A DNA stretch of 64,000 nt from Orlajensenia leifsoniae (GTDB lineage: Bacteria > Actinomycetota > Actinomycetes > Actinomycetales > Microbacteriaceae). The notes under the pieces were generated by a model, which made no database searches, was not told the origin of the DNA, and saw only the letters and a program-made list of their open reading frames with translations. Below are positions 1 through 64,000 of this stretch, one piece after another. Location of the stretch: positions 434,001 through 498,000 of the forward strand of contig NZ_SPQZ01000003.1 of assembly GCF_004570845.1 (NCBI RefSeq), given 5' to 3'. How positions within the stretch are numbered: position 1 is the stretch's first letter; each line of letters starts with the position of its first letter. A program made the translations under genes and the position numbers.

Positions 1-10
1 TGAAGATCTA

Positions 11-178
11 ATGGCTAAGCAGCAGGACATCCGTCCCATCATCAAGCTCCGTTCGACGGCAGGCACCGGTTACACCTACGTGACCCGCAAGAACCGTCGC
101 AACAACCCCGATCGACTCGTGCTGAAGAAGTACGACCCCGTAGTGCGCAAGCACGTCGACTTCCGCGAGGAGCGCTAA
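11..178 (+). CDS. rpmG: 50S ribosomal protein L33, zinc-independent type
   Basis: A 55-residue basic protein ([18 protein letters not shown]...) that matches bacterial L33 along its full length; it sits in the large ribosomal subunit near the E site. It contains no cysteine, so it is the C-minus paralogue that does not need zinc. The TGA at 1-3 is probably the stop of an upstream gene, and rpmB (L28) is the usual neighbour, but it lies outside the window. Only 4 nt separate it from rpsN, so the two are co-transcribed. In actinobacteria such C-minus sets are often Zur-regulated; no Zur site can be seen because the promoter is off the window. Confidence 0.96.
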
Positions 179-182
179 ACAT

Positions 183-488
183 ATGGCTAAGAAGAGCAAG
201 ATCGCCCGCAACGAGCAGCGCAAGGTCATCGTCGCGCGCTACGCCACGAAGCGCGCCGAGCTGAAGAAGGCTCTCGTCGACCCCAACGGAACCGACGAGT
301 CCCGCGAGGAGGCCCGCAAGGGTCTGCAGAAGCTTCCCCGCAACGCTTCGCCCATCCGCGTTCGCAGCCGCGACGCCATCGACGGCCGCCCCCGCGGTGT
401 CCTCACGAAGTTCGGCGTCTCGCGCGTCCGCTTCCGTGACATGGCACACCGTGGCGAGCTGCCCGGCATCACCAAGTCGAGCTGGTAA
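183..488 (+). CDS. rpsN: 30S ribosomal protein S14, zinc-independent type
   Basis: A 101-residue protein starting [13 protein letters not shown] and ending [11 protein letters not shown], the standard S14 C-terminus. The length is that of the long, cysteine-free S14 (about 101 aa) rather than the 61-aa zinc-ribbon form. The conserved [16 protein letters not shown]-like segment (here residues about 80-92) contacts 16S rRNA in the small-subunit head. It follows rpmG after 4 nt, and a GAGGAG at 167-172 inside the end of rpmG can serve as its ribosome binding site. A strong hairpin 34 nt downstream closes the operon. Confidence 0.96.
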
Positions 489-521
489 CACCCATCTCGG
501 CCTGATGGCCTGAAACATCCT

Positions 522-556
522 GGACGGGATGTCGACTTCGTGTCGGCATCCCGTTC
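522..556 (+). terminator. rpmG-rpsN operon terminator hairpin
   Basis: Arms 522-536 and 542-556 pair over 15 bp with two G-U wobbles around a TTCGT loop. No clear T-run follows, as is common for actinobacterial hairpin terminators. It lies 34 nt after the rpsN stop. Confidence 0.75.
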
Positions 557-846
557 AGTGCGTCAACCGCGGAACGGATGCCGGGAGCCGCCTGAGCGCC
601 GAAATGTACCCCGATGTACCGCATCCGGGGGCGACTGACGTGACGAATGTGGCGAATGCGACCGATTCCGCGTGTCGCGAACGCCCATAAGGGCCTGAAA
701 TCCGCGGAATCTCGCGGATCTCTGTTACATTCGAGGCGGTCATCCGACCAAAAGGGGCAGGCGGAAACGCCCACCCCGCCATCTCGAAAAGCTGTACGGC
801 TCGACATCGAGCCGGCACGCAGATGTACGTCCGAGGAGGACACTCA
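557..846 (+). promoter_or_regulatory. hup upstream region
   Basis: A 290-nt non-coding stretch between the S14 terminator and hup. I see no convincing ORF or RNA gene. It must hold the hup promoter; TTACAT at 725-730 is a weak -10 candidate without a convincing -35 partner. An AGGAGG-type ribosome binding site at 832-840 precedes the hup ATG and decides its start. Confidence 0.4.
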
Positions 847-1134
847 ATGGCTGACAAGTCGCTTAACAAGACCGAGCTCGTCGCAAAGATCGCTGCGTCC
901 ACGGGTCAGAGCCAGGCCACGGTCGACGGCGTTCTCGGCGGTTTCTTCGACGCTCTCGCCGAGTCCGTCGGCAACGACGTCAAGGTCTCGATCCCGGGAT
1001 GGCTCGCTGTCGAGCGCACCCACCGCGCTGCGCGCACCGGCCGCAACCCGCAGACCGGCGCCACCATCGAGATCGCTGCCGGCTACTCGGTCAAGGTCTC
1101 CGCTGGTTCGAAGCTCAAGGCTGCTGCCAAGTAG
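847..1134 (+). CDS. hup: HU-family nucleoid DNA-binding protein
   Basis: A 95-residue HU homologue (MADKSLNKTELVAKIAAST...). The two N-terminal helices (residues 4-40) form the dimer, and the GRNPQTGATIEI signature (about 64-75) lies at the base of the DNA-binding beta arm. The length is that of classical HU, without the long Lys/Ala tail of mycobacterial HupB. The ATG at 847 is chosen over an in-frame upstream GTG-type start because AGGAGG sits 8-12 nt before it and HU proteins start at this point. The monocistronic layout, with hairpins on both sides, fits a highly expressed nucleoid protein. Confidence 0.95.
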   Translation: MADKSLNKTELVAKIAASTGQSQATVDGVLGGFFDALAESVGNDVKVSIPGWLAVERTHRAARTGRNPQTGATIEIAAGYSVKVSAGSKLKAAAK

Positions 1135-1208
1135 TCTCCACTTCACCGCCTCGAGGGCTCGGCTCCGGCCGACTGTCAGCCAGATGAGCTGATCAGCAGC
1201 CCTCGATG

Positions 1209-1253
1209 AATCGGGGTGTCTTCTGTCGAAGTTCGACGGGAGACGCCCCGATT
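1209..1253 (+). terminator. hup terminator hairpin
   Basis: Arms 1209-1221 and 1241-1253 pair over 13 bp with one wobble, and the loop carries a further small stem. CTGCGTTTC follows. It lies 75 nt after the hup stop. Confidence 0.75.
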
Positions 1254-1377
1254 CTGCGTTTCCCCCGAAGCGCTCGAGCACGCCGGGCTGATCCACCGCC
1301 CTTGAGGAATTCTCAGCCTGGTGGAACCATGGCTTCACGGTGTCTTCTCCGGACGCGCCGTGACGAGGGGGCTCGGC

Positions 1378-4300
1378 ATGCGACAGGCGCTACGTGTCTC
1401 TGCCGCCACGCTCGGCATCGCCGCTCTCGGAGCCGCCCTCGTACTGCTGCCGACTGCGGGCGCCCTCGGTGCATCGCCACCGGACACCATCGACACCGGC
1501 GACCCGCCCCCGCCGGCTGACCCGTCCACGCCCGGAGGAGTCGACGCGCCTTCGCCTGATCCAGACGAGACCGTCGTCGAGATGCCGCCTCCGGTGTCGC
1601 CCGAGATCGTCAGCAACGCGAACACCGTGCGCATGGCGTGGGTGGGCACGCCAGACGAGCGCCCCGCCGATGCCGCGCTCCTCACTCTGCAGGCGGCCAT
1701 CAATGCCGCCACGACCGATGACACCGTGTCCTTCGATTCGAACGACTACGCCTTCACGGGGGCGTTGTCGGTCACGAAGGCCGTGACGCTCGACACCGCG
1801 ACGGATTCCCTGCTCTACAGCAGGTTCACCGTCAGCGACGGCGGCTTGACTCTCGCAGACGATGTCGCCATCGGCGCAGCCAACACCGGGGCGGTGATCA
1901 CCGTGACCACGGGCGGTGCCGTGCTCTCGAACATCACGGTGCGCAACCCCACCCCGGTGCTGCGCCCGACGGGCATCCAGCTGGGCGCCGGCATCACCGA
2001 TGTCGTGATCGAGGGACTCGACATGGACGGCAACGGGGAGGCGTCCTCATACGGGGTGAACCTCACCACCGGGTCGGCCACCATCACCGACCCGTCGATC
2101 GTCGGAGTCGCCGTGGGCGTCACGGCGACGGCAGCGTCGACTGCCGGGGGCGTCTCGATCAGCGGCGGCTCCATCGCGGCCGCCACCACGGGCGTCTCGC
2201 TCGGCACGGCGACGACGCCGACGGTGACCGGGCTCGCCGTGACGGGTCCGGGCAGCGCAGGCACGGGGATCGACCTGGCGAAGTCCAGCGGTGCCGTCGT
2301 CACCGGCGCGACTGTGAGCGGCTACGCGCGCGGGATCGGCGCCGCCACCACGAACGTCGGCCTCGGGCCAACCATCACCGACGCCGTCGTGACCGGAACC
2401 TTCCGCGAGGGCATCTCCCTGGGGGCGACGTCGGATGCCCGGGTCGTGCGGCCGAAGCTCACCGGCACCGACGCTCTGCAGTCGACGGGCATCCTCACCC
2501 TCATGGCTACGGGCGTGGTGATCGAGCAGCCGACGATCTCTGGGGTGCAGTACGGCATCTCCACGAGTTCGGCGAACACCGGCAGCGGACCCGAGATCAG
2601 CGCACCGACGATCACGGCATTCGGCGGCATCACCCTGGGCTCGACGCAGGGAGCGATCATCTCGGATGCCGTGCTCGACAGCGGCACCTGGGCGGGCGGC
2701 ACCGGCATCAACACCGTCAACGCGGGCAGGGTCACGATCACCGATGAGACCGCCACCGGCTTCCTCTACGCCATCGGATCCCAGTCCAACTTCGACCCCG
2801 ACTCGGATCGGGTCGACATCTCGATCTCGGACCTCACGGTGACCGGGGCGGCGAACGCGTCCAACGCCGTCTACCTGCTCGGGGTCGAGAACGCCTCCAT
2901 CGAGAACGTCACGGCGGACATCACCGGCGCAGCCCTCGTCATCCACCAGTCCGTCGGGGTGAATGCCCGCAACATCACCGTGACGGGTCACGAAGGGCCG
3001 ACGTCGGTGACGGGCGCCGCGATCCTACGCGCGTACGGGTCGCAGGACGTCAACGTCGACACGGCGTCCATCGATGCCGGTTCGTACGGATTCTTCTACT
3101 CGGCCACCGACGGCTCGACCATCACCAACGCGACCGTGGCGAACCTCCTCGAGTACGGCGTCTACGGGCGAAGCGTCGCCAACCTCGACCTCAGCGGGGT
3201 GACATTCACCGGAAACTCGGCTGTGGGGCTCCTCGTCGTGACGACGCCGGCAAACGGGATCAGCCACGACGTCGACATTCACGACAACACCATGAGCGGC
3301 AATGACAGCGGCATCCAGGTGCTGCAGGGCACGACCGACGTCGAGATCCACGGCAACACCGTGAGCGGGCAGCCCGACGTCGTCACCGCCGGCGGGGCCC
3401 ACAACCTCGTGATCGCGGAGAACACGATCGACCAGGTCGGTTCGCCCTCGGATGCCGCCATCGCCGTCGCGCCCCTCTGGGAGGACGGCGCCGTACCCGG
3501 CTCCTACTCGTCGTCGGGCATTGAGATCACGGGGAACACATTCCGCGGTGGTGGCACCTGGCTCCGTGTCGGGACGGTCGACGGCACCTCCGACGAGGCT
3601 GCTCGGCGCACCCTGTCAGACCCCATCCGTTTCACGGGCAACAGCGTCCCCGCGGACTCGACAGCGATCGTCACCCTGCCGAACGCAGTCGTGGGCGCCG
3701 ACACCGCGACGCCGGCGGAGATCGCTCCGCTCGTGGCCGTGGCCGATGGTCCTGTCGCCGTCGATGCGCGGGACTACGACGACCCGAACGACTGGGGGGC
3801 GGCCTGCAGGGCCACAGGATTCCTCGACGGCGCCCTGTACTACGACGGCGGAGGGGCCCAGGTGCAGGAGCTCACCGAGGCTCCGGTCCTGTACCCGATG
3901 ACCTGCATCGACCTGTCCCTGACCGAGGGCATCGAGGTGGACTCCGACCAACAGTTCGGCATCGGCGACACGGTCACCTGGTCGCTGACCCCGCACAACG
4001 ACGGCCCGCGGGCGGCGCCGGCCGGCTGGACCGTCAGTCAACTGCTGCCGGACGGCGTCGAGCTCGTCTCGATCGCCGGTGACGGGTACATGCTCGACGG
4101 CGCGACAGCCACGGCGGCTGCCGAACTCCCGTCCGGCGAAGACGGCCCAAGCCTGACGGTCGTGGTTCGGATCATCACGGCTCCTCCGGGCGAGTCGACC
4201 ATGCACAATGTCGCGTACACCGGCCCGGCAGCCGTTGTGGTCGACCTCGACGGCGACGGGTTCGCCGACCCGATCGTGGAGCAGACGAGCCCGCTCGTCG

Positions 4301-4584
4301 TGCCGACAATCGACACCGACACCGACGCGTCCGAAACCGACAACGATGCTCAGGGCAGCTGGGTCGTCGTCGTGGATGAGCCCACTCCTGAGCCGCCTGC
4401 CCCGGGACCGCCGCTTCCCGAGCCGCCGGGGACTGGGGGAGTGTCGGACTCGGGCGCCGATCCCGCGGCCGCCGGTGGCCTGTCGAGCACCGGCTCCGAC
4501 CCTGTGCCGCTACTGCTGGCAGCAGCGATGATGCTTCTGGCGGGCATCGGCGCCGTCGTCGTCGGCCGCAGGCGACTCAGCTGA
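1378..4584 (+). CDS. Secreted beta-helix surface protein with LSSTG wall anchor
   Basis: A 1068-residue exported protein. It has a signal peptide (residues 1 to about 30, hydrophobic core ATLGIAALGAALVLLP) and a Pro/Asp-rich linker. Residues about 85-800 are rich in short V/I-T-G-N repeats (ITGNTF, IEITGN, VEIHGNTV) typical of right-handed parallel beta-helices (pectate-lyase-like folds). A DUF11-like domain follows (about 840-960, around DTVTWSLTPHNDGP), then a Pro-rich stalk. The end has an LSSTG sorting motif, a 20-residue membrane segment and RRRLS, so a sortase can attach it to peptidoglycan. The ATG at 1378 is chosen because GAGGGGG precedes it and it gives a normal signal peptide; an upstream in-frame GTG at 1321 would add 19 residues. 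Catalytic activity cannot be inferred. It could be an adhesin or a glycan-binding or glycan-cleaving protein. Confidence 0.88.
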   Translation: MRQALRVSAATLGIAALGAALVLLPTAGALGASPPDTIDTGDPPPPADPSTPGGVDAPSPDPDETVVEMPPPVSPEIVSNANTVRMAWVGTPDERPADAALLTLQAAINAATTDDTVSFDSNDYAFTGALSVTKAVTLDTATDSLLYSRFTVSDGGLTLADDVAIGAANTGAVITVTTGGAVLSNITVRNPTPVLRPTGIQLGAGITDVVIEGLDMDGNGEASSYGVNLTTGSATITDPSIVGVAVGVTATAASTAGGVSISGGSIAAATTGVSLGTATTPTVTGLAVTGPGSAGTGIDLAKSSGAVVTGATVSGYARGIGAATTNVGLGPTITDAVVTGTFREGISLGATSDARVVRPKLTGTDALQSTGILTLMATGVVIEQPTISGVQYGISTSSANTGSGPEISAPTITAFGGITLGSTQGAIISDAVLDSGTWAGGTGINTVNAGRVTITDETATGFLYAIGSQSNFDPDSDRVDISISDLTVTGAANASNAVYLLGVENASIENVTADITGAALVIHQSVGVNARNITVTGHEGPTSVTGAAILRAYGSQDVNVDTASIDAGSYGFFYSATDGSTITNATVANLLEYGVYGRSVANLDLSGVTFTGNSAVGLLVVTTPANGISHDVDIHDNTMSGNDSGIQVLQGTTDVEIHGNTVSGQPDVVTAGGAHNLVIAENTIDQVGSPSDAAIAVAPLWEDGAVPGSYSSSGIEITGNTFRGGGTWLRVGTVDGTSDEAARRTLSDPIRFTGNSVPADSTAIVTLPNAVVGADTATPAEIAPLVAVADGPVAVDARDYDDPNDWGAACRATGFLDGALYYDGGGAQVQELTEAPVLYPMTCIDLSLTEGIEVDSDQQFGIGDTVTWSLTPHNDGPRAAPAGWTVSQLLPDGVELVSIAGDGYMLDGATATAAAELPSGEDGPSLTVVVRIITAPPGESTMHNVAYTGPAAVVVDLDGDGFADPIVEQTSPLVVPTIDTDTDASETDNDAQGSWVVVVDEPTPEPPAPGPPLPEPPGTGGVSDSGADPAAAGGLSSTGSDPVPLLLAAAMMLLAGIGAVVVGRRRLS

Positions 4585-4653
4585 TCGCCAGCGACACCAT
4601 TCGCTGAGGGCTCGGGGTGACGACGGGCGACCGAAGCTCTCGGCGACCGAACG

Positions 4654-4659
4654 TAGACT
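4654..4659 (+). promoter_or_regulatory. -10 box TAGACT, leaderless start
   Basis: TAGACT ends 6 nt before the GTG at 4666, so transcription is expected to begin at the start codon. There is no ribosome binding site in the gap. Confidence 0.55.
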
Positions 4660-4665
4660 TGTCTG

Positions 4666-6648
4666 GTGAAGCGATCCGCCCGAGTGCTCGGCCCCGCCGT
4701 GCTCGTGGCGGCGGCAGTGCTCACCCTCATCGCGGCTCTCGCCTATGGCGGGGGAGCGGCGCCTCAGGCCCTCGAGGATCCGGGGGCGCTCGTGCGCTGG
4801 GGTCTGCCCACGGCCAAGCTCCTCGTGAACCTCGGTGCCGCCGGCATGATCGGCGCTCTCGTGCTGGTGTGCTGGGCGCTCAGCCCCGATGAGGACGAGT
4901 TCGACGGAGCGCTCGACGTGGCAGCGGCATCCGCCGGCGTCTTCACCGTCGCAGCCGGTGCCACCGGCTTCCTGACCTTCCTCTCGGTCACCAACACCCC
5001 GGTGACCTTCGACGATCGCTTCGGCGCCACCCTCAGCCAGTTCCTCACGGCCATCCCCCTCGGCCAGGCCTGGCTCGCGACCACGCTCATCGGCGCCCTC
5101 GTCACTGTGCTGTGCTTCGCCGTGCGCAACCACACGGCGCTGGTCTTCGTGACGGTGGTGGCTGTCGCCGCACTGGTGCCGATGGCGCAGCAGGGCCACG
5201 CCGCCGGAACCGCCGGCCACAACGCCGCCATCATCGCACTCGGCCTGCACCTGGTGTTCGCGGCCGTCTGGCTCGGGGGGCTGCTCACGATCGTGCTGCT
5301 GCGCTCCAAGCTCCAGCCCGGCCGTCTCGTCGTCGTGCTCGGTCGGTACTCGACCGTCGCACTCATCTGTTTCATCGTGGTGGCGGCATCCGGATATGTG
5401 AGTGCCGCCCTGCGCATCGGCACCTTCGACAACCTGTTGACGCCCTACGGGGTGCTGGTGTTCGGCAAGATCGCCGCCCTGCTGGCTCTCGGATGCTTCG
5501 GGGCCGTGCAGCGCCGCTACGCGATCGGACGCATCGCCCGCTCGGCCGACCAAGGCCTCGGCAGCGCCCGCGGCTGGTTCTGGGGCATCGTCGTCGTCGA
5601 GCTGGCCTTCATGGGCATCGCCGCCGGCCTCGCCGCAGCACTCGCGCGCACGGCCACGCCGATCGCCGAGACCCCTCCGGGCGCGGGAACGCCGGCCGAA
5701 CTGCTCACGGGAGAGCCCCTGCCGCCGGTGCTCACCGGAGCCCGCTACCTCACCGAGTGGAACTGGGACCTGCTCTGGGTCCTGGCCTGCGCCTTCGGTG
5801 CGTTCTTCTACCTCGCCGGCGTCTGGCGCCTGCACCGCCGCGGCGACAAGTGGCCGATCTTCCGCACCATCTCGTGGCTCGCCGGCCTCGCCGTGTTGTT
5901 CTACGTGACCAACGGAGCCGTGAACCTCTACGGGCAGTACCTCTTCTCGGCGCACATGCTCGCGCACATGGTGCTCACCATGGGCGTGCCGGTGCTCCTG
6001 GTTCCCGGCGCCCCGGTGACCCTGGCGCTGCGCAGCATCCGTCCTCGCAAGGACGGCAGCCGAGGCGGCCGCGAGTGGATCATGCTCGCCGTGCACTCGC
6101 GTTTCGCGGGAGTCATCGCCAACCCGATCGTCGCGGCCGTGCTGTTCGCCTCGAGCCTCTGGATCTTCTACTACACGACGCTGTTCAGCTGGGCGACCAC
6201 CGATCATCTCGGCCACGAGTGGATGACGGTGCACTTCCTGCTCACCGGCTACCTGTTCGTCCAGTCCATCATCGGCATCGACCCGGTGCCCTACAGGCTG
6301 CCGTACCCGTTCCGCCTGCTTCTGCTGCTGCTCACCATGGCGTTCCACGCGTTCTTCGGCCTGGCCATCATGACCGGAACGGGCCTGCTGCTCGCCGACT
6401 GGTACGGCGCGATGGGCTGGGGAACGGATGCGCTGGCCGACCAGCAACTCGGCGGCGGCATCGCGTGGAGTGTCGGCGAGATCCCGACGGTGGCGCTGGC
6501 CATCGCCGTGGCCATCCAATGGAGCCGAGCCGACGAGCGCGAGACCAAGCGCCGCGATCGCAACGCCGACCGTACGAACGAAGCCGAACTCGAGGCCTAC
6601 AACGCCCGCCTCGAGGCGATGGCCCAGCGCGACACGTCGGTTCACTGA
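4666..6648 (+). CDS. CopD/CtaG fusion: copper-handling and cytochrome c oxidase assembly membrane protein
   Basis: A 660-residue polytopic membrane protein with two joined families. Residues about 1-330 form a CopD-like copper-resistance domain with roughly eight membrane segments. Residues about 345-640 form a CtaG (caa3-type) domain with about seven segments, including the His-rich stretch HMLAHMVLTMGVPVLLVPG and 'LGHEWMTVHFLLTGYLF'. In actinobacteria this fusion delivers or handles copper for respiratory oxidase assembly at the cytoplasmic membrane. The C-terminal tail is charged and cytosolic. The GTG start is fixed by the leaderless -10 box just upstream. The gene stands alone, convergent with the next gene across a dispersed repeat element. 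Confidence 0.9.
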   Translation: MKRSARVLGPAVLVAAAVLTLIAALAYGGGAAPQALEDPGALVRWGLPTAKLLVNLGAAGMIGALVLVCWALSPDEDEFDGALDVAAASAGVFTVAAGATGFLTFLSVTNTPVTFDDRFGATLSQFLTAIPLGQAWLATTLIGALVTVLCFAVRNHTALVFVTVVAVAALVPMAQQGHAAGTAGHNAAIIALGLHLVFAAVWLGGLLTIVLLRSKLQPGRLVVVLGRYSTVALICFIVVAASGYVSAALRIGTFDNLLTPYGVLVFGKIAALLALGCFGAVQRRYAIGRIARSADQGLGSARGWFWGIVVVELAFMGIAAGLAAALARTATPIAETPPGAGTPAELLTGEPLPPVLTGARYLTEWNWDLLWVLACAFGAFFYLAGVWRLHRRGDKWPIFRTISWLAGLAVLFYVTNGAVNLYGQYLFSAHMLAHMVLTMGVPVLLVPGAPVTLALRSIRPRKDGSRGGREWIMLAVHSRFAGVIANPIVAAVLFASSLWIFYYTTLFSWATTDHLGHEWMTVHFLLTGYLFVQSIIGIDPVPYRLPYPFRLLLLLLTMAFHAFFGLAIMTGTGLLLADWYGAMGWGTDALADQQLGGGIAWSVGEIPTVALAIAVAIQWSRADERETKRRDRNADRTNEAELEAYNARLEAMAQRDTSVH

Positions 6649-6664
6649 GGCTGGCGCCGCCGCC

Positions 6665-6770
6665 TCCCGCTCGCAGAGGGCCGAGCGGAGCGACCGCCCG
6701 ACGCGCGTCGTGACCTGGCGGAACGTTGGCGCATCGGGCGCGGACTCCGTCCGGCCCTCAGCGAGCGGGA
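6665..6770. repeat. Dispersed ~105-bp intergenic element, copy A
   Basis: The ends 6665-6683 and 6752-6770 are 19-bp inverted repeats with one mismatch (core CCGCTCGCTGAGGGCCG). The interior carries GAGCGGAGCGACCGCCCGA near one end and CGGACTCCGTCCGG near the other. It separates two convergent genes and may act as a bidirectional terminator. Confidence 0.8.
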
Positions 6771-6796
6771 AAGGGGCGAACGGGGAGACGAACGGC

Positions 6797-8179
6797 TCAG
6801 TGCAGCTGGATGTTCAGGTTGCCGTCCGGCCCGATCACGACCGTCGCGCCCATCGAGTAGGCCTCGTCGCGCTCGACCGTCGACTCCTCGCCGTCGTAGA
6901 GCGACTGCACCCCGACCGAGATGTGAGCCACGCCCGGAGTCGACGGCATCTGGAAGGCCGTGTCATCCGCAACCAGGGTCACCTCGGGGTAGCTCACGAT
7001 GCTCCACACGGGGTCGCTGATGACACGATCGTCGATGACGGTGCCGAAGGGGCAACCCGTGGGCTGCAGCACCTTCTGGGTGGCGCACTGGTCGAGGAAC
7101 CCGTTGATCTCGGTCTGCACCTCGTCGACGAACGCCTTCGTCGGCTGCACGTCGATGGAGACGTCCTGGGTCCCGACCTTCGTGACGGGAACGGCCTGCG
7201 GCGCAGCCTCGAGCTGCAGCGATGACCGGCTGAATTCGTAGAGCGCCGGGGCGAGCACGAGGTAGTCGGCCGAGTTGTTGAAGCTCGCCGGGGCGTCGGG
7301 TGCGGCGTGGGCGCGAGCGTCGAGGGTGAGACCGTTGACGGTGAAGGTGTCGTCGTGCAGCACTGTGACCGAGAGCGCGGCGATGGGGCTCGTGGCGAAG
7401 CGCCAGGAGTGGAAGACCCCGCCCCAGCTTCCGGCGCGCTCGACGTCGAAGGTCATGGTCTCGCTCGTGCCGCCGAGCTTCACGCGATAGGTCACCGTGT
7501 GGTGGCCCTCGTCGTCGTTGGTGTCGCTCACCAACTCGACCGAGCTCGGTCCGCGGAGGACCGAGCTGCGCAACAGGGTGTCGACGGACTTGGGCGGGAG
7601 GCCGGCCGAGGGGAGGTCTTCGGGGGCGATGCGCACCCCGGGCATGGCCAGCGCGGCGGTGGCGTCGCCGTTCTCGATGGCCGAGAGGTACTGCTCCACG
7701 AAGCCGGCTGCGCTGTAGATGCTGCGGTTGAGGGATCCGATCGTGGCGAGGAGGGCGGCGACGAGCAGCAGGGCGATGGTGAGCCAGAGCAGCACCGCGG
7801 CTGCCGGGTTCGTGACCCGGCTCTGAGTCGGCGCGGGTGCGGGGGTGGGCAGCACCGCGGTTCCCGCGACGTAGGCGCCGAGTCGAGGACCGGGGTCGCC
7901 GGCGGCGTGAGCGCCGTGGTGCCCGATGCCGAGCTCTCGATCCGAGACGATGGGCACGGGAATGGTGATCCCGAACGGGCTCGTCGCCGGAACCGACGTC
8001 GGCTCGATGTCGGGATCGTCGGCGGGATGAACGAGAGCCGGCTCCTGCTCGGGACCCTGCACCAGGGCCGGTGGCGACTCGGGGTCGGAGGCGGGGGTGG
8101 GCTCCGGGGCTATCTCGGGTTCAGGAGGGGGCGCGGATGCTGGCACGCCGTCGCGCTCCTCGTCCCTCCCCGGTTCCAC
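6797..8179 (-). CDS. Membrane-anchored protein with Pro-rich cytosolic region, function unknown
   Basis: A 460-residue protein. Residues 1 to about 130 are Pro/Glu/Ala-rich and disordered (PEPEIAPEPTPASDPESPP). One hydrophobic segment (about 133-155, AAAVLLWLTIALLLVAALLA) crosses the membrane, and the remaining ~300 residues would be outside. The external part contains 'CATQKVLQPTGCPFG', a possible disulfide pair, and ends GPDGNLNIQLH. The architecture resembles actinobacterial proteins of unknown function with two tandem NTF2-like or similar beta domains, but I do not recognise a named family. The GTG start is supported by TAGAAT ending 6 nt upstream. Confidence 0.8.
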   Translation of the reverse strand: MEPGRDEERDGVPASAPPPEPEIAPEPTPASDPESPPALVQGPEQEPALVHPADDPDIEPTSVPATSPFGITIPVPIVSDRELGIGHHGAHAAGDPGPRLGAYVAGTAVLPTPAPAPTQSRVTNPAAAVLLWLTIALLLVAALLATIGSLNRSIYSAAGFVEQYLSAIENGDATAALAMPGVRIAPEDLPSAGLPPKSVDTLLRSSVLRGPSSVELVSDTNDDEGHHTVTYRVKLGGTSETMTFDVERAGSWGGVFHSWRFATSPIAALSVTVLHDDTFTVNGLTLDARAHAAPDAPASFNNSADYLVLAPALYEFSRSSLQLEAAPQAVPVTKVGTQDVSIDVQPTKAFVDEVQTEINGFLDQCATQKVLQPTGCPFGTVIDDRVISDPVWSIVSYPEVTLVADDTAFQMPSTPGVAHISVGVQSLYDGEESTVERDEAYSMGATVVIGPDGNLNIQLH

Positions 8180-8185
8180 GTGGTC

Positions 8186-8191
8186 ATTCTA
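8186..8191 (-). promoter_or_regulatory. -10 box TAGAAT, leaderless start
   Basis: On the minus strand TAGAAT is followed by 6 nt and then the GTG start at 8179. This fits a leaderless mRNA. Confidence 0.6.
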
Positions 8192-8231
8192 TGGTGGGCC
8201 CCCGCACCGGACCCCGACCCGACCCGGACAG

Positions 8232-8237
8232 TACAGT
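8232..8237 (+). promoter_or_regulatory. -10 box TACAGT for the helicase gene
   Basis: TACAGT predicts a transcript start near 8244, which gives a ~25-nt leader containing GAAAGG just before the GTG at 8269. Confidence 0.4.
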
Positions 8238-8268
8238 GGGATGACCGTCTCCGTCGTGAAAGGCCGCT

Positions 8269-9582
8269 GTGTCAGTCCCCCCTCTGTCGGCCGAGCAGGC
8301 CGCGGTCTTCCAGGCCATCGAGGCCACCCGCGACCACGTCTTCGTCACCGGTCGCGCGGGCACGGGCAAGTCGACTCTGCTCAATCACCTGAACTGGCAC
8401 ACCGAGAAGCAGATCGTCATCGCCGCCCCCACCGGCGTGGCTGCTCTCAACGTCGGCGGCCAGACGATCCACTCCTTGTTCAGACTGCCGATCGGGCTCA
8501 TCGCCGACCATGACATCGACCAGAACGACGCGACCCGCAAACTGCTGAACACCATCGACACCCTCGTGATCGACGAGGTGAGCATGGTGAGCGCCGACCT
8601 GATCGACGCCATGGACCGCAGCCTCCGTCAGGCCCGCAAGAAGCCGTTCACCGCGTTCGGAGGGGTGCAGGTCGTGCTGTTCGGCGACCCGTACCAGTTG
8701 GCTCCGGTGCCGGGGGATGCCGACGAGCGCGCCTACTTCACCGACCACTACCGCTCCATGTGGTTCTTCGACGCGAAGGTGTGGCAGGAGGCCGACCTGC
8801 GCATCTTCGAGCTCGGGCAGATCCACCGTCAGAACGACGCCGAGTTCAGGCACATGCTGAACGCCGTGCGGCACGGCCAGGTCACCGCCGAGGTCGGTGG
8901 GCGCCTCAACTACATGGGAGCACGCAGGCCGCTGCCCGAGGAGGGGGCCATCACCCTCGCGACGCGCAACGATGCCGTCAACCGCATCAACGCGTCAGCC
9001 CTGGCTCGTCTGACGGGGAAGTCGCAGGCGAACGAGGCCGACATCTCGGGGGACTTCGCCGGACGCGCGTACCCGGCAGACCTCAAACTCGAGCTCAAGG
9101 TGGGCGCCCAGGTCATGTTCCTGCGCAACGACTCGGCGATCGACGGCGGGCCGCGCTGGGTGAACGGCACGATCGGGGTGGTGACGGGCATCACCGACAC
9201 CGTGCAGGTCGAGGTCGACGGCGAGGTGCACCACGTGGAGCCGGCGACGTGGGAGAAGTTCAAGTACACCTACAACGCCGCCACGAAGAAGCTGTCGAAG
9301 GACATCGTCGCCGAGTTCACGCAGTTCCCGTTGCGTTTGGCGTGGGCCGTCACCATCCACAAGTCGCAGGGCGCGAGCTATGACACCGCCATCGTCGATC
9401 TCGGTCCGCGGGCGTTCAGCCCCGGCCAGACCTACGTGGCCCTCAGTCGGCTGACGCGCCTCGAGGGGCTCTACCTCACGCGTCCGCTGCGGCCCAGCGA
9501 CATCATCGTCGACGACGACGTGCGGCGCTTCATGGACTCGGCGGCGCAGATCCCGGCGATCGAGGCCGACGCCGCTCTCTGA
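8269..9582 (+). CDS. PIF1/RecD-like superfamily 1 DNA helicase
   Basis: A 437-residue ATP-dependent helicase of the PIF1/RecD2 type. Walker A is GRAGTGKST (28-36), motif Ia is APTGVAA (about 53-59), and Walker B is VIDEVSM (100-106). Motif III is GDPYQLAPV, where the Gln is the sensor residue. An OB/SH3-like insert follows (about 275-330), and the UvrD-C2 motifs are AWAVTIHKSQG and YVALSRL near the C-terminus. Enzymes of this kind unwind DNA 5'-to-3' and act in replication or repair. The GTG start is preceded by GAAAGG at a spacing of 5. It is a single gene, not part of a mobile element. Confidence 0.9.
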   Translation: MSVPPLSAEQAAVFQAIEATRDHVFVTGRAGTGKSTLLNHLNWHTEKQIVIAAPTGVAALNVGGQTIHSLFRLPIGLIADHDIDQNDATRKLLNTIDTLVIDEVSMVSADLIDAMDRSLRQARKKPFTAFGGVQVVLFGDPYQLAPVPGDADERAYFTDHYRSMWFFDAKVWQEADLRIFELGQIHRQNDAEFRHMLNAVRHGQVTAEVGGRLNYMGARRPLPEEGAITLATRNDAVNRINASALARLTGKSQANEADISGDFAGRAYPADLKLELKVGAQVMFLRNDSAIDGGPRWVNGTIGVVTGITDTVQVEVDGEVHHVEPATWEKFKYTYNAATKKLSKDIVAEFTQFPLRLAWAVTIHKSQGASYDTAIVDLGPRAFSPGQTYVALSRLTRLEGLYLTRPLRPSDIIVDDDVRRFMDSAAQIPAIEADAAL

Positions 9583-9609
9583 GCACCGGCGTCGAGTCCG
9601 CGCCTGCTT

Positions 9610-10317
9610 TCAGTGCTCGTGCCCCGGCACGACGAGCTCGACGCCGTGCTCACCGTGCGGGTGGGCGTACTGCCCGGCCTCGGTGGCCGCGAGGGCAGGG
9701 GTCGCGATGGCCGACACGAGAGCGGCACTCGCCGCGAATGCGCCGACGAAGCGCCAACCGCTGCCGCCCGCGCCAGGTGCAGCAGGCGAGGTCTGTGCAG
9801 TGGACGACGCAGAACCGGCTGATGCGGTTACGGCGGAGGCGGCATCCGCCCGCCGCAGCGATCGTGCGCAGATGATCGCGACCGACAGGGTGAACACCGT
9901 CGCAGCCCCCAGAGGAAGAAGGGGGACGGATGCCGCGGGCTCGGCGGCTCCGACGGCCGTGAGCGAGAACGCCACGGCCACCCAGAGCGCCGACGATGCC
10001 GACGACACGACGAGTGCGAGTCGCACCAGAACGGGCTGCCCGGCGCGCAGCACGGCGACGCCCCAGACGACCTCGGCGATGCCGATCACGGCGAGCAGCA
10101 CCGCGAGGACCGCGGGGGCGCTCGCCGCGACGGCGAGGTGGATGAGACCCGCGCCCAGGGCCGCGAGCGGTGGCCAGGCCCGCCCCACCGACGACGCCGA
10201 CGGGAACGGCGACGTCGTCAGTGGGACGGCGGCCTGGGTCGTCGCGGCCGACTCGGTCGGTGCGGCCGGGGGGACCTGGCCGATCGAGGGGCGCGGGCGG
10301 CTCATCCGAGCGCTCAT
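9610..10317 (-). CDS. Integral membrane protein with His-rich tail, function unknown
   Basis: A 235-residue protein with a Ser/Pro/Ala-rich N-terminus and four hydrophobic segments between about 45 and 145. A Ser/Ala-rich linker follows, then another hydrophobic segment (about 190-212, FVGAFAASAALVSAIATPAL) and a tail HPHGEHGVELVVPGHEH. The five His residues in the last 20 could bind metal; this is inference. It starts 5 nt after the stop of the DUF4383 gene, so the two form an operon. A second in-frame ATG at codon 5 could also be the start. Confidence 0.75.
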   Translation of the reverse strand: MSARMSRPRPSIGQVPPAAPTESAATTQAAVPLTTSPFPSASSVGRAWPPLAALGAGLIHLAVAASAPAVLAVLLAVIGIAEVVWGVAVLRAGQPVLVRLALVVSSASSALWVAVAFSLTAVGAAEPAASVPLLPLGAATVFTLSVAIICARSLRRADAASAVTASAGSASSTAQTSPAAPGAGGSGWRFVGAFAASAALVSAIATPALAATEAGQYAHPHGEHGVELVVPGHEH

Positions 10318-10322
10318 GGCAG

Positions 10323-10736
10323 TTACGCCACAGCCGCGTTCGAGCGAACGCCGCGCTCGGCTCCCAGACCGACGCCGAGCAGCAGGATCGCGCTGGCGAG
10401 GTGCAGGAAGTGGTCAGGCGTGTTCAGCGCCAGGATGTTGGCCGACGTGCCGGCCAGGAAGAAGCCGACGATGCCGAGCAGCAGGTAGGCGGCACCGATG
10501 ACGGTGTTGACGCCCTTCGCGGCCTTCACGCTCGACAGGCCGCCGATCAGCAGCACGGCGCCGATGAGCAGGTGGGCGATGTTGTGGAACGGGTTCACCT
10601 CGAAGATGCCGAGAAGGAGGCCGCCGCGGGTCGCCACGAAGTCGACTCCGCTGGTCACGAAGAAGCCGAGCACGCCCACGAGGAGGTAGACGGCGCCGAA
10701 GATGACGCCGACGATGCGGTTGGGTGAGGAATTCAT
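10323..10736 (-). CDS. DUF4383 family four-helix membrane protein
   Basis: A 137-residue protein with four hydrophobic helices and the family hallmarks: PNRIVGVIFGAVYLLVGVLG at the start, then 'NPFHNIAHLLIGAVLL' and 'DHFLHLASAILLLGVG'. These two segments each place His residues at the start of a helix. The length fits the DUF4383 family of actinobacterial membrane proteins of unknown role. The ATG at 10736 is preceded by GGAGGCGAAAGCC, a good ribosome binding site, so the longer in-frame extension is not used. It heads a two-gene operon with the His-tailed membrane protein. Confidence 0.88.
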   Translation of the reverse strand: MNSSPNRIVGVIFGAVYLLVGVLGFFVTSGVDFVATRGGLLLGIFEVNPFHNIAHLLIGAVLLIGGLSSVKAAKGVNTVIGAAYLLLGIVGFFLAGTSANILALNTPDHFLHLASAILLLGVGLGAERGVRSNAAVA

Positions 10737-10844
10737 GGCTTTCGCCTCCAGATTCTTGTCGGCGCGGCATCCGCCACGCAGATCGTGCGTGACTTCTGTC
10801 GCGCTCAGAGGGTTCGCCGCGGACGCTGTCATCGGATTGGGAGA

Positions 10845-10859
10845 CGTTCGTTACGAACG
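10845..10859. promoter_or_regulatory. Inverted repeat CGTTCG-TTA-CGAACG in a divergent intergenic region
   Basis: This is a perfect 6-bp dyad with a 3-nt centre, midway between the divergent DUF4383 operon and the lipoprotein gene. It has the size of a regulator operator; the binding protein is unknown. Confidence 0.4.
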
Positions 10860-10887
10860 GCGGACGGGGCGCGCTCATGCGCGCGGT

Positions 10888-10893
10888 TAGGAT
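10888..10893 (+). promoter_or_regulatory. -10 box TAGGAT for the lipoprotein gene
   Basis: TAGGAT lies 29 nt before the GTG at 10923 and predicts a leader of about 23 nt that includes GAGGGGG. Confidence 0.5.
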
Positions 10894-10922
10894 CTAGTGA
10901 GCGGAACGCGAGGGGGATCGAC

Positions 10923-12206
10923 GTGACCGGCAGGACCAGAGTGCGCAGCTTCGCCAGTGCGGCGATCCTTGCTGTCGTCGCACTGGTCGTGACCGCCTGT
11001 TCGAGCACTGGAGCGGCCCGCGCAGCACTCCCCGAGCAGGTCGACACGCCGTTCAGCAAGAGTGTCGAGGAATCTCTCAGCGACGCTCTCAAGAAGGCGA
11101 TCGCGCTCTCCGATTCCACCGGTGGTGTCGCCGGCGTGTGGGCGCCGTGGGGCGGCCAGTGGCTCGCCGCCAGCGGCAAGCTCGGCCTCAAGGACAAGAC
11201 GCCGGTCACCACCGACACCCACTTCCGCATCGGCGACCTGACGCAGGGCATGACCTGCACCGTGCTGATGCGTCTCGTCGACGAGGGGGTCGTCACCCTC
11301 GACGACTTCGTCTCGCACGTCCTCCCGTCCATCCCGGGCACGGCGGGCATCACCCTCGGACAGCTCTGCCAGGGCACGTCGGGGATCGCCGACACGAGGG
11401 CGGCCCTCGGCGCGCAGTTCTCGAAGAACCCCGAACGCCCGTGGCCGCCCATCGAGATCGTCTCCAACGCTCTCGCCCTGCCGCGCACGGGCGCCCCCGG
11501 CGAGAAGTGGGCGCCATCCGACGGCGGCTACATGCTGCTCGGTCTCGCCCTCGAGGCGGCCACCGGCCGCAGCTGGAGCGACCTCGAGCAGGAGTACCTG
11601 CTCGACCCCCTCGGCCTCGACGAGACGACCATTCCGGGCGACTCGACCGTCGAGGTTCCCGGTGAGCATCCCACGGGTTACGTCACTCCCATCGTCAACG
11701 GCGCGCCCAAGTGCGACGCCATCCGCGCCGTCGCGCCGCTCTCGCCGTCGATGGCCGGCACCTCGGGCGGCGCCGTCTCGACAGTGCCCGAACTCAAGGT
11801 CCTCGTGCAGTCGCTGGCGGCGGGCACGACTCTCACCGAGAAGACCCACAAGCTCCAATGGCAGACCGTTCCGCTCGGAGGCGACGCGCCCCAGTGGGAG
11901 CAGCAGGGCTATGGCGGCACGCAGATCGGACCGTTGCGCGGTGGATCGGGCAACCTCGGCGGTTATATCAGCGCCGCGTACTCCGATCCGGCCAGCGGCC
12001 TCACCGTCGTCGTCATGCTCAACAACGCCACGGCAGGCAAGACGTTCGCCCAGAACTTCGCCCTGCAGTTGGCTTCTCTCGGTGCCAGAACCGACCCAGC
12101 GGCCGAGTCGAGCCTCGACAAGCCGGTGATCGAGCTCCCGTGGTCGGCCGAGCAGATGGCCGACAAGTTGAAGGCCGCCGCGGTCTGCCCGCCGAAGGGC
12201 GACTGA
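10923..12206 (+). CDS. Beta-lactamase-like (class C/esterase fold) lipoprotein with degenerate active site
   Basis: A 427-residue exported lipoprotein. The signal peptide ends in the lipobox VTAC (acylated Cys26). The body has the serine beta-lactamase/D-alanyl-D-alanine carboxypeptidase fold (HFRIG..., VTLDDFVSHVLPSIPG, GYMLLGLALEAATG, GTSGGAVSTVPEL). The catalytic SxxK that should follow FRIG is DLTQ (105-108), so both the nucleophile Ser and the Lys are lost. The YxN region reads WAPSDGG, and the HxG/KTG region reads LRGGSGN. It is therefore probably a non-catalytic binding protein at the outer face of the membrane, perhaps recognising peptidoglycan peptides. The GTG start follows GAGGGGG. 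Confidence 0.85.
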   Translation: MTGRTRVRSFASAAILAVVALVVTACSSTGAARAALPEQVDTPFSKSVEESLSDALKKAIALSDSTGGVAGVWAPWGGQWLAASGKLGLKDKTPVTTDTHFRIGDLTQGMTCTVLMRLVDEGVVTLDDFVSHVLPSIPGTAGITLGQLCQGTSGIADTRAALGAQFSKNPERPWPPIEIVSNALALPRTGAPGEKWAPSDGGYMLLGLALEAATGRSWSDLEQEYLLDPLGLDETTIPGDSTVEVPGEHPTGYVTPIVNGAPKCDAIRAVAPLSPSMAGTSGGAVSTVPELKVLVQSLAAGTTLTEKTHKLQWQTVPLGGDAPQWEQQGYGGTQIGPLRGGSGNLGGYISAAYSDPASGLTVVVMLNNATAGKTFAQNFALQLASLGARTDPAAESSLDKPVIELPWSAEQMADKLKAAAVCPPKGD

Positions 12207-12259
12207 CCGGATCCACTCGAAGCGGCCCGACTGTCTGCAGATGCTGCGAGCATGGGCGG

Positions 12260-14377
12260 GTGACCGAATCGACGAAGGATGCCGCCCTCTCCGTTCTCCG
12301 CCGACTGGTCGGCAACGACGAGGCGGAGTTCCACGACGGCCAGTTCGAGGCCATCGAGACCCTCGTCGACTCCCGCCGACGCGCCCTCGTGGTGCAGCGC
12401 ACGGGGTGGGGCAAGTCGGCCGTCTACTTCGTCGCCACCCTGCTACTGCGGCAGCGCGGAGCCGGCCCCACCATCCTGGTCTCCCCGCTGCTCGCGCTCA
12501 TGCGCGACCAGATCTCGGCGGCCGCCCGCGCCGGTGTGCGCGCCGTCGCCATCAACTCCACGAACGCCCACGAATGGGACGAGGTGCTCGCCCAGCTGGC
12601 CGCCGACGAGGTCGACGTGCTCCTGGTCTCGCCCGAGCGGCTGAACAACCCGTCCTTCCGTGAGCAGCAACTGCCTGCCCTCGTGCAGCGCGTCGGACTG
12701 CTCGTCGTCGACGAGGCGCACTGCATCAGCGACTGGGGGCACGACTTCCGCCCGGACTACAGGCGCCTGCGAGACCTGATCGCCCGGATGCCGGCATCCG
12801 TTCCCGTGCTCGCCACCACGGCCACGGCCAACAGTCGGGTCGTCGCAGACGTGGCCGAACAGCTCGGCGCCGGTGCCGACGGTACGGCCGTCGACGTCGT
12901 GACGATCCGCGGTCCGCTCGCCCGGGCATCGCTCCGCCTCGGCGTGCTGCGCCTGCCCGACGCCCAGGCGCGGCTGGCCTGGCTGCTCAGCCACCTGGGC
13001 GAGCTTCCGGCATCCGGCATCATCTACACGCTCACCGTCGCCGCCGCCGAAGACACCGCCAGGCTGCTGCGGCAGGCCGGCCACAACGTGCGCGCCTACA
13101 CCGGCCAGACCGACCCGGGCGAGCGCGAGGAGTCGGAGGGCATGCTCAAGCGCAACGAGGTGAAGGCCCTCATCGCCACGAGTGCCCTCGGCATGGGCTT
13201 CGACAAGCCCGACCTCGGGTTCGTACTGCACCTGGGGGCACCCTCATCGCCCGTGGCCTACTACCAGCAGGTCGGCCGCGCCGGCCGCGCCACGGACAAC
13301 GCCGATGTGCTGCTGCTGCCGGGCCGCGAGGATCCCGACATCTGGCACTACTTCGCCACGGCGTCGATGCCCAACCAGATCCGTGCCGAGCGGGTGATCG
13401 CGGAGCTGGCCGCCTCGTCGACGCCGACGTCTACCCCGGCGCTGGAGGCCCTCGTCGACATCCGTCGCACCCCGCTCGAACTGCTGCTCAAGGTGCTCGA
13501 CGTCGACGGTGCGGTCAAGCGCGTGCAGGGCGGCTGGATCGCCACGGGGCAGCCGTGGACCTATGACGCCGAGCGCTACACCCGCATCGCCGCGGAACGC
13601 ACGGCCGAACAGCAGCACATGCTCGAGTACGAGACGACCGATGGATGCCGCATGGAGTTCCTGCAGCGCGCCCTCGACGACGAGACCGCGGCTCCCTGCG
13701 GCCGCTGCGACAACTGCGCCGGCGTCTGGTATCCGAAGGATCTCGCCGACGGGGCGGCCGCGACGGCCTCATCTGCTCTCGACCGCGTCGGCGTTCCCAT
13801 CGATCCGCGGGCGCAGTGGCCGACGGGGGCCGACAAGCTCGGCGTGCCCGTGAAGGGACGCATCGCCGTCGACGAACGGATGCTGGAGGGCCGCGCGCTC
13901 GCCCGGCTCACCGACCTCGGGTGGGGCGGAACCCTGCGCACCGTCTTCGCGGCTGGTGCCCCGGATGCTGCGGTCTCCCCGGCCCTGCTCGACGCCTGCG
14001 TGCGGGTGCTCGCGGAGTGGGGCTGGGAGACGCGACCCGTCGGCGTGGTGGCGATGCCGTCGCGGCGGCATCCGCTGCTCGTCGACTCGCTCGCCCGAGG
14101 GCTCGCTGCCGTCGGGCGCCTGCCGTACCTCGGCTCGCTCGGCACGCGCAACGGCGGCCCGACCGGCGAGCCCGGCGGCAACAGCGTCTATCGGCTCGGG
14201 GGCCTGTGGGACCGCTTCGACACCTCGACCCTCGACCTGGCGACTGCGGCATCGGGACCGGTGCTGCTGGTCGACGACCTCGTCGACAGCCGCTGGACCC
14301 TCACCGTGGCGGCCCGGGAGCTGCGGCGGGCGGGCGTGCCTGCCGTGCTCCCGTTCGCGCTGGCTCTGCGGGGGTGA
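12260..14377 (+). CDS. recQ: RecQ-family DNA helicase with C-terminal phosphoribosyltransferase-like domain
   Basis: A 705-residue protein. RecQ motifs: Walker A RTGWGKS (47-53), DEAH box with the RecQ signature DEAHCISDWGHDFR (about 153-166), the 'TTATAN' motif III, the QQVGRAGR motif VI, and a zinc-binding set ending CGRCDNC. Beyond about residue 540 it departs from classic RecQ: there is no HRDC domain. Instead it has a type I phosphoribosyltransferase-like region with VLLVDDLVDSRWTLT near the end, which is the PRPP-loop pattern. This layout occurs in actinobacterial RecQ homologues. It should unwind DNA 3'-to-5' in recombination and repair; the role of the tail is unknown. The GTG start gives a normal RecQ N-terminus, and the ribosome binding site is weak. 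Confidence 0.9.
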   Translation: MTESTKDAALSVLRRLVGNDEAEFHDGQFEAIETLVDSRRRALVVQRTGWGKSAVYFVATLLLRQRGAGPTILVSPLLALMRDQISAAARAGVRAVAINSTNAHEWDEVLAQLAADEVDVLLVSPERLNNPSFREQQLPALVQRVGLLVVDEAHCISDWGHDFRPDYRRLRDLIARMPASVPVLATTATANSRVVADVAEQLGAGADGTAVDVVTIRGPLARASLRLGVLRLPDAQARLAWLLSHLGELPASGIIYTLTVAAAEDTARLLRQAGHNVRAYTGQTDPGEREESEGMLKRNEVKALIATSALGMGFDKPDLGFVLHLGAPSSPVAYYQQVGRAGRATDNADVLLLPGREDPDIWHYFATASMPNQIRAERVIAELAASSTPTSTPALEALVDIRRTPLELLLKVLDVDGAVKRVQGGWIATGQPWTYDAERYTRIAAERTAEQQHMLEYETTDGCRMEFLQRALDDETAAPCGRCDNCAGVWYPKDLADGAAATASSALDRVGVPIDPRAQWPTGADKLGVPVKGRIAVDERMLEGRALARLTDLGWGGTLRTVFAAGAPDAAVSPALLDACVRVLAEWGWETRPVGVVAMPSRRHPLLVDSLARGLAAVGRLPYLGSLGTRNGGPTGEPGGNSVYRLGGLWDRFDTSTLDLATAASGPVLLVDDLVDSRWTLTVAARELRRAGVPAVLPFALALRG

Positions 14378-14464
14378 CGCCGGCCTGCTGCGCCGTGCAT
14401 GGCACGCACCCCCACAACGAGCCGGTTCGCCGTGGCGACGGGCGTTTCCCCAGCTGTCGCTTGA

Positions 14465-14470
14465 TAGCGT
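14465..14470 (+). promoter_or_regulatory. -10 box TAGCGT for the HNH nuclease gene
   Basis: TAGCGT lies 53 nt before the nuclease ATG. A short ORF starts about 20 nt downstream of the box. Confidence 0.4.
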
Positions 14471-14490
14471 CTCGGGGGCGATCCGCCCGC

Positions 14491-14526
14491 ATGACGACTC
14501 CCAGCTTGCCGAGGCCCTGTAGATGA
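14491..14526 (+). CDS. Possible 11-residue leader peptide
   Basis: ATG ACG ACT CCC ... AGA TGA encodes MTTPSLPRPCR. Its stop overlaps the start of the nuclease gene in an ATGA arrangement (14523-14526). A run of G at 14474-14478 could serve as a ribosome binding site. It may couple translation of the nuclease. It is short enough to be chance. Confidence 0.3.
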   Translation: MTTPSLPRPCR

Positions 14527-15407
14527 CTCCCCCGCTCGCGCGGCCCCGCGCGACACGAGCCCGCTTCGCTGCGATCGCCTCGGTGATAGCCGCCTGCGTG
14601 ATCGCCCTCGTCAGTGTCGGCCTGGGCGGCGGCCCTGGAGTGGGACCCTCGGCCGGCGCCGGAGCGAGCACGACGGATGCAGCCCAGTCGGCGACCGCGA
14701 GTCCGTCCGCACCGGCGACGGCGACCCCGGCACCGAGCGCCACGCTCACGCCGACCGCCACGCCGGCGCCCGCTGCCACGCCGACCCCGACCGTCACGCC
14801 CACACCGGCGCCGGCCCCTTCCGGCACCGCGCTGGCTGCGCTCGAGACCCTGCCGATCAAGGGGCGTGCCCCCAAGACCGGCTACGACAGGGACGGCGGA
14901 TTCGGCTCCGCCTGGAAGGACGCCGATCACAACGGCTGCGACACCCGGAACGACGTTCTCGCCCGAGACCTCACCGAGATCGCGAAGTCGGGGCCCTGCA
15001 GGGTCATGACGGGCAGGCTGGTCTCGCCGTACACGGGCGCGACCATCGACTTCGTGCGCGGCCAGGACACGAGCGCGCTCGTGCAGATCGACCATCTCGT
15101 GGCCCTGTCGAACGCGTGGCAGACCGGGGCCCAGCAGTTGACGCAGGCGCAGCGCGAGGCGTTGGCGAACGATCCGCTCAACCTGATGGCCGTCGATGGC
15201 CGCTCGAACATGCAGAAGGGCGACGGCGACGCCGCCACCTGGCTGCCGGCGCAGAAGTCCATCCGCTGCAGCTACGTCGCCCGTCAGGTCTCGGTCAAGT
15301 CGATCTACGGTCTGTGGGTCACGCAGGCCGAGCACGACGCGATCGAGCGCATCCTCGACACCTGCCCGGGGCAGCAGGCGTATCCGGCGATTCTTCCTGG
15401 TCGCTGA
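14523..15407 (+). CDS. Secreted HNH nuclease (DUF1524/GmrSD-like)
   Basis: A 294-residue protein. An N-terminal hydrophobic helix (about 14-38) serves as signal or anchor. A low-complexity Thr/Pro/Ala linker (about 50-105, ATPTPT repeats) leads to the nuclease domain (about 110-290). The nuclease motifs are QIDHLVALSNAWQTGA (HNH His within IDH), the downstream NDPLNLMAVDGRSNMQKGD (Asn and Lys of the beta-beta-alpha metal site), and 'GCDTRNDVL'. Cys pairs fit an exported enzyme. Such proteins are common in actinobacteria and probably cleave extracellular DNA or RNA for nutrition or competition. The stop codon lies in the first bases of repeat copy B. Confidence 0.9.
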   Translation: MTPPLARPRATRARFAAIASVIAACVIALVSVGLGGGPGVGPSAGAGASTTDAAQSATASPSAPATATPAPSATLTPTATPAPAATPTPTVTPTPAPAPSGTALAALETLPIKGRAPKTGYDRDGGFGSAWKDADHNGCDTRNDVLARDLTEIAKSGPCRVMTGRLVSPYTGATIDFVRGQDTSALVQIDHLVALSNAWQTGAQQLTQAQREALANDPLNLMAVDGRSNMQKGDGDAATWLPAQKSIRCSYVARQVSVKSIYGLWVTQAEHDAIERILDTCPGQQAYPAILPGR

Positions 15408-15492
15408 GGCCCGGGCGCAGCCCGCGGTCGCGGTGTGCCGGCCGGACGCGCTTCGGCTACGGGCCGTCGCTGCGCTCGGCCCTCAGCGAGCG
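15401..15492. repeat. Dispersed intergenic element, copy B
   Basis: The left end TCGCTGAGGCCC contains the TGA stop of the HNH gene. The right end GGCCCTCAGCGAGCG (15478-15492) is the conserved arm. The right half is also translated as the C-terminal tail of the minus-strand Fe-S protein. Confidence 0.7.
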
Positions 15493-16431
15493 TGATGAAC
15501 CTCGAGCGGGAATCGCCGCAGGCCCCGTCAGGCCGGCCAACTCGTACTGGCGCACCCGCAGTTGCCGGGTGGCCGAGCAGGTCGAGAGCAGGGGATCGGA
15601 TGCCGACTCCGCGAGCTCGACGGTGACGGGACCCGCATCCGTTCCCAAAGACACGGTCCAGCCCGAGCCTCCTTCGGGCGTCGTCGTCTCGCGCTCGCTC
15701 AGTGGCGGGTAGGCCTCGATGCCCTCGTCACCCAGAGCAAGTCGCGCGTAGTGCTGTGCGGCCTGCACGGGATGCGACAGGGAACTGCGGCCGCGGTAGT
15801 GCTCCTCGACGACGCGGCCGTCGAGGTAGGCCTCGGCGATGCGCACCGCGTCCCCGTCGTCTGCGTTGCCGTAGTAAAGCCCGTGGGGCAGCATCACGAG
15901 GGTTCCGGCGAAGCGGTCGCCGCCCAGGTGAGAGCACTCCCAGGTCTCCTCCGGGAAGGCTGCAGCGAGTGTCGTCACGACCTGGCGACCGCGCACCGCA
16001 CAGCACTGGTCGTGGCGCGCGTGGGCGCAGACGGCGAAGATCGGGCGATCGGATGCCTCACCCGTCGAGCCGTCGAGCGGAACGTCGAGCAGCTCCTCCG
16101 GGTTGTCGACCGAACCCCAGCGCACGGACTCATGTCCCGGCCTGGAGTCGACGCTCGCCCACGACCACGAGGTCTGCTCGCGCCGGCGGCCGGTGCGGCG
16201 GATGGCGAGAGGGCGCATGCCCGCACCCTCGATGCGTTGGATGAGTGCCCGGCCGAGCGTCGTGTCGAAGGGCGGATCCAGGAACGCCCGCGATCCCCAC
16301 GGGCCCGAGATCTCGATGAGGAACCACTGCATGCCTCGCGAGCCCGTGCCGGTGAGGGGATCGCCGCGTTGCCTGGAGCGGTCACTGCACGGCTGCCAGC
16401 CGCCGTCGCCGAACGGGCCGTCCACGCTCAC
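15457..16431 (-). CDS. Sucrase/ferredoxin-like family protein (thioredoxin-like [2Fe-2S])
   Basis: A 324-residue protein of the Suc_Fer-like family. It has an early CSDRSRQRGDPLTGTG motif, the central cluster region FAVCAHARHDQCCAVRG, and WECSHLGGDRFAGTLVMLP with conserved Cys/His that bind a [2Fe-2S] cluster in related thioredoxin-fold ferredoxins. The substrate is unknown despite the family name. It follows the JmjC/cupin gene by 16 nt and is the third gene of that operon, so it may supply electrons to it; this is inference. A GTG at 16431 is chosen because it falls after the cupin stop; longer readings overlap that gene. The last residues (SLRAERSDGP) are encoded by repeat copy B and are probably not functional. 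Confidence 0.85.
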   Translation of the reverse strand: MSVDGPFGDGGWQPCSDRSRQRGDPLTGTGSRGMQWFLIEISGPWGSRAFLDPPFDTTLGRALIQRIEGAGMRPLAIRRTGRRREQTSWSWASVDSRPGHESVRWGSVDNPEELLDVPLDGSTGEASDRPIFAVCAHARHDQCCAVRGRQVVTTLAAAFPEETWECSHLGGDRFAGTLVMLPHGLYYGNADDGDAVRIAEAYLDGRVVEEHYRGRSSLSHPVQAAQHYARLALGDEGIEAYPPLSERETTTPEGGSGWTVSLGTDAGPVTVELAESASDPLLSTCSATRQLRVRQYELAGLTGPAAIPARGSSRSLRAERSDGP

Positions 16432-16447
16432 GAGGCCGGCCGGGTAG

Positions 16448-17704
16448 TCACTCGAGCGCCACGAGGAAGCCCTCGCGCAGCAGACGGCGCACCACGACGA
16501 CGGCATCGGACTCGTCGAGTCCCGGCACCTCGGCGACGACGGTCTCGGCGCCGGTGATCAGGTGACGAAGGGCCTCGGTCGCCTCGCCCGGCAGCGTCAG
16601 TGTCGCGAGCCGGGAGACCAGACGTACCTTGTCGCCCGACTGCTCCACGCGTGCGCCGAGCGATCCACGCCAGCGCACCCGGGTCGCTCCGTCGAGGCGG
16701 GCGATGGCGTCGACGGTGGCGAGCGGGGCGATCGGCTCGGGACGGGTGGCGTCGGTGAGTCGTGCCGAGAGCCTGCGGGCGACGCGGTCGGTGGACGCGG
16801 CGGCGTCGTCGGCGCTCGCCGAGGTCAGCACGGCGATGAGCTGCTCCGCCGTCTGCTCGACGATGGCTCGCACGGCTGCGGCATCCGTCAGGTCGATGCC
16901 CAGAGGCAGCGACGAGCGCAGCGCCGGGGAGTCCCCGGCGACGGCGACGAGGGTCTGCACCACATCGGCGCGCGTGTACGCGGCCATGCCGATCGTCAGG
17001 TGCACCGAGGTGTCGCCGAGGGCCTCCGCCGAGTGGATCCAGCCGCGCGGCAGGTACAGGGCGTCGCCGGGGCGCAGGACGGCGTCGATGACGGGGGCGT
17101 GGGTCGCCGCCTCTGCGACGGCGGCACTGTGATCGCTCCACGGCTGGTCGCGCAGGGGATCGACGTGCACGGGCGCGTGGATGCGCCAGTGCTTCTCACC
17201 GCTGATCTGCAGCACGAACACGTCGTGCACGTCGTAGTGCGGATCGAAGCCGCGCGACGACCCCGGCGTCACGTAGGCGTTCACCTGAGCGGGATGACCG
17301 ATGTCGTCGATGAGGCGTCGGGTGAAGTCGATCAGCGGCGGCCAGAGCCTGTGCAGGCCCTGAAGCACGATCGTCGCGCCGCCGGCGAACTCGGCCAGCA
17401 CCTTGTCGGAGCTGACCTGGTCTCCGACCTCCGCACCGAAACCGCCGGGAGCGGTGTACGAGGCGGGCTTCAGCACCGAGCCCTCGTGCGCCATGCGGAT
17501 GAAGGGGGTGCGGAGGCCGCGCTCGGTCACCAGCTCGTCGACGGCTTCAGTCGAGAACAGGTCGTCGAAGGCTCCGGCCAGGGTCGCAGCCTCGGACAGC
17601 AGTGGTCGCCTGCCCCAGTACTCCCGGGCGAACTCGTCGGCCGGAATGCGGATGCAGCGCGAAAGCGCGGGCCGGTCGCCCGGCCCGCGTTCCGTGTCGT
17701 TCAT
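16448..17704 (-). CDS. JmjC/cupin_4 Fe(II)/2-oxoglutarate oxygenase
   Basis: A 418-residue protein of the cupin_4/JmjC ribosomal-oxygenase type. The iron-binding facial triad is visible: H156-x-D158 in RGFDPHYDVHDVF and the distal H224 in LPRGWIHSAEA. A Lys/Thr-type 2-oxoglutarate pocket is likely around EKHWRIHAP. The C-terminal part (about 270-418) looks like the helical dimerisation and winged-helix region of RoxA/YcfD-like enzymes. Known relatives hydroxylate Arg or His side chains of ribosomal proteins. Here the gene begins 1 nt after the stop of a three-repeat Gly/Asp/His peptide, which suggests that peptide as substrate. ATG 17704 gives the conserved N-terminus; the longer reading frame upstream is an out-of-frame reading of the peptide repeats. 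Confidence 0.88.
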   Translation of the reverse strand: MNDTERGPGDRPALSRCIRIPADEFAREYWGRRPLLSEAATLAGAFDDLFSTEAVDELVTERGLRTPFIRMAHEGSVLKPASYTAPGGFGAEVGDQVSSDKVLAEFAGGATIVLQGLHRLWPPLIDFTRRLIDDIGHPAQVNAYVTPGSSRGFDPHYDVHDVFVLQISGEKHWRIHAPVHVDPLRDQPWSDHSAAVAEAATHAPVIDAVLRPGDALYLPRGWIHSAEALGDTSVHLTIGMAAYTRADVVQTLVAVAGDSPALRSSLPLGIDLTDAAAVRAIVEQTAEQLIAVLTSASADDAAASTDRVARRLSARLTDATRPEPIAPLATVDAIARLDGATRVRWRGSLGARVEQSGDKVRLVSRLATLTLPGEATEALRHLITGAETVVAEVPGLDESDAVVVVRRLLREGFLVALE

Positions 17705-17705
17705 C

Positions 17706-17957
17706 TCAGGCAGAGCCGTCGGCGCCGCCGTCGTGGCCGTCGGGGTTGGCTCCTCCGTCGGCGGTTCCCTCGCCAGCGGAGCCGTCAGCTCCACCGTCGT
17801 GGCCGCCCGGGTTCGCGCCGCCGTCGGCAGGTCCCTCGCCGCCCGAGGCCGAGCCGTCGGCTCCGCCGTCGTGGCCGCCCGGGTTCGCGCCGCCGTCTGC
17901 GACTCCTTCGCCGCCACCGGCGGCCTCGTTCGTGATGTCTTCGTCGTTGATCGCCAT
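17706..17957 (-). CDS. Small three-repeat Gly/Asp peptide, possible substrate of the adjacent oxygenase
   Basis: An 83-residue protein: an 18-residue acidic leader (MAINDEDITNEAAGGGEG), then three 19-residue repeats at 19-37, 43-61 and 65-83. The repeat core is ADGGANPGGHDGGADGSA, with PD for PG in the third. The spacers are SGGEG and GEG. No cysteine, aromatic residue or membrane segment is present in the repeats. The ATG at 17957 is chosen because GGAAGG lies 6 nt upstream; an ATG two codons earlier abuts that site. It is the first gene of the operon and ends 1 nt before the oxygenase ATG, so expression is tightly coupled. Leader-plus-core organisation resembles a modified-peptide precursor, but a Ca2+- or metal-binding spacer protein is also possible. 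Confidence 0.8.
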   Translation of the reverse strand: MAINDEDITNEAAGGGEGVADGGANPGGHDGGADGSASGGEGPADGGANPGGHDGGADGSAGEGTADGGANPDGHDGGADGSA

Positions 17958-17999
17958 AGTCATCCTTCCCACGCATGCGGCGTGGTCGCCGCGCTCTTC

Positions 18000-18005
18000 A
18001 CAGTA
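18000..18005 (-). promoter_or_regulatory. -10 box TACTGT for the repeat-peptide operon
   Basis: On the minus strand TACTGT predicts a start near 17993 and a leader of about 36 nt that includes GGAAGG. Confidence 0.45.
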
Positions 18006-18060
18006 CGCCCGCCCCACGCAGGATTCACCCCCTTGCGTCACGGTGCGAAAACGAGTGAGG

Positions 18061-18774
18061 TCAGTTCGACGCCTCCATCGACGAGGTGCCGTCGGGATGC
18101 CACGTGAACGCGAAGTCGCTCACGTTCGGTTGCCCGGGGAGGTCGCGATAGGGCGTCATGCTCTGCCAGCGCAACTGCAGCCCGCTGGCGTCGAGGTCGG
18201 CCTCCGGGGTGCAGGTGGCCGCGAAGTCCTGGGTCTGGATGACGACGATCAGGCAGATGTCGTCGTCGACGTCGCGGGCGAGGTACAGGGTGTCCAAGCC
18301 GGCCTCGAGCAGCTGGCGGAACGAGGAGGCGACGAACCTGTCACCGAGCGGGATGTCGGGGATGTCGACGGGCGCCTGTGCTCTGGCGAAGGCCATCGCA
18401 GCCGCCGACGGCTCCGGAGTGGGCGTTGCGCCGAGGGCTCCCGAGACGATGTCGGTGATCGTGCCGGACGATGTGACTCCGATGGCCACGCCGATGACGA
18501 GGGCTGCGGCCGCGCCGACGCCGGCCATCAGGATCCCCCGGCGACGGCCGTCGCGCGCGGGATCAACGGCGACGACGGTGCCGGATGCGGCGGGTTCGGG
18601 CGCAGGCGCAGGAGCGGCATTCGTCGCCACCGCGTCGTCGGCGGCGGCCTGCTCGGCCTCGAGGGCGCGCAGCTCGTCGAGCGCGGAGTCGCGAGCGGCA
18701 TCCGTCACGGCATCAGCCGAGTACAGCGTTCGCTGCAGGCGACGGATGTGCTCCTCGCGGTCAGCCGACTCCAT
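18061..18774 (-). CDS. Single-pass membrane protein, function unknown
   Basis: A 237-residue protein. The N-terminal 50 residues are helical and acidic (MESADREEHIRRLQRTLYSA). An Ala/Pro linker follows, then one membrane segment (about 78-100, GILMAGVGAAAALVIGVAIG). The external domain of about 130 residues contains two Cys (in DICLIVVIQ and AATCTPE) that could form a disulfide. I do not recognise the family. It starts 3 nt after the LCP gene stop, in the same operon, so a role at the cell envelope is likely but not shown. Confidence 0.78.
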   Translation of the reverse strand: MESADREEHIRRLQRTLYSADAVTDAARDSALDELRALEAEQAAADDAVATNAAPAPAPEPAASGTVVAVDPARDGRRRGILMAGVGAAAALVIGVAIGVTSSGTITDIVSGALGATPTPEPSAAAMAFARAQAPVDIPDIPLGDRFVASSFRQLLEAGLDTLYLARDVDDDICLIVVIQTQDFAATCTPEADLDASGLQLRWQSMTPYRDLPGQPNVSDFAFTWHPDGTSSMEASN

Positions 18775-18777
18775 CGC

Positions 18778-20091
18778 TCACCCGCTGTAGGCGGCGGCGC
18801 AGGTCTGCGTCGTGGCGGTGATGCCCTTGAGGCCTTCGATGACGGTCGGCGCTGCCGCGGCGGGCGCCGCCTCCGGGACGCCGGCGGCGATGACCTCCGG
18901 GTCCTCGGTGGCCTCAGGTGCCGGCGTCTCGGTGACCGCCGGATCGGGCTCTGGAGCTGTCGGCGTGGGCGTCGCGTTCGGATCGAGCACCGTGCCGTTT
19001 CCGAGGGAGTTCTCATCGAGGGTGAACGGCTGATCCGCCGAGATGGCCGCGAAGAGCTCATCTGCCAGCTCCGTGTACGGCACCACCTTGCCCGGGAAGT
19101 CGGGGTCGCTCGTGCCTCCCGGATACTGCACGAACACGAGCCGGTCGAGGTCGACGTCTTTCAGGGCATACGCCATCGCCACGATGGAGTCGAGGCTGGA
19201 GAGGTTGCTCGACAGCTTGACGTTCGCGGTCGCGGCCCGCGCGAGGCTGTACAGGGTGCCCAGGTTCCCGAGCGTGTCGGCGCTCTTCATGGTGCGCATG
19301 AGCGAGGACATGTAGGTCTGCTGGGATGAGATGCGGCTCAGGTCGCTGCCGTCACCGACGCCATGGCGGCTGCGCAGGAAGCCGAGAGCGGTCGCTCCGG
19401 AGATGACGGACGTGCCGGCCGGAAGGACGAGGGCGGCATCAGGATCGTCGATGGCCTCCTCGACGCAGACGGGCACGCCGCCGATCGCATCCGTCATCGC
19501 GATGACACCGTTGAAGGAGACCGTTCCGGCGTAGGAGATGGGCTGGCCCGTCAGCTCGGACACCGTCGCCACCACGCAGCCGAGGCCGCCCCGCGACCAG
19601 GCCTCGTTGAGCGGCCGGGCCGACATGGCGTAGAACTCCTCGCCGGTGTCGGGATCGACGCAGTCCGGATGCGGCACGATGAGGTCGCGCGGCAGGCTCA
19701 CGACGACGCCGGAGGTGTGGTCGGCCGAGACGTGGAGCAGGATGTTCACGTCGTTGAGGGTCGCGTCGCGCACGCCGTAGGCGTCGCCCTGGGCGGCGTC
19801 GTTGTCGGTTCCGACCAGCAGGAAGTTGAAGCCGCCCTCGATGGCGCCGATGTGTGGAACCGGCAGGGGAGTGGCCGCATCGGTTCCGTTGGAGATGTCG
19901 ATGCTGTTGTCGGCGACCTGGCGACCGAGCTCGGTGAGTTCGAAGGCACCGATGCCGCCCGCGGCGATCACGGCGACGGCCGTCGCGATGCCCACCGTCT
20001 TCAGCAGGGTCAGTCCGGCGTGCGAGCGGCGCAGTCGACCGTGGCGCGGCGAGTGTTCTGACACGCGCGGTTCGGGTTCATCCGAGGTCAT
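18778..20091 (-). CDS. LytR-CpsA-Psr (LCP) family cell-wall glycopolymer ligase
   Basis: A 437-residue protein. The cytosolic N-terminus is Arg-rich; one membrane segment lies at about 30-52. The LCP domain (about 85-330) has the hallmarks NFLLVGTDND, DVNILLHVSADHTSGVVVSLPRDL (Asp and Arg of the polyprenyl-phosphate site), GVIAMTDAIGGVPVCV and FLRSRHGVGDGSDLSRISSQQ. A Thr/Pro/Ala-rich tail ends in 'TTQTCAAAYSG'. Such proteins transfer lipid-linked glycopolymers to peptidoglycan outside the membrane. The ATG at 20091 has GAGGAGGGA 7 nt upstream; the earlier in-frame GTG is part of that site. It lies between a CDF transporter and a small membrane protein, all on the minus strand. Confidence 0.92.
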   Translation of the reverse strand: MTSDEPEPRVSEHSPRHGRLRRSHAGLTLLKTVGIATAVAVIAAGGIGAFELTELGRQVADNSIDISNGTDAATPLPVPHIGAIEGGFNFLLVGTDNDAAQGDAYGVRDATLNDVNILLHVSADHTSGVVVSLPRDLIVPHPDCVDPDTGEEFYAMSARPLNEAWSRGGLGCVVATVSELTGQPISYAGTVSFNGVIAMTDAIGGVPVCVEEAIDDPDAALVLPAGTSVISGATALGFLRSRHGVGDGSDLSRISSQQTYMSSLMRTMKSADTLGNLGTLYSLARAATANVKLSSNLSSLDSIVAMAYALKDVDLDRLVFVQYPGGTSDPDFPGKVVPYTELADELFAAISADQPFTLDENSLGNGTVLDPNATPTPTAPEPDPAVTETPAPEATEDPEVIAAGVPEAAPAAAAPTVIEGLKGITATTQTCAAAYSG

Positions 20092-20151
20092 CGGCTGTTC
20101 CCTCCTCACTCGTCGCTGAGTTCATGCTGCCATGAGTATGTTTCGGCGTCG

Positions 20152-21219
20152 TCACGGAGACGTCGTCGCTGCTACCCCCAGAGATGGTTCGTCCGCCGCG
20201 GAGACGGTGAGCACCACGCGGGCCAGGTGGGGGTCGCGTTCGAGATCCTTCTCGATGCCCCTGAGTTCGAGAGCGAGGGCGTCCTCCCGCACGTTTCCGG
20301 CGAGGTCGACGGCGGCGATGAGGAAGAGCTGTCCGGGGCCGATGAACTCGACGTGCAGGCTGGTCACCCGATCGATGTCAGGCCGCTGCAGCAGCCTGCC
20401 GAGCACCTCCTGCTCGTCCTCGGCCCCGATGGCCTCCCCGAGCAGGAACGCGCGATTGCGGCTGATGAGCACGATGGCTACGACGCCGAGCAGCAGGCCG
20501 ACGCCGATGGAGCCGATCGCGTCGTAGACCGGCGATCCCGTCAGCTGGTGCAGCAGGATGCCGAGGAAGGCGATGAGGAGTCCGATCAGGGCAGCCGCAT
20601 CCTCGGCAAACACAGCCCGCAGGGTCGGGTTGGAACTCGCTATGACGTGGGTGAGCGTGCCGCGGTTCGCCTCGTGCGCACTCGTGCGGGCCTCGCGCAG
20701 CGCCCGGACGAACGAGATGCCCTCGAGTACGAACGAGACCCCGAGCACGATGTAGGCGACGTTGTAGTCGGTGGCGGGCTCGGGATCGAGGAGTCCCTGG
20801 ATGCCGTGCTGGATCGACACGACGGCGCCGGCGGTGAACAGGCCGAACGCCGCGAACATCGACCAGATGTAGGCGTCCTTTCCATAGCCCAGCGGATGCC
20901 GCGAGTCGGCCGGGCGCTGCGAGCGCCTCTCGGCGATCAGCAGCAGCACCTCGTTGCCGGCATCCGCCCACGAGTGCGCGGCCTCTGCCACCATCGACGC
21001 CGACCCGGTGATGACGGCGGCCACGCTCTTGGCGACGGCGATGAGCACATTCGCCGCGAACGCCACGAGCACGGTGACGAGGGTGTCACCGGTTCTGGGC
21101 GGGGCGTCGGCGACGTCGTCGGCGGCGACGGTGGCTCCGGTCCGCGGCGGAACGTCGATCCTGATGTCGGGATGCGGCTTCTGATCGCGCGGGGCGACGC
21201 CGGATTGCTCGGCACCCAT
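20152..21219 (-). CDS. Cation diffusion facilitator (CDF) family metal transporter
   Basis: A 355-residue protein. A polar N-terminus of ~45 residues is followed by six membrane helices and a cytosolic C-terminal domain. CDF hallmarks are visible: AAHSWADAGNEVLLL (metal-site His and Asp of helix 2), ADSRHPLGYGKDAYIWSMF between helices 2 and 3, and FAEDAAALIG (Asp of helix 5). Family members export Zn, Fe, Co or Mn in exchange for protons; the substrate cannot be read from sequence. The ATG is preceded by AGGAGGTCGCC. The reading frame continues upstream as a long open antisense frame over the EamA gene; that is not coding. It is divergent from the EamA gene and 60 nt upstream of the LCP gene. 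Confidence 0.92.
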   Translation of the reverse strand: MGAEQSGVAPRDQKPHPDIRIDVPPRTGATVAADDVADAPPRTGDTLVTVLVAFAANVLIAVAKSVAAVITGSASMVAEAAHSWADAGNEVLLLIAERRSQRPADSRHPLGYGKDAYIWSMFAAFGLFTAGAVVSIQHGIQGLLDPEPATDYNVAYIVLGVSFVLEGISFVRALREARTSAHEANRGTLTHVIASSNPTLRAVFAEDAAALIGLLIAFLGILLHQLTGSPVYDAIGSIGVGLLLGVVAIVLISRNRAFLLGEAIGAEDEQEVLGRLLQRPDIDRVTSLHVEFIGPGQLFLIAAVDLAGNVREDALALELRGIEKDLERDPHLARVVLTVSAADEPSLGVAATTSP

Positions 21220-21306
21220 GGCGACCTCCTGAGGGGAATGTTTCGTCGACCTGTCGAGTCTGTCACTGCCGCATCCGTGGGGCGAGGCCACACGCCCTGC
21301 CCAGCC

Positions 21307-21312
21307 TAGGAT
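21307..21312 (+). promoter_or_regulatory. -10 box TAGGAT, leaderless start
   Basis: TAGGAT ends 6 nt before the GTG at 21319. Confidence 0.55.
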
Positions 21313-21318
21313 CGAGAG

Positions 21319-22239
21319 GTGACGGACGAGGCGACTGCGGCGGATCCCGGAGTCGCACCCGATTCCGGGCGTGCAACAGTGGGGGCGCTCACCCAGGTGG
21401 GGACCGAGGTGAGCATCAACCTCGGGTCGTCCCTGGCCGGCGTCGTCATCCCCGTCGTCGGGTCCTTCGTGGTCGTGGCCGTGCGGCAGCTGGTCATGGC
21501 GATCGTGGTGCTTCCGCTCTACCGTCCGAAGCGTGCAGAGCTCACCTGGGCGCGACTCTGGCCGGCCCTGGCGCTCGGAGTGGTTCTGGCGGTCATGAAC
21601 CTCGCCTTCTACGAATCCGTGCACCTCCTGGGGCTCGGGGTCGCAGCCACGATCGAGTTCCTCGGCCCCCTGCTGTTGGCCTTGACCACGTCGCGCCGGC
21701 TTCTCGACGTGATCTGCGTCATCGCGGCCGGCCTCGGCGTGGTGATGCTGACCGGCCTCGACGGCACCATCAACGCGTGGGGCGTGGTGCTCGCGCTCAC
21801 GGCGGCGGCCAGCTGGGCGGCGTACATCCTGTTGACCCGTCGCGTGGCGCTGAGGCTCCCGGGCCTCGAAGGACTCACCGTGGCGAGCATCGTCAGCCTG
21901 GTGCTGCTCGTGCCTGCCGCACTGTTCACGCTCGACGTCTCGGTGATCGACTGGCGCGTGCTCGGCCTGCTCCTCGCCATCGGCGTGCTGTCGTCCGCCC
22001 TGCCCTACAGTCTCGACACCTTCATCCTGAGGCGTATCACCGCCCGGGTGTACGCCATCATCACCTCGTTCGGCCCGGTGATCGCCGCGATCTTCGGCTG
22101 GCTCATCCTGGCGGAGCAGTTCACGCTCGTGCAGGTCCTCGCCATCGCCCTGGTCTGCGGTGCAGCCGGTACGGCGCTCGCCACGCAGCGCGATGCCCCG
22201 ACCTCCGACCTCGAGATGACTGCCGAGGGGCAGCACTAG
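21319..22239 (+). CDS. EamA/DMT-family transporter (RhtA-like)
   Basis: A 306-residue inner-membrane protein with ten predicted helices arranged as two EamA repeats. The RhtA-like features are 'LAFYESVHLLGLGVAATIEFLGPLLLAL' (about 95-122) and 'ALPYSLDTFILRRITARVYAI' (about 230-250). Members export amino acids or related metabolites such as threonine and homoserine. The GTG start is set by the leaderless -10 box; no ribosome binding site precedes it. It faces away from the CDF gene across a 99-nt divergent promoter region. A second EamA gene lies at 50344. Confidence 0.9.
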   Translation: MTDEATAADPGVAPDSGRATVGALTQVGTEVSINLGSSLAGVVIPVVGSFVVVAVRQLVMAIVVLPLYRPKRAELTWARLWPALALGVVLAVMNLAFYESVHLLGLGVAATIEFLGPLLLALTTSRRLLDVICVIAAGLGVVMLTGLDGTINAWGVVLALTAAASWAAYILLTRRVALRLPGLEGLTVASIVSLVLLVPAALFTLDVSVIDWRVLGLLLAIGVLSSALPYSLDTFILRRITARVYAIITSFGPVIAAIFGWLILAEQFTLVQVLAIALVCGAAGTALATQRDAPTSDLEMTAEGQH

Positions 22240-22299
22240 ACGTGCCCCGCTCGCCGAGCTCGCGGGTCTACTCCCAGTGGGAGGTGTGCGGGACCGTGC

Positions 22300-22959
22300 T
22301 CAGAGGTTCGTCAGCCCGGCCCCGAAGATGGTCACGCCGACCATGAGGAGCACGACGAAGGTGATCACGCCGCTCTTCGCGAGGATGTAGTCGCGCATGC
22401 GCACCAGCCGGTCCGCCATCTTCTCGCGCCGGACGAGGGTCATGATCACCGGCACGCTCACCGTCGCCGAGCTCAACACCGTGTAGAGCAGGAGGCAGGC
22501 GAACCACTCGCTCGGGCTCAGCCGGGCGGTTCCGATGGCGATCCCGGCGGCCGTGGCGAGCAGCAGCGCCTTCGGGCGCACGTTGAGCAGCAGCGCGAAG
22601 CCGATGGCCGGCCAGACACCGAACTTCTCCACTCTGTCGAGCATGGGGTTCGTCGTCGTGGGCTTGCGACCACGCGTGCGGATCAACTCCGCGATCGCGA
22701 GCGCGATGAGAAGCAGCCCGATGATGATCTCGACCTCGCCGAGGCTCGAGCCGGTGCGGGCGCGGCGGGGCAGCGAGGCCAGCCCGAAACTGAGGACAGC
22801 GGCCACCGCGAACATGCCGACGACGTAGACGAGGAGGTAGGGCAAGGCCGTGCTGTCGCGCTTCGGCGACAACAGCAGCACGACCGTGGTGAGGAAGGGA
22901 ACGGAACTCAGGGCCATGGCGAGGGAGATGGGCAGAAGAGCGCCGATGGCCTGCAACAT
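22300..22959 (-). CDS. GAP-family (Sap-like) membrane protein
   Basis: A 219-residue protein with six hydrophobic helices. It matches the GAP/Sap family first described for mycobacterial glycopeptidolipid and sulfolipid addressing: an N-terminal MLQAIGALLPISLAMALSSV, a 'LLVYVVGMFAVAAVL' helix, and the loop 'VEKFGVWPAIGFALLLNVRPKALLLA', in which NxRPKxxLL is the conserved core. Homologues without such lipids are widespread in actinobacteria, so the substrate is unknown. GAGG lies 7 nt before the ATG. It is convergent with EamA and divergent from the AI-2E-family gene. Confidence 0.88.
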   Translation of the reverse strand: MLQAIGALLPISLAMALSSVPFLTTVVLLLSPKRDSTALPYLLVYVVGMFAVAAVLSFGLASLPRRARTGSSLGEVEIIIGLLLIALAIAELIRTRGRKPTTTNPMLDRVEKFGVWPAIGFALLLNVRPKALLLATAAGIAIGTARLSPSEWFACLLLYTVLSSATVSVPVIMTLVRREKMADRLVRMRDYILAKSGVITFVVLLMVGVTIFGAGLTNL

Positions 22960-23078
22960 CCGTGGTCCTCATCTCACGTCGAACATGTTCGTGAATCATG
23001 CTCAGGAGAGCACAGTGGTCACGCTATCGTGGCCCCGTACGGCGCGCGCGCACTGTTCGCACCGGGTTGGAGGCGGAC

Positions 23079-24248
23079 ATGTTCTGGTTCGGCAAGAAGA
23101 AGGCCATCGTCGAAGCGCCGGTCGACCTCGATACCGCCGTGGATGGCCATCCTCCCGCCCACCGCAACGCGATGATCCTCGTCGGGCTGGGCGGTGCCAC
23201 CGTCACGGCATTCGGTCTCGCGGCGGCGCAGGGCGTCGTGGCGCCGATCTTCCTCGCGCTGGTGCTGACCATCTGTGTGCACCCCCTGCGCATCGCCCTC
23301 GAGCGGCGTGGGGTTCCGCGGGGGCTCGCAACGGTCTCCGTCGTGCTGGCGGTGTTCATCCTCCTGGCGGCCTTCGTGACGGCCCTCGTGGTCGCCTTCG
23401 CCCAGTTCGCCGCCTTGCTGCCCCAGTTCGCCCCCCAGATCCAGGAGATCGGCACGACGATCGGAACCTGGCTGACCAAGATCGGGTTCGGACCCGAACA
23501 GGTGCAGGCCGTCGCGCAGGGTTTCAAGCCCAGCAATCTGGTGGGCTTCGTCTCCGGACTTCTCGGCAGCGTCACCAGCATCACCGCCGCGCTCGTCATC
23601 ATCCTGACCCTGCTGCTGCTGATGGCCATGGACGCCGGGTACCTCGAGACGCTGTTCCGCCAGCTCCGCCCGCGCCGGCCCTACATGGTGTCGTCGCTGG
23701 AGAGCTTCGCGCGGGGAGTTCGCAAGTACATGGTGGTCACCACAGGGCTGGGTGTCGCGCAGGGTGTGCTGAACTGGGTGGCCCTGCTCATCCTGCAGGT
23801 GCCGGGTGCACTGCTCTGGGGACTGCTGTCGTTCATCTGCAGCTTCATCCCGAACATCGGGTACTTCATCGCCATCATCCCGCCGGTCGTCTTCGGCTTC
23901 CTGGTGGGGGGATGGCAGACCGCCGTCATCATCATCCTCATCTACGGCGTGATCAACGCCGTCGTGCAGTCGGTCGTCCAGCCGCGCATCGTCGGCAACG
24001 CCGTGGCGCTCAGCCAGACCATCACCTTCGCCTCCGTGCTCATCTGGCTGGTCATCCTCGGACCTCTCGGCGCCATCCTCGCCGTGCCCCTCACGCTCCT
24101 GGTGCGCATGATCCTCATCGACTCGAACCCGAACGCGCAGTGGTGGCGGCCCGTTCTCGGCGACCTCGACGAGACGAAGGGGATCATGAAGGCGGAGGAC
24201 GACCAGGCCAAACAGCTGAAGAGCGCACGTAAGGCCTCGAAGAAGTAG
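23079..24248 (+). CDS. AI-2E family transporter (PerM-like)
   Basis: A 389-residue polytopic protein of the AI-2E/TqsA/PerM family. Two N-terminal helices are followed by a long amphipathic region (about 95-165) and four to five C-terminal helices. The conserved C-terminal signature is LSFICSFIPNIGYFIAIIPP, followed by 'QSVVQPRIVGNAVALSQTITF'. Members move autoinducers, Na+/H+ or unknown solutes. The ATG at 23079 has TTGGAGGCGG in front of it; earlier in-frame starts give an Arg-rich extension unlike the family. The C-terminus is Lys-rich and cytosolic. Confidence 0.9.
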   Translation: MFWFGKKKAIVEAPVDLDTAVDGHPPAHRNAMILVGLGGATVTAFGLAAAQGVVAPIFLALVLTICVHPLRIALERRGVPRGLATVSVVLAVFILLAAFVTALVVAFAQFAALLPQFAPQIQEIGTTIGTWLTKIGFGPEQVQAVAQGFKPSNLVGFVSGLLGSVTSITAALVIILTLLLLMAMDAGYLETLFRQLRPRRPYMVSSLESFARGVRKYMVVTTGLGVAQGVLNWVALLILQVPGALLWGLLSFICSFIPNIGYFIAIIPPVVFGFLVGGWQTAVIIILIYGVINAVVQSVVQPRIVGNAVALSQTITFASVLIWLVILGPLGAILAVPLTLLVRMILIDSNPNAQWWRPVLGDLDETKGIMKAEDDQAKQLKSARKASKK

Positions 24249-24257
24249 GGCGCGGCC

Positions 24258-24263
24258 TAGTCT
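24258..24263 (+). promoter_or_regulatory. -10 box TAGTCT, leaderless start
   Basis: TAGTCT ends 7 nt before the ATG at 24271. It lies only a few bases beyond the stop of the AI-2E-family gene. Confidence 0.55.
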
Positions 24264-24270
24264 GGGGTCG

Positions 24271-24993
24271 ATGCCCCACGATTACGCCCTGCACACCGAG
24301 CTCGAGGCACGCTGCCTCTGCTGCGGTTCGCTGCAGCCATTCACCTTCACGTCGAATTCAGACCAGGTGGTGTGCGCGCACTGTCGCTCCCACCTCGGAC
24401 CCGAGAAGGCCGAGCGCCGCGACCTGGCGCACATCGCACTGTGGAGAGGCATCTCGGAGGCCCAGGCGCTCGCCGCCTCTGCTGCGGCGGCGCAGGCGGA
24501 GGCCGACGCCGTGGAGTCTGCCACGCGCATCGCCGCACTCGAGGCGAAGGTGGCCGAGCTGTCGGCGACGGTCATCGGCCAGTTCGACTCGGCTCCGGCA
24601 TCCGGAGTTCGAGAAGAACTTCAGAGCGATCTCGTGCGACGGGCCGAGCGAGCCACCGAGCTGGCCAACCGGCGCACCGACCGCATGATGGCCGTGCTCT
24701 GGAGGCTGGGGGTGCTGCATCACGCGGCGGGTGGGGCCGCCGTCTGCAGCTGTGGAAAGCCGATCACCGCCTGCCCCGAGCTGCGCATCCTGAACTCCGA
24801 GCAGCAGGCGCTGCGCGAGTGGGAGTCGAAGAACGTGGCGCTCGCCGCAGCGGGCGCGCGGCACGGCCTGCCGCAGGAGCATCCAGCGGTGACGGATGCC
24901 GCGGGCTCAGCGGGCGGGGCAGCGGGCGGTGGCTCGGCGCACTCCACCCGGCCGACGCGTCAGGAACGCCCCGGTCGCTTCGATCGGCGCTGA
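24271..24993 (+). CDS. Zinc-ribbon/coiled-coil protein, function unknown
   Basis: A 240-residue soluble protein. The N-terminus has a zinc-ribbon pattern CLCC-x(17)-CAHC (residues about 15-39). An Ala/Glu-rich coiled coil spans about 65-105, and a second short helical region covers about 115-150. It also has another Cys cluster, CSCGKPITAC (about 158-167). The tail is Gly/Ala/Arg-rich and disordered. I do not recognise the family. The combination of a small zinc finger and coiled coil suggests an adaptor or nucleic-acid-binding role, but nothing more can be claimed. It is expressed from its own leaderless promoter. Confidence 0.75.
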   Translation: MPHDYALHTELEARCLCCGSLQPFTFTSNSDQVVCAHCRSHLGPEKAERRDLAHIALWRGISEAQALAASAAAAQAEADAVESATRIAALEAKVAELSATVIGQFDSAPASGVREELQSDLVRRAERATELANRRTDRMMAVLWRLGVLHHAAGGAAVCSCGKPITACPELRILNSEQQALREWESKNVALAAAGARHGLPQEHPAVTDAAGSAGGAAGGGSAHSTRPTRQERPGRFDRR

Positions 24994-25012
24994 TGCCGCA
25001 GCAGGCTCGCCG

Positions 25013-25366
25013 CTACGGCGAACCGGTCCCGGCCGCGGCTCGCTCGGCCTCGAGCTGCAGGTAGGAGGCCGCGTCGCTCTCGCGCATCACGAGCATGCCG
25101 CCTTCGCTGAAGGCGCTGGCGTCGAGCGCCTGCAGCCACTGGCGGTTCAGCTCCGGCGGTCGCGAACCCGAGAAGTGGAACTGCAGCGGGATCGAGGGCG
25201 ATGCCCAGATGCTGATGCGGCCCGAGCCCTGGTTCGAGGGGATGGCCCACGACACGTAGAACGACTCCTGACGGCGCAACCGCAGTCCTGTCGCCACCTT
25301 GATGTGCGCCAGCGTGCGGTCATCCATCTCGTATGACGTGCCGGCTCCGTAGATGAGTTCTCCCAC
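25013..25366 (-). CDS. DUF7882-like small protein, copy 1
   Basis: A 117-residue protein: MGELIYGAGTSYEMDDRTLA, then KVATGLRLRRQESFYVSW, 'GRISIWASPSIPLQF' and 'GGMLVMRESDA'. It is clearly paralogous to the gene at 30459: both have Y-G, DDR-LAH-KVA, LRR-ESF--SW, R-S-W--PS--L-F and GGM at matching places. Such proteins are frequent in Microbacteriaceae and I believe they correspond to DUF7882; some databases label them as ligase-related without good reason. The function is unknown. The GTG start is the only one that keeps the conserved N-terminus. It is convergent with the zinc-ribbon gene. Confidence 0.8.
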   Translation of the reverse strand: MGELIYGAGTSYEMDDRTLAHIKVATGLRLRRQESFYVSWAIPSNQGSGRISIWASPSIPLQFHFSGSRPPELNRQWLQALDASAFSEGGMLVMRESDAASYLQLEAERAAAGTGSP

Positions 25367-25492
25367 CGCGCAAGCATCTCACTTTCCCGGTTAGCGATTC
25401 CGCCGTTCCGTGCACATCTCCAGCGGATTGACGACAGTGAAGGTGACGGATGCCGCCGCGTCAACCCCCTGCCAGTGCGCGGAGCCCCCACG

Positions 25493-25498
25493 TAGTCT
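25493..25498 (+). promoter_or_regulatory. -10 box TAGTCT, leaderless start of the glycoconjugate-like operon
   Basis: TAGTCT is followed by 6 nt and the ATG at 25505. It is expected to drive the four overlapping genes up to 29814. Confidence 0.6.
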
Positions 25499-25504
25499 CC
25501 TCAG

Positions 25505-26650
25505 ATGCTGCCCCAGACTCTGTCCATCGCCGATCCGGCCCCGAGTGCGGTCGAACCCGCCGGGCGGACGGCGCCGACGCCGCAGTCGCCGCGGCCGGTC
25601 TCGCTGGGCGCCCTGGACTGGCAGGAACACTCGTCCGTCCTCGAGAACGCCCTCGCCTCGATGCCCGAGCACTCGGCCGGGCTGAGCGCATCGTTGGCCT
25701 GGTGCGCGCGAATCGGCGCCGAGACACCTCGGCCGGGCTTCGGTGACACCGCCCTGGTGTGGGAACTCCTCGCCTCGGTGGCCGCCGTCGACCTGAGCCT
25801 CGCGCGCATGCTCGAGCCCCACCTCGACGCCCTCGCCATCCTCGACCAGGCCGGGCTGGGCGACGTCGCCACGTCACTCGACGGCATCGGTGCGAGCGCC
25901 GACAGCACGTGGGGCGTCTTCGCCGCCGAGGGTCCGGGCCAGAAGGTCACCGCCGAGCACTCCGCATCCGGTTGGCAGCTCAGCGGCGTGAAGCCGTGGT
26001 GCTCGCTGGCCGGCACGCTCAGTCACGCCCTCGTCACGGCCCACACCGAGGTCGGCCGGCGGCTGTTCGCCGTCGATCTGCGCGATCGAGGAGTGGTGGC
26101 ATCCGCCGGGCCCTGGGTCTCGCGCGGACTCTCCGACATCGTGAGCGCTCCGGTGACCTTCACTGCCGTGCCCGCGATCCCGATCGGCGACGACGGCTGG
26201 TACCTGCAGCGCCCGGGCTTCGCCTGGGGCGGCGTGGGGGTGGCCGCCTGCTGGTGGGGCGGCACAGTCGGGCTCGCCCGCACCCTGTACGCGGCATCCG
26301 AGGCGCGGGAGCCCGACCAGATCGGTCTGGCCCATCTCGGTGCCGTCGACATCGCCGTCGAGAGCGCTCGACTGGCCCTGGCCGCGACGGCCCTGATCGT
26401 CGACGGCGCCGCGAAGCCGGCAGATCGCCCGAGCGTGACAGCCAAACGGGTGCGCTCCATCGTGGTCGCCGCCGCCGAGACCACTCTCGAGCATGTGAAC
26501 CACGGCATGGGACCGCTTCCGCTCGTGGCCGACGACGCCCACGCGAGACGCGTGGCCGACCTGCAGATCTACCTGAGACAACACCATGCAGAACGCGACG
26601 AAGCGGCCCTCGGCCGCGCGTTGCTCGAGGCTGGAGGTGCACCGTGGTGA
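25505..26650 (+). CDS. Acyl-CoA dehydrogenase-like flavoprotein
   Basis: A 381-residue protein of the acyl-CoA dehydrogenase superfamily: an N-terminal helical domain (about 40-130), a beta-barrel middle domain ('WQLSGVKPWCSLAGTLSHALVTA', about 157-180) and a C-terminal helical domain ending in RQHHAERDEAALGR. The usual FAD and acyl-CoA features are weak; there is no obvious catalytic Glu in the standard place, so the activity is uncertain. It is the first gene of a tightly overlapping operon with a PIG-L/methyltransferase and a glycosyltransferase, which suggests it oxidises or modifies a pathway intermediate rather than serving beta-oxidation. The start is set by the leaderless -10. Confidence 0.85.
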   Translation: MLPQTLSIADPAPSAVEPAGRTAPTPQSPRPVSLGALDWQEHSSVLENALASMPEHSAGLSASLAWCARIGAETPRPGFGDTALVWELLASVAAVDLSLARMLEPHLDALAILDQAGLGDVATSLDGIGASADSTWGVFAAEGPGQKVTAEHSASGWQLSGVKPWCSLAGTLSHALVTAHTEVGRRLFAVDLRDRGVVASAGPWVSRGLSDIVSAPVTFTAVPAIPIGDDGWYLQRPGFAWGGVGVAACWWGGTVGLARTLYAASEAREPDQIGLAHLGAVDIAVESARLALAATALIVDGAAKPADRPSVTAKRVRSIVVAAAETTLEHVNHGMGPLPLVADDAHARRVADLQIYLRQHHAERDEAALGRALLEAGGAPW

Positions 26651-28092
26651 CGTTCGACAGTTCCCAGACCGGCACGCTGGAGTCCGAGTGGGCGGATGCC
26701 GATCGCTGGCAGCGCCTGCCGCGCTACGCCGGGCCCATTGAGCACCTCGTGGTGCTGGCGGCCCACCCCGACGACGAGACCCTGGGTGCAGGCGGACTCA
26801 TCGAGAACGTCGCTCGCGATGGGGGTCACGTCACCATCGTCGTGGCGACGGACGGCGAGGGTTCGCACCCGGCGTCGCCGACGCACACGCCCTGGCAACT
26901 CAGCCGCATCCGTCGTCGCGAGATGCGCAAGGCGATCGACCACCTGGCCCCGGATGCCGAGATCCACCACTGCGAGATCGCCGACGGCCAGCTCCGGGGC
27001 CACGTCGACGAGGTCGCGGACTGCATCGTCGACGTGATCGAGAAGGCCGGCAGCTCGGCGACGATCGTGTCGCCGTGGAGCGGCGACGGCCACCCCGACC
27101 ACCGTGCTGCGAGCGTTGCAGCACGCGCCGCGGCCGAGAGGACGGGCAGTCAGCTGCTCGAGTACCCCATCTGGATGTGGCACTGGGGCCGCCCCGACGA
27201 CGACAAGCTGCCCTGGGGCGACATGGTCGCCATCGACCTCGATTCGGAGACGCGCATGGCCAAGAGCTCGGCGCTCATCGAACACGTCAGCCAGACCGCT
27301 CCGCTCTCCGACCGAGCGGGCGACGAGGCCGTGATCGGCGTCGAGATGCGCAGTCACTTCGAGCGCCCGTTCGAGGTGTTCTTCGCCGATGGGAAGGGCC
27401 ACTCTCCGACGTCGGGATCCGACGCTGCCGCGGCGACCACATCCGCGGAGGCCGCGACAACGGACACGTCATCGGTGGATGCCGCATCCGGAACGCTCGA
27501 CCGCGACTTCTTCGATGACTTCTACGCCGGACGCGACGATCCGTGGGGATTCGAGACCCGCTGGTACGAGAAGCGCAAGCGCGCCGTGGTGCTCGCCTCG
27601 CTGCCGCGGGAGCAGTACGCACGCACTCTCGAGATCGGCTGCTCGACGGGCAAGCTCACCGAGGCCCTGGCCGCGCGCAGCGCATCCCTGCTCGGCGTCG
27701 ACATCGCGGCCGCGCCCCTGCGTGTGGCCGGTGAGCGCCTGGCGGACAGCACGCACGTCGAGCTGCGCCAGCTGCGCGTTCCCGAGGAGTGGCCGGAGGG
27801 CGAGTTCGACCTCGTCGTGCTCTCCGAGGTCGGCTACTACTGGAGCCGCGCCGACCTCGACACCGCTCTCGACCGCGCGATCGGCGCGCTGAGCGACGAC
27901 GGAACCCTCGTCGCGTGCCACTGGCGGCATCCTGTTATGGAGTATCCGCTCTCCGGTGACGACGTGCACGCGGCCATCTCGGCTCGGTCCGAACTCGTCG
28001 GCACGGTGCTGCACCGCGAGGAGGACTTCGTTCTCGAGGTCTTCCGCCGCCCGCCGGGCGATTCGGTCGCCCGCGAGACGGGGCTCCTGTGA
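26644..28092 (+). CDS. PIG-L deacetylase fused to a NodS-like SAM methyltransferase
   Basis: A 482-residue two-domain enzyme. Residues about 30-255 form a PIG-L/LmbE zinc deacetylase: AAHPDDETLGAGGL holds the HPDDE metal motif and GDGHPDHRAAS the second metal His. After a Thr/Ala/Ser linker (about 255-280), residues about 285-480 form a class I methyltransferase with FFDDFYAGRDDPWGFETRWYE and LEIGCSTGKLTEALA (SAM loop), closest in pattern to NodS, the N-methyltransferase of Nod-factor synthesis. Deacetylation of an N-acetyl sugar followed by methylation of the freed amine is the natural reading, but it is inference. GGAGG at 26633-26637 precedes the GTG at 26644; the start overlaps the previous stop. 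Confidence 0.9.
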   Translation: MVTFDSSQTGTLESEWADADRWQRLPRYAGPIEHLVVLAAHPDDETLGAGGLIENVARDGGHVTIVVATDGEGSHPASPTHTPWQLSRIRRREMRKAIDHLAPDAEIHHCEIADGQLRGHVDEVADCIVDVIEKAGSSATIVSPWSGDGHPDHRAASVAARAAAERTGSQLLEYPIWMWHWGRPDDDKLPWGDMVAIDLDSETRMAKSSALIEHVSQTAPLSDRAGDEAVIGVEMRSHFERPFEVFFADGKGHSPTSGSDAAAATTSAEAATTDTSSVDAASGTLDRDFFDDFYAGRDDPWGFETRWYEKRKRAVVLASLPREQYARTLEIGCSTGKLTEALAARSASLLGVDIAAAPLRVAGERLADSTHVELRQLRVPEEWPEGEFDLVVLSEVGYYWSRADLDTALDRAIGALSDDGTLVACHWRHPVMEYPLSGDDVHAAISARSELVGTVLHREEDFVLEVFRRPPGDSVARETGLL

Positions 28093-28928
28093 GCGGGCTC
28101 TGGCGGGATGTCGTCGACGCGATCGGCGTGGTGATCCCCGTCAACGACGAGGAGGCACTGCTGCCGCGCTGCCTGGCAGCGCTGCGGGAGGCCCTCGACG
28201 AACTCGCCGTGCAGCACCGGCATCCGCCGGCCGTCTACGTCGTTCTGGTTCTGGACGCCTGCACCGATGGCTCGGCGGCGATCGCCGCTGCCTCGGGGTT
28301 CGAGGTGCTCACCACCTCGACGCGCAACGTGGGCATGGCGCGAGCCGCCGGGGTGGCCGCCGTCTTCGCACGCGTCGCCGAGGCGGGAGCCCGGAACCGT
28401 GCGCTGACGGATGCGGCGCACATCTGGATCGCGAACACCGACGCGGACTCCGCGGTGCCCCGCACCTGGCTCACGACCCAGCTCGCCCTGGCCGAGGACG
28501 GCGCCGACCTGATGGTCGGAACCGTGCGCCCCGATTTCGCCGACCTCACGGCCGAGCAGACCGCCGTGTGGATGTCGACCCATGTTCTCGGTCACGCCGG
28601 GGGCCACGTGCACGGGGCCAACCTCGGCGTGCGCGGTGCGAGCTATCTGGCCGCCGGCGGCTTCGCTTCGCTCGCCGAGCACGAGGACGTGCTGCTGGTC
28701 GAGAGCCTGCGCGCGAACCCGGAGACACGCGAGGTCGACACCGATGAATGCTGGGTTCTCACCTCGGGCCGGCTGGTCGGTCGCTCGCCCGGCGGCTACG
28801 CGCACCACCTGATGTCGACACTCCCGCCCGTCGCAGACCCCGTCGACCCTGTCGCCGACCACGGCACCGATTCCGGTGCCGACCCCGCAGCCGAATCCAC
28901 GATCGAGGAGAGCATCACCCGTGTCTGA
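28089..28928 (+). CDS. Family 2 glycosyltransferase
   Basis: A 279-residue GT-A-fold enzyme. The nucleotide-sugar domain begins IGVVIPVNDEEALLPRCL (about 12-29). The metal-binding DxD lies in WIANTDADSAVP (about 115-126), and an acceptor-side segment is 'HVHGANLGVRGASYLAAGGF'. It has no membrane helix, so it should act on a soluble or membrane-peripheral acceptor at the cytosolic face. The C-terminus is a disordered Asp/Pro/Ala tail. The GTGA overlap (28089-28092) couples it to the PIG-L/methyltransferase gene. It probably builds the glycan that the preceding enzyme modifies. Confidence 0.88.
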   Translation: MSGLWRDVVDAIGVVIPVNDEEALLPRCLAALREALDELAVQHRHPPAVYVVLVLDACTDGSAAIAAASGFEVLTTSTRNVGMARAAGVAAVFARVAEAGARNRALTDAAHIWIANTDADSAVPRTWLTTQLALAEDGADLMVGTVRPDFADLTAEQTAVWMSTHVLGHAGGHVHGANLGVRGASYLAAGGFASLAEHEDVLLVESLRANPETREVDTDECWVLTSGRLVGRSPGGYAHHLMSTLPPVADPVDPVADHGTDSGADPAAESTIEESITRV

Positions 28929-29814
28929 GAACCCCTACGCCCCGCGCAACCCGCTCGACGCCTACCCGCAGCCGCCATTCCCCGAGCAGAAGCAGCCCGA
29001 GCCCGGGCTCACCTTCGAGATGGACCCCGTTCCCGATCACGGCGAGAAGACGTACATCGGCCACGGTCGGCTGCAGGGTCGACGGGCACTCATCACGGGT
29101 GCTGACTCCGGCATCGGGCGGGCCGTCGCCATCGCCTTCGCCCGAGAGGGCGCCGACGTCGCGCTCGTCTACCTGCCCGAGGAGCAGACCGACGCCGAGA
29201 GCACCGCGGCCCTCGTGGCCGAGGCCGGTCGCACGGCCGCGCTGTTTCCGGGAGACATCAGTGACGAGGCGTTCTGCGGCACCGCGGTGACGGATGCCGC
29301 ATCACAGCTCGGCGGCCTCGACCTGCTCGTCATGGTTGCCGGCGACATGCAGACCGTCGAGGGCATCGAGGACTTCAGCACCGAGGTGCTCGACAAGACC
29401 CTGCGCACGAACGTGCACTCGCTGTTCTGGCTGACGAAGGCCTCGCTCGAGCACTTCGAGCCTGGAGCCGCGATCATCACCACGTCGTCGATCCAGGGCT
29501 TCCAGCCGTCGCCGCAGCTCGTGGAGTACGCGGTCTCGAAGGCCGGGATCGTGAACTTCACGCGCGCGATGGCCGAGCAGCTGGCCGAGCGCGGCATCCG
29601 CGTCAACGGTGTGGCACCGGGACCGTTCTGGACGCCGCTGCAGCCGTCGTCGGTGCCGCTCGACAAGCTGACGTCCTTCGGCGAGCAGACCCCGTTCAAG
29701 CGCCCCGGCCAGCCGGCCGAGTTGGCCTCGACCTACGTCTACCTCGCCTCGCAGGAGGCGAGCTACACGAGTGGCGAGACGATCATCGTGAACGGCGGGC
29801 AGGCGGGGCACTAG
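28921..29814 (+). CDS. SDR-family oxidoreductase (YghA-like)
   Basis: A 297-residue short-chain dehydrogenase. A ~45-residue Pro-rich N-terminal extension is typical of the YghA/general-stress-protein-39 group. Then come TGADSGIGRAVAIAF (cofactor loop, about 60-74), 'MVAGDMQ' in place of the usual NNAG, TSSIQGFQ (catalytic Ser) and YAVSKAG (catalytic Tyr and Lys). Relatives reduce aldehydes with NADPH. The GTG at 28921 follows GAGGAGAG at a good distance and overlaps the glycosyltransferase by 8 nt. It is in the same transcript, but may serve a stress role rather than the pathway. Confidence 0.9.
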   Translation: MSENPYAPRNPLDAYPQPPFPEQKQPEPGLTFEMDPVPDHGEKTYIGHGRLQGRRALITGADSGIGRAVAIAFAREGADVALVYLPEEQTDAESTAALVAEAGRTAALFPGDISDEAFCGTAVTDAASQLGGLDLLVMVAGDMQTVEGIEDFSTEVLDKTLRTNVHSLFWLTKASLEHFEPGAAIITTSSIQGFQPSPQLVEYAVSKAGIVNFTRAMAEQLAERGIRVNGVAPGPFWTPLQPSSVPLDKLTSFGEQTPFKRPGQPAELASTYVYLASQEASYTSGETIIVNGGQAGH

Positions 29815-29856
29815 GGCCGAGCGGAGCGACCGCCCGAAGCGCCTCAGCGACCGGGG
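29813..29856. repeat. Dispersed intergenic element, copy C (half-size)
   Basis: AGGGCCGAGCGGAGCGACCG followed by CCCGAAGCG and CCTCAGCGACCGGGG. It lies between the convergent SDR and dps genes, starting in the SDR stop codon. Confidence 0.7.
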
Positions 29857-29863
29857 TGTTCGA

Positions 29864-30415
29864 CTAGCGCTTCTTCGCCGGCGTGCGGTTCTCGGCGCTG
29901 ACCATCCAGGCGTACTGCTCGAGCTTCTCGATGATGGCGTGGAGAACGTCGGCGCTGGTCGGGTCCTCCTCGTCGACGTCGTCGTGCACGCGGCGCATCG
30001 TCCCGACGGTCGCCTCGAGGCGCTGGGTGATCAGGTCGACCGTGTCGGTGGTGAGGACCTCGCCGTGCGGGTACTCGGGCAGCGTGGTCGTGGCGGCCAC
30101 CGTGTCGCTGCGTCCGTCGGGCAGTCCGTGGAGTGCCCGCATCCGCTCGGCGACGACATCGCTGAATTCGCGGGCGTCGTCGATGATCTCATCGAGCTGC
30201 AGGTGCAGGTCGCGGAAGTTCTTGCCGACGACGTTCCAGTGGGCCTGCTTGCCCTGGAGGTGCAACTCGATGAGGTCGACGAGAACCTCCTGGAGCGCGT
30301 CGGTCAGCTTCTTCGAGGCCGTGAAGCCCTTCTCGGCGTTCTGACGCCGGGTGAGCTTCGCGCCGGCTCCGGCGGGAGCCGTCGTGGTGGTGGGGCGTTC
30401 TGCTGTCGTAGTCAT
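29864..30415 (-). CDS. dps: Dps-family DNA-binding ferritin-like protein
   Basis: A 183-residue protein. A flexible Thr/Ala-rich N-terminus (about 1-30) with RR and KK residues could bind DNA. The ferritin-like four-helix core has the Dps ferroxidase signature at the dimer interface: QAHWNVVGKNFRDLHLQLDE (His, Asp, Glu), followed by 'FSDVVAERMRALHGLPDG'. It should form a 12-mer cage that oxidises and stores iron and protects DNA from peroxide in starvation. The C-terminus ends in TPAKKR. The ATG is preceded by TAGCGT at leaderless spacing. Confidence 0.93.
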   Translation of the reverse strand: MTTTAERPTTTTAPAGAGAKLTRRQNAEKGFTASKKLTDALQEVLVDLIELHLQGKQAHWNVVGKNFRDLHLQLDEIIDDAREFSDVVAERMRALHGLPDGRSDTVAATTTLPEYPHGEVLTTDTVDLITQRLEATVGTMRRVHDDVDEEDPTSADVLHAIIEKLEQYAWMVSAENRTPAKKR

Positions 30416-30421
30416 GCTTCG

Positions 30422-30427
30422 ACGCTA
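30422..30427 (-). promoter_or_regulatory. -10 box TAGCGT, leaderless dps start
   Basis: On the minus strand TAGCGT is followed by 6 nt and the ATG at 30415. Confidence 0.55.
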
Positions 30428-30458
30428 CTCCCGCCCGGGGAGGCAGTGCAGGGGGTTG

Positions 30459-30800
30459 CTATTCGGAGACCGCTGCTGCCTGTGCTGCGGTGGGCGGGGC
30501 CGTGGGGTCCTCGCCGACGATGACCATGCCGCCGGTGGTGCTGGCTGCGCGCAGCAGCCGTTCGATCCACTCCGTGTTGATCTCGGGGGTGGTCGCGGTC
30601 TCGAACTCCCAACGGATGAAGCTGGCGGGATCGATCCAGAGGGACGTGCGGCCGCCTTCGCGTCCGGGAGGGTGCACCCAGGACAGGGTGAACGATTCGC
30701 CGCGCCGCAGCTTCTGGGTGATCGCGACCTTGAGGTGCGCGAGCAACCTGTCGTCGAATTCGAGGGGCGATGACATCTCGCCGTAGTAGAGGAGGCCCAC
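30459..30800 (-). CDS. DUF7882-like small protein, copy 2
   Basis: A 113-residue paralogue of the protein at 25013: MGLLYYGEMSSPLEFDDRLL, then KVAITQKLRRGESFTLSW, 'GRTSLWIDPASFIRWEF' and 'TTGGMVIVGED'. The function is unknown. Its GTG start lies 7 nt after a TACTCT box, so the message is leaderless and initiates at GTG. It is separated from dps by 43 nt and could be the first gene of a dps transcript, but dps has its own promoter. Confidence 0.8.
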   Translation of the reverse strand: MGLLYYGEMSSPLEFDDRLLAHLKVAITQKLRRGESFTLSWVHPPGREGGRTSLWIDPASFIRWEFETATTPEINTEWIERLLRAASTTGGMVIVGEDPTAPPTAAQAAAVSE

Positions 30801-30807
30801 GAGAGTG

Positions 30808-30813
30808 AGAGTA
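30808..30813 (-). promoter_or_regulatory. -10 box TACTCT, leaderless start
   Basis: On the minus strand TACTCT ends 7 nt before the GTG at 30800. Confidence 0.5.
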
Positions 30814-30865
30814 CGCCTAACCCGGCGGGAACGCCGAACAACCGCTCGCGACAGCTCGGCGAGAA

Positions 30866-30978
30866 GGGAATCTGAAAGGGAAGCGCGGCCCCTCGCCTGA
30901 GGAGAGGGGCCGCGGCTGACTCGGCGATACGCACGAGCCCGCGCGATCGGGAATCCACCCAGAACCCGATCGATGCAT
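30866..30978 (-). ncRNA. Candidate small RNA with strong terminator
   Basis: The 338-nt gap 30801-31138 holds no ORF apart from the kinase start region. On the minus strand TAAAGT (30985-30980) could be a -10. About 60 nt later an 11-bp perfect hairpin (arms 30884-30894 and 30904-30914) is followed by a pyrimidine-rich run, as in a rho-independent terminator. Between them lies a dyad CGATCGGG (30944-30951)/CCCGATCG (30965-30972). A transcript of ~110 nt would fit. On the plus strand TTGACA at 31014-31019 may belong to the kinase promoter. Confidence 0.3.
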
Positions 30979-31138
30979 CACTTTACGGAACCGGCAACTC
31001 CCTCTGCAGACCCTTGACAATGGGTGTCGATCCATGCAGAGCTATCTATCGACACCTGTGTTCTGCGCTCGGTCCCCGACCACGTCGCTACGAAGTCGTC
31101 GGCCGTCCGGCCGGGCCGACCGGGTGCTTCTCCAGGAG

Positions 31139-32200
31139 ATGACGTTGCTCGATTCGATCGACAAGCCGAGTGGCGAGCCGACACGACAGTCCACGTCGCG
31201 GTACGAGTTCCTCGAGCACCTCGGCAGCGGCGGTATGGCCGAGGTCTACAGGGCGCGAGACAGGGAGCTCGGCCGCGAGCTGGCCATCAAGCTGTTCCGC
31301 GATGGTGCCGACAATCCGTTCGATGAGCTGCGCCGTGAGCGGGAGATCCAGCTTCTCGGCGCGCTCCATCACCCGGGCCTGGTGGAGATCTACGACGCAG
31401 GCACGTTCAACGACCGCGGTCGCCCGCGTCGCTTCATCGCCATGGAGTACGTGGCCGGGCGCTCGCTCGCGGCGCGCATCCGTGCCGGCATCCCGACGCA
31501 CCGACAGGTGGCCGACATCGGCGCCCAGGTGGCAGACGCCCTCGCCTACGTGCACAGCCGCGACATCGTGCACCGCGACGTGAAGCCCGACAACGTCCTG
31601 GTCACCGATGATGCGGCCTACGGCTACACGCTCATCGCCAAGCTCGCGGACTTCGGCATCGCCCAGTTCATCGACGGCTCGCGCTTCACGAACCACGACT
31701 CGGTTCTCGGCACCGCCTCGTACATCTCGCCGGAGCAGGCGCGCGGCGAAGACGTGGGAACGCCGAGCGACATCTACTCGCTGGGTCTCGTGCTGCTCGA
31801 GGCGATCACGGGCGAGCGGGAGTACCGCGGCGCACCGCTCGAGGCCGCGCTGGAGCGCCTGCACCGCTCGCCCCGGGTGCCCGAGGGGCTGCCCGAGGAG
31901 TGGGTGCGGCTGCTGACGGCCATGACGCTCGACGACCCGGCGGCGCGACCGACGGCCCACGACGTCGCCGCCACCATGCGCGACTTCATCCGGGCGTCGA
32001 TCATCGCGTCGCGAACTGCCGGCAGTGGACGTCGGGCTCGTCGTTCACGAGGCGCCGAATCGCGGGCCGGTTCCTTCGATGGAACGGATGCCGCCGGCCC
32101 GCGCACGGGCTCGATGCGCTTCATCGCCCTCGTGGCCGTCGCCAACGCCGTGATCGGTCTGGTGATCGGGCTGTTGCTGGGCCTGCACGTCTGGGGGTGA
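31139..32200 (+). CDS. Membrane-anchored Ser/Thr protein kinase (PknB-like)
   Basis: A 353-residue Hanks-type kinase. Gly loop GSGGMAEVYRAR (29-40), catalytic Lys51 in LAIK, catalytic loop HRDVKPDN, DFG motif, and activation segment GTASYISPEQARG. The domain ends near residue 285. An Arg/Ser-rich linker and one membrane helix (about 328-350, FIALVAVANAVIGLVIGLLL) follow, with only a few residues outside, so it lacks a PASTA or other sensor domain. It phosphorylates proteins at the membrane; targets are unknown. The start is uncertain: ATG 31139 abuts CCAGGAG, while TTG 31145 or GTG 31124 are alternatives. It has no partner phosphatase nearby. Confidence 0.88.
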   Translation: MTLLDSIDKPSGEPTRQSTSRYEFLEHLGSGGMAEVYRARDRELGRELAIKLFRDGADNPFDELRREREIQLLGALHHPGLVEIYDAGTFNDRGRPRRFIAMEYVAGRSLAARIRAGIPTHRQVADIGAQVADALAYVHSRDIVHRDVKPDNVLVTDDAAYGYTLIAKLADFGIAQFIDGSRFTNHDSVLGTASYISPEQARGEDVGTPSDIYSLGLVLLEAITGEREYRGAPLEAALERLHRSPRVPEGLPEEWVRLLTAMTLDDPAARPTAHDVAATMRDFIRASIIASRTAGSGRRARRSRGAESRAGSFDGTDAAGPRTGSMRFIALVAVANAVIGLVIGLLLGLHVWG

Positions 32201-32201
32201 C

Positions 32202-32249
32202 CCCCGGGACTACTCGGCCCCGGGACTACTCGGCCCCGTGCCTACTCCG
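32202..32249. repeat. Three tandem 16-bp units
   Basis: CCCCGGGACTACTCGG occurs twice exactly (32202-32217, 32218-32233) and a degenerate third copy follows (32234-32249). They lie between the kinase stop and the end of the next minus-strand gene. Confidence 0.75.
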
Positions 32250-32466
32250 CCCTGATGTCGGCGAGAACGGTGGCGAACTCGTCGTCGGAGAGCTCGATGC
32301 CGGAGTCTCCGAGCCGTCGGCGCAGGTCCTCCTCGGGGTCGGGGCTCACGCCGCTGTGGAAGTCGTGCCGGATCTGTGCCACGAGGCCGCGCAACTTCTC
32401 GTCCTGGCCCGCCTCGTCGCTGCCGTCCTGGATGGGGCTGTCCTGGGTGCCGTTGTCGTCAGTCAT
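32242..32466 (-). CDS. Small acidic protein, function unknown
   Basis: A 74-residue acidic protein: MTDDNGTQDSPIQDGSDEAG, then a helical part KLRGLVAQIRHDFHSG and DDEFATVLADIRAE. It has no Cys and no membrane segment. The family is not recognised. The ATG is supported by TAGTCT ending 6 nt upstream. Two further small acidic proteins lie at 34673 and 34877. Confidence 0.65.
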   Translation of the reverse strand: MTDDNGTQDSPIQDGSDEAGQDEKLRGLVAQIRHDFHSGVSPDPEEDLRRRLGDSGIELSDDEFATVLADIRAE

Positions 32467-32472
32467 GTCGCC

Positions 32473-32478
32473 AGACTA
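32473..32478 (-). promoter_or_regulatory. -10 box TAGTCT, leaderless start
   Basis: On the minus strand TAGTCT is followed by 6 nt and the ATG at 32466. Confidence 0.55.
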
Positions 32479-32499
32479 GGCAGCGCGGCTGGGAACCCA

Positions 32500-34539
32500 T
32501 CAGGGGGTTGACGTCGACCGCAGCAGGGTGAAGGAGACGTCGCGCACGATCATGGTCTCGCTCCGGGCGGTGACGGCCTGCTCCGGATCGCTGCTCGCCA
32601 CGAGCTCCCACGCCTCTCCGGGAGGCGCCGGGAGGGTGAACTCGACGCCGTTCTCGGCAGCGTTCAGCGCCAGCGCGAACGTGTCGGCACCGGCGTGCTG
32701 CAGCACGAACAGGATGGAGCGGGCGTCCGGATTGTCCCAGTCGCTGTCGGCGAACGGCTTGGCGTCCGACCTGAGGACGACGACGGTGTCCGTGTCGCCG
32801 TGCTCCGGCGCCTGGCGGAACCACGGCGGCCGCAGCGCCGGATTGTCGCGGCGGATCGCGATGAGGCTCTTCGTGAACGCCAGCAGATCGGCATCCGTCG
32901 CCGACCAGTCGAACCACGAGATCTCGTCGTCCTGGCAGTACGCGTTGTTGTTGCCACCCTGGGTGCGGCCGAGCTCGTCGCCGCCGAGCAGCATCGGAAC
33001 GCCCGCCGACAGGAGGAGCGTCGCGAGGAAGTTGCGGCGTTGGCGGGCGCGGCGCTCGTTGACGGCCTCGTTGTCGGTCGGACCCTCGGCGCCGTTGTTC
33101 GAGGAGCGGTTGTCGTCCTCGCCGTCCTTGTTGTCCTCGCCGTTCGCGGCGTTGTGCTTCTTGGCGTAGGACGTGAGGTCCGCCAGCGTGAAGCCGTCGT
33201 GCGCCGTGATGAAGTTCACGCTCGACAGCGGCGACCGCCGGGACTCCTCGTAGACGTCGGGGCTGCCGAGCACGCGCTGCGCGAGGGTGCCGAGCACGCC
33301 ATCGGCACCGTGCCAGAAGTCGCGCACGTCGTCGCGGTACTTGCCGTTCCACTCCGACCAGGTAGCCGGGAAGCCGCCCACCTGGTAGCCGGCGGTGTCC
33401 CACGGCTCGGCGATCATCTTCACGCCGGCGAGGGTCGGGTCCTGCTCGATCAGGGTGAGGAAGGCGCTGTGCAGTTCTGCGTCGCCGTCCTGGCGGGTGA
33501 GGGTGGTCGCGAGGTCGAAGCGGAAGCCGTCGACGTGCATCTCGGTGACCCAGTAGCGCAGGGAGTCCATGATGAGGCCGAGGGCCGCCGGGTGACCGAC
33601 GTTCAGGCTGTTGCCGGTTCCGGTGGTGTCGAAGTAGTTCCCCCGGTCGCCGTCGACGAGGCGGTAGTAGGAGGCGTTGTCGATGCCCTTGAAGCTCAGC
33701 GTGGGGCCGAGGTGGTTGCCCTCGGCCGTGTGGTTGTAGACGACGTCGAGGATGACCTCGAGTCCTGCGGCGTGCAGCGACTTCACCATGTACTTGAACT
33801 CGCTCACCTGGCTGCCGTCGTCGCCGGCGGCGGAGTACTCGCCGTGCGGCGCGAAGAAGCCGATGGAGTTGTAGCCCCAGTAGTTGCGCAGGCCCTTCTC
33901 GATGAGGTGGCTGTCCTGCACGAACTGGTGCACCGGCATGAGCTCGACGGCGGTGACGCCGAGCGACGTGAGGTGCTCGATCGCTGCGGGATGCGCGAGG
34001 CCGGCGTAAGTGCCCTGGATGTTCTCCGGCACGTCGGGGTGGAGCTTGGTGAATCCCTTCACGTGCGTCTCGTAGACCACAGTGTCGGCCAACGGGATGG
34101 CGGGCGGTGCGTCATCGCCCCAGTCGAACGCCGGGTCGACGATGACGCAGCGCGGAACGCAGGCCGCGTCGTCGGACTCGTCCATGATGAGCGGGTCGGC
34201 GTGGTTGTGGCCGAAGACCTCCTGGCCCCAGCTGTACTCGCCCTCGACGGCGCGTGCGTGCGGGTCGAGCAGCAGCTTGTGCACGTTGTGCCGCAGACCG
34301 TTCTCCGGATCCCACGGGCCGTCGACTCGCAGCCCGTAGCGAGCACCGACACCGACGCCCTCCACGAGGCCGTGGAAGACGTGGCCGGTGCGCTCCGAGA
34401 GTTCGGTGCGCTGCTCGCCGTCGTCACCGAAGACGCAGAAGTAGACGGCATCCGCTGTCTCGGAGTAGACGGCGACGCCCACCCCGCCCTCGACGAGGGT
34501 CACACCGAGCGGGTAGGGGAGAGATCGTGCGGGAATCAT
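32500..34539 (-). CDS. glgX: Glycogen debranching enzyme GlgX
   Basis: A 679-residue GH13 enzyme that hydrolyses alpha-1,6 branches in glycogen. A CBM48 domain is at the N-terminus (about 5-110, 'YPLGVTLVEGGVGVAVYS'). The (beta/alpha)8 domain has DVVYNHTAEGN, DGFRFDLAT (catalytic Asp), 'MIAEPWDTAGY' (catalytic Glu) and NFITAHDGFTL (transition-state His-Asp). The loop KHNAANGEDNKDGEDDN is characteristic of GlgX/TreX. A C-terminal beta domain completes it. The ATG at 34539 is set by the leaderless -10 CATACT; the longer open frame upstream lacks the family's pattern. Confidence 0.94.
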   Translation of the reverse strand: MIPARSLPYPLGVTLVEGGVGVAVYSETADAVYFCVFGDDGEQRTELSERTGHVFHGLVEGVGVGARYGLRVDGPWDPENGLRHNVHKLLLDPHARAVEGEYSWGQEVFGHNHADPLIMDESDDAACVPRCVIVDPAFDWGDDAPPAIPLADTVVYETHVKGFTKLHPDVPENIQGTYAGLAHPAAIEHLTSLGVTAVELMPVHQFVQDSHLIEKGLRNYWGYNSIGFFAPHGEYSAAGDDGSQVSEFKYMVKSLHAAGLEVILDVVYNHTAEGNHLGPTLSFKGIDNASYYRLVDGDRGNYFDTTGTGNSLNVGHPAALGLIMDSLRYWVTEMHVDGFRFDLATTLTRQDGDAELHSAFLTLIEQDPTLAGVKMIAEPWDTAGYQVGGFPATWSEWNGKYRDDVRDFWHGADGVLGTLAQRVLGSPDVYEESRRSPLSSVNFITAHDGFTLADLTSYAKKHNAANGEDNKDGEDDNRSSNNGAEGPTDNEAVNERRARQRRNFLATLLLSAGVPMLLGGDELGRTQGGNNNAYCQDDEISWFDWSATDADLLAFTKSLIAIRRDNPALRPPWFRQAPEHGDTDTVVVLRSDAKPFADSDWDNPDARSILFVLQHAGADTFALALNAAENGVEFTLPAPPGEAWELVASSDPEQAVTARSETMIVRDVSFTLLRSTSTP

Positions 34540-34545
34540 GGCCCC

Positions 34546-34551
34546 AGTATG
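34546..34551 (-). promoter_or_regulatory. -10 box CATACT, leaderless glgX start
   Basis: On the minus strand CATACT is followed by 6 nt and the ATG at 34539. The same box and spacing recur at 41926-41931. Confidence 0.5.
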
Positions 34552-34640
34552 CAGCGGACGGATGACGCGTGTGTGACGAAGGGGCACCGCCGATCGGCAC
34601 GAGATTGTCAAGCCCCCTGCCGGTGTCTCGGCACCGGGCT

Positions 34641-34646
34641 TACGCT
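34641..34646 (+). promoter_or_regulatory. -10 box TACGCT for the acidic micro-protein pair
   Basis: TACGCT lies 27 nt before the ATG at 34673, leaving a short leader with GGAAGA as ribosome binding site. Confidence 0.4.
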
Positions 34647-34672
34647 CGCTGCAAGCGACAGGAAGAGACTCC

Positions 34673-34873
34673 ATGACGGATGCAGACAACGACCGCGACG
34701 ACGTTCAGCAGGGACAGGCCTCCAACGCCGCCGACGCCGCCGACAACGCGCGGAACCAGGCTGGGAAGTCCGGCGGCCACGCGCCCGACACCGACGGCAC
34801 GACGACCGGGGCAGACACCGGTGGCGGCGAGGACGTCGACGTGCACGGCGAGCCCGAGAACCCCGCGGGCTAG
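34673..34873 (+). CDS. Small acidic disordered protein
   Basis: A 66-residue protein rich in Asp, Gly, Ala and Asn (MTDADNDRDDVQQGQASNAA, ending GEPENPAG). It has no Cys, few hydrophobic residues and no predicted fold. GGAAGA precedes the ATG. A second acidic ORF follows after 3 nt. Its composition resembles hydrophilin-like stress proteins, but no family is recognised. Confidence 0.6.
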   Translation: MTDADNDRDDVQQGQASNAADAADNARNQAGKSGGHAPDTDGTTTGADTGGGEDVDVHGEPENPAG

Positions 34874-34876
34874 ATC

Positions 34877-35029
34877 GTGAGCGACACGGACAGCACGCGA
34901 CCGCCCCTGCCCGACGACCCCGACGTGGCCAACGGCGCCAACCCCGGGTCCCCGGCCGAGCCGGAGGCCGACATCGCCGTCGAGCAGGACACCATCGACG
35001 CCACCGAGCCCGGCGGCGAATCGGGCTAG
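34877..35029 (+). CDS. Second small acidic disordered protein
   Basis: A 50-residue ORF from GTG 34877 to TAG 35029: MSDTDSTRPPLPDDPDVANG, ending TEPGGESG. It is Pro/Asp/Glu-rich with no hydrophobic core. It begins 3 nt after the stop of the previous acidic ORF, so translation is probably coupled. It has no clear ribosome binding site of its own. The codon bias matches neighbouring genes (G or C at nearly every third position), which supports it being coding. Confidence 0.5.
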   Translation: MSDTDSTRPPLPDDPDVANGANPGSPAEPEADIAVEQDTIDATEPGGESG

Positions 35030-35052
35030 ATCCTCCTATCCGGCTGGCGGTC

Positions 35053-35058
35053 TACCGT
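35053..35058 (+). promoter_or_regulatory. -10 box TACCGT, near-leaderless channel start
   Basis: TACCGT ends 5 nt before GTG 35064 and 8 nt before ATG 35067. A second TACCGT follows at 35060-35065. Confidence 0.4.
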
Positions 35059-35063
35059 CTACC

Positions 35064-35897
35064 GTGATGGGCATGACGGAATCCGTTGCACCCTCGGATG
35101 ACCTCGCCCGCGGCATCGAACGCCGCAAGCGCTGGGAATCCTTCACCACCATGCCGCTCGTGGTGCTCGGCATGGGGTTCATCCTGTTCTATTCCATCTG
35201 GGTGCTGGTTCCGGATGCGCCCCCGTGGCTGCGGACAGTCATCACCGTCGAGTTGATCGCCACCTGGACCCTCTTCGTCATCGACTATCTCGTTCGCCTG
35301 CTGCTCACCCCGCGCACTCGGCGGTGGGCATTCGTGCGAGGGAACCCGATCGACCTCCTCTCGACGATCCTGCCGCTGTTCCGGGCACTGCGAGTGCTCG
35401 CGCTGCTCCGCGACGTGCCGTACTTCCGGAGGCACACCGGGGCGTCGATCCGTGCGGAGGTGATCACCTACGCGAGTGCCTTCACGATCACGTTCGTCTA
35501 TTTCATCGCTCTCGCCACCCTGCACGTCGAGCGGGATGCGCCGGGGGCGACCATCACATCGTTCGGCGAATCCATCTGGTGGGCGTGCGTGACGCTGGCG
35601 ACGGTCGGCTACGGCGACGCCTACCCGATCACGTTCATCGGCCGCTGCTACGCGGTCCTGCTCATGGTGGGCGGAGTCGCCATCGTGGGCACGGCGTCCG
35701 CGATCGTCATCTCCTACCTGAGCGAGCGCATGGCGAAGTTGCACCCGCATGCGCCGGTGCCGGACGCCGCGACTCCCATGACCGGTGCCGACCCTGCAGC
35801 CCGACCCAAGCCGCCCGAGGGTTCGGAGTTCCCCGGACTCCAGGCTGCCGCCCAACGACTGGATGATGGCGTCAACCAGTTTAGAATCGAGGAATGA
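35064..35897 (+). CDS. Voltage-gated-like potassium channel
   Basis: A 277-residue membrane protein with six-helix channel architecture. Helices S1-S4 lie in about 30-160, including the Arg-containing segment LFRALRVLALLRDVPYFRRH. The pore helix and selectivity filter ATVGYGD follow (about 190), then S6 'VLLMVGGVAIVGTASAIVISYL'. The C-terminal tail (about 235-277) is Pro/Ala-rich, without an RCK domain. It should pass K+ across the cytoplasmic membrane. The start is GTG 35064 or ATG 35067. The stop overlaps the start of the MarR gene (ATGA, 35894-35897). Confidence 0.9.
   Translation: MMGMTESVAPSDDLARGIERRKRWESFTTMPLVVLGMGFILFYSIWVLVPDAPPWLRTVITVELIATWTLFVIDYLVRLLLTPRTRRWAFVRGNPIDLLSTILPLFRALRVLALLRDVPYFRRHTGASIRAEVITYASAFTITFVYFIALATLHVERDAPGATITSFGESIWWACVTLATVGYGDAYPITFIGRCYAVLLMVGGVAIVGTASAIVISYLSERMAKLHPHAPVPDAATPMTGADPAARPKPPEGSEFPGLQAAAQRLDDGVNQFRIEE
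35882..35887 (+). promoter_or_regulatory. -10 box TAGAAT inside the channel gene, leaderless marR start
   Basis: TAGAAT is followed by CGAGGA and the ATG at 35894. It lies within the last codons of the upstream gene, so marR can be transcribed alone. Confidence 0.5.
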
Positions 35898-36376
35898 GCA
35901 CCACCGAGACTGCTGTTGCCGACGTCGACGAGGCGTGGGCGTCATTCCAGCGTCTGCGCACGCAGCTCACCGGCCGCATCAACCGGGAGCTGACGCAGTC
36001 GACCGGACTCTCCGAGGCCGACTTCGACATCCTCTTCGCCCTCGACGAGTCGGAGGACAAGTCGCTGCGCGCCCTCGCGTTGCGCTGCGGTCTCGACTGG
36101 GAGAAGAGCCGGCTCTCGCACCAGCTGCGCCGCATGGAATCGAGGGGCCTCGTCGCCAAGGAGGCCTGCATCGAAGACGCCCGTGGCACGACGATCGTGC
36201 TGACGGATGCCGGTCGAGCGGCCATCGCCGCTGCGCGCGGGTGCCACGCCGCCGCCGTGTCGCGCTACTTCGGCGACGTGCTCTCCGCCGAGCAGTTGGC
36301 GGCGTTGAGCTCGATCTCGAGCGCGGTGCTGGAGCGTCTGGCGGAGGATGCGCCGGAGCCGGTGCACGGGCGGTAG
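35894..36376 (+). CDS. MarR-family transcriptional regulator
   Basis: A 160-residue winged-helix regulator. The N-terminal dimer helix is followed by the HTH (KSLRALALRCGLDWEKSRLSHQ, about 57-78), wing 'ACIEDARGTTIVLTDAGRAA' and a C-terminal dimer helix. Members repress nearby genes and release DNA on binding phenolic or drug-like ligands. It is convergent, with a 4-nt gap, with a fused flavoenzyme at 36381. A TGAT-GT-ATCA dyad over that gene's promoter is a candidate site, but the link is inference. Confidence 0.88.
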   Translation: MSTTETAVADVDEAWASFQRLRTQLTGRINRELTQSTGLSEADFDILFALDESEDKSLRALALRCGLDWEKSRLSHQLRRMESRGLVAKEACIEDARGTTIVLTDAGRAAIAAARGCHAAAVSRYFGDVLSAEQLAALSSISSAVLERLAEDAPEPVHGR

Positions 36377-36391
36377 GCCCTCAGCGAGCGG
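36376..36391. repeat. Dispersed element arm, copy G (solitary end)
   Basis: GGCCCTCAGCGAGCGG alone. The stop codons of both convergent genes (marR TAG and the flavoenzyme TGA) fall in or against it. Confidence 0.65.
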
Positions 36392-38672
36392 CACCCTCTC
36401 TCCGCTCGACCACGTTGAAGTTGTCTCTGAACACGTTCTGCGGGTCGATCTCGGCCTTGAGCGCCCGGAGGCGGGCAAGCGTCGCCGGAGGGAAGGCATC
36501 CGTCACCCTCTCCGGCCGCAGGTCGGTGTCGAAGCTCAGGTAGAGCCCGGTGAAGTGGGCGAGCAGCTGGTCCCAGGCGGCATCGACGCGCTCGCGGCTC
36601 GACCCGATGGCGACGACGGAGAAGTTCGCCGAGCGATGGGCGTAGGCGGTGGCATCCGGGGCGACATCACCCACGGCGCCTCCGGCCGCACGGATCTGGA
36701 AGAAGTGCACCGCGCCGCCGGAGATGAGCTCGGCCGCGGCCTCCGCGAAGTCCGCATCGACGTGCTCGAGCAGCCCCGACCTCGAGGTGGGCTCTCCCTG
36801 GCCGTTGTGGGCGGCGTCGCTCGCATTGGCCATGACGCCCGCGTAGCTCGTGAGCACCACCGACTGGTCGATCAGCGGACCCAGATCGACGAAGGGATTC
36901 AGTCGATCCATGATCACCTCGGGGTCGGGCGAGTCGACCATGGCGAAGACGATGGCCGTCGCGCCGCGCCCGCCGCGGGGCGGAGCGACGAGCACGAAGC
37001 TGGTGAGATCCCGCGGTGCGTTCTCCACCAACGCGCCCCAGCGCTCGAGGAAGCGGGCGGTGTCTGAGGCGTCGAAGGTGAGCTGGGCCCACCCCACGTC
37101 ACCGACCTCGTCGACCTCGAACTCGAACGACGTGACGATGCCGAAGTTCGCCCCGGCGCCCCGAACGGCCCAGAACAGTTCGGGGTTCTCCTCGTCGCTG
37201 GCGCGCACGACCGAGCCGTCGGCGAGCACCATCTCGACAGCGCGCAGGTGGTCGATCGTGAGGCCGTGCTCGCGCACCAGGAAGCCGATGCCGCCGGCCG
37301 TGGCCAGCCCGCCGACGCCGACTCCGCCGTAGTCGCCGGAGCTCAGCGCCCAGCCGTGCTCGCCGAGCGCGGCGGCGACATCCATCCAGCGGGCGCCGGG
37401 CTCGAGGCGCACTCGCCGGCTGGCGGCATCCGTCACCTCGATCGCGTTCATGGCCGACAGATCGATGACGATGCCGCCGTCGTTCGTCGACCGACCGCTG
37501 ATGCCGTGCCCGCCGCTGCGCACGGCGAGGGGAATCGACGGGTGAGCGCGCGCGAAGGCCACGGCCTCGACGACCTCGGCCGTCGAGCGTACCGGCAGCA
37601 CGATGCCGGGCGAACCGCCGCGCATGTAGGTGGAGCGCACGCGCGAGAACTTCACGTCGCCCGGTTCGATGACGGATGCCGCGAGCGAGGCCGGCACGGA
37701 GTCGTAGTCGATGCCGTCCCGGCGCTTCGAGAGCGCCGTGGTGCTGCGCACGCGTGCGCCCGGTGTCGCGGCACCGGTGCCGCGCGACGCCAGCTCGGCG
37801 TCGACCGCCTCGCGGAGTGCCGGTGCGACGTCCTCGGCGAAGCGCTGCATCGTGCCGGGGTCGTCGCTGGCGAGGATGAAGGTGCCCACGCCGTCGTCGA
37901 GCACGTAGGGCAGCAGCTCGTCGACCCACTGGGCGCTCGGTCCGGTGAGGAAGCCGCCGTTCGACGGCGTGAAGCGGCCCATGATGTTCACGAGCCGCCG
38001 GATCTCGCGCGGATCGCGCCCGGCGCCCAGGGCCGCCTCGTCGATCGTCGCGTTGCCGCGGGCGAGGTCGCCGGGCTTGAGGTAGGCGAGCGAGGGCAGC
38101 CAGCCGTCGCCCTTGCGCCCGATGAGGCGCAGCATCCGGGGCTTGAGGGCTCCGATCCAGAGCGGGATGTCGTGGGCCGGTGCCGGGCCGCGCTTGGCGC
38201 CGTCGAGGCTGTAGTAGTCGCCATCGAGGCGCAGCACACTGCGGTCGTTCACGTCCCAGATGCCACGGATCACGTCGATCGCCTCGCTGAGAGCGTCGAC
38301 GGCCTGGCCCGGCGTGAGGCGCCGGCCGCCCATCGCCTCGATCGCGTCCCAGAAGCCGCCCGCGCCGAGGGCGAGCTCGAAGCGCCCTCCCGAGAGCAGG
38401 TCGAGGCTCGCGGCGGCGCGCGCCGTGACGGCGGCCGGACGCAACGGAACGTTGAGCACGTTCGGCGCGATGCGGATGCGCTCGGTCTGCGCCGCCACCC
38501 AGGTCATCAGGGTCCACGTGTCGTGGAAGGCCGGCTGGTAGGGGTGGTCCTGGAAGGTGACGAGGTCGAAGCCGAACTGCTCGCTCAGCTGCGCCCGGGC
38601 GACAGGCCCGAGGGCGGGGTCGTGCGACGGGGTGATGAAGGTACCGAACTCGAGGGCGTGGCCGTAGTGCAT
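36381..38672 (-). CDS. Fused luciferase-like monooxygenase and BBE-like FAD oxidase
   Basis: A 763-residue two-enzyme fusion. Residues 1 to about 300 are a luciferase-like (LLM, FMN- or F420-dependent) domain: EFGTFITPSHD, RIRIAPNVLNVPLRPA, 'LSGGRFELALGAGGFWDAIEAMGG', 'PLWIGALKPRMLRLIGRKGDGWLPS'. Residues about 355-763 are a VAO/BBE-type FAD oxidase: LAVRSGGHGISGRS with the His for covalent FAD, VGVGGLATAGGIGFL, and the C-terminal 'DPQNVFRDNFNV'. The Cys used by bicovalent BBE enzymes is replaced (SSGDYGGVG). The start is ATG 38672, set by TATCAT at leaderless spacing; in-frame ATG 38687 is possible. The substrate is unknown. Confidence 0.88.
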   Translation of the reverse strand: MHYGHALEFGTFITPSHDPALGPVARAQLSEQFGFDLVTFQDHPYQPAFHDTWTLMTWVAAQTERIRIAPNVLNVPLRPAAVTARAAASLDLLSGGRFELALGAGGFWDAIEAMGGRRLTPGQAVDALSEAIDVIRGIWDVNDRSVLRLDGDYYSLDGAKRGPAPAHDIPLWIGALKPRMLRLIGRKGDGWLPSLAYLKPGDLARGNATIDEAALGAGRDPREIRRLVNIMGRFTPSNGGFLTGPSAQWVDELLPYVLDDGVGTFILASDDPGTMQRFAEDVAPALREAVDAELASRGTGAATPGARVRSTTALSKRRDGIDYDSVPASLAASVIEPGDVKFSRVRSTYMRGGSPGIVLPVRSTAEVVEAVAFARAHPSIPLAVRSGGHGISGRSTNDGGIVIDLSAMNAIEVTDAASRRVRLEPGARWMDVAAALGEHGWALSSGDYGGVGVGGLATAGGIGFLVREHGLTIDHLRAVEMVLADGSVVRASDEENPELFWAVRGAGANFGIVTSFEFEVDEVGDVGWAQLTFDASDTARFLERWGALVENAPRDLTSFVLVAPPRGGRGATAIVFAMVDSPDPEVIMDRLNPFVDLGPLIDQSVVLTSYAGVMANASDAAHNGQGEPTSRSGLLEHVDADFAEAAAELISGGAVHFFQIRAAGGAVGDVAPDATAYAHRSANFSVVAIGSSRERVDAAWDQLLAHFTGLYLSFDTDLRPERVTDAFPPATLARLRALKAEIDPQNVFRDNFNVVERREGAAR

Positions 38673-38678
38673 GGAAAG

Positions 38679-38689
38679 ATGATACATCA
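38679..38689 (-). promoter_or_regulatory. -10 box TATCAT overlapping a TGAT-GT-ATCA dyad
   Basis: On the minus strand TATCAT (38684-38679) ends 6 nt before the ATG at 38672. The dyad TGATGTATCA (38689-38680) covers the box and would block polymerase if bound, for example by the neighbouring MarR. Confidence 0.45.
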
Positions 38690-38712
38690 ACCAATTCGGT
38701 GTTCGCGGTGAT

Positions 38713-38806
38713 CCGTTCGTTGAGGATGGGGCGCAGCCCCGCGTCCGAACGTCCCGGCGCCCCGGCGCGCTTCGGGCGGTCGCTGCGCTCGGCCCTCAGC
38801 GAGCGG
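38713..38806. repeat. Dispersed intergenic element, copy D
   Basis: The right end GGCCCTCAGCGAGCGG (38791-38806) with CGCTTCGGGCGGTCGCTGCG before it is conserved. The left end CCGTTCGTTGAGGA (38713-38726) is diverged. It lies between divergent genes. Confidence 0.7.
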
Positions 38807-38894
38807 GGGGCGAGCGAGCGTCGGCCAACCGGGAATGCTCCACCGTCGGCCTCGGTTGCCACGAGGAGCCCCATCCCTGACGAAAGGCCGCTGC

Positions 38895-39848
38895 ATGCCC
38901 ACCATCGGATCGTCCGACCTCGACATCTTCCCGCTCGCCCTCGGAGGCAACACCTTCGGCTGGACCTCGGACGCCGCGACGTCCCACGCCGTGCTCGACG
39001 CGTTCACGGCCGGCGGCGGCAACTTCATCGACACGGCCGACGGCTACTCGTCCTGGGTTCCCGGCAACTCGGGCGGCGAGTCCGAGACGATCATCGGCGA
39101 GTGGATGCGCACCCGCGGCAACCGCGACGACGTGGTGATCGGCACCAAGGTGAGCCAGCACCCCGACTTCACGGGATTGTCGTCGTTCAACATCACCGCG
39201 GCGTCCGAGGCATCGCTCGCCCGCCTCGGCACCGACCACATCGACCTCTACTACGCGCACTTCGACGACGCCGACACCCCGCTCGAGGAGACCGTCGCAG
39301 CCTTCGATGCCCTCGTGACCGCCGGCAAGATCCGCTACGTGGGCGTCTCGAACTACTCGGCCGCCCGGGTGCAGGAGTGGATCGACATCGCCACCCGGGA
39401 GGGCTTCGCCCTGCCGGTCGCCCTGCAGCCGCACTACAACCTCGTGCACCGGGAGCCGTTCGAGAGCGACCTGGCACCGGTCGCAGCCGCGCACGACCTC
39501 GGCGTCGTGCCCTACTTCTCGCTCGCCAGCGGCTTCCTCACCGGCAAGTACCGCACCGCGGCCGACCTCGAGGGCGCGGCGCGTGCCGGGGGAGTGGGCG
39601 GCTACCTCGATGAGAACGGCCTCGCCGTGATCAGCGCGCTCGACGAGGTCGCGGCGGCGCACGACGCAGCGCTCGCCACGACGGCGCTCGCCTGGCTGCT
39701 CGCCAAGCCCACCGTCGTCGCGCCTCTCGCCAGCGCCCGCACGGTCGAGCAGTTGCCCGAGCTGCTCGCCGTCGCCGAGCTGACGCTGACCGACGACGAG
39801 ATCGCGACACTCGACGCCGCATCCGCAGCGCTGTCCGAGGCCGCCTAG
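38895..39848 (+). CDS. Aldo/keto reductase
   Basis: A 317-residue TIM-barrel NADPH-dependent reductase. Catalytic Asp and Tyr are in NFIDTADGYSSW, the Lys in VIGTKVS, and the His in IDLYYAHFDD, where the usual H follows. 'RYVGVSNYSAARVQEW' and the cofactor region 'TTALAWLLAKPTVVAPLASARTVEQL' complete the fold. The C-terminus is truncated after LSEAA, as in the AKR11/12-like group. ATG 38895 has CGAAAGG 7 nt upstream; longer in-frame starts encode Arg-rich sequence. The substrate is unknown. Confidence 0.9.
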   Translation: MPTIGSSDLDIFPLALGGNTFGWTSDAATSHAVLDAFTAGGGNFIDTADGYSSWVPGNSGGESETIIGEWMRTRGNRDDVVIGTKVSQHPDFTGLSSFNITAASEASLARLGTDHIDLYYAHFDDADTPLEETVAAFDALVTAGKIRYVGVSNYSAARVQEWIDIATREGFALPVALQPHYNLVHREPFESDLAPVAAAHDLGVVPYFSLASGFLTGKYRTAADLEGAARAGGVGGYLDENGLAVISALDEVAAAHDAALATTALAWLLAKPTVVAPLASARTVEQLPELLAVAELTLTDDEIATLDAASAALSEAA

Positions 39849-39911
39849 GCGCCAGCCGGATCGACCGCCGCGGCGTCGACTCGACCGGCACGGGAACAGA
39901 CCGGATGCGCC

Positions 39912-39965
39912 AGAACAGGCCCGTTCGGCCTGTTTCGGCCCGATCAGGCCGATCCGGCCTGTTCT
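39912..39965. terminator. Bidirectional terminator region
   Basis: AGAACAGGCC (39912-39921) pairs with GGCCTGTTCT (39956-39965). Alternatively AACAGGCC pairs with GGCCTGTT (39927-39934), a shorter hairpin followed by T. It lies between convergent genes. Confidence 0.7.
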
Positions 39966-39994
39966 CGCGCTGATGTGCGGCGGTCGCGGCGGCG

Positions 39995-40846
39995 TCAGTG
40001 CTCGTCGAGCTCGGCGCGGGCGGCCTGGGCCACGGAGTCCGCGCGCTTCAGGGCAGCAGCAGCCCTGTCGCGCTCGTCCTCCCGCGCCGACAGGTCCTTT
40101 TCGGCTGCCGTGAGCTTCTTCGACGCCAGGCGTAGCCGCTCCTCGAGGTCGTCGCGGTCGTGCTCGGCCTCCTCGCGGCGGCGCTCGGCCGTCGCGATCT
40201 TCCCCTCGGCGTCGTCGAGGGCACGGCGAGCGGATGCCGCAGCCTTGTCGGCCTCGTTCGCAGCCTGTTCGCGCCGCTTCTTCTCGCGACGCACCGCGAT
40301 GTCCTCGACGGGTCGCATCGGCTGCGCCACCGGCGCCGGCCCGCCGGCCACGGCTCCGTCGAGGTCGACGGGGTCGAAGCCCACCGTCATCAGCGCTCGC
40401 AGCAGGCGGCCCGAGAGCACGGCATCCGTCGCCGCGGCATCCGCGATGCCGGCCGTCACGGTCTGCTCCACCTCGTCGAGGGTGGGGCGCCCGACGGACG
40501 CGCCGAGCTCCTCGGCCAGGGCGGCCGCCTCCCGCCCGAGCCCGGCCACGGCCGTGCGGCGTGTGCGGGTGAGGCGCGACAGCTCGGGGCCGTCGCGGCG
40601 CTCCTGGGCGTCGCGCAGCTCGTCCCCGAGGTCGAGCACCTCGCGCAGCTCGGCTGTGCGGTGGCGCACCAGCTGGTTCACGAGCCAGGCAGCAGGCGTC
40701 GGCTTCTTGAGGGCACGGATGCTCTCCGACAGCGCGCGATCGTCGCCCCGCACCGCCTGTGCCCGGCTGTTGCGCGCCGCCGTGAAATCGCTCGGAGCGA
40801 GGGCGTAGAGCTCGTCGGCCGCGGCGATCAGCGCGTCATCAGGCAT
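39995..40846 (-). CDS. Coiled-coil protein, function unknown
   Basis: A 283-residue soluble protein. Residues 1-185 are helical with a conserved opening MPDDALIAAADELYALAPSDF and the segment LKKPTPAAWLVNQLVRH. Residues about 185-283 form a long charged coiled coil of Arg/Glu/Ala heptads. Homologues of this kind are common in actinobacteria and lack an assigned function. Some context suggestions link them to transposase-like or DNA-binding annotations, but nothing here supports that. GGGAGG precedes the ATG. It is convergent with the aldo/keto reductase. Confidence 0.78.
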   Translation of the reverse strand: MPDDALIAAADELYALAPSDFTAARNSRAQAVRGDDRALSESIRALKKPTPAAWLVNQLVRHRTAELREVLDLGDELRDAQERRDGPELSRLTRTRRTAVAGLGREAAALAEELGASVGRPTLDEVEQTVTAGIADAAATDAVLSGRLLRALMTVGFDPVDLDGAVAGGPAPVAQPMRPVEDIAVRREKKRREQAANEADKAAASARRALDDAEGKIATAERRREEAEHDRDDLEERLRLASKKLTAAEKDLSAREDERDRAAAALKRADSVAQAARAELDEH

Positions 40847-40879
40847 GCGCCCATCCTCCCGCGTTCGGCGGCGGAGCGC

Positions 40880-40975
40880 TCAGTGTCCGCGCAGTGCGTC
40901 GATCAGGTCCTTCTTGCGCTTGCCCGAGGAGCCGGTGATGCCGATCTCCTTCGCGCGCTTCCACAGCTCGGGCAT
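40880..40975 (-). pseudogene. Rho-N/SAP-like C-terminal fragment (31 codons)
   Basis: ATG 40975 reads MPELWKRAKEIGITGSSGKR followed by KKDLIDALRGH and TGA. This is the pattern of the C-terminal Rho-N/SAP-like module found at the end of small actinobacterial proteins (about 90 aa, ending 'ELIDALRNH'). The N-terminal two thirds are absent; upstream, in the same direction, lies an unrelated membrane-protein gene whose stop is 19 nt before. A GTG two codons earlier is an alternative start. It is either a gene remnant or a free-standing micro-protein. Confidence 0.5.
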
Positions 40976-40994
40976 CGTCACGCCCGATTCCGCG

Positions 40995-41441
40995 TCAGAA
41001 CGATTGGGCGAGCACATACGACCCGATGACGACGATGCCGATGCCTATGGCGACGATCGCGTAGGCGCCCCCCGCCATGAGCACCATCATGCCCAGCGTC
41101 GTGGCAGCGCGACCGACGGGAGTCGCGCGGGCATCGACGATCGTCGCGACGACGCGGAGCGTCAGGCCCGAGAAGAGGAATGCAGCTGCGAAGGGCAGCG
41201 CCAGCATGGCGGTGATCGGCCAGTCGAACGGTGCATGTGCTCCCGTTCCGATGCTGATCGCGATGGTGCCGACGAGGCCCACGACGCCCACCACGCCGAT
41301 GACGAGCCCGATCGCGGCGAGGTACAGCTGGGCGTGGCCCATGAACCACAGCCCCGTCGCCAGATCGCCCAACTGAGGGGGTGCGGTGCGCCGATACCAG
41401 GGCGTCTTCGGCACTGGCGTGATCGCGCTCGTCTGCGTCAT
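40995..41441 (-). CDS. Four-helix membrane protein, function unknown
   Basis: A 148-residue protein with a short N-terminus containing WYRRTAPPQLGDLATGLWFM and four hydrophobic segments (about 38-60, 75-95, 102-120, 122-146). It has no recognised family. The ATG has AGGGGC close upstream. The Rho-N-like fragment follows directly, perhaps in the same transcript. Confidence 0.7.
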   Translation of the reverse strand: MTQTSAITPVPKTPWYRRTAPPQLGDLATGLWFMGHAQLYLAAIGLVIGVVGVVGLVGTIAISIGTGAHAPFDWPITAMLALPFAAAFLFSGLTLRVVATIVDARATPVGRAATTLGMMVLMAGGAYAIVAIGIGIVVIGSYVLAQSF

Positions 41442-41532
41442 GGTGCCCCTATCCGTTCAGCCGATCGTGACACGGAGCGGCACCAGCTCGCCACCCGACT
41501 CCGGGGGCCACTGACCCGCGCGGGGTGCCGGC

Positions 41533-41919
41533 TCAGAGCTGGTCGACCCACGAGCGAACGAGGGCGACGAAGGCAGGCTCGGCGTCCGTGGCCTGCTGCT
41601 CGCTAGTGATCGTGACGACGAAGCGGTTGCGATCGAGCCGCTTCGCGAGTCCGCTGGGGTCGTCGATCACGATCTCCGGATGCTCGGGCTTCGGCTTGGC
41701 TCCGGTGTGCAGGATCACCCGCACGGCGTTCGGTCGGCGCAGGCTGAAGGTGGCGAAGTCGTCGGCGGTGGCGAAGTTCGGCGCCTTCCACTTGATCGAC
41801 TCGACGATGCCGGGCGAGATGCCGAGGATGGCCGCGCGCAGGCGGAGGGCGGCATCCGTCAGCGGATGATCGAGTTCGTCGAACCAGACGTCGACGTCGG
41901 AGCGGGGCTCGGGCTGCAT
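41533..41919 (-). CDS. DUF1801 (YdhG/YjhX-like) small protein
   Basis: A 128-residue protein with the DUF1801 pattern: 'WFDELDHPLTDAALRLRAAILGISPGI', ESIKWKAPNFATADDFATFSL and 'VRVILHTGAKPK'. Such proteins fold like iron-chaperone-like YdhG proteins; the function is not established. The ATG is fixed by CATACT at leaderless spacing. It is divergent from the esterase gene. Confidence 0.85.
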   Translation of the reverse strand: MQPEPRSDVDVWFDELDHPLTDAALRLRAAILGISPGIVESIKWKAPNFATADDFATFSLRRPNAVRVILHTGAKPKPEHPEIVIDDPSGLAKRLDRNRFVVTITSEQQATDAEPAFVALVRSWVDQL

Positions 41920-41925
41920 GCTGCC

Positions 41926-41931
41926 AGTATG
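41926..41931 (-). promoter_or_regulatory. -10 box CATACT, leaderless start
   Basis: On the minus strand CATACT is followed by 6 nt and the ATG at 41919. Confidence 0.5.
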
Positions 41932-42012
41932 CAGCGCCCGCCGAGCGAGGAGCTCCGGACTTCACTGTCCGGTCCGTGGCAGGATGGCCTTCCGCCCCAT
42001 CGAGGAGGATGC

Positions 42013-42951
42013 ATGTCGGCTTTCCACCCGGATCTCGCCATCGCGCGCTACGTGCCGAAGTTCTCGTTCGGGCCGCGCCTGGCCCGCCTCATGCAGAAGG
42101 CGAAGCCGCGGGTTCCGGACGCCCCTGACGACGTCATGATCGAGAACGTGACCGTGCCCGGACCCGATGGTGCCGGCCCGGTGTCGCTGCGGGTGTACCG
42201 GCCGCGTGCCGCGGAGGGCGCGGCGCCCGCGCTGTTCTGGATCCACGGCGGTGGCTTCATCAGCGGGTCGCCGGAACAGGACGAGACGTCGAGCATCGGG
42301 TTCGCCCGCTCCCTGGGCATCACGGTGGTGGCCCTGCGCTATCGGCTGGCCCCGCAGCATCCGTCGCCAGCGGCAGTCGAAGACGCCTATGCCGGGCTGC
42401 GCTGGGTGTTCGCGCACGCGGAGGAGCATGGAATCGACCCGACGAGGATCGCGATCGGCGGGGCGAGTGCCGGAGGCGGACTTGCCGCCGGGCTCGTGCT
42501 GTATGCGCACGACAAGGGCGAGGTCGCTCCGGCGTTCCAGTTGCTCGTCTATCCGATGCTCGACGACCGCACCGTGCTGCGCACCGACATGGACACGCGC
42601 AACGTGCGCATCTGGTCGCCGGGGAGCAACCGCTTCGGATGGACGTCGTATCTCGGCGCCGAGCCCGGCTCGGACGGCGTATCGCACTACGCAGCGCCCG
42701 CCCGCCGGGAGGACCTCGCGGGGCTGCCGCCGGCGTGGATCGGCGTGGGCACGCTCGACCTGTTCCACGACGAGGACCTGGCCTACGCCGACCGGCTCAG
42801 CGCGAGCGGGGTGGCGTGCGAGGTCGTGACGATTCCAGGCGCTCCGCACGGCTTCGACGCCGTCTTCCGCAAGGCGAACGTGTCGCGCGATTTCTGGCGG
42901 ATGCAGGCCGAGGTGCTGAAGCGGGCACTGTTCGCGGATACCCCGCGCTGA
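42013..42951 (+). CDS. Alpha/beta-hydrolase, hormone-sensitive-lipase-type esterase
   Basis: A 312-residue carboxylesterase of family IV. It has the oxyanion motif FWIHGGGFISG (about 76-86), the nucleophile motif GGASAGGGLA (Ser about 155), the acidic residue in 'GTLDLFHDEDLAYADRL' and the catalytic His in IPGAPHGFDAVF. It cleaves short-chain esters in the cytoplasm. GAGGAGG lies 4 nt before the ATG at 42013. Repeat copy E follows the gene. Confidence 0.9.
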   Translation: MSAFHPDLAIARYVPKFSFGPRLARLMQKAKPRVPDAPDDVMIENVTVPGPDGAGPVSLRVYRPRAAEGAAPALFWIHGGGFISGSPEQDETSSIGFARSLGITVVALRYRLAPQHPSPAAVEDAYAGLRWVFAHAEEHGIDPTRIAIGGASAGGGLAAGLVLYAHDKGEVAPAFQLLVYPMLDDRTVLRTDMDTRNVRIWSPGSNRFGWTSYLGAEPGSDGVSHYAAPARREDLAGLPPAWIGVGTLDLFHDEDLAYADRLSASGVACEVVTIPGAPHGFDAVFRKANVSRDFWRMQAEVLKRALFADTPR

Positions 42952-42958
42952 CCTCCGA

Positions 42959-43061
42959 CCCGTTCGCTGAGGGCCGGACGAAGTCCGCGCTCGAAGCGCG
43001 TTGGTGGGCTGCGGCTCCAGGCGCTTCGGGCGGTCGCTCCGCTCGGCCCTCAGCGAGCGGG
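42959..43061. repeat. Dispersed intergenic element, copy E (complete)
   Basis: The 18-bp ends CCCGTTCGCTGAGGGCCG (42959-42976) and CGGCCCTCAGCGAGCGGG (43044-43061) are inverted with one mismatch. The interior holds GGACGAAGTCCG next to the left end and CGCTTCGGGCGGTCGCTCCG next to the right. This is the cleanest full-length copy in the window. Confidence 0.85.
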
Positions 43062-43081
43062 TACGAGGCGGCATCCGGGGC

Positions 43082-43504
43082 ATGATGGATCCGATGACGA
43101 AACTCGCCCGCCTCAGCCCCGACGGACTCGCCTTCGTCACCGACCGACACCTCGCCACGCTCTCGACGATCGCGCCTGACGGCGGCATCCACGTCGTCGC
43201 CGTGGGCTTCACGGTGGAGCAGCGAGGCTCGGGCGAGCTCATCGCGCGCATCATCACCTCCGGCCCGTCGCAGAAGGTGCGCAACGTCGAACGCAGCGTG
43301 ATCGCCACCATCGGCCAGGTCGAGGGTCCCCAGTGGCTCTCCCTCGCCGGGAAGGCGGAGATCCTCCGCGATCCCGAGAGCGTCGCGGATGCCGTCGAGC
43401 GCTATGCCGCGCGCTACCGCCAGCCGCAGCCCAATCCTCTCCGCGTGGTCATCGCGATCACCGTCACGAAGGTGCTCGGATCGGCCGGCCTGCTCGAGAA
43501 GTAG
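43082..43504 (+). CDS. PPOX-class (pyridoxamine-oxidase-like) F420/flavin-dependent protein
   Basis: A 140-residue split-barrel protein. Hallmarks: LAFVTDRHLATLSTIAPDGGIHVVAVGFT, 'RIITSGPSQKVRNVERS' and GPQWLSLAGKAEIL. Small members of this class bind F420, FMN or haem and reduce diverse substrates. The start is ambiguous: ATG at 43082, 43085 or 43094; homologues favour a start close to MTKLARL (43094). It lies just after repeat copy E, and TACGAG at 43062-43067 is a weak -10 candidate. Confidence 0.85.
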   Translation: MMDPMTKLARLSPDGLAFVTDRHLATLSTIAPDGGIHVVAVGFTVEQRGSGELIARIITSGPSQKVRNVERSVIATIGQVEGPQWLSLAGKAEILRDPESVADAVERYAARYRQPQPNPLRVVIAITVTKVLGSAGLLEK

Positions 43505-43558
43505 GCCGGCCGTCGCGCGAGCGTGGTCGACACCCCGCCGCGCCGCGATCACTGTCGA

Positions 43559-44443
43559 TCAGGCCCGTTCCACCGGGAGCCACAACTCGCAGGTGGCCGT
43601 GCTGAAGTCGGCCGCGCGGTCGAGCACCGCCACGATCGAAGGCCCCGGACGGAGTCGCCACGGGTTCGACGGGAACCAATCTGTCGCCGTGGCGGCCCAG
43701 GTGGACTGCAGCGCTCCCGGATAGTCGCCCTCGGTGTGGAACACCGCCCACGTCCCGGCCGGAACCTCGATCGCGTCGAGCTCTGCGGGCACCGGTGTCT
43801 CCTCGGTGACGGCGACGCCATGGAGGTAGGTCAGTTCGCTGCCCTCCGTGTAGTCGGGGTCGACGTCGGCGCTCACCTGGAGGAGACCAGCCGGATCCGT
43901 GTTGCTCAGTTCCTTGAGTCGAGCGTGCTCCGACGCCGGAAGGGCCATGATGTGCGCCTGGATGTGCGGATTCACGCCGGAGTGAAAGAGCGGCACACGA
44001 GCCGAGTGCCCGACGAGTCGGAATGCGGGCCGATCGATGATTCGAGTGTCCATGGTGGTGTTCCCTTCTACGGTCAGGCGGAACCTGAGCTGTGGTTGCG
44101 TACGAAGGGGGCCGCCGTCTCGGCGGACGTCGCCGGGGCCGGTGCCGTGAACCGCTCGGAATGCTCGACCGAAGGCCTCGGTGGAGCCGTAGCCGTACCG
44201 CACGGCGATTCCCAGCAGCTCGCCGTCACCGAGCACGTCGGCGGCGGCGACGGCCATGCGGCGTCGCCGGATGTACTCCGACAGCGGCATCCCGGCGAGC
44301 GACGAGAACATCCGGCGGAGGTGGTACTCCGTCGTGCCCAGGCTGATCGCGAGGGCGGCGATGTCGATCTCCTCGGTGAGGTGATCCTCGACGTACTCGA
44401 CGACCTGGTTCAGAGCTGCGATCACGGTGTCCCCCTTCGTCAT
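43559..44443 (-). CDS. AraC-family regulator with GyrI-like effector domain
   Basis: A 294-residue protein. The N-terminal AraC double HTH (about 5-105) has IDIAALAISLGTTEYHLRRM and 'GYGSTEAFGRAFRAVHGTGPGD'. After a linker, the C-terminal part (about 130-294) is a GyrI-like/SOUL-type ligand-binding domain ('RPAFRLVGHSARVPL', 'VPAGTWAVFHTEGDYPGALQ'). The order matches Rob/MarA-like multidrug sensors. It should activate export or detoxification genes after binding a hydrophobic cation. ATG 44443 gives the family N-terminus. Confidence 0.9.
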   Translation of the reverse strand: MTKGDTVIAALNQVVEYVEDHLTEEIDIAALAISLGTTEYHLRRMFSSLAGMPLSEYIRRRRMAVAAADVLGDGELLGIAVRYGYGSTEAFGRAFRAVHGTGPGDVRRDGGPLRTQPQLRFRLTVEGNTTMDTRIIDRPAFRLVGHSARVPLFHSGVNPHIQAHIMALPASEHARLKELSNTDPAGLLQVSADVDPDYTEGSELTYLHGVAVTEETPVPAELDAIEVPAGTWAVFHTEGDYPGALQSTWAATATDWFPSNPWRLRPGPSIVAVLDRAADFSTATCELWLPVERA

Positions 44444-44501
44444 CAAGCCTGCGCGTCCGGCGACGCCCGCACCCGATCTCTCCGGTCCGATTCGATCGGG
44501 C

Positions 44502-44702
44502 TCACTCGTGCAAGCTCGACCCGCGCTCCGCCAGCCCCTCACGGAGGATGCGGATCGCCTTGGGGCCGACGCCGTGCAGGGCCGACAGCTCCGCCGCGGA
44601 CACGCCCGACAACTGCTCGTAGCGCGTGAAGCCGTGCACGGCGAGTACCCGTCGGGCCACCTTCCCCAGTGACGGCGGGAATTCCGATTCGTCGTCCGTC
44701 AT
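44502..44702 (-). CDS. Small helix-hairpin-helix protein
   Basis: A 66-residue protein. The region 'LSGVSAAELSALHGVGPKAI' (about 31-50) is a helix-hairpin-helix of the kind seen in the RNA-polymerase alpha CTD and DNA-repair proteins, which contact the DNA backbone without sequence specificity. GGGAGGAGCAGCC precedes the ATG, so the start is secure. It could bind DNA or a protein partner; the role is unknown. Confidence 0.8.
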   Translation of the reverse strand: MTDDESEFPPSLGKVARRVLAVHGFTRYEQLSGVSAAELSALHGVGPKAIRILREGLAERGSSLHE

Positions 44703-44738
44703 GGCTGCTCCTCCCTCCCTCGCGTTGTCACGCGCCGA

Positions 44739-45707
44739 TCACAGCACCGTCGCGAGCGACTCCAACGCCTCGAACGGGTCGCCCACGGGGATGAACACAC
44801 TGCTGGTCACTCCCGCGGCCGAGAGCTCGGCCAGCCTGTCCCGCACCTGCGCGGCCGTGCCGGCGAGGGCCAGCTGCGGCACCCAGTCGGCCGGCATCCG
44901 TTCGACGAAGTCCTCGCCCGAGGCGCAGTCGGCCCGGAGCGCGGCGAACTCGGCCGCGAACGGCATCGGCTCGATGTGGGGCGCCCAGTCGGGCTCACCG
45001 ATGGCCGCGAGGCCGGGTCGGGCGGCGTCGATGGCGGCGGTGGCATCCGGATGCACCGAGCCGATGTTGAAGGTCACGAGCCGGTGCGGCCCCGCGGCAG
45101 CGATGTGCCCGAGGGCGGCGCGCGCGTACTCGGGGCCGGCCGGCTCGGCGAGGATCGTTCCGTCGGCGGCACGGCCTGAGACGGCCAGCGACTTGGGTCC
45201 GCGCACGCCCGCGAGCACGGGCGGGGCGGCATCCGGAATCGACGACGGCTCGAGGGCGGCGTCAGTCAGCTTCACGTAGCGAGCCGAGTCAGCGGTATCG
45301 ATGCGCTGCCCGGCGAGCAGGCCGCGCACTGTCGTGAGGTACTCCTCGAGCAGGGTGAGCGGGCTGGCCGGCCAGGCGCCGATCGACCGCATCCAGTGCG
45401 GCATCCCGTGCCCGATGCCTGCCACCAGGCGTCCCGGGAACAGCTGCTCGAGCGTGGCGAGTTCCATGGCGGCGAAGACGGCGTTGCGGGCGCCGGCCGG
45501 GAGGATGCCGATGCCCAGCACGATGCGCGACGTCGAGGCGAGAACTGAGGCGGCCTGCGCGATGCCGCCCCGGAAGCCCAGGTCTTCGACCACCCAGAGC
45601 TCGGCGAACCCGAGCTCCTCGGCTCTGCGGGCGAAGGGGATGATGTCGGCGGCGGGCAGGTCGCGGGGGAGCATGACGGCGACGGCGGCGCCTTGAGATT
45701 CGGTCAC
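44739..45707 (-). CDS. LLM-class flavin/F420-dependent oxidoreductase
   Basis: A 322-residue luciferase-like protein. It has ARRAEELGFAELWVVEDLGF at strand 2, 'IVLGIGILPAGARN', 'PGRLVAGIGHGMPHWMRSIG' and the cofactor region 'PPVLAGVRGPKSLAVSGRAADG'. Members use FMNH2 or F420H2 to oxidise small molecules. The GTG start is fixed by TAGCGT 6 nt upstream. It is the next gene to the TetR regulator, but has its own promoter. Confidence 0.88.
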   Translation of the reverse strand: MTESQGAAVAVMLPRDLPAADIIPFARRAEELGFAELWVVEDLGFRGGIAQAASVLASTSRIVLGIGILPAGARNAVFAAMELATLEQLFPGRLVAGIGHGMPHWMRSIGAWPASPLTLLEEYLTTVRGLLAGQRIDTADSARYVKLTDAALEPSSIPDAAPPVLAGVRGPKSLAVSGRAADGTILAEPAGPEYARAALGHIAAAGPHRLVTFNIGSVHPDATAAIDAARPGLAAIGEPDWAPHIEPMPFAAEFAALRADCASGEDFVERMPADWVPQLALAGTAAQVRDRLAELSAAGVTSSVFIPVGDPFEALESLATVL

Positions 45708-45713
45708 CTCGCC

Positions 45714-45719
45714 ACGCTA
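45714..45719 (-). promoter_or_regulatory. -10 box TAGCGT, leaderless start
   Basis: On the minus strand TAGCGT is followed by 6 nt and the GTG at 45707. Confidence 0.55.
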
Positions 45720-45759
45720 GCAGCGGGGTCGGAGCGCTCGGCGCCGCTGATTCCTCCGC

Positions 45760-46317
45760 TCACCCCTCGGTGAAGGCCGCGCGGAAGATGCCCCGCGCAC
45801 GCTCCGCCACATGGGGGCGGTCGTCCGCATCCGTCTTCGCCAGAAGGAACGCGAGCATGCCGATGGCGAGCATCACGTCTTCGGTCGTCACGGCGGAACG
45901 GATGCGGCCCGAGGCCCGATCGCGGATGACGAGGGCGTCGACCAGCGTCGTCATGCGGCTGGCGAGGTGTTCGGCGCGTTCGTCGTGGCGCGCAGCCGCG
46001 GTGAGCTCGATGAGCGCCGTCGAGCTCATGGCCTGCTCGGCGATGCCGTCGAAGAGTTCGACGAGGGTGGAGTCGGATGCCGCAGCGAGGGTCTCGAGTT
46101 CGGCGATGTTGTCGTCGAACACCGCGACCGCGAGGGCGATGCGATCGGGGAAGTGCCGGTAGAGGCTGCCCTGACCGACGTCGGCCCGCTTCGCCACCGC
46201 GCTGAGCGGGGCGTCGAGCCCGGATTCGGAGAAGACCTCGCGTGCTGCCGCGATGAGGGCGGCCCGATTCGCGGGGCCGGCACTGGGTCCGCGATTCGCC
46301 TTCGGTTTCTCAGTCAC
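45760..46317 (-). CDS. TetR-family regulator
   Basis: A 185-residue repressor. The N-terminal HTH is AVAKRADVGQGSLYRHFPDR (about 40-59), and the remainder is the helical ligand and dimer domain. It is transcribed divergently from the KstD-like gene with a 20-bp operator between them, so it most likely controls that gene pair and itself. The GTG at 46317 is set by TACGCT at leaderless spacing; an upstream in-frame start would cross the operator. Confidence 0.9.
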   Translation of the reverse strand: MTEKPKANRGPSAGPANRAALIAAAREVFSESGLDAPLSAVAKRADVGQGSLYRHFPDRIALAVAVFDDNIAELETLAAASDSTLVELFDGIAEQAMSSTALIELTAAARHDERAEHLASRMTTLVDALVIRDRASGRIRSAVTTEDVMLAIGMLAFLLAKTDADDRPHVAERARGIFRAAFTEG

Positions 46318-46324
46318 GAGTGTT

Positions 46325-46330
46325 AGCGTA
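46325..46330 (-). promoter_or_regulatory. -10 box TACGCT, leaderless tetR start
   Basis: On the minus strand TACGCT ends 7 nt before the GTG at 46317 and abuts the operator. Confidence 0.5.
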
Positions 46331-46332
46331 CA

Positions 46333-46352
46333 ACCGGACAACGTAGTCCGGT
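46333..46352. promoter_or_regulatory. TetR operator ACCGGAC-N6-GTCCGGT
   Basis: The arms 46333-46339 and 46346-46352 are perfect 7-bp inverted repeats. They sit between the two divergent starts, where bound repressor would cover both promoters. Confidence 0.75.
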
Positions 46353-46364
46353 ATGGAGAGTGAC

Positions 46365-48098
46365 ATGTCGAAGGAATGGGACCGCGAGGTCGATCTGCTC
46401 GTCGTCGGAACGGGAGCAGCGGGTCTGACCGCTGCCATCACCGCAGCCGATGCCGGACTCGCAACACTCGTCGTGGAGAGCACCGAGAGGTGGGGCGGCA
46501 CCACGATGCGCAGCGGCGGCGGTCTGTGGATGCCCACGAATCCGCTGATCAGCACCTTCGCCGCACCCGACTCTGTCGAGGATGCGCTCACCTATCTGGA
46601 GGCGGCGATCGGCAGCGACGCCGGGCCGGCGTCGAGTCCCGAACGTCGTCGGGCGTTCGTCAACGCCGTCATCCCGGTGTTCCGGATGCTCGAGCGTCTG
46701 GGTATGCAGTGGTCGCCGGCCAAGCAGTATCCCGACTACTACCCCGATCGCCCCGGTGGCCGGGTAGGCCGTTCGATCGAGCCGAAGCCATTCGACGCCA
46801 AGCGCCTGGGTGACGCCTTCGCGACGTCCCGTGCCGGTGACGGTCTGCCGATTCCGTTGAAGAACGACGACGTCTGGCTGCTCTCGCGCGCCTGGTCGAC
46901 TCCGAGCGGCTTCGTGCGCGGTGCCCGCTTCGTGTTCCGTGCGCTCGGCGGCATCGTCACCGGGAAGAAGCTCTACGGCATGGGGTCGGCTCTCGCGATG
47001 AGCCTCATGCAGATGGTGCGGACGCAGGGCACCGAGGTGCTGCTCAGCAGCCCGCTCACCGACCTCGTGCTCGAGGACGGCGTCGTGATCGGTGCCGTCG
47101 TGACGACCCCGACCGGCGAACTGCGCATCCGCACCCGCCGCGGAGTGATGCTCGGCGCCGGCGGCTTCGCCATGAACTCGGCCTGGCGCGAGAAGTACCA
47201 CGGCATTCCGGGCTACAGCTCGGCAGCCGACGGCGACCTCGGCACGGCGATCGAGATCGGCAACCGGGCCGGGGGCGCCCTGGCTCTCATGGACGACGCG
47301 TGGTGGGGCGCATCCGTTCCCATCGAGGGCAAGCAGGCGCTGTTCGTGCTCAACGAGCGCAGCGATCCGTTCAGCATCGTCGTCGACCAGTCGGGTCGGC
47401 GCTACCTCAACGAGTCCGAGAGCTACATCGACTTCGGCCACGACCTGCTCGAGCGCAACCGCACCACGCCCGCGAACCCGTCGTGGCTCGTCGTCGACAA
47501 GCGCCATCGCCAGCGATACATGTTCGCCGCAGCCCTCACCGACGGTAAGAGCCTGCGGAAATCGGGAACCATGGTGACGGCGGACACCATCGCCGAGCTC
47601 GCCACCCTCATGCACGTCGACGGCGCGACGCTGCAGGCGACCATCGACCGCTTCAACGGCTTCGCCCGCAGCGGCGTCGACGAGGACTTCGGCCGCGGAC
47701 GCACCGTCTACGACAACTACTACGGCGACCCGCGCGTGAAGCCGAACCCGAACCTCGGCCCCGTCGAGAAGGGGCCGTTCACGGCCGTGAAGCTCGTGCC
47801 GGGCGACCTCGGCACCAAGGGCGGACTGTTGACGGATGAGCACGCTCGCGTGCTCGACGAGGCCGGTGCCGTCATCCCCGGCCTCTACGCCGCCGGCAAC
47901 ACCACGGCATCCGTCATGGGTCGCACCTACCCCGGACCCGGCTCCACCATCGCGCCCGCCGTGATCTTCGGTTACCTCGGCGCCCTGCACGCATCCGAGG
48001 CCGAGGTCTTCGACGGAGCCGAATCCGTCGATGCCGCATCCGACGACGTCACCGACATCCCGACCACCCCACAAGAACAGAAGGAAACATCAGTATGA
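46365..48098 (+). CDS. FAD-dependent 3-ketosteroid delta1-dehydrogenase-like protein
   Basis: A 577-residue flavoprotein of the KstD/fumarate-reductase family. The FAD-binding N-terminus is DLLVVGTGAAGLTAAITAAD, followed by ERWGGTTMRSGGGLWMPTN. A catalytic-domain Tyr lies in 'PDYYPDRPGGRVGRS', and the C-terminal FAD/active-site motif is RTYPGPGSTIAPAVIFGY (Tyr and Gly typical of KstD). KstD enzymes introduce the C1-C2 double bond into 3-ketosteroids; the actual substrate could be another cyclic ketone. ATG 46365 has GGAGAG just upstream; ATG 46353 is an alternative. The stop overlaps the following SDR start (ATGA). Confidence 0.88.
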   Translation: MSKEWDREVDLLVVGTGAAGLTAAITAADAGLATLVVESTERWGGTTMRSGGGLWMPTNPLISTFAAPDSVEDALTYLEAAIGSDAGPASSPERRRAFVNAVIPVFRMLERLGMQWSPAKQYPDYYPDRPGGRVGRSIEPKPFDAKRLGDAFATSRAGDGLPIPLKNDDVWLLSRAWSTPSGFVRGARFVFRALGGIVTGKKLYGMGSALAMSLMQMVRTQGTEVLLSSPLTDLVLEDGVVIGAVVTTPTGELRIRTRRGVMLGAGGFAMNSAWREKYHGIPGYSSAADGDLGTAIEIGNRAGGALALMDDAWWGASVPIEGKQALFVLNERSDPFSIVVDQSGRRYLNESESYIDFGHDLLERNRTTPANPSWLVVDKRHRQRYMFAAALTDGKSLRKSGTMVTADTIAELATLMHVDGATLQATIDRFNGFARSGVDEDFGRGRTVYDNYYGDPRVKPNPNLGPVEKGPFTAVKLVPGDLGTKGGLLTDEHARVLDEAGAVIPGLYAAGNTTASVMGRTYPGPGSTIAPAVIFGYLGALHASEAEVFDGAESVDAASDDVTDIPTTPQEQKETSV

Positions 48099-49174
48099 GC
48101 ACCCCCGCACCCCTCACCGGCGACTCCTCCATCAAGACCTGGCTCGAGCACCCCGTCGGCGGCCCCATCCTGCGCGAGATGCTCGCGCAGTCAGGACAGG
48201 ATGCCGACGTTCTGAAGCCCGTGCACCGCCTGGCTCTGAAGCGCCTCATCAAGCTCAGCAAGGGCCAGTTCTCGCAGGACGCCGTCGACGCCCTCGTGGC
48301 ACGTGCCGCTGCCGGAGATGTTCCGGCCGGCGCGGCGGATGCTGCTCCTGAGGCCGGCGCGGCATCCGTCACCACCGACACCGAGGAGGTCGTGCCCGTC
48401 GCCGAGGCCCCCGAGTGGGTCGAGAAGGTCACCGGCGGGCGCTTCGCCGGCCAGACCATCATCGTCACGGGCGCCGGTTCCGGCATCGGTCGTGCCACCG
48501 CCTCGCGCGTGGCCCGAGAGGGTGGTCGCGTGATCGCCGTCGACATCTCGCAGGAGCGTCTCGACGAGTTCGCGGCCGACCACGCCGGAGCGGATGTCGT
48601 CGTGGTGTCGGGTGACATCACGGATGACGCCGCCATCGCAGCGATCGTCGAGGCGGCGGGCGATCGCATCGACGGCCTGGCCAACATCGCCGGCATCATG
48701 GACGACATGACGCCGATCGGCGAAGTGACCGACGCCGTGTGGGACCGCGTGTTCCGCATCAACGTGACCGGCACCATGAAGCTCACCCGCGCCGTCATCC
48801 CCGCGATGCTCGCGCAGGCGAAGGGCTCGATCGTGAACACCGCGTCGGAGGCCGCCCTCCGTGGCTCGGCTGCCGGTGTCGCCTACACGGCGTCGAAGCA
48901 TGCCGTGGCCGGCATCACCAAGTCGAGCGCATTCATGTACGGCCCGAGCGGTATCCGCGTGAACGCCGTCGCTCCCGGCCCCACGATCACGAACATCGAG
49001 GCCTCGTTCGGCTCACCCCTCGGAGCATCGCGCGTGCAGTTGGCGATGACCCTGCTGCCGGATGCTGCAGAGGCCGAGGCGCTCGCCGCCTCGATCACGT
49101 TCCTGCTCAGCGACGACGGCGTGAACGTCAACGGCGTCATCCTCCCGTCGGACGGCGGCTGGTCGGTCGCCTAG
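48095..49174 (+). CDS. SDR oxidoreductase with ~110-residue helical N-terminal extension
   Basis: A 359-residue protein. Residues about 120-359 are a classical short-chain dehydrogenase: IIVTGAGSGIGRATASRVAR (cofactor), NIAGIMDD, NTASEAALRG (catalytic Ser) and YTASKHA (Tyr and Lys), ending VILPSDGGWSVA. Residues 1-85 are helical (IKTWLEHPVGGPILREMLAQ, VHRLALKRLIKLSKGQ), followed by an acidic Ala-rich linker. I do not recognise the extension. It overlaps the KstD-like gene, so the two enzymes probably act in sequence on a hydroxy/keto alicyclic substrate. Confidence 0.88.
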   Translation: MSTPAPLTGDSSIKTWLEHPVGGPILREMLAQSGQDADVLKPVHRLALKRLIKLSKGQFSQDAVDALVARAAAGDVPAGAADAAPEAGAASVTTDTEEVVPVAEAPEWVEKVTGGRFAGQTIIVTGAGSGIGRATASRVAREGGRVIAVDISQERLDEFAADHAGADVVVVSGDITDDAAIAAIVEAAGDRIDGLANIAGIMDDMTPIGEVTDAVWDRVFRINVTGTMKLTRAVIPAMLAQAKGSIVNTASEAALRGSAAGVAYTASKHAVAGITKSSAFMYGPSGIRVNAVAPGPTITNIEASFGSPLGASRVQLAMTLLPDAAEAEALAASITFLLSDDGVNVNGVILPSDGGWSVA

Positions 49175-49177
49175 CGG

Positions 49178-49603
49178 TCACCCGCACCTCGCGCAGAGTT
49201 CCCGGCGGATCCACTCCGCCGCGGAACTCTGCTCGAGCGTCCCGCTCCGGATGCCGCTCGTGAACCTGATCGCCGATTCGGTGAGGCGCCCGTCGGCCGA
49301 GTCGGGGGCGTCGCGCCCCACGTGCACCGAGAGCCAGCGTGTGAGCGGAGCCCCGAGCCGTGCGCTCACGGCGACGAGTCCGGCGAAGTGCCGTGCCTGG
49401 CCGTTCGTGCCGTCATCGAGGTGCCGGCGGAAGCCTCGCCCATGCAGCACGTTGCGCCCGCCGAGCCCGGCGTCGATGAACCACACCGGCCCGGTGCGCA
49501 CCCCGCCGCCGGCGGCGCCCAGCTCGACCAGGAAGCGGCGGGACGAGTACCCGGAAGATGCGAGCCGCCCCGCGGTCTCGGCCAGTGCGGCGCAGGCGTC
49601 CAT
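49178..49603 (-). CDS. Conserved-looking protein, function unknown
   Basis: A 141-residue protein: MDACAALAETAGRLASSGYS, 'GPVWFIDAGLGGRNVLHGRGFRRHLDDG', and a Cys-containing end RRELCARCG. It has no membrane segment and no recognised family. The ATG is set by TAGGCT at leaderless spacing; GGAGGG sits directly against the ATG. It is convergent with the SDR gene with a 3-nt gap. Confidence 0.65.
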   Translation of the reverse strand: MDACAALAETAGRLASSGYSSRRFLVELGAAGGGVRTGPVWFIDAGLGGRNVLHGRGFRRHLDDGTNGQARHFAGLVAVSARLGAPLTRWLSVHVGRDAPDSADGRLTESAIRFTSGIRSGTLEQSSAAEWIRRELCARCG

Positions 49604-49609
49604 CCCTCC

Positions 49610-49615
49610 AGCCTA
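49610..49615 (-). promoter_or_regulatory. -10 box TAGGCT, leaderless start
   Basis: On the minus strand TAGGCT is followed by 6 nt and the ATG at 49603. Confidence 0.55.
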
Positions 49616-49683
49616 GGGATCGTCCGCCCGGTGGTGCGCTTCGGCCGCGGACGTCGTCCGGGCCTCGGCCAACGGAGCGTGAC

Positions 49684-50241
49684 CTACTCGGCCGCCGCCG
49701 CCTTGCGCTCGCGGAACGCGATCATGTTCATGCGGCTGCCGCAGCGCACGGTGCAGAACCGCTTCGAGCCGTTCCGAGACAGATCGAGGATGAGCCCGGT
49801 GCAGTTGTCGGCCTCACAGATCCGCAGACGCTGCATCTCGTCCATGCGGATGACGTCCATCAGCGCGACGGCGGCCTCGACCCGCATCCGCTCGCCCAGA
49901 GGGGCGTCGTTCGAGGTCGCGTGCAGGTGCCAGTCGATGTCGTCGTGCCTGGCGAGGTAGGGCAGGGCGTTTGCCTCGCGGAGCATGCGGTTCACCTCCA
50001 CCACGGCGTCATCCCGATCCAGGGTCCAGAGATGCCTGATCTGCTCGCGGGTGTCGAGCACGTCGAGGCGCTCGGCCTCGTCACCGTCGATACGTCCCGT
50101 GAACGGATACTGCTGGAGGAGAGCCGCCAGCTCCTCGACGGTTCCGAGCTCCTCCAGGTCGCTGCGAGACGCGCCCGCCGCTGTGTTCCCGAGCTCCACG
50201 GCGAACTCGAGCGCCACGACGGTGTCATGGGCAAACTGCAT
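49684..50241 (-). CDS. CGNR zinc-finger (ABATE-domain) regulator-like protein
   Basis: A 185-residue protein. The N-terminal ~130 residues form the ABATE-type helical domain (MQFAHDTVVALEFAVELGNT). The C-terminus is a treble-clef zinc finger CEADNCTGLILDLSRNGSKR followed by FCTVRCGSRMNMIAFRER; the family's CGNR appears as CGSR. These proteins are thought to bind DNA and regulate neighbouring genes. TAGGAG is 7 nt before the ATG. It is divergent from the EamA gene at 50344, a likely target. Confidence 0.88.
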   Translation of the reverse strand: MQFAHDTVVALEFAVELGNTAAGASRSDLEELGTVEELAALLQQYPFTGRIDGDEAERLDVLDTREQIRHLWTLDRDDAVVEVNRMLREANALPYLARHDDIDWHLHATSNDAPLGERMRVEAAVALMDVIRMDEMQRLRICEADNCTGLILDLSRNGSKRFCTVRCGSRMNMIAFRERKAAAAE

Positions 50242-50343
50242 GTTGACTCCTAACGAGGGCGGGAGTAGCGTTATGGGCTAATAGCAGTTCAACCCTAACG
50301 CGGTTTCGTCGATCCCGGCGAGCGGGTGTTCGACGGAGGCATC

Positions 50344-51318
50344 GTGAGAATATCGTCCACAGCATCCGGTCTGGCGATCGCCGTGCTCGCCGCAGCCTCG
50401 TTCGGCACCTCGGGCGTGCTCATGAAGCCGCTCCTGGAGGCCGGCTGGTCTCCGGCAGCTGCAGTCACCGCCCGGGCCATCGGCGGGGCGATCATCCTGC
50501 TGCCGATCACCCTGGTCGCGCTGCGGGGAAAGTGGGACGCGCTCTGGCGGGCGCGCTGGCGCGTGCTCATCATGGGAGTCGTCGGCGTGGCCTCCACGCA
50601 GTTCTTCTACTTCGCGGCCATTCGCACGGTTCCGGTCTCGACCGCGATCCTCATCGAGCTGCTCGCGCCACTGCTTCTCGTCGCCGTGGTCTGGGCGAGG
50701 ACGCTGCGGATGCCGAGACCCCTCGTGCTCGCCGGCTCGGCGCTGGCGATCGTCGGCCTCGTGATGGTCATCGGACCCGGCTCCATCGGAGCGCCGGACC
50801 CCATCGGCCTGCTGTTCTCCGTGCTCGCCATGGTGGCCTGCGCCGTCTACTTCGTGATCGCAGCGCGTCCGAGCGACGGCCTGCCGCCGGTCGCCTTCGC
50901 CGGCGTCGGACTCGTCATCGGCGCCCTCACGCTCAGCGTGCTCGCGCTCATCGGGGTGCTCCCGTTCACGGCCACCTTCGGCGATCTGCCGTTGCTCGGC
51001 GCGATGCTCCCCTGGTGGGTGCCCCTTCTGTTCGTGGCCGTGGTGAGCACCGCGCTGGCCTATGTGGCCGGCATCACGGCGGCGGAGTCCCTGGGCTCCA
51101 GGTTGGCGTCATTCGCCGGGCTGCTCGAGGTGGTGTTCGCCGCACTCTTCGCCTGGATCCTGTTGGGCGAGGCGCTGCAGCCGCTCCAGCTCCTCGGCGG
51201 CGCGCTCATCCTCGGGGGCATCGCAGCGGTGAAGGCGGCGGAGCCCGCGGATGGGCCGGTCGAGCTTCCGCTCGCTGAGGGCCGAGCGGCGACCGAGGCT
51301 CAGGTACCCGCTCGCTGA
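50344..51318 (+). CDS. EamA/DMT-family transporter
   Basis: A 324-residue inner-membrane protein with ten helices in two EamA repeats ('GTSGVLMKPLLEAGWSPAAAVTARAIGG', 'AGITAAESLGSRLASFAGLLEVVFAALFAWILLGE'). It should export a small metabolite or drug. GTG 50344 has CGGAGG 5 nt upstream; the in-frame GTG 50326 is unlikely. The last ~20 residues (PLAEGRAATEAQVPAR) and the TGA stop are encoded by repeat copy F. It is divergent from the CGNR regulator. Confidence 0.9.
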   Translation: MRISSTASGLAIAVLAAASFGTSGVLMKPLLEAGWSPAAAVTARAIGGAIILLPITLVALRGKWDALWRARWRVLIMGVVGVASTQFFYFAAIRTVPVSTAILIELLAPLLLVAVVWARTLRMPRPLVLAGSALAIVGLVMVIGPGSIGAPDPIGLLFSVLAMVACAVYFVIAARPSDGLPPVAFAGVGLVIGALTLSVLALIGVLPFTATFGDLPLLGAMLPWWVPLLFVAVVSTALAYVAGITAAESLGSRLASFAGLLEVVFAALFAWILLGEALQPLQLLGGALILGGIAAVKAAEPADGPVELPLAEGRAATEAQVPAR

Positions 51319-51466
51319 GGGCCGAGCGGAGCGACCGCCCGAAGCGCATCCGTTGAACGGCCGCGCCAGTGGGCGACGCTTCGAACGCCGACTCCGTCGG
51401 GTCCTCAGCGAACGCGCTGTAGCCGGGTCCTCAGCGAACGCGCTGTAGCCGGGTCCTCAGCGAGCG
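51268..51466. repeat. Dispersed intergenic element, copy F, with internal duplications
   Basis: CCGCTCGCTGAGGGCCGAGC occurs at 51268 and again at 51308. Further right a 26-bp unit GTCCTCAGCGAACGCGCTGT plus AGCCGG is repeated at 51401-51426 and 51427-51452, with a partial third at 51453-51463, before the terminal CGAGCGGG. It fills the gap between convergent genes and reaches into the transporter gene. Confidence 0.8.
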
Positions 51467-51473
51467 GGAGGGG

Positions 51474-51974
51474 TCACGCCCCGGCCACGGTCGCCGCGAA
51501 CGCCGCCGCACGCACGCGGAGTCCCAGCATCCGTTCCTGCCGTGCAGCCTCGACGTCGAACCCGATGTAGGCGACAGGCGGCTTCCGGCGCACGTTCGTC
51601 GAGCACTCGAAGTCGGCGCACACCAGGGTTCCGGCCGTGTCGCCGTTGCGTCCAGCCGGGCCCGCGAGGCGTGCGCCGAAGAACACGACGTCGTTGGGCA
51701 GGGTCACGTCCTGGCACCACGAGCATTGCGCCCGCTTCTGCGGCGAGGCCTTGGCCTGCTGCAGCATCACCCCGACGAGCTCGTAGTCGGGCCCACCGAC
51801 GCCGGGCACCACGATGTAGGCGCGACGGGCGATCTTGCGGTCGCGCCAGCCGAGGAAGTCGAGGCGCTCCCAGTCGAGCTCGGCCAAATCGGGCGGCAGG
51901 GTGATGTCGGTGGTCTCCTTGCGCGAGGCGTTCACGAAGCTCGCACGGATGGTCTTCTCGCTGATGGGCAGCAT
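51474..51974 (-). CDS. FBP-domain protein (FusB-like EF-G-binding family)
   Basis: A 166-residue protein. The conserved start MLPISEKTIRASFVNASRKE and the C-terminal treble-clef zinc finger CSWC (about 82-85) with a second pair in VCADFECS belong to the FBP_C domain. That domain is known from FusB/FusC, which bind EF-G and free ribosomes stalled by fusidic acid. Actinobacterial members of this length are common and their role is unproven. GGAGAAG precedes the ATG. The gene is preceded by an unusual ~170-nt leader (52143 back to 51975). Confidence 0.85.
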   Translation of the reverse strand: MLPISEKTIRASFVNASRKETTDITLPPDLAELDWERLDFLGWRDRKIARRAYIVVPGVGGPDYELVGVMLQQAKASPQKRAQCSWCQDVTLPNDVVFFGARLAGPAGRNGDTAGTLVCADFECSTNVRRKPPVAYIGFDVEAARQERMLGLRVRAAAFAATVAGA

Positions 51975-52036
51975 GGTTCTTCTCCAGTCATGGGCCCGCT
52001 CGTCGACGTCTCGGAAGGACGGATGCTGCGGGCGGT

Positions 52037-52131
52037 GGTTCGTTCGAGTGAGGGAGGGGTAGCGACTACCTGCCGCCGGCGGGTGAAGCGCCGACGACCT
52101 CCCGACGCCCCGAGGGCAGTGCGAACGAACC
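52037..52131 (-). promoter_or_regulatory. Long-range inverted repeat in the FBP leader RNA
   Basis: GGTTCGTTCG inside codons 5-8 of the mini-ORF (52131-52122) is perfectly complementary to CGAACGAACC just after its stop (52046-52037). A small GGTAG/CTACC hairpin covers the mini-ORF stop. Pairing would depend on ribosome position. Confidence 0.45.
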
Positions 52132-52143
52132 GGAGGAACTCAT
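52066..52143 (-). CDS. Leaderless 25-residue leader peptide upstream of the FBP gene
   Basis: ATG 52143 to TAG 52066 encodes MSSSGSFALPSGRREVVGAS followed by PAGGR. TAGGCT ends exactly 6 nt before the ATG, the same box and spacing as the gene at 49603. It is too short for domain recognition. It ends 91 nt before the FBP ATG on the same strand and may act as a regulatory upstream ORF. Confidence 0.45.
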   Translation of the reverse strand: MSSSGSFALPSGRREVVGASPAGGR

Positions 52144-52149
52144 GCGACC

Positions 52150-52155
52150 AGCCTA
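52150..52155 (-). promoter_or_regulatory. -10 box TAGGCT for the leader/FBP transcript
   Basis: On the minus strand TAGGCT is followed by 6 nt and the mini-ORF ATG at 52143. It predicts a ~169-nt leader before the FBP start codon. Confidence 0.5.
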
Positions 52156-52191
52156 CGCCCGGGCGATGGGTGCATCCTGAGGCGCAGCGGG

Positions 52192-52704
52192 CTACGGGCG
52201 GTCTGTGGGCCGCGGAAGGCTGCCGTGCGTGATGAGGAGTTCGTAGATGTTCTCGAACGCCTCGGCGATCCGGGTGCCCTGCTCCGGGTTCAATGCGTCG
52301 AAGAACACGGAACGAACGAAGCTGATGTGGCCAGGGGACGCCCGGGCGAGGAGGTCGCGGCCGTCGTCAGTGAGGGTGACGTCGGTGATGCGGCGATCGT
52401 CGGGGTTCGGGAGAAGGGTGACGAGGTCCTTCGTGGCCATGCGGTGGGCCTGGTGCGAGACGCGGCTGCGTTCGGCTCCGATGCGGATGGCCAGGTCGGA
52501 GATCGTCATCGTTCCGGTGGGCTCGCTGGTGAGGGCCACGAGGACGTCGTAGTCGGCGAGCGTGATTCCACTGTCGACACGCAGTTGCCGATTCATCTCG
52601 TAGCGCAGTCGCAGCTGCACTTTCATGAAGGCGTACCAGGCACGGATGTCGTCGTCTCCGAGGAACGCGAACGGCGACTCGGGTGGGATCTCGTAACGAC
52701 TCAC
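52192..52704 (-). CDS. MarR-family transcriptional regulator
   Basis: A 170-residue winged-helix regulator: helix LRYEMNRQLRVDSGITLADY, HTH 'MTISDLAIRIGAERSRVSHQ', and wing 'LPNPDDRRITDVTLTDDGRDLL'. The GTG at 52704 has GGAGG 4-5 nt before it. It is followed by the FBP transcript and preceded by a SnoaL-like gene on the same strand, which is a possible target. Confidence 0.9.
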   Translation of the reverse strand: MSRYEIPPESPFAFLGDDDIRAWYAFMKVQLRLRYEMNRQLRVDSGITLADYDVLVALTSEPTGTMTISDLAIRIGAERSRVSHQAHRMATKDLVTLLPNPDDRRITDVTLTDDGRDLLARASPGHISFVRSVFFDALNPEQGTRIAEAFENIYELLITHGSLPRPTDRP

Positions 52705-52755
52705 GGCGCCTCCATTCGCTCGACTGCGTCGCCGAGACCTTCCGTCGGCATCTGG

Positions 52756-53115
52756 TCAGCTGAAGAGGAACGTGTAGACCCGTGAGATCCTGCCATCGCG
52801 AACGAACACCGCGTCGGCGCCGCGCGCGACCGGGTCGGCTCCTTCGGGTCCGAGCGCCCACCCCAGGTAGTGCAGCTCTCCCGCGGTGTAGACGCTCCCC
52901 TCGGCGTGGAACACGAACCCGGGTGCGCCGTCCAGGATCTCCTGCACCTTCGCGTCGAGCTCTTCGTACCCGGTCACCTGACCATCCGGGTCTGCGGCCA
53001 CGACATCCTCGGTGTACGTCCGCCGGATGGCGTCCCGACGCTTGGCCGCGTCACGTTCACCGAACACCTCCAGAAGGTTCGCGTGCATCAGCTTCTCCAC
53101 CGTCGCGTCGGCCAT
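52756..53115 (-). CDS. SnoaL/NTF2-like small protein
   Basis: A 119-residue NTF2-fold protein: helix 'VEKLMHANLLEVFGERDAAK', RRTYTEDVVAADPDGQVTGY and 'ARGADAVFVRDGRISRVYTF'. Members of this fold are small cyclases, hydratases or binding proteins; the activity here is not known. ATG 53115 is preceded by GAGGGGAACACG and fits homologues better than the ATG 30 nt earlier. A short TGAA-AG-TTCA dyad sits ~20 nt upstream. Confidence 0.85.
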   Translation of the reverse strand: MADATVEKLMHANLLEVFGERDAAKRRDAIRRTYTEDVVAADPDGQVTGYEELDAKVQEILDGAPGFVFHAEGSVYTAGELHYLGWALGPEGADPVARGADAVFVRDGRISRVYTFLFS

Positions 53116-53232
53116 CGTGTTCCCCTCATTTACGTGAACTTTCATTCAATGTAGCGCTGTGGCGCCTCGCCCGCCATGGTGGTCTGGGACGCATCGGCAC
53201 GATCGGCCTTCACCTGCGGCAGGATCGGAAGC

Positions 53233-53916
53233 ATGACGACCATCACGGTGCTGAGCGGCCACGGAGACTACGCCGACCCGTGGCATCCGTTCGACGAGAC
53301 GTCGCAGCGGCTTGCGGCGCTGCTGGCCCCTCTCGGCGAGGTGACGGTGCGCGTCGACGTCGAGGCCGCGCTCGCCGGATTGACGGCGACGGATGCCCGA
53401 CCCGACCTGCTCGTCTTCAACATCAGCCGCGACGAGGGCGTCGAGCCCTCCACGCCGCCCGAGTCCGCGCAGACGGGACTCCTCGCCCACCTCGCCGACG
53501 GGCGTCCGATCCTCGCCGTGCACTCGGCGTCGCGGGCCTTCGCCGACTGGCCGGAGTGGTCGTCGATCCTCGGCGGGCACTGGGAGGACGGGCTCACGTT
53601 CCATCCGGAGCGGGGAGTTGCACACATCGTGCCGACGGATCTGGCCGGCGAGCTCCTCGGCCGGGGTCGGTCGTTCTACACCGTGGACGAGCGCTACACG
53701 GCGCTCGTTCTCGAGCCGGATACGCAGCCGCTCGCGACGCACGAGCACGGCGGCTCCGAGCATCCCTTGGCCTGGTTCACCACGTTCGGCGATGCCGAGG
53801 TCGTCTACAGCGCGCTCGGTCACGACACCGAGGCCTATGAGTCTCCGGATGCCGCCGCCTTCGTGAGCGGCGCGGCGGCCTGGCTGCTGCGGGAGCACGC
53901 ACGGTCTGCAGGATGA
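53233..53916 (+). CDS. ThuA-like (class I glutamine-amidotransferase fold) protein
   Basis: A 227-residue protein of the ThuA family: ITVLSGHGDYADPWHPFDET at the start, 'GRPILAVHSASRAFADWPEWSSILGG' where other amidotransferase-fold enzymes have the nucleophile, and HEHGGSEHPLAWFTTFGDAE near the end. ThuA acts in trehalose or sugar use, but the reaction is not settled, and the usual catalytic Cys is absent. CAGGAT ends 7 nt before the ATG, and CGGAAG can also act as ribosome binding site. Confidence 0.85.
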   Translation: MTTITVLSGHGDYADPWHPFDETSQRLAALLAPLGEVTVRVDVEAALAGLTATDARPDLLVFNISRDEGVEPSTPPESAQTGLLAHLADGRPILAVHSASRAFADWPEWSSILGGHWEDGLTFHPERGVAHIVPTDLAGELLGRGRSFYTVDERYTALVLEPDTQPLATHEHGGSEHPLAWFTTFGDAEVVYSALGHDTEAYESPDAAAFVSGAAAWLLREHARSAG

Positions 53917-53963
53917 GATGCGTTTCATCTCCCCTGGGAGTCTGAGTTCGCTCTCATCCTGCA
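53907..53963. terminator. Bidirectional terminator
   Basis: TGCAGGATGAGA (53907-53918) and TCTCATCCTGCA (53952-53963) are perfect 12-bp inverted arms, with a smaller GAGATG/CATCTC hairpin inside. They lie between the convergent ThuA-like and TetR genes and overlap the ThuA-like stop. Confidence 0.75.
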
Positions 53964-53993
53964 TATGCGAACGGATGCGGCGCCCCTGCTGTC

Positions 53994-54590
53994 TCACCCG
54001 CGCGGAGCGACGCCCGCTCTGACCGGCCCGAGCACCACGTCGACCAGACGCTCGGCCGTGCCCGGTGTGATCGGAGAGCGGCTGAGCATGCGCACGATGA
54101 GCGGGCCCATGAGCGCCTCGCCGATCTCCTGCACCGGCGCATCAACGCGGATCTCGGATGCGGCGATGGCGGCCTCGAAACGCTCCACGAGCGCAGACGT
54201 GGCCCCCATGCTCGCGTACAGGCGCCGCCCGACGTCGGGGTTCTCGGCCGCCGCGGCGATGAGCGAGAGGATGAGGGACTCGCCGATCGGCTGGGTGACG
54301 AGGTCGAAGATCTCGTCGAGCCAGGTGACGAGATCGGCGCGGATATCGCCTGTGTCCGGGGGGCCGAGACGATTGGGCAGCAGGAGTCCCTCGAGCAGGC
54401 AGTCGGCCACGAGCGCGCTCTTCGACGGCCACCACCGGTAGATCGTCTGCTTCCCGACGCCGGCCTCGTGTGCCACTCCCTCGATGGTCAGGTGGTCGTA
54501 GCCGCGGGCGGCGAACAGCCGCGCCGTGGCCTCGAGGATGGCGCGGCGAGCCGTCTCACTGCGGACGGCTCCGCGACGTTGCTCGGACAT
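53994..54590 (-). CDS. TetR-family regulator of the MMPL exporter
   Basis: A 198-residue repressor. The N-terminal HTH is TIEGVAHEAGVGKQTIYRWW (about 35-54), followed by a helical ligand domain. It is divergent from the MMPL gene with an ATTCGCAA/TTGCGTAT inverted pair between them, so it most likely represses that exporter. The ATG at 54590 is set by TACGAT at leaderless spacing. Confidence 0.9.
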   Translation of the reverse strand: MSEQRRGAVRSETARRAILEATARLFAARGYDHLTIEGVAHEAGVGKQTIYRWWPSKSALVADCLLEGLLLPNRLGPPDTGDIRADLVTWLDEIFDLVTQPIGESLILSLIAAAAENPDVGRRLYASMGATSALVERFEAAIAASEIRVDAPVQEIGEALMGPLIVRMLSRSPITPGTAERLVDVVLGPVRAGVAPRG

Positions 54591-54596
54591 CCTCAC

Positions 54597-54633
54597 ATCG
54601 TATTCGCAATCAACGAGACGAACCGTTGCGTAT
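54597..54633. promoter_or_regulatory. tetR leaderless -10 (TACGAT) and candidate operator
   Basis: On the minus strand TACGAT (54602-54597) ends 6 nt before ATG 54590. ATTCGCAA (54602-54609) and TTGCGTAT (54626-54633) form an 8-bp inverted pair with one mismatch and a 16-nt gap, between the divergent starts. Confidence 0.5.
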
Positions 54634-54667
54634 TATCAGCGGAGGCTTTCGAGAGGCGAAGAAACAC

Positions 54668-57154
54668 ATGGCTGAACTCCTGTACCGCTTGGGCAAGCTC
54701 GCGGCACGTCGCGCATGGATCGTGATCGTCGCGTGGCTGCTCGTGATCGTCGTCGCGGGCGTCGGCTTCGCCATCGGTTACAAGGGTCTCTCGTCGAGCT
54801 TCGACATCCCCGGAACGGCATCCGGAGCCGTCACCGATGAACTGCAGGAGAAGCTGCCCGATTTCAGCGGCGCCGCGGGCACCGTGGTCTTCGAGACCAC
54901 CGACGGCTCGGAATTCACCGAGGAGCAGAAGACCGAGATCTCCGCTCTGGTGACGGATGCCGCGGACCTGCCCGACGTGGCGAAGGTGGTCGACCCCTTC
55001 GAGACCGAGACGGAGCGCGCCGCCCAGCAGCAGCAGCTCGCAGACGGCCGCACCCAGATCGACGACGGCAATGCGCAGATCGAGGCAGGCCAGACGCAGC
55101 TCGACGCCGGACAGGCCCAGCTCGATGCCGGACAGGCCCAGCTCGACGCCGCCCGCCAGCAGGCGGAGGCGGCCGGCGCTCCCGCCGAGCAGCTCGCGGC
55201 GCTCGACGCCCAGCAGGCCACTCTCGACGCGCAGCAGGCCGAACTCGACGCGCAGCAGGCCAAGCTCGACGCCTCACGCGATGAGATCGAGGCGCAGACC
55301 ACCAAGCTCGACAACGGCGCCACCCTCATGGAGCTGTCGAAGGACATCGGCGTCGTGTCGGAGGACGGCTCGACCGCCCTCGTGAACGTCGCGTTCACGG
55401 AGCCCCGCCTCGAGCTCTCGGAGGACTCGAAGCAGGCCGTGATCGACCACTTCGAATCCGAGCCGATCGACGGCGTCGAGGTCTCGTTCTCCACCGACAT
55501 CGCCCAGGGCACGCCCTCCATCGTCGGCATCGGCGAGATCGTCGGCGTCGTCTTCGCCGCCATCGTGCTGCTGGTCATGCTCGGCTCGGTCATCGCCGCG
55601 TCGCTTCCGCTCGTGACCGCCATCGTCGGTGTCGCCATCGGCGCCCTCGGCTCGCTGGCGTTCTCGGGTGTCGTGCAGATGGCATCCGTCACCCCGGTCC
55701 TCGGCCTCATGCTCGGTCTCGCCGTGGGAATCGACTACTCGCTTTTCATCATCAACAGGCATCGCAAGCAACTGCTGCAGGGTGCAGAACCTCACGAGTC
55801 GGTCGGCCTCGCGAACGGCACCGCCGGCAACGCCGTCGTCTTCGCGGGCACGACGGTGATCGTCGCGCTGCTCGCCCTGAACATCACCGGTGTTCCGTTC
55901 CTCGGCCTCATGGGCACCGTCGGCGCCGTCAGCGTGGCGATCGCCGTGCTCATCGCCACGAGCCTGACGCCCGCGATCCTCGGACTGCTCGGCACCCGCA
56001 TCCTGAACCGTCGAGCCCGCGCCCGCATCGGCGAGGAGCACCACGAGGACACGAAGGCGAAGCCGATGAAGACCTGGCGAGCCGTCGTGACGGTTCTGGC
56101 GACGGCCGCGGCGTTGCTCACCATCGCCATTCCGGCGCTCTCGATGCGCGTCGGCCTTCCCGACGGCTCGTCGGAGCCTGTCGAGTCGGCGTCGTACCAG
56201 GCGTTCACCACGACCGAGGACCAGTTCGGCGCTGGAGCCACGGGGCCGCTACTGGTCACGGCGCAGCTGCCCTCCGGCCTCGACGACGACCAGGTGCTGC
56301 AGGCGCAGGTCGACGTGGCCCAGAAGCTCGCAGACCAGGACGACGTGGTGGCCGTCGCGCCCATCGCCGTCTCGGATGACAACCGTCTCGCGGCGTTCCA
56401 GGTGGTGCCGGCCGAAGGCCCCAACAGCGTCTCGACCGAGGAACTCGTGGTCGCCCTGCGCGACCTCCAGCCCATCGATGGCGACATCACCCTCGGCGTC
56501 GCCGGGCAGGCAGCCATCAACATCGACATCTCGGCGAACCTCGCCGCGGTGCTGCCGCTCTACCTCGGTGTCGTGGTGGGCCTCTCGCTGCTCATCATGA
56601 TCCTGGTGTTCCGCTCGATCCTCGTGCCGCTCATCGCGACCGGTGGGTTCATCCTGTCGCTGTTCGCGACCTTCGGTGCGATCGTCGCGGTCTTCCAGTG
56701 GGGCTGGGGGGCGGATGCGCTCGGCATCCACACGGGTCCGATCCTGAGCTTCCTGCCGGTCATCCTGGTCGGCATCCTGTTCGGACTGGCGATGGACTAC
56801 CAGCTGTTCCTGGCGTCGGGCATGCGGGAGGCCTACGTGCACGGCGCTCCTGCCCGCCTGGCCGTTGCCCGGGGCTTCAGGGCCGGTCGCGCGGTCGTCA
56901 CGGCCGCGGGCCTCATCATGGTCTCGGTCTTCGGCGGGTTCATCTTCGCGGAGTCGACGATGATCCGCTCGATCGGCTTCGGCCTGGCCCTGGGTGTGCT
57001 CCTCGACGCCTTCGTCGTGCGGATGCTGCTGATGCCCGCCCTCATGCACCTGCTCGGGGAGTCCGCGTGGTGGCTGCCGCGCTGGCTCGACAAGATCCTG
57101 CCGAACGTCGACGTGGAGGGCGCGGCCCTCGAGCGTCGCCACCACGCGAGCTGA
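54668..57154 (+). CDS. MMPL/RND-family exporter with coiled-coil repeat loop
   Basis: An 828-residue transporter with two MMPL halves. Helix 1 is WIVIVAWLLVIVVAGVGFAI (about 16-35). The first periplasmic-type loop (about 36-300) contains a long helical repeat region with QAQLDAG/DAQQATL units (about 125-220). Then come five helices including 'GLMLGLAVGIDYSLFIINRHR' (GxxxDY proton-relay motif), a second loop, and the matching motif 'GILFGLAMDYQLFLASGMRE'. MMPL proteins export lipids, siderophores or drugs using proton force. The ATG at 54668 has GAGAGG 11 nt before it. The divergent TetR gene probably controls it. Confidence 0.92.
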   Translation: MAELLYRLGKLAARRAWIVIVAWLLVIVVAGVGFAIGYKGLSSSFDIPGTASGAVTDELQEKLPDFSGAAGTVVFETTDGSEFTEEQKTEISALVTDAADLPDVAKVVDPFETETERAAQQQQLADGRTQIDDGNAQIEAGQTQLDAGQAQLDAGQAQLDAARQQAEAAGAPAEQLAALDAQQATLDAQQAELDAQQAKLDASRDEIEAQTTKLDNGATLMELSKDIGVVSEDGSTALVNVAFTEPRLELSEDSKQAVIDHFESEPIDGVEVSFSTDIAQGTPSIVGIGEIVGVVFAAIVLLVMLGSVIAASLPLVTAIVGVAIGALGSLAFSGVVQMASVTPVLGLMLGLAVGIDYSLFIINRHRKQLLQGAEPHESVGLANGTAGNAVVFAGTTVIVALLALNITGVPFLGLMGTVGAVSVAIAVLIATSLTPAILGLLGTRILNRRARARIGEEHHEDTKAKPMKTWRAVVTVLATAAALLTIAIPALSMRVGLPDGSSEPVESASYQAFTTTEDQFGAGATGPLLVTAQLPSGLDDDQVLQAQVDVAQKLADQDDVVAVAPIAVSDDNRLAAFQVVPAEGPNSVSTEELVVALRDLQPIDGDITLGVAGQAAINIDISANLAAVLPLYLGVVVGLSLLIMILVFRSILVPLIATGGFILSLFATFGAIVAVFQWGWGADALGIHTGPILSFLPVILVGILFGLAMDYQLFLASGMREAYVHGAPARLAVARGFRAGRAVVTAAGLIMVSVFGGFIFAESTMIRSIGFGLALGVLLDAFVVRMLLMPALMHLLGESAWWLPRWLDKILPNVDVEGAALERRHHAS

Positions 57155-57173
57155 CGCGGCGGGCGGCACCGTC

Positions 57174-57821
57174 TCACACGAGCCGCGTCGCCCGCACCAC
57201 GACGTCGCGCAGCTGGACGCCTGCGTGGCCGGGCGCGTCCACGGTGCGATCGGGTTCCGCGGCGCTCTCGACGCGCCAGGTCGCCGGGTCGAGAACGTCG
57301 GTGATGGCCGCCGCGGTCACCGTCGTCTCCTCGGGCGGGTGGTGTCCGTTGGCCGTGGTCGTCGACCCGTGCAGATGCCCGACGATGAGCAGGGTGCCGC
57401 CGGGCGCGACCCATGCGCCGATGCGGGTGTAGAAGTCGAGCTGCGGGATCGTCGGGTGCGCGTAGTTCGTGGTGACGAGGCCGAACCGCTCGCGTGGCTC
57501 CCACGTGGTGAGGTCGGCCTCGACCCAGTCCACGTTCTCGGTGACGGATGCCGCAGCCGCGCGAACCGCCGCCTGTGCGAGCGCGCTCGCCGAGATGTCG
57601 GCGCCCGTCACGGTCCAGCCGCGTTCGGCGAGCCACACGGCCTCGGCGCCGGTGCCGCAGCCGGCGTCGAGGGCCGTGCCCGGGCGGAGGCCGGCCGTCT
57701 CGCTCGACAGGTACGGGTTGGGCGCGCCGAGAGGGGCGGCATCCGTCGCCGAAGCCGTGTCGGCATCGGGCCGGTCGTGCCAGTGCTGCTCCCAGTAGTC
57801 CTTGTCGAAGTCGCGGCTCAT
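57174..57821 (-). CDS. Class I SAM-dependent methyltransferase
   Basis: A 215-residue enzyme: MSRDFDKDYWEQHWHDRPDA, SAM motif I ALDAGCGTGAEAVWLAERGW, motif II 'DWVEADLTTWEPRERFGLVTTNY' and 'APGGTLLIVGHLHG'. It is of the TehB/UbiE-like small-molecule type; the substrate is unknown. ATG 57821 gives the family N-terminus, with a CACGAT 7 nt upstream as a weak leaderless -10. It is convergent with the MMPL gene. Confidence 0.87.
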   Translation of the reverse strand: MSRDFDKDYWEQHWHDRPDADTASATDAAPLGAPNPYLSSETAGLRPGTALDAGCGTGAEAVWLAERGWTVTGADISASALAQAAVRAAAASVTENVDWVEADLTTWEPRERFGLVTTNYAHPTIPQLDFYTRIGAWVAPGGTLLIVGHLHGSTTTANGHHPPEETTVTAAAITDVLDPATWRVESAAEPDRTVDAPGHAGVQLRDVVVRATRLV

Positions 57822-57913
57822 GGTCTCGATCGTGCGCTGTGGCCGCAGCCCGCGCAACCTCGCTTGCCGAAGGGGCAAGCGTTGAGGGAGTGGCCAGCCC
57901 GCTGAGGCCCGGG

Positions 57914-57919
57914 TAGCGT
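57914..57919 (+). promoter_or_regulatory. -10 box TAGCGT for the membrane-protein gene
   Basis: TAGCGT lies 29 nt before the ATG at 57949; GGAGGAGGG follows as ribosome binding site. Confidence 0.45.
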
Positions 57920-57948
57920 CGTGCAGGACGGCGAGCGGAGGAGGGTCC

Positions 57949-58506
57949 ATGATCGTCGGGTTGATCATCGCGTGCGAGATCGGCTTCTGGGTCGCCGTCG
58001 TGTCTGGACTCGTCGCCCGGTACGTCCTGAGGATGCCGCGGTTGGGCCTCGTGCTGCTCGCTGCGGCGCCGGCCATCGACGTGGTGCTGCTGATCGCCAC
58101 GGCCGTGCACCTGAAGAGCGGCGCGCAGGCGGAGTGGGCCCACGGACTTGCGGCGCTCTACATCGGGTTCTCCGTCGCCTACGGACACCGCCTCATCGCA
58201 TGGGCCGACGCCCGCTTCGCCCAGCGTTTCGCCGGTGGCGAGCCAGCGCCGAAGCTCACGGGCGCTGCCTACACCCGGAAATGCTGGGCCGACCTGGCGC
58301 GCACGGTTCTGGGTGCCGGCATCGCCGCGGCCATCCTGTTCGGGCTGACCTGGTGGGTGGATGACCCTGCGCGCACCCTCGAACTGCAGAGCTGGTATCC
58401 CATCCTCCTGCTCGTCGTCGGCATCGACGCGGTCTGGGCGATCAGCTACACGCTGTGGCCGCGCAAGGCCGGGCCTGCGGCATCCGCCTCGCCCTCGGGC
58501 ATGTGA
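57949..58506 (+). CDS. Five- to six-helix membrane protein, function unknown
   Basis: A 185-residue protein with hydrophobic segments at about 3-25, 32-55, 62-80, 115-135 and 147-165. It contains 'AYGHRLIAWADARFAQRFAGGEPAP' and the end 'YTLWPRKAGPAA'. The pattern resembles a group of actinobacterial integral membrane proteins without an assigned role. The ribosome binding site GGAGGAGGG makes the start secure. It is convergent with the E2 gene. Confidence 0.78.
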   Translation: MIVGLIIACEIGFWVAVVSGLVARYVLRMPRLGLVLLAAAPAIDVVLLIATAVHLKSGAQAEWAHGLAALYIGFSVAYGHRLIAWADARFAQRFAGGEPAPKLTGAAYTRKCWADLARTVLGAGIAAAILFGLTWWVDDPARTLELQSWYPILLLVVGIDAVWAISYTLWPRKAGPAASASPSGM

Positions 58507-58519
58507 CCGGGCGGCCGCC

Positions 58520-59869
58520 TCAGATGCGGTCGTAGAGCGTGATCGGGTTCTCGATGGCCCGCACGATCGAACCCAGGAAGCGCGCCGCGTAGCCTCCGTC
58601 GCAGACCCGGTGGTCGAACACGAGCGACAGCTGCACGATGCGCCGCGGAACGATCGCACCATCGACGACCCACGGGCGCTCGAGTATTCGACCGACGCCC
58701 AGGATGGCCACCTCGGGGTGGTTGATGATGGCGGCCGATCCGTCGACGCCGAGGCTGCCGTAGTTGTTGAGCGTGAAGGTCGACCCCGTGAGTTCGGCCG
58801 GGGTGGCCGTGCCCGAACGCGCGCTGTCGGCGAGGCGGCGGATGTGCGCGTCGAGCTCGGCGATCGACTGGCGCTCGGCGTGCCGGAGCACGGGCACGAG
58901 CAGGCCGCGCGGGGTGTCGGCGGCGACGCCGAGGTTCACGCCGTCGTATTGGATCAATTCCGTGCCGTCGTCGCTGAGTCGTCCGCAGAGCACGGGGTGC
59001 TCCGCCAGGGCGAGCAGCACGTACTTCGCCACGAACGCGGTGAGTGACGGAGCGCCGTCGCCCATCGCCTGCCGCAGCTGCCAGAGCGTCGTCGCGTCGA
59101 CGTCGACCCAGACCGTGGCTTCCGGGATCTCGGAGCGGCTGCGCGAGAGCTTGGCGGCGACGGTGCGGCGCAGCATCCCGAGGGGTTCGCGTCGCACGAT
59201 CTCGAGGTCGTCCGTGGAGTGGCCCGACACGAGGCGTCCGGCGTCGAGCACGTCGGAGCGACGGATGATGCCGTCGGGCGCAGCGGGATGGATGGTGTGC
59301 AGGTCGATGCCGCGACTCCTGGCGAGGCTGCGCACGATCGGGGAGCGCACCGGAACGGGTCCGCTCCGTCGATCGAGGCTCGCGGTCGGAGCGGTCGGAG
59401 CCATCGCAACGGCCGGTGCGGTCGTAGCCCGCGCGGCAGGTTCGGCAGCGGCGGCCGGCGCCGCCCGACGGCGAGTGCGGCCCCGGGTGTGGTGCTCCGC
59501 GGTCCCGTAGCCGATGAGCACGTTGCCGGATCCGGCGCGCTCCTCGACGCGGTAGGCCTCGTGCCCGGATTCGACGGACGCGGATGCCGCCTCGGTCGCA
59601 CCGGGCTCGACGACCGCGCCGGCCGCGCCCGCCTCGACGACCTCGAGGAACGGCGCACCCACGGCGAGCGTCTGTCCCTCCTCGCCATGGAGGGCGGCGA
59701 CGGTGCCCGCGAACGGCGAGGGGACCTCGACGATGCTCTTGGCCGTCTCCACCTCGGCGATCGGCTGGTCGACGGTCACCTCGTCTCCGACCGCGACGAT
59801 CCAGTGGACGAGCTCGGCCTCGGTCAGGCCCTCGCCCAGGTCGGGCAGGCAGAAGACGCGGGTGGCCAT
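58520..59869 (-). CDS. bkdC: Branched-chain 2-oxoacid dehydrogenase E2 (lipoamide acyltransferase)
   Basis: A 449-residue E2 subunit. A single lipoyl domain (about 1-78) has the lipoylated Lys in EVETAKSIVEVPSPFAGTV. An Ala-rich linker follows, then the peripheral-subunit-binding domain (about 160-200, 'SPIVRSLARSRGIDLHTIHP') and the acyltransferase domain (about 225-449) with DHRVCDGGYAARFL near the end (catalytic His and Asp). It transfers the branched acyl group to CoA at the core of the complex. It overlaps the E1beta gene by 1 nt; the E3 subunit gene is not in the window. Confidence 0.92.
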   Translation of the reverse strand: MATRVFCLPDLGEGLTEAELVHWIVAVGDEVTVDQPIAEVETAKSIVEVPSPFAGTVAALHGEEGQTLAVGAPFLEVVEAGAAGAVVEPGATEAASASVESGHEAYRVEERAGSGNVLIGYGTAEHHTRGRTRRRAAPAAAAEPAARATTAPAVAMAPTAPTASLDRRSGPVPVRSPIVRSLARSRGIDLHTIHPAAPDGIIRRSDVLDAGRLVSGHSTDDLEIVRREPLGMLRRTVAAKLSRSRSEIPEATVWVDVDATTLWQLRQAMGDGAPSLTAFVAKYVLLALAEHPVLCGRLSDDGTELIQYDGVNLGVAADTPRGLLVPVLRHAERQSIAELDAHIRRLADSARSGTATPAELTGSTFTLNNYGSLGVDGSAAIINHPEVAILGVGRILERPWVVDGAIVPRRIVQLSLVFDHRVCDGGYAARFLGSIVRAIENPITLYDRI

Positions 59870-60885
59870 CAGGCGTCCCAGTTGAGGGTGTCGACGGCAT
59901 CGAGCACGCGGTCGACGTCAGGCAGGTAGTACCGCTCGAGCTTCGGGGGCGCGAACGGGATGTCGAACCCCGTCACCCGACGCACCGGCGCCTCGAGCCA
60001 GGAGAAGCACCGCTCCGACACCCGTGCCGCGATCTCCGACGAGACACTCGCGAAGCCCGGGGCTTCGGCGATCACGACGGCGCGGCCGGTGGAGCGCACC
60101 GCCGCATCGACGGTGGCGTCGTCGTAGGGCGTGAGGCTGCGCAGGTCCACCACCTGGAGGCTGCGGCCCTCCTCCTCGGCGGCGTCGGCCGCGGCCAGGG
60201 CTATCGGCACCGAGGTTCCGTAGGCGATGAGGGTGGCGTCGGTTCCGGCCCGGATAACGTGCGCGGCCCCGATCGGGACCTCCAGCGAGGTGTCGACCTC
60301 GCCCTTCGCCCAGTACAGCTTCTTGGGCTCGAGGAAGACCACGGGATCGGGGCTGCGGATCGCGGATCGCAGCAGGCTGTAGGCATCCTGCGGCGTGGCT
60401 GGGGCTACCACCAGCAGCCCGGGCGTGTGCACGTAGTACGACTCCGAGGAATCGCAGTGGTGCTCGACCCCGCCGATGCCTCCGCCGTACGGGATGCGGA
60501 TGACGATCGGCATCCGCACCCGGCCCCGCGTGCGGTTGCCCATCTTGGCCACGTGGCTGACGACCTGCTCGAAGGCCGGATAGGCGAAGGCGTCGAACTG
60601 CATCTCGACGACGGGCCGCATCCCGTTCATCGCCATCCCGACGGCCATCCCCATGATCCCAGCCTCGGCGAGCGGGGTGTCGAAGCAGCGGCGCTCTCCG
60701 AAGCGCGCTGTGAGCCCGTCGGTCACGCGGAAGACGCCGCCGAGCGCGCCCACATCCTCGCCGAACACGAGAACGGTGTCGTCGTCGGCCATGGCGTCGC
60801 CGAGAGCACGATTCACGGCGGTGGCCATCGTCATGGTCTCGCGGTTGGCGGATGCGGCCATCGGCCTGTCCTGGATCATCGTCAT
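59869..60885 (-). CDS. bkdB: Branched-chain 2-oxoacid dehydrogenase E1 beta subunit
   Basis: A 338-residue transketolase-type beta subunit: LVFGEDVGALGGVFRVTDGL, DTPLAEAGIMGMAVGMAMNGMRP, and 'RMPIVIRIPYGGGIGGVEHHCDSSESYY', which together shape the TPP site shared with E1alpha. It decarboxylates branched 2-oxoacids from Val, Leu and Ile. Its start overlaps the E1alpha stop (ATGA, 60882-60885). A pyruvate dehydrogenase function is less likely because E1 is heterodimeric and the operon sits beside an Lrp regulator. Confidence 0.93.
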   Translation of the reverse strand: MTMIQDRPMAASANRETMTMATAVNRALGDAMADDDTVLVFGEDVGALGGVFRVTDGLTARFGERRCFDTPLAEAGIMGMAVGMAMNGMRPVVEMQFDAFAYPAFEQVVSHVAKMGNRTRGRVRMPIVIRIPYGGGIGGVEHHCDSSESYYVHTPGLLVVAPATPQDAYSLLRSAIRSPDPVVFLEPKKLYWAKGEVDTSLEVPIGAAHVIRAGTDATLIAYGTSVPIALAAADAAEEEGRSLQVVDLRSLTPYDDATVDAAVRSTGRAVVIAEAPGFASVSSEIAARVSERCFSWLEAPVRRVTGFDIPFAPPKLERYYLPDVDRVLDAVDTLNWDA

Positions 60886-61970
60886 GCCTGTGCCTCCTGG
60901 CCGGTGCGCCGCAACTCACCGTCGAGCAGTGCGGACTGCTCCTCGAGCTGAGGGGTGCGGGTCGCGTAGACGAAACGGAACAGGTCATCCGGATCGAGCT
61001 GCGCATCGGTGTTGAGGGCGTCGCGCAGGGTCGCGGCGATGCTGTCGGCGGCCTCGGTGAAGGACGCCTCGGACTCCTCCGTGAGCAGCCCTTCCCGGCG
61101 GAGGTGGGTGCGCAGGCGGAGGAGCGGATCGCGGTCGGCCCACGCACGCACCTCGGAACCGTCGCGGTACCGGGTGTCGTCGTCGGCGTTGGTGTGGGCC
61201 TGCATCCGATAGGTGTGCGCCTCGACGAGTGTCGGCCCACCGCCGGAGCGCGCGCGGTCCACTGCGGCGCCGAGCACGGAGAGGAGGGCCGCCAGGTCGT
61301 TGCCGTCCACACGCTCGCCGGGCATTCCGTAGCCGATCGCCTTGTGCGCGAGGGATTCGGCTGCGGTCTGGCGTGAGAGCGGCACCGAGATGGCGAAGCC
61401 GTTGTTCTGCACGAAGAAGACCACGGGGAGGTGGAACACCGCCGCGAAGTTGAGCGCCTCGTGGAAGTCGCCCTCGCTGGTGGCCCCATCGCCGCACATG
61501 GCGAGGACGACGGTGCTCTCGCCCTTCAGGACTGCCGCGTGGGCGAAGCCGACGGCATGGAGCAGCTGCGTGGCGAGGGGCGTCGCCTGTGGTGCCACAT
61601 TGTGCACGTGCGGGTCGTAGCCGCCGTGCCAGTCGCCCTTCAGCATGAGGGTCGCCTCGGCCGGTGCCACGCCCTTCAGCATCACGGCCACGGTGTCCCG
61701 GTAGGTCGGGAAGAGCCAGTCGTCGGCGTCGAGAACCCGCACGGCCGCCACCTGGCACGCCTCCTGGCCGTGCGAGGAGGGGTAGACGGCGAGCCGGCCC
61801 TGCCGCACGAGCGCATTGCACTGGTCGTTCACCCTGCGCCCGATGACGAGGGAGCGGTAGCCGTCGACCAGGGCGTCAGGAGCCGGTGTCGGGTAGACCG
61901 GGTCCGCGCTGAAGGCACCGGTCGTGTCGACCAGCTGCACAGGGGTATCCCGAGGGAGGAAGTCGGTCAT
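60882..61970 (-). CDS. bkdA: Branched-chain 2-oxoacid dehydrogenase E1 alpha subunit
   Basis: A 362-residue TPP-dependent alpha subunit. The TPP motif is GDGATSEGDFHEALNFAAVF through FVQNN, and a phosphorylation-loop-like 'TYRMQAHTNADDDTRYRDGS' follows. It forms the E1 heterotetramer with the next gene. It is the first gene of the operon E1alpha-E1beta-E2. GGAG lies 5 nt before the ATG. The divergent Lrp-family gene and its palindrome lie just upstream. Confidence 0.93.
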   Translation of the reverse strand: MTDFLPRDTPVQLVDTTGAFSADPVYPTPAPDALVDGYRSLVIGRRVNDQCNALVRQGRLAVYPSSHGQEACQVAAVRVLDADDWLFPTYRDTVAVMLKGVAPAEATLMLKGDWHGGYDPHVHNVAPQATPLATQLLHAVGFAHAAVLKGESTVVLAMCGDGATSEGDFHEALNFAAVFHLPVVFFVQNNGFAISVPLSRQTAAESLAHKAIGYGMPGERVDGNDLAALLSVLGAAVDRARSGGGPTLVEAHTYRMQAHTNADDDTRYRDGSEVRAWADRDPLLRLRTHLRREGLLTEESEASFTEAADSIAATLRDALNTDAQLDPDDLFRFVYATRTPQLEEQSALLDGELRRTGQEAQA

Positions 61971-62057
61971 TCAGTCTCCGTTGACGTGATGGACGCTCTG
62001 TCGTTCAGGATGCGCTTTCAACCCACAAGTCACAAGCCGAGCGAGTCACGCTGGACT

Positions 62058-62071
62058 TTCTGATCTCAGAA
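62058..62071. promoter_or_regulatory. Palindrome TTCTGA-TC-TCAGAA, candidate Lrp operator
   Basis: Perfect 6-bp arms lie in the divergent region between bkdA and the Lrp gene, and about 15 nt before the TACAAT -10 of the regulator. Confidence 0.55.
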
Positions 62072-62084
62072 CGGGAACGCTCGC

Positions 62085-62090
62085 TACAAT
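62085..62090 (+). promoter_or_regulatory. -10 box TACAAT of the Lrp-family gene
   Basis: TACAAT predicts a start near 62097 and a ~33-nt leader with GAGGAG before the ATG at 62130. Confidence 0.5.
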
Positions 62091-62129
62091 CAGTCTCACG
62101 CTGACCCGCACAACGAGGAGCCGGAGCCC

Positions 62130-62564
62130 ATGGAGCTGGACGATCTGGACCGCCGCATCCTGCAGGAACTGCGCAAGGACGGCCGGGCGTCGGTGAGTGC
62201 CATCGCGGCGACCACCCACATCTCGCGCGCGAACGCGTACGCCAGGGTCAACCGGCTGGTCGAGTCGAAGGTGATCCAGGGGTTCGGCGCCCGGGTCGAT
62301 CCCGTGCTCGCCGGACAGCACTCTTCGGCGTACGTCACCCTCACTCTCGAGCAGACGGCCTGGCAGGACACCCGCGAGCGCCTGTCGCAGATCGCCGAGG
62401 TCGAGCACATCGCGCTGGTCGGCGGCGACTTCGACGCCATCCTGCTCGTGCGTGCGCGCAACAACGGCGACCTCCGGCGCGTCGTCCTCGAGGAGTTGCA
62501 GGCCATCCCCGGGGTGCGCTCGACCAAGACGGCGCTGATCTTCGAGGACTTCGACGCGATCTGA
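62130..62564 (+). CDS. Lrp/AsnC-family regulator, likely of the bkd operon
   Basis: A 144-residue regulator. The N-terminal HTH has LDRRILQELRKDGRASVSAI and 'THISRANAYARVNRLVESKV'; the C-terminal RAM domain contains 'EVEHIALVGGDFDAILLVRA'. Such proteins sense branched-chain amino acids and control their catabolism. The divergent position and the palindrome support control of bkdABC and itself. It has a good GAGGAG site, though at a longer spacing. Confidence 0.9.
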   Translation: MELDDLDRRILQELRKDGRASVSAIAATTHISRANAYARVNRLVESKVIQGFGARVDPVLAGQHSSAYVTLTLEQTAWQDTRERLSQIAEVEHIALVGGDFDAILLVRARNNGDLRRVVLEELQAIPGVRSTKTALIFEDFDAI

Positions 62565-62601
62565 GCGGCCGGGTGACCGATCGCGCCGGCGGGCGCAGTC
62601 A

Positions 62602-62624
62602 TATACTGTCTGAACGATCGGTCA
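62602..62624 (+). promoter_or_regulatory. -10 box TATACT with overlapping TetR-type operator
   Basis: TATACT (62602-62607) is followed by TGAACGATCGGTCA (62611-62624), a dyad with one mismatch centred on CGATCG at the predicted start. The pattern resembles operators of PaaR/fatty-acid TetR regulators (GACCGATCGGTC-like). Confidence 0.6.
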
Positions 62625-62685
62625 CTAATTCAAAACTCGATCGAATCCTGTGATGCACCGAAGCCGAAACAGTAGGGGAGCGAGC

Positions 62686-62724
62686 ATGCCCGAGGCCCTT
62701 CCCGTCGTGGAGCGCCAGTCGTGA
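62686..62724 (+). CDS. Possible 12-residue leader peptide
   Basis: ATG 62686 encodes MPEALPVVERQS and its TGA overlaps the GTG start of the next gene (GTGA, 62721-62724). AGGGGAG precedes it. It probably couples translation of the hydratase, which has no ribosome binding site of its own, or it is a remnant of a longer gene. Confidence 0.35.
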   Translation: MPEALPVVERQS

Positions 62725-63452
62725 GCGTCGCCATCGAGTACCTCGAGGACCGCGTCGTGGCCACCCTCGACCAGCCGGAGCGTCGCAATGCGATCGGCCA
62801 GGACACCATCGACGCCCTGCACGCTCTCTGCGCCGACCTGGAGCGGCATCCGCGCATCCTGATCATCTCGGGCTCGGGCGGCGTGTTCGCCTCGGGCGCC
62901 GACATAGCCGAACTGCGCGAGCGGCGAGCGGCCGATGCCCGCGCCGGCATCAACGCGCACGCCTTCATCCGCATCGCCCGGCTCGATCTCCCGGTGATCG
63001 CCGCCATCGACGGCTACGCCCTCGGCGGCGGGGCCGAACTCGCCTACGCCGCCGACGTGCGCATCGCCTCGACGACAGCGAGATTCGGCAACCCCGAGAC
63101 CGGACTCGGCATCATCGCCGCTGCGGGAGCATCCTGGCGCCTGCCCGAGATCGTCGGGCGGGCCCGGGCGAGCGAACTGCTGCTCACCGGCCGCGTGATC
63201 GATGCCCCCGAGGCGCTCGCGATCGGGCTGGTCTCATCCCTGCACGACCCGGCCGACCTGCTGGCGGCCGCACACGCCATCGCCGACTCCATCTCCAAGC
63301 ACGATCGTGCCGCCACCATCGCGATGAAGCGCGCGATCGCCGCGCCCCGCGACAGGCATCCCGAGATCGACCTGGAGTTGCAGGCCGTGCTCTTCGAGAG
63401 CCCGGAGAAGGAGCGGCGCATGACGGACTTCCTCGAGAGGCGCAAGCGATGA
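62721..63452 (+). CDS. Enoyl-CoA hydratase/isomerase
   Basis: A 243-residue crotonase-fold enzyme: VATLDQPERRNAIG, the oxyanion segment FASGADIAEL and 'IDGYALGGGAELAYAADVRI' (Gly-Gly oxyanion hole and catalytic Glu position), with NPETGLGIIAAAG following. It hydrates enoyl-CoA or isomerises a ring or double bond. The following gene is a 3-hydroxyacyl-CoA dehydrogenase, overlapping by 4 nt, so the two act in sequence. Together with the operator this fits the lower phenylacetate pathway, but ordinary fatty-acid degradation is possible. Confidence 0.9.
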   Translation: MSVAIEYLEDRVVATLDQPERRNAIGQDTIDALHALCADLERHPRILIISGSGGVFASGADIAELRERRAADARAGINAHAFIRIARLDLPVIAAIDGYALGGGAELAYAADVRIASTTARFGNPETGLGIIAAAGASWRLPEIVGRARASELLLTGRVIDAPEALAIGLVSSLHDPADLLAAAHAIADSISKHDRAATIAMKRAIAAPRDRHPEIDLELQAVLFESPEKERRMTDFLERRKR

Positions 63453-64000
63453 GCGCCCCGGCGTCCCTCCCCGACGTCGTCGGCGTGCTCGGCGGCGGCC
63501 GCATGGGTGCCGGAATCGCCCACGCCTTCGTGCTGGCCGGATGCCGCGTGGTCGTGGTCGAGCGCGACGATGCAGCGGTCGTGGCCGCCTCGGACCGCAT
63601 CCGCGCGTCCCTCGACGCGAGCGTCGCGCGCGGAGCGACGACCGCACCTCTGCCCAGTCTCGTCGCCGCCGTCAGCACCACGACCGATGCCTCGGCGTTC
63701 GCCGATGCCGGTCTCGTGATCGAGGCGGTGCCGGAGGACTTCGAAATGAAGCGCACGGCGCTCCGTCGCGTCGAGACCATGGTCGCACCGGGCGCCGCCA
63801 TCGCGAGCAACACGTCGTCCATCTCGATCGACGCCCTCGCCGACGAGCTCGAACGCCCGGCACGATTTCTCGGACTGCACTTCTTCAATCCGGTGCCGGC
63901 GTCGAGGCTGGTCGAGATCGTGGTCGGAACGGCGACGGATGCCGCACTCGCCGCCCGCGCCGCCGACTGGGTGGACGCGCTCGGAAAGGCCGCCGTCACA
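63449..64000 (+). CDS. 3-hydroxyacyl-CoA dehydrogenase, partial (3' end outside window)
   Basis: The first 184 residues of an NAD-dependent dehydrogenase. The Rossmann motif is GVLGGGRMGAGIAHAFVLAG (about 12-31), followed by VVVVERD, 'VIEAVPEDFEMKRTALRRVE', SNTSSISIDALA (catalytic Ser region) and GLHFFNPVPASRLVEIV (catalytic His). The gene continues beyond base 64000. The ATG overlaps the hydratase stop (ATGA). Confidence 0.92.
   Translation, partial: MSAPASLPDVVGVLGGGRMGAGIAHAFVLAGCRVVVVERDDAAVVAASDRIRASLDASVARGATTAPLPSLVAAVSTTTDASAFADAGLVIEAVPEDFEMKRTALRRVETMVAPGAAIASNTSSISIDALADELERPARFLGLHFFNPVPASRLVEIVVGTATDAALAARAADWVDALGKAAVT

Follow-up and report, generated by a model that had tools for sequence, protein, structure and literature searches.

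A phylum-wide operon of a repeat peptide, a JmjC_2 oxygenase and a Suc_Fer-like protein as a candidate RiPP-like module in Actinomycetota

The stretch of DNA analysed here (the window) comprises 64,000 nucleotides of an Orlajensenia leifsoniae contig (NZ_SPQZ01000003.1) and carries, at positions 15457-17957, three tightly packed genes on the minus strand, which constitute a single operon coding for a repeat peptide, a JmjC_2 oxygenase and a Suc_Fer-like protein (Table 1). The oxygenase ORF starts 1 nt past the stop codon of the peptide and the Suc_Fer ORF has a GTG start at 16431, 16 nt past the oxygenase stop, in agreement with the arrangement and gaps given for these genes in a first-pass annotation of the same DNA. 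An in-frame ATG is present 6 nt upstream of the start chosen for the peptide, and conservation among the homologues is seen only from the M(A/S/G)I(N/D) sequence onwards.

Table 1. Coordinates in the window of the three genes of the operon and of the features within them
Feature	Position	Strand	Evidence
Repeat peptide gene, 83 aa	17706..17957	-	Translation; repeat finder; homologues; pN/pS between repeats
Repeat unit 1, ADGGANPGGHDGGADGSA	17847..17900	-	Translation; synonymous/non-synonymous comparison
Repeat unit 2, ADGGANPGGHDGGADGSA	17775..17828	-	Translation; synonymous/non-synonymous comparison
Repeat unit 3, ADGGANPDGHDGGADGSA	17709..17762	-	Translation; synonymous/non-synonymous comparison
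JmjC_2/cupin_4 (NO66-like) oxygenase, 418 aa	16448..17704	-	Pfam; alignment; AlphaFold model; PDB matches
Predicted C-terminal winged-helix/RRE-like domain of the oxygenase, residues 322-418	16451..16741	-	Model; fold matches; Arg conservation
Suc_Fer-like (thioredoxin-like [2Fe-2S]) protein	15457..16431	-	Pfam; operon conservation; motif comparison with stand-alone paralogues

The peptide is built of a leader, MAINDEDITNEAAGGGEG, containing a conserved (I/L)xD(D/E)DI motif, and three units of the form ADGGANPxGHDGGADGSA. Between them the units hold nine repeat aspartates, or ten with the additional Asp of unit 3. Tandem Repeats Finder assigned this array a score of 258 and a period of 72, the highest score of any tandem repeat in the window. 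It had earlier been described as three near-identical units of 19 aa; the three repeats stand, but the unit core measures 18 aa and the unit-to-unit spacing is 24 aa and then 22 aa. Pairwise comparisons of the three copies revealed 5, 7 and 9 synonymous differences, as against 0, 1 and 1 non-synonymous ones. Across the family, repeats of the same gene differ at 42% of synonymous and 3.4% of non-synonymous sites (pN/pS 0.08), and repeats of different species at 45% and 8.6% of these sites, respectively (pN/pS 0.19). Judging by these ratios, the repeats are under strong constraint at the protein level. The peptide matched no family model in NCBIfam or Pfam, where its low complexity may hide one.

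When 84,980 species genomes were scanned, 80 loci encoding an oxygenase at 51-86% identity were recovered; they come from Microbacteriaceae, Cellulomonas, Rhodococcus, Gordonia, Williamsia, Dietzia, Mycolicibacterium and other groups. A repeat ORF lies immediately upstream of the oxygenase in 79 of these, and the single exception (L072) is not judgeable, its contig beginning 24 nt before the oxygenase gene. Of 396 evenly drawn genomes of actinobacteria, 58 contained an oxygenase match; two were cut by contig ends, and an Asp-rich repeat ORF was found upstream in 49 of the 56 judgeable carriers. At least two clustered DNA matches encoding HDGGADG were encountered in these 396 genomes only just upstream of the oxygenase (single matches, which occur by chance elsewhere in genomes, were not counted). 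The first-pass annotation had proposed a search for repeat ORFs upstream of cupin genes, and had named a lack of the peptide beside most homologues as the outcome that would speak against the pairing; the homologues mostly do not lack it, and peptide and oxygenase belong together. These loci thus display a genetically encoded candidate precursor beside its putative modifying enzyme, a hallmark of RiPP systems. Given that the copies differ mainly at synonymous sites and that the same ORF precedes the same enzyme across the phylum, the array is not a product of chance. Six of the seven carriers without a repeat ORF (G165, G185, G249, G355, G372 and G388) have divergent oxygenases that mostly fall outside the peptide-linked clades. 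The seventh, G142, has an enzyme inside the peptide-linked clade and yet an upstream ORF that is acidic and non-repeat, an observation that runs against a RiPP reading.

The core family comprises 84 distinct peptides with 241 18-aa units, in which D11, G12, G13, A14, D15 and G16 are invariant. All three aspartates of the unit are conserved (D2 in 240/241, D11 and D15 in 241/241), as are H10 (238/241) and N6 (234/241), with the histidine replaced by Ala in Dietzia units and by Gln in the longer units of L094, and the asparagine by Thr or absent. Several unlike repeat types occur over the whole set of peptides, namely DGGANPxGHDGGADG, TDGDAADG, ADGTDQG...GPRDA and EDDENLDAPGEHSQDTGDE, all of them repetitive and sharing the leader motif. 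The cores of more distant relatives include runs such as TDGDAADGTDGD, DGTDSDSDG and ADGTDQGVEGGTYGPRDA, and in another case GPTEDDENLDAPGEHSQDTGDE in two near-exact copies. Nearly all of these relatives retain, at the N terminus, a short leader with (L/I)xD(D/E)DI, so that a conserved leader motif is separable from a variable core of several repeat types, as is typical of RiPP precursors. The distant cores mostly lack His and Asn although the JmjC iron site of their enzymes is identical, and Asp is the sole candidate residue present in every repeat type. While Asn, His and Asp had all been put forward earlier as targets of hydroxylation, we consider Asp the likeliest from these comparisons, because His and Asn are missing from most distant types and His is replaced within the core family, whereas Asp is kept throughout. 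NPxGHDGG also resembles NPVxHPxGGG, a loop of uL2, but we dropped this comparison as NP and His are absent from the distant repeats.

It is rather unlikely, in our assessment, that the peptide is indeed the substrate but is hydroxylated, in its DGGADG branch, on the repeat His (or Asn) after the manner of NO66 and MINA53, the distant branches having switched residue. The near-complete retention of both residues in the core family agrees with such a site, as does the fact that the solved folds nearest to the oxygenase are those of His hydroxylases; NO66, the best fold match, hydroxylates His, which counts against an Asp site. Set against this are the substitutions in Dietzia and L094, the Thr or gap in place of Asn, and the loss of both residues from most distant cores beside an unchanged iron site, with Asp alone common to all types.

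The oxygenase ORF matched the Pfam JmjC_2 model (4.5e-30), and all 51 aligned homologues retain the iron ligands H156, D158 and H224, bearing out the intact HxD...H residues noted at first. A search of the PDB with the 51-homologue profile retrieved NO66 (2e-42), MINA53, YcfD and Bacillus subtilis YxbC. Its AlphaFold model (pLDDT 93.6) has NO66 as best fold match (Z 29.4 over 378 residues, rmsd 5.7 Å), in keeping with the earlier placement among JmjC hydroxylases of protein side chains. The JmjC domain with the HxD...H triad and the C-terminal winged-helix domain are features of the JmjC_2/ribosomal-oxygenase (ROX) structural family, to which we assign the protein by its modelled fold only, with its gene context pointing away from a ribosomal substrate. 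In a maximum-likelihood tree the DGGADG-linked enzymes group in one clade of 27 rows, including G142, and a second clade holds 24 other enzymes, mostly linked to Asp-repeats; most unlinked oxygenases lie outside both clades on long branches. The rows labelled 'other' in this tree include L098, L105, L113 and L151, for which repeat ORFs were found afterwards.

Residues 322-418, modelled alone with a pLDDT of 90.3, are predicted to fold as a winged helix, with the three strands and three helices (DSSP of models) that characterize RREs. The closest matches of this domain are the ROX winged helices, namely the C-terminal domains of NO66 and MINA53 (Z 10-12.5). The next matches, PbtF (7.5), TbiB1 (7.1), MccB, PqqD (6.9), ThcOx, TruD, McbB, NisB (6.4) and MibB, fall at Z 6-7.5, a range that can reflect a common arrangement. 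RREs and related leader-binding domains dominate the non-ROX matches, with Foldseek E-values of 0.01-0.1 and a moderate strength overall, and the identity of these matches looks telling despite their Z values. The last helix of the domain, VVVVRRLLREG, is rich in arginine (R406, R407 and R410). R407 is retained in 90 of 91 core and 24 of 24 distant linked enzymes, as against one of seven without the peptide, and the Arg-rich helix is largely missing from JmjC homologues without the peptide. RREs bind a leader in the cleft of strand 3 and helix 3, and the occurrence of the Arg-rich helix opposite an acidic leader would fit such recognition, which is suggestive only. Ribosomal oxygenases have the same C-terminal domain with no leader peptide, and this too runs against a RiPP reading.

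The third ORF matched the Pfam Suc_Fer-like model (PF06999) at 2.1e-16, above the curated cut-off, and displays the motif CAHARHDQCC ... HLGGDRFA. A Suc_Fer-like gene is found downstream in 106 of 124 loci; the remaining 18 include some short ones, but roughly a dozen lack the gene although enough sequence is available downstream. We compared 110 operon-linked sequences (a single genome with overlapping loci could supply more than one) with 16 stand-alone paralogues, near whose genes no peptide or JmjC enzyme was seen. In the linked proteins HxGG(D)RFA takes the place of HxGG(H)RFA, the Asp being present in 109/110 as against 2/16 of the stand-alone ones, of which 14/16 keep the second His of HxGGH. 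Similarly, CxHxx(H)DxCC takes the place of CxHxx(R)DxCC, with the His in 109/110 and 0/16, respectively. Yeast Apd1 binds its [2Fe-2S] cluster by two Cys and two His (PMC11126956), and the second His of HxGGH is taken as a cluster ligand. Since this residue is replaced, we class the linked protein as Suc_Fer-like rather than as an Apd1-type 2Cys2His protein, and given the ligands of Apd1, the operon-linked branch has probably changed its cluster ligand set. The Suc_Fer-like protein is a frequent partner of the other two, and its cluster site is distinctive. The reductant of JmjC oxygenases is 2-oxoglutarate, and in principle these enzymes need no electron donor. With this, and with the dozen or so adequate loci lacking the gene, the earlier proposal of the Fe-S protein as electron donor or reductase is not supported as far as an obligatory donor is concerned.

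A substrate role of the repeat peptide is strongly implied by these features, and we judge it probable that the operon encodes a RiPP-like module in which the oxygenase grips the leader of the peptide and hydroxylates the repeat aspartates, with the Suc_Fer protein as an accessory. The acidic leader with its (L/I)xD(D/E)DI motif would be bound by the RRE-like C-terminal domain through the Arg-rich last helix, and the Asp/Gly repeats of this small substrate would then be fed to the NO66-like JmjC site. There, Fe(II), O2 and 2-oxoglutarate would serve to hydroxylate side chains, most likely the C-beta of Asp, at several positions per peptide. The accessory [2Fe-2S] protein could perhaps maintain the iron site in a reduced or loaded state, or act on the product. 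Within 4 kb of the loci we found no conserved gene families besides the three operon members, and no conserved peptidase, transporter or other RiPP gene; no conserved regulator gene adjoins them. As protease, exporter and regulator genes are not linked, we favor a product that is intracellular and perhaps metal-binding, likely a multiply hydroxylated acidic peptide. Release of a mature core and export of the product likewise lack linked genes, and release by a housekeeping peptidase is possible. A more far-reaching proposal, which we regard as doubtful, is that poly-(beta-hydroxyaspartate) peptides, made across the phylum by an RRE-bearing JmjC enzyme with a re-wired [2Fe-2S] partner, are intracellular buffers of iron or other metals, a genetically encoded counterpart of the hydroxyaspartate siderophores.

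It appears improbable that the operon instead senses oxygen, iron or 2-oxoglutarate, with hydroxylation altering the binding of the peptide to another protein and the product being neither a metabolite nor a metal binder. 2-oxoglutarate oxygenases do act as sensors elsewhere, and both the pairing of an Fe-S protein with an O2- and 2-oxoglutarate-dependent enzyme in one operon and the absence of export and protease genes would suit such a role. However, the loci have no conserved regulator as neighbour, no promoter or regulator motif shared upstream of them rose above the shuffled background, and the repeats resemble a binding or bulk-product sequence. Slightly more improbable still is a ribosomal oxygenase of the usual kind with uL2 or uL16 as its substrate, to which the acidic peptide would be a binding partner, inhibitor or metal supplier. 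The fold and family of the enzyme are those of ribosomal oxygenases, it is single-copy in the genome of the window and maturation genes are absent; yet a patchy distribution (58/396 genomes) is unlike that of ribosome maintenance, and tandem repeats of varied types behind a common leader suit a substrate better than an inhibitor. An untranslated, GC-rich low-complexity frame, for which the want of a family model might speak, we take to be already refuted on sequence grounds by the within-gene pN/pS of 0.08, the conserved start and leader, the fixed position across the phylum and the purine-rich, ribosome-site-like sequence preceding the start.

The proposed RiPP-like module resembles several known systems in part. 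NO66 (RIOX1), MINA53 (RIOX2) and RoxA/YcfD share the JmjC domain with the HxD...H iron site and the C-terminal winged helix; enzymes of the type in the window differ in that their gene begins 1 nt past that of a small repeat peptide, in the Arg-rich last helix and in a patchy, operon-bound distribution. In common with RRE-containing RiPP systems, the present one has a leader with a conserved short motif and a C-terminal domain whose modelled three strands and three helices resemble RREs, but no protease or transporter is conserved at its loci. RRE-like folds were noted in JmjC proteins (PF08007) from fish and algae, with bacterial homologues (~30% identity) in RiPP-like contexts (Bregman et al. 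2025, PMC12710340); the main text of that study names no repeat peptide, Suc_Fer partner or Asp core for them. The JmjC enzyme BipG hydroxylates ornithine (gamma position, +16 Da) in the biphenomycin precursor (PMC12707348) and thus also acts on a side chain of a ribosomal precursor; BipG belongs to a multi-enzyme antibiotic pathway with a short core, no repeats and no Fe-S partner. Beta-hydroxyaspartate occurs in the RiPP nitrilobacillin, via MNIO enzymes (PMC13060819), and bufferins are metal-binding modified peptides (PMC12452194); the enzymes in both cases are multinuclear iron oxidases (DUF692) and not JmjC proteins, and the precursors differ. Apd1-type proteins share the Pfam family and the C...CC...HxGG motif of the thioredoxin-like ferredoxin domain with the linked Suc_Fer branch, which differs in the Asp for the second His of HxGGH and the gained His in the CxHxxHDxCC loop.

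JmjC enzymes in RiPP pathways, RiPPs with beta-hydroxyaspartate and RRE-like folds in JmjC proteins are therefore already known, while the module of peptide, oxygenase and Suc_Fer protein looks undescribed. Nothing in the open-licence literature was found to describe this peptide family, the leader or the module of three genes (a description may exist elsewhere), to contain the peptide motif strings in a relevant way or to join cupin, sucrase/ferredoxin and RiPP. PF08007 and RiPP were joined only in PMC12710340, and the decRiPPter paper does not mention cupin, JmjC or sucrase. If the RiPP-like reading is correct, it would provide a large and so far unassigned group of JmjC enzymes from bacteria, at present called only 'cupin domain-containing protein', with a natural peptide as substrate, tie the winged helix of the NO66 family to recognition of RiPP leaders and define a peptide family across Actinomycetota. 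Two further cases suggest that the principle reaches further: a Streptomyces clavuligerus homologue of 31% identity has a 48-aa neighbour with a similar leader (LEPDEIEVI) and an Asp-rich core, and the neighbour of a Dolichospermum oxygenase homologue carries SDEDI and LNGG.

Two substitutions distinguish the JmjC-linked Suc_Fer proteins, such as the one encoded in the window, from their stand-alone paralogues, which are encoded away from any JmjC gene: HxGGD replaces HxGGH, and HDxCC replaces RDxCC. Together, the two are a diagnostic change of the JmjC-linked proteins at what is likely to be the [2Fe-2S] site. The JmjC gene of the locus L151 has no adjoining Suc_Fer gene, and the repeats upstream of it are of a distinct type, in which GPTEDDENLDAPGEHSQDTGDE occurs twice in nearly identical form.

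The JmjC enzyme from a Streptomyces clavuligerus plasmid (L186) is 31% identical to the window oxygenase and has the same RRL helix (the Arg-rich last helix, VVVVRRLLREG in the window oxygenase). Upstream of its gene lies the ORF MDDKKTSLEPDEIEVIPPVSTPDFVIADNDPSDPPIAIADPDPFDPVI, and genes encoding a peptidase of the S9 family and an ABC transporter are found nearby. In the Dolichospermum ORF (L184), a leader region with SDEDI and LNGG is combined with a duplicated RSSAQL core; it may be a cyanobacterial cousin. We also observed a JmjC homologue on a Pseudanabaena plasmid (L185), three genes away from a LanM lanthipeptide synthetase.

Coordinates of the features, counted within the window or within each homologue locus
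Feature	Location	Details
Suc_Fer-like gene	window 15457-16431	minus strand
Repeat upstream of JmjC gene	L151, about 2580-2710	
Dolichospermum plasmid ORF	L184:2643-2858	71 aa; two genes upstream of JmjC gene
Pseudanabaena JmjC homologue	L185:1-1126	
S. clavuligerus ORF with the JmjC gene that follows it	L186:4808-6203	ORF of 48 aa
Tandem repeat of CCCCGGGACTACTCGG	window 32202-32252	3.2 copies, 91% matches
Perfect tandem repeat	window 51398-51463	2.5 copies; 26-bp unit (not a multiple of three)
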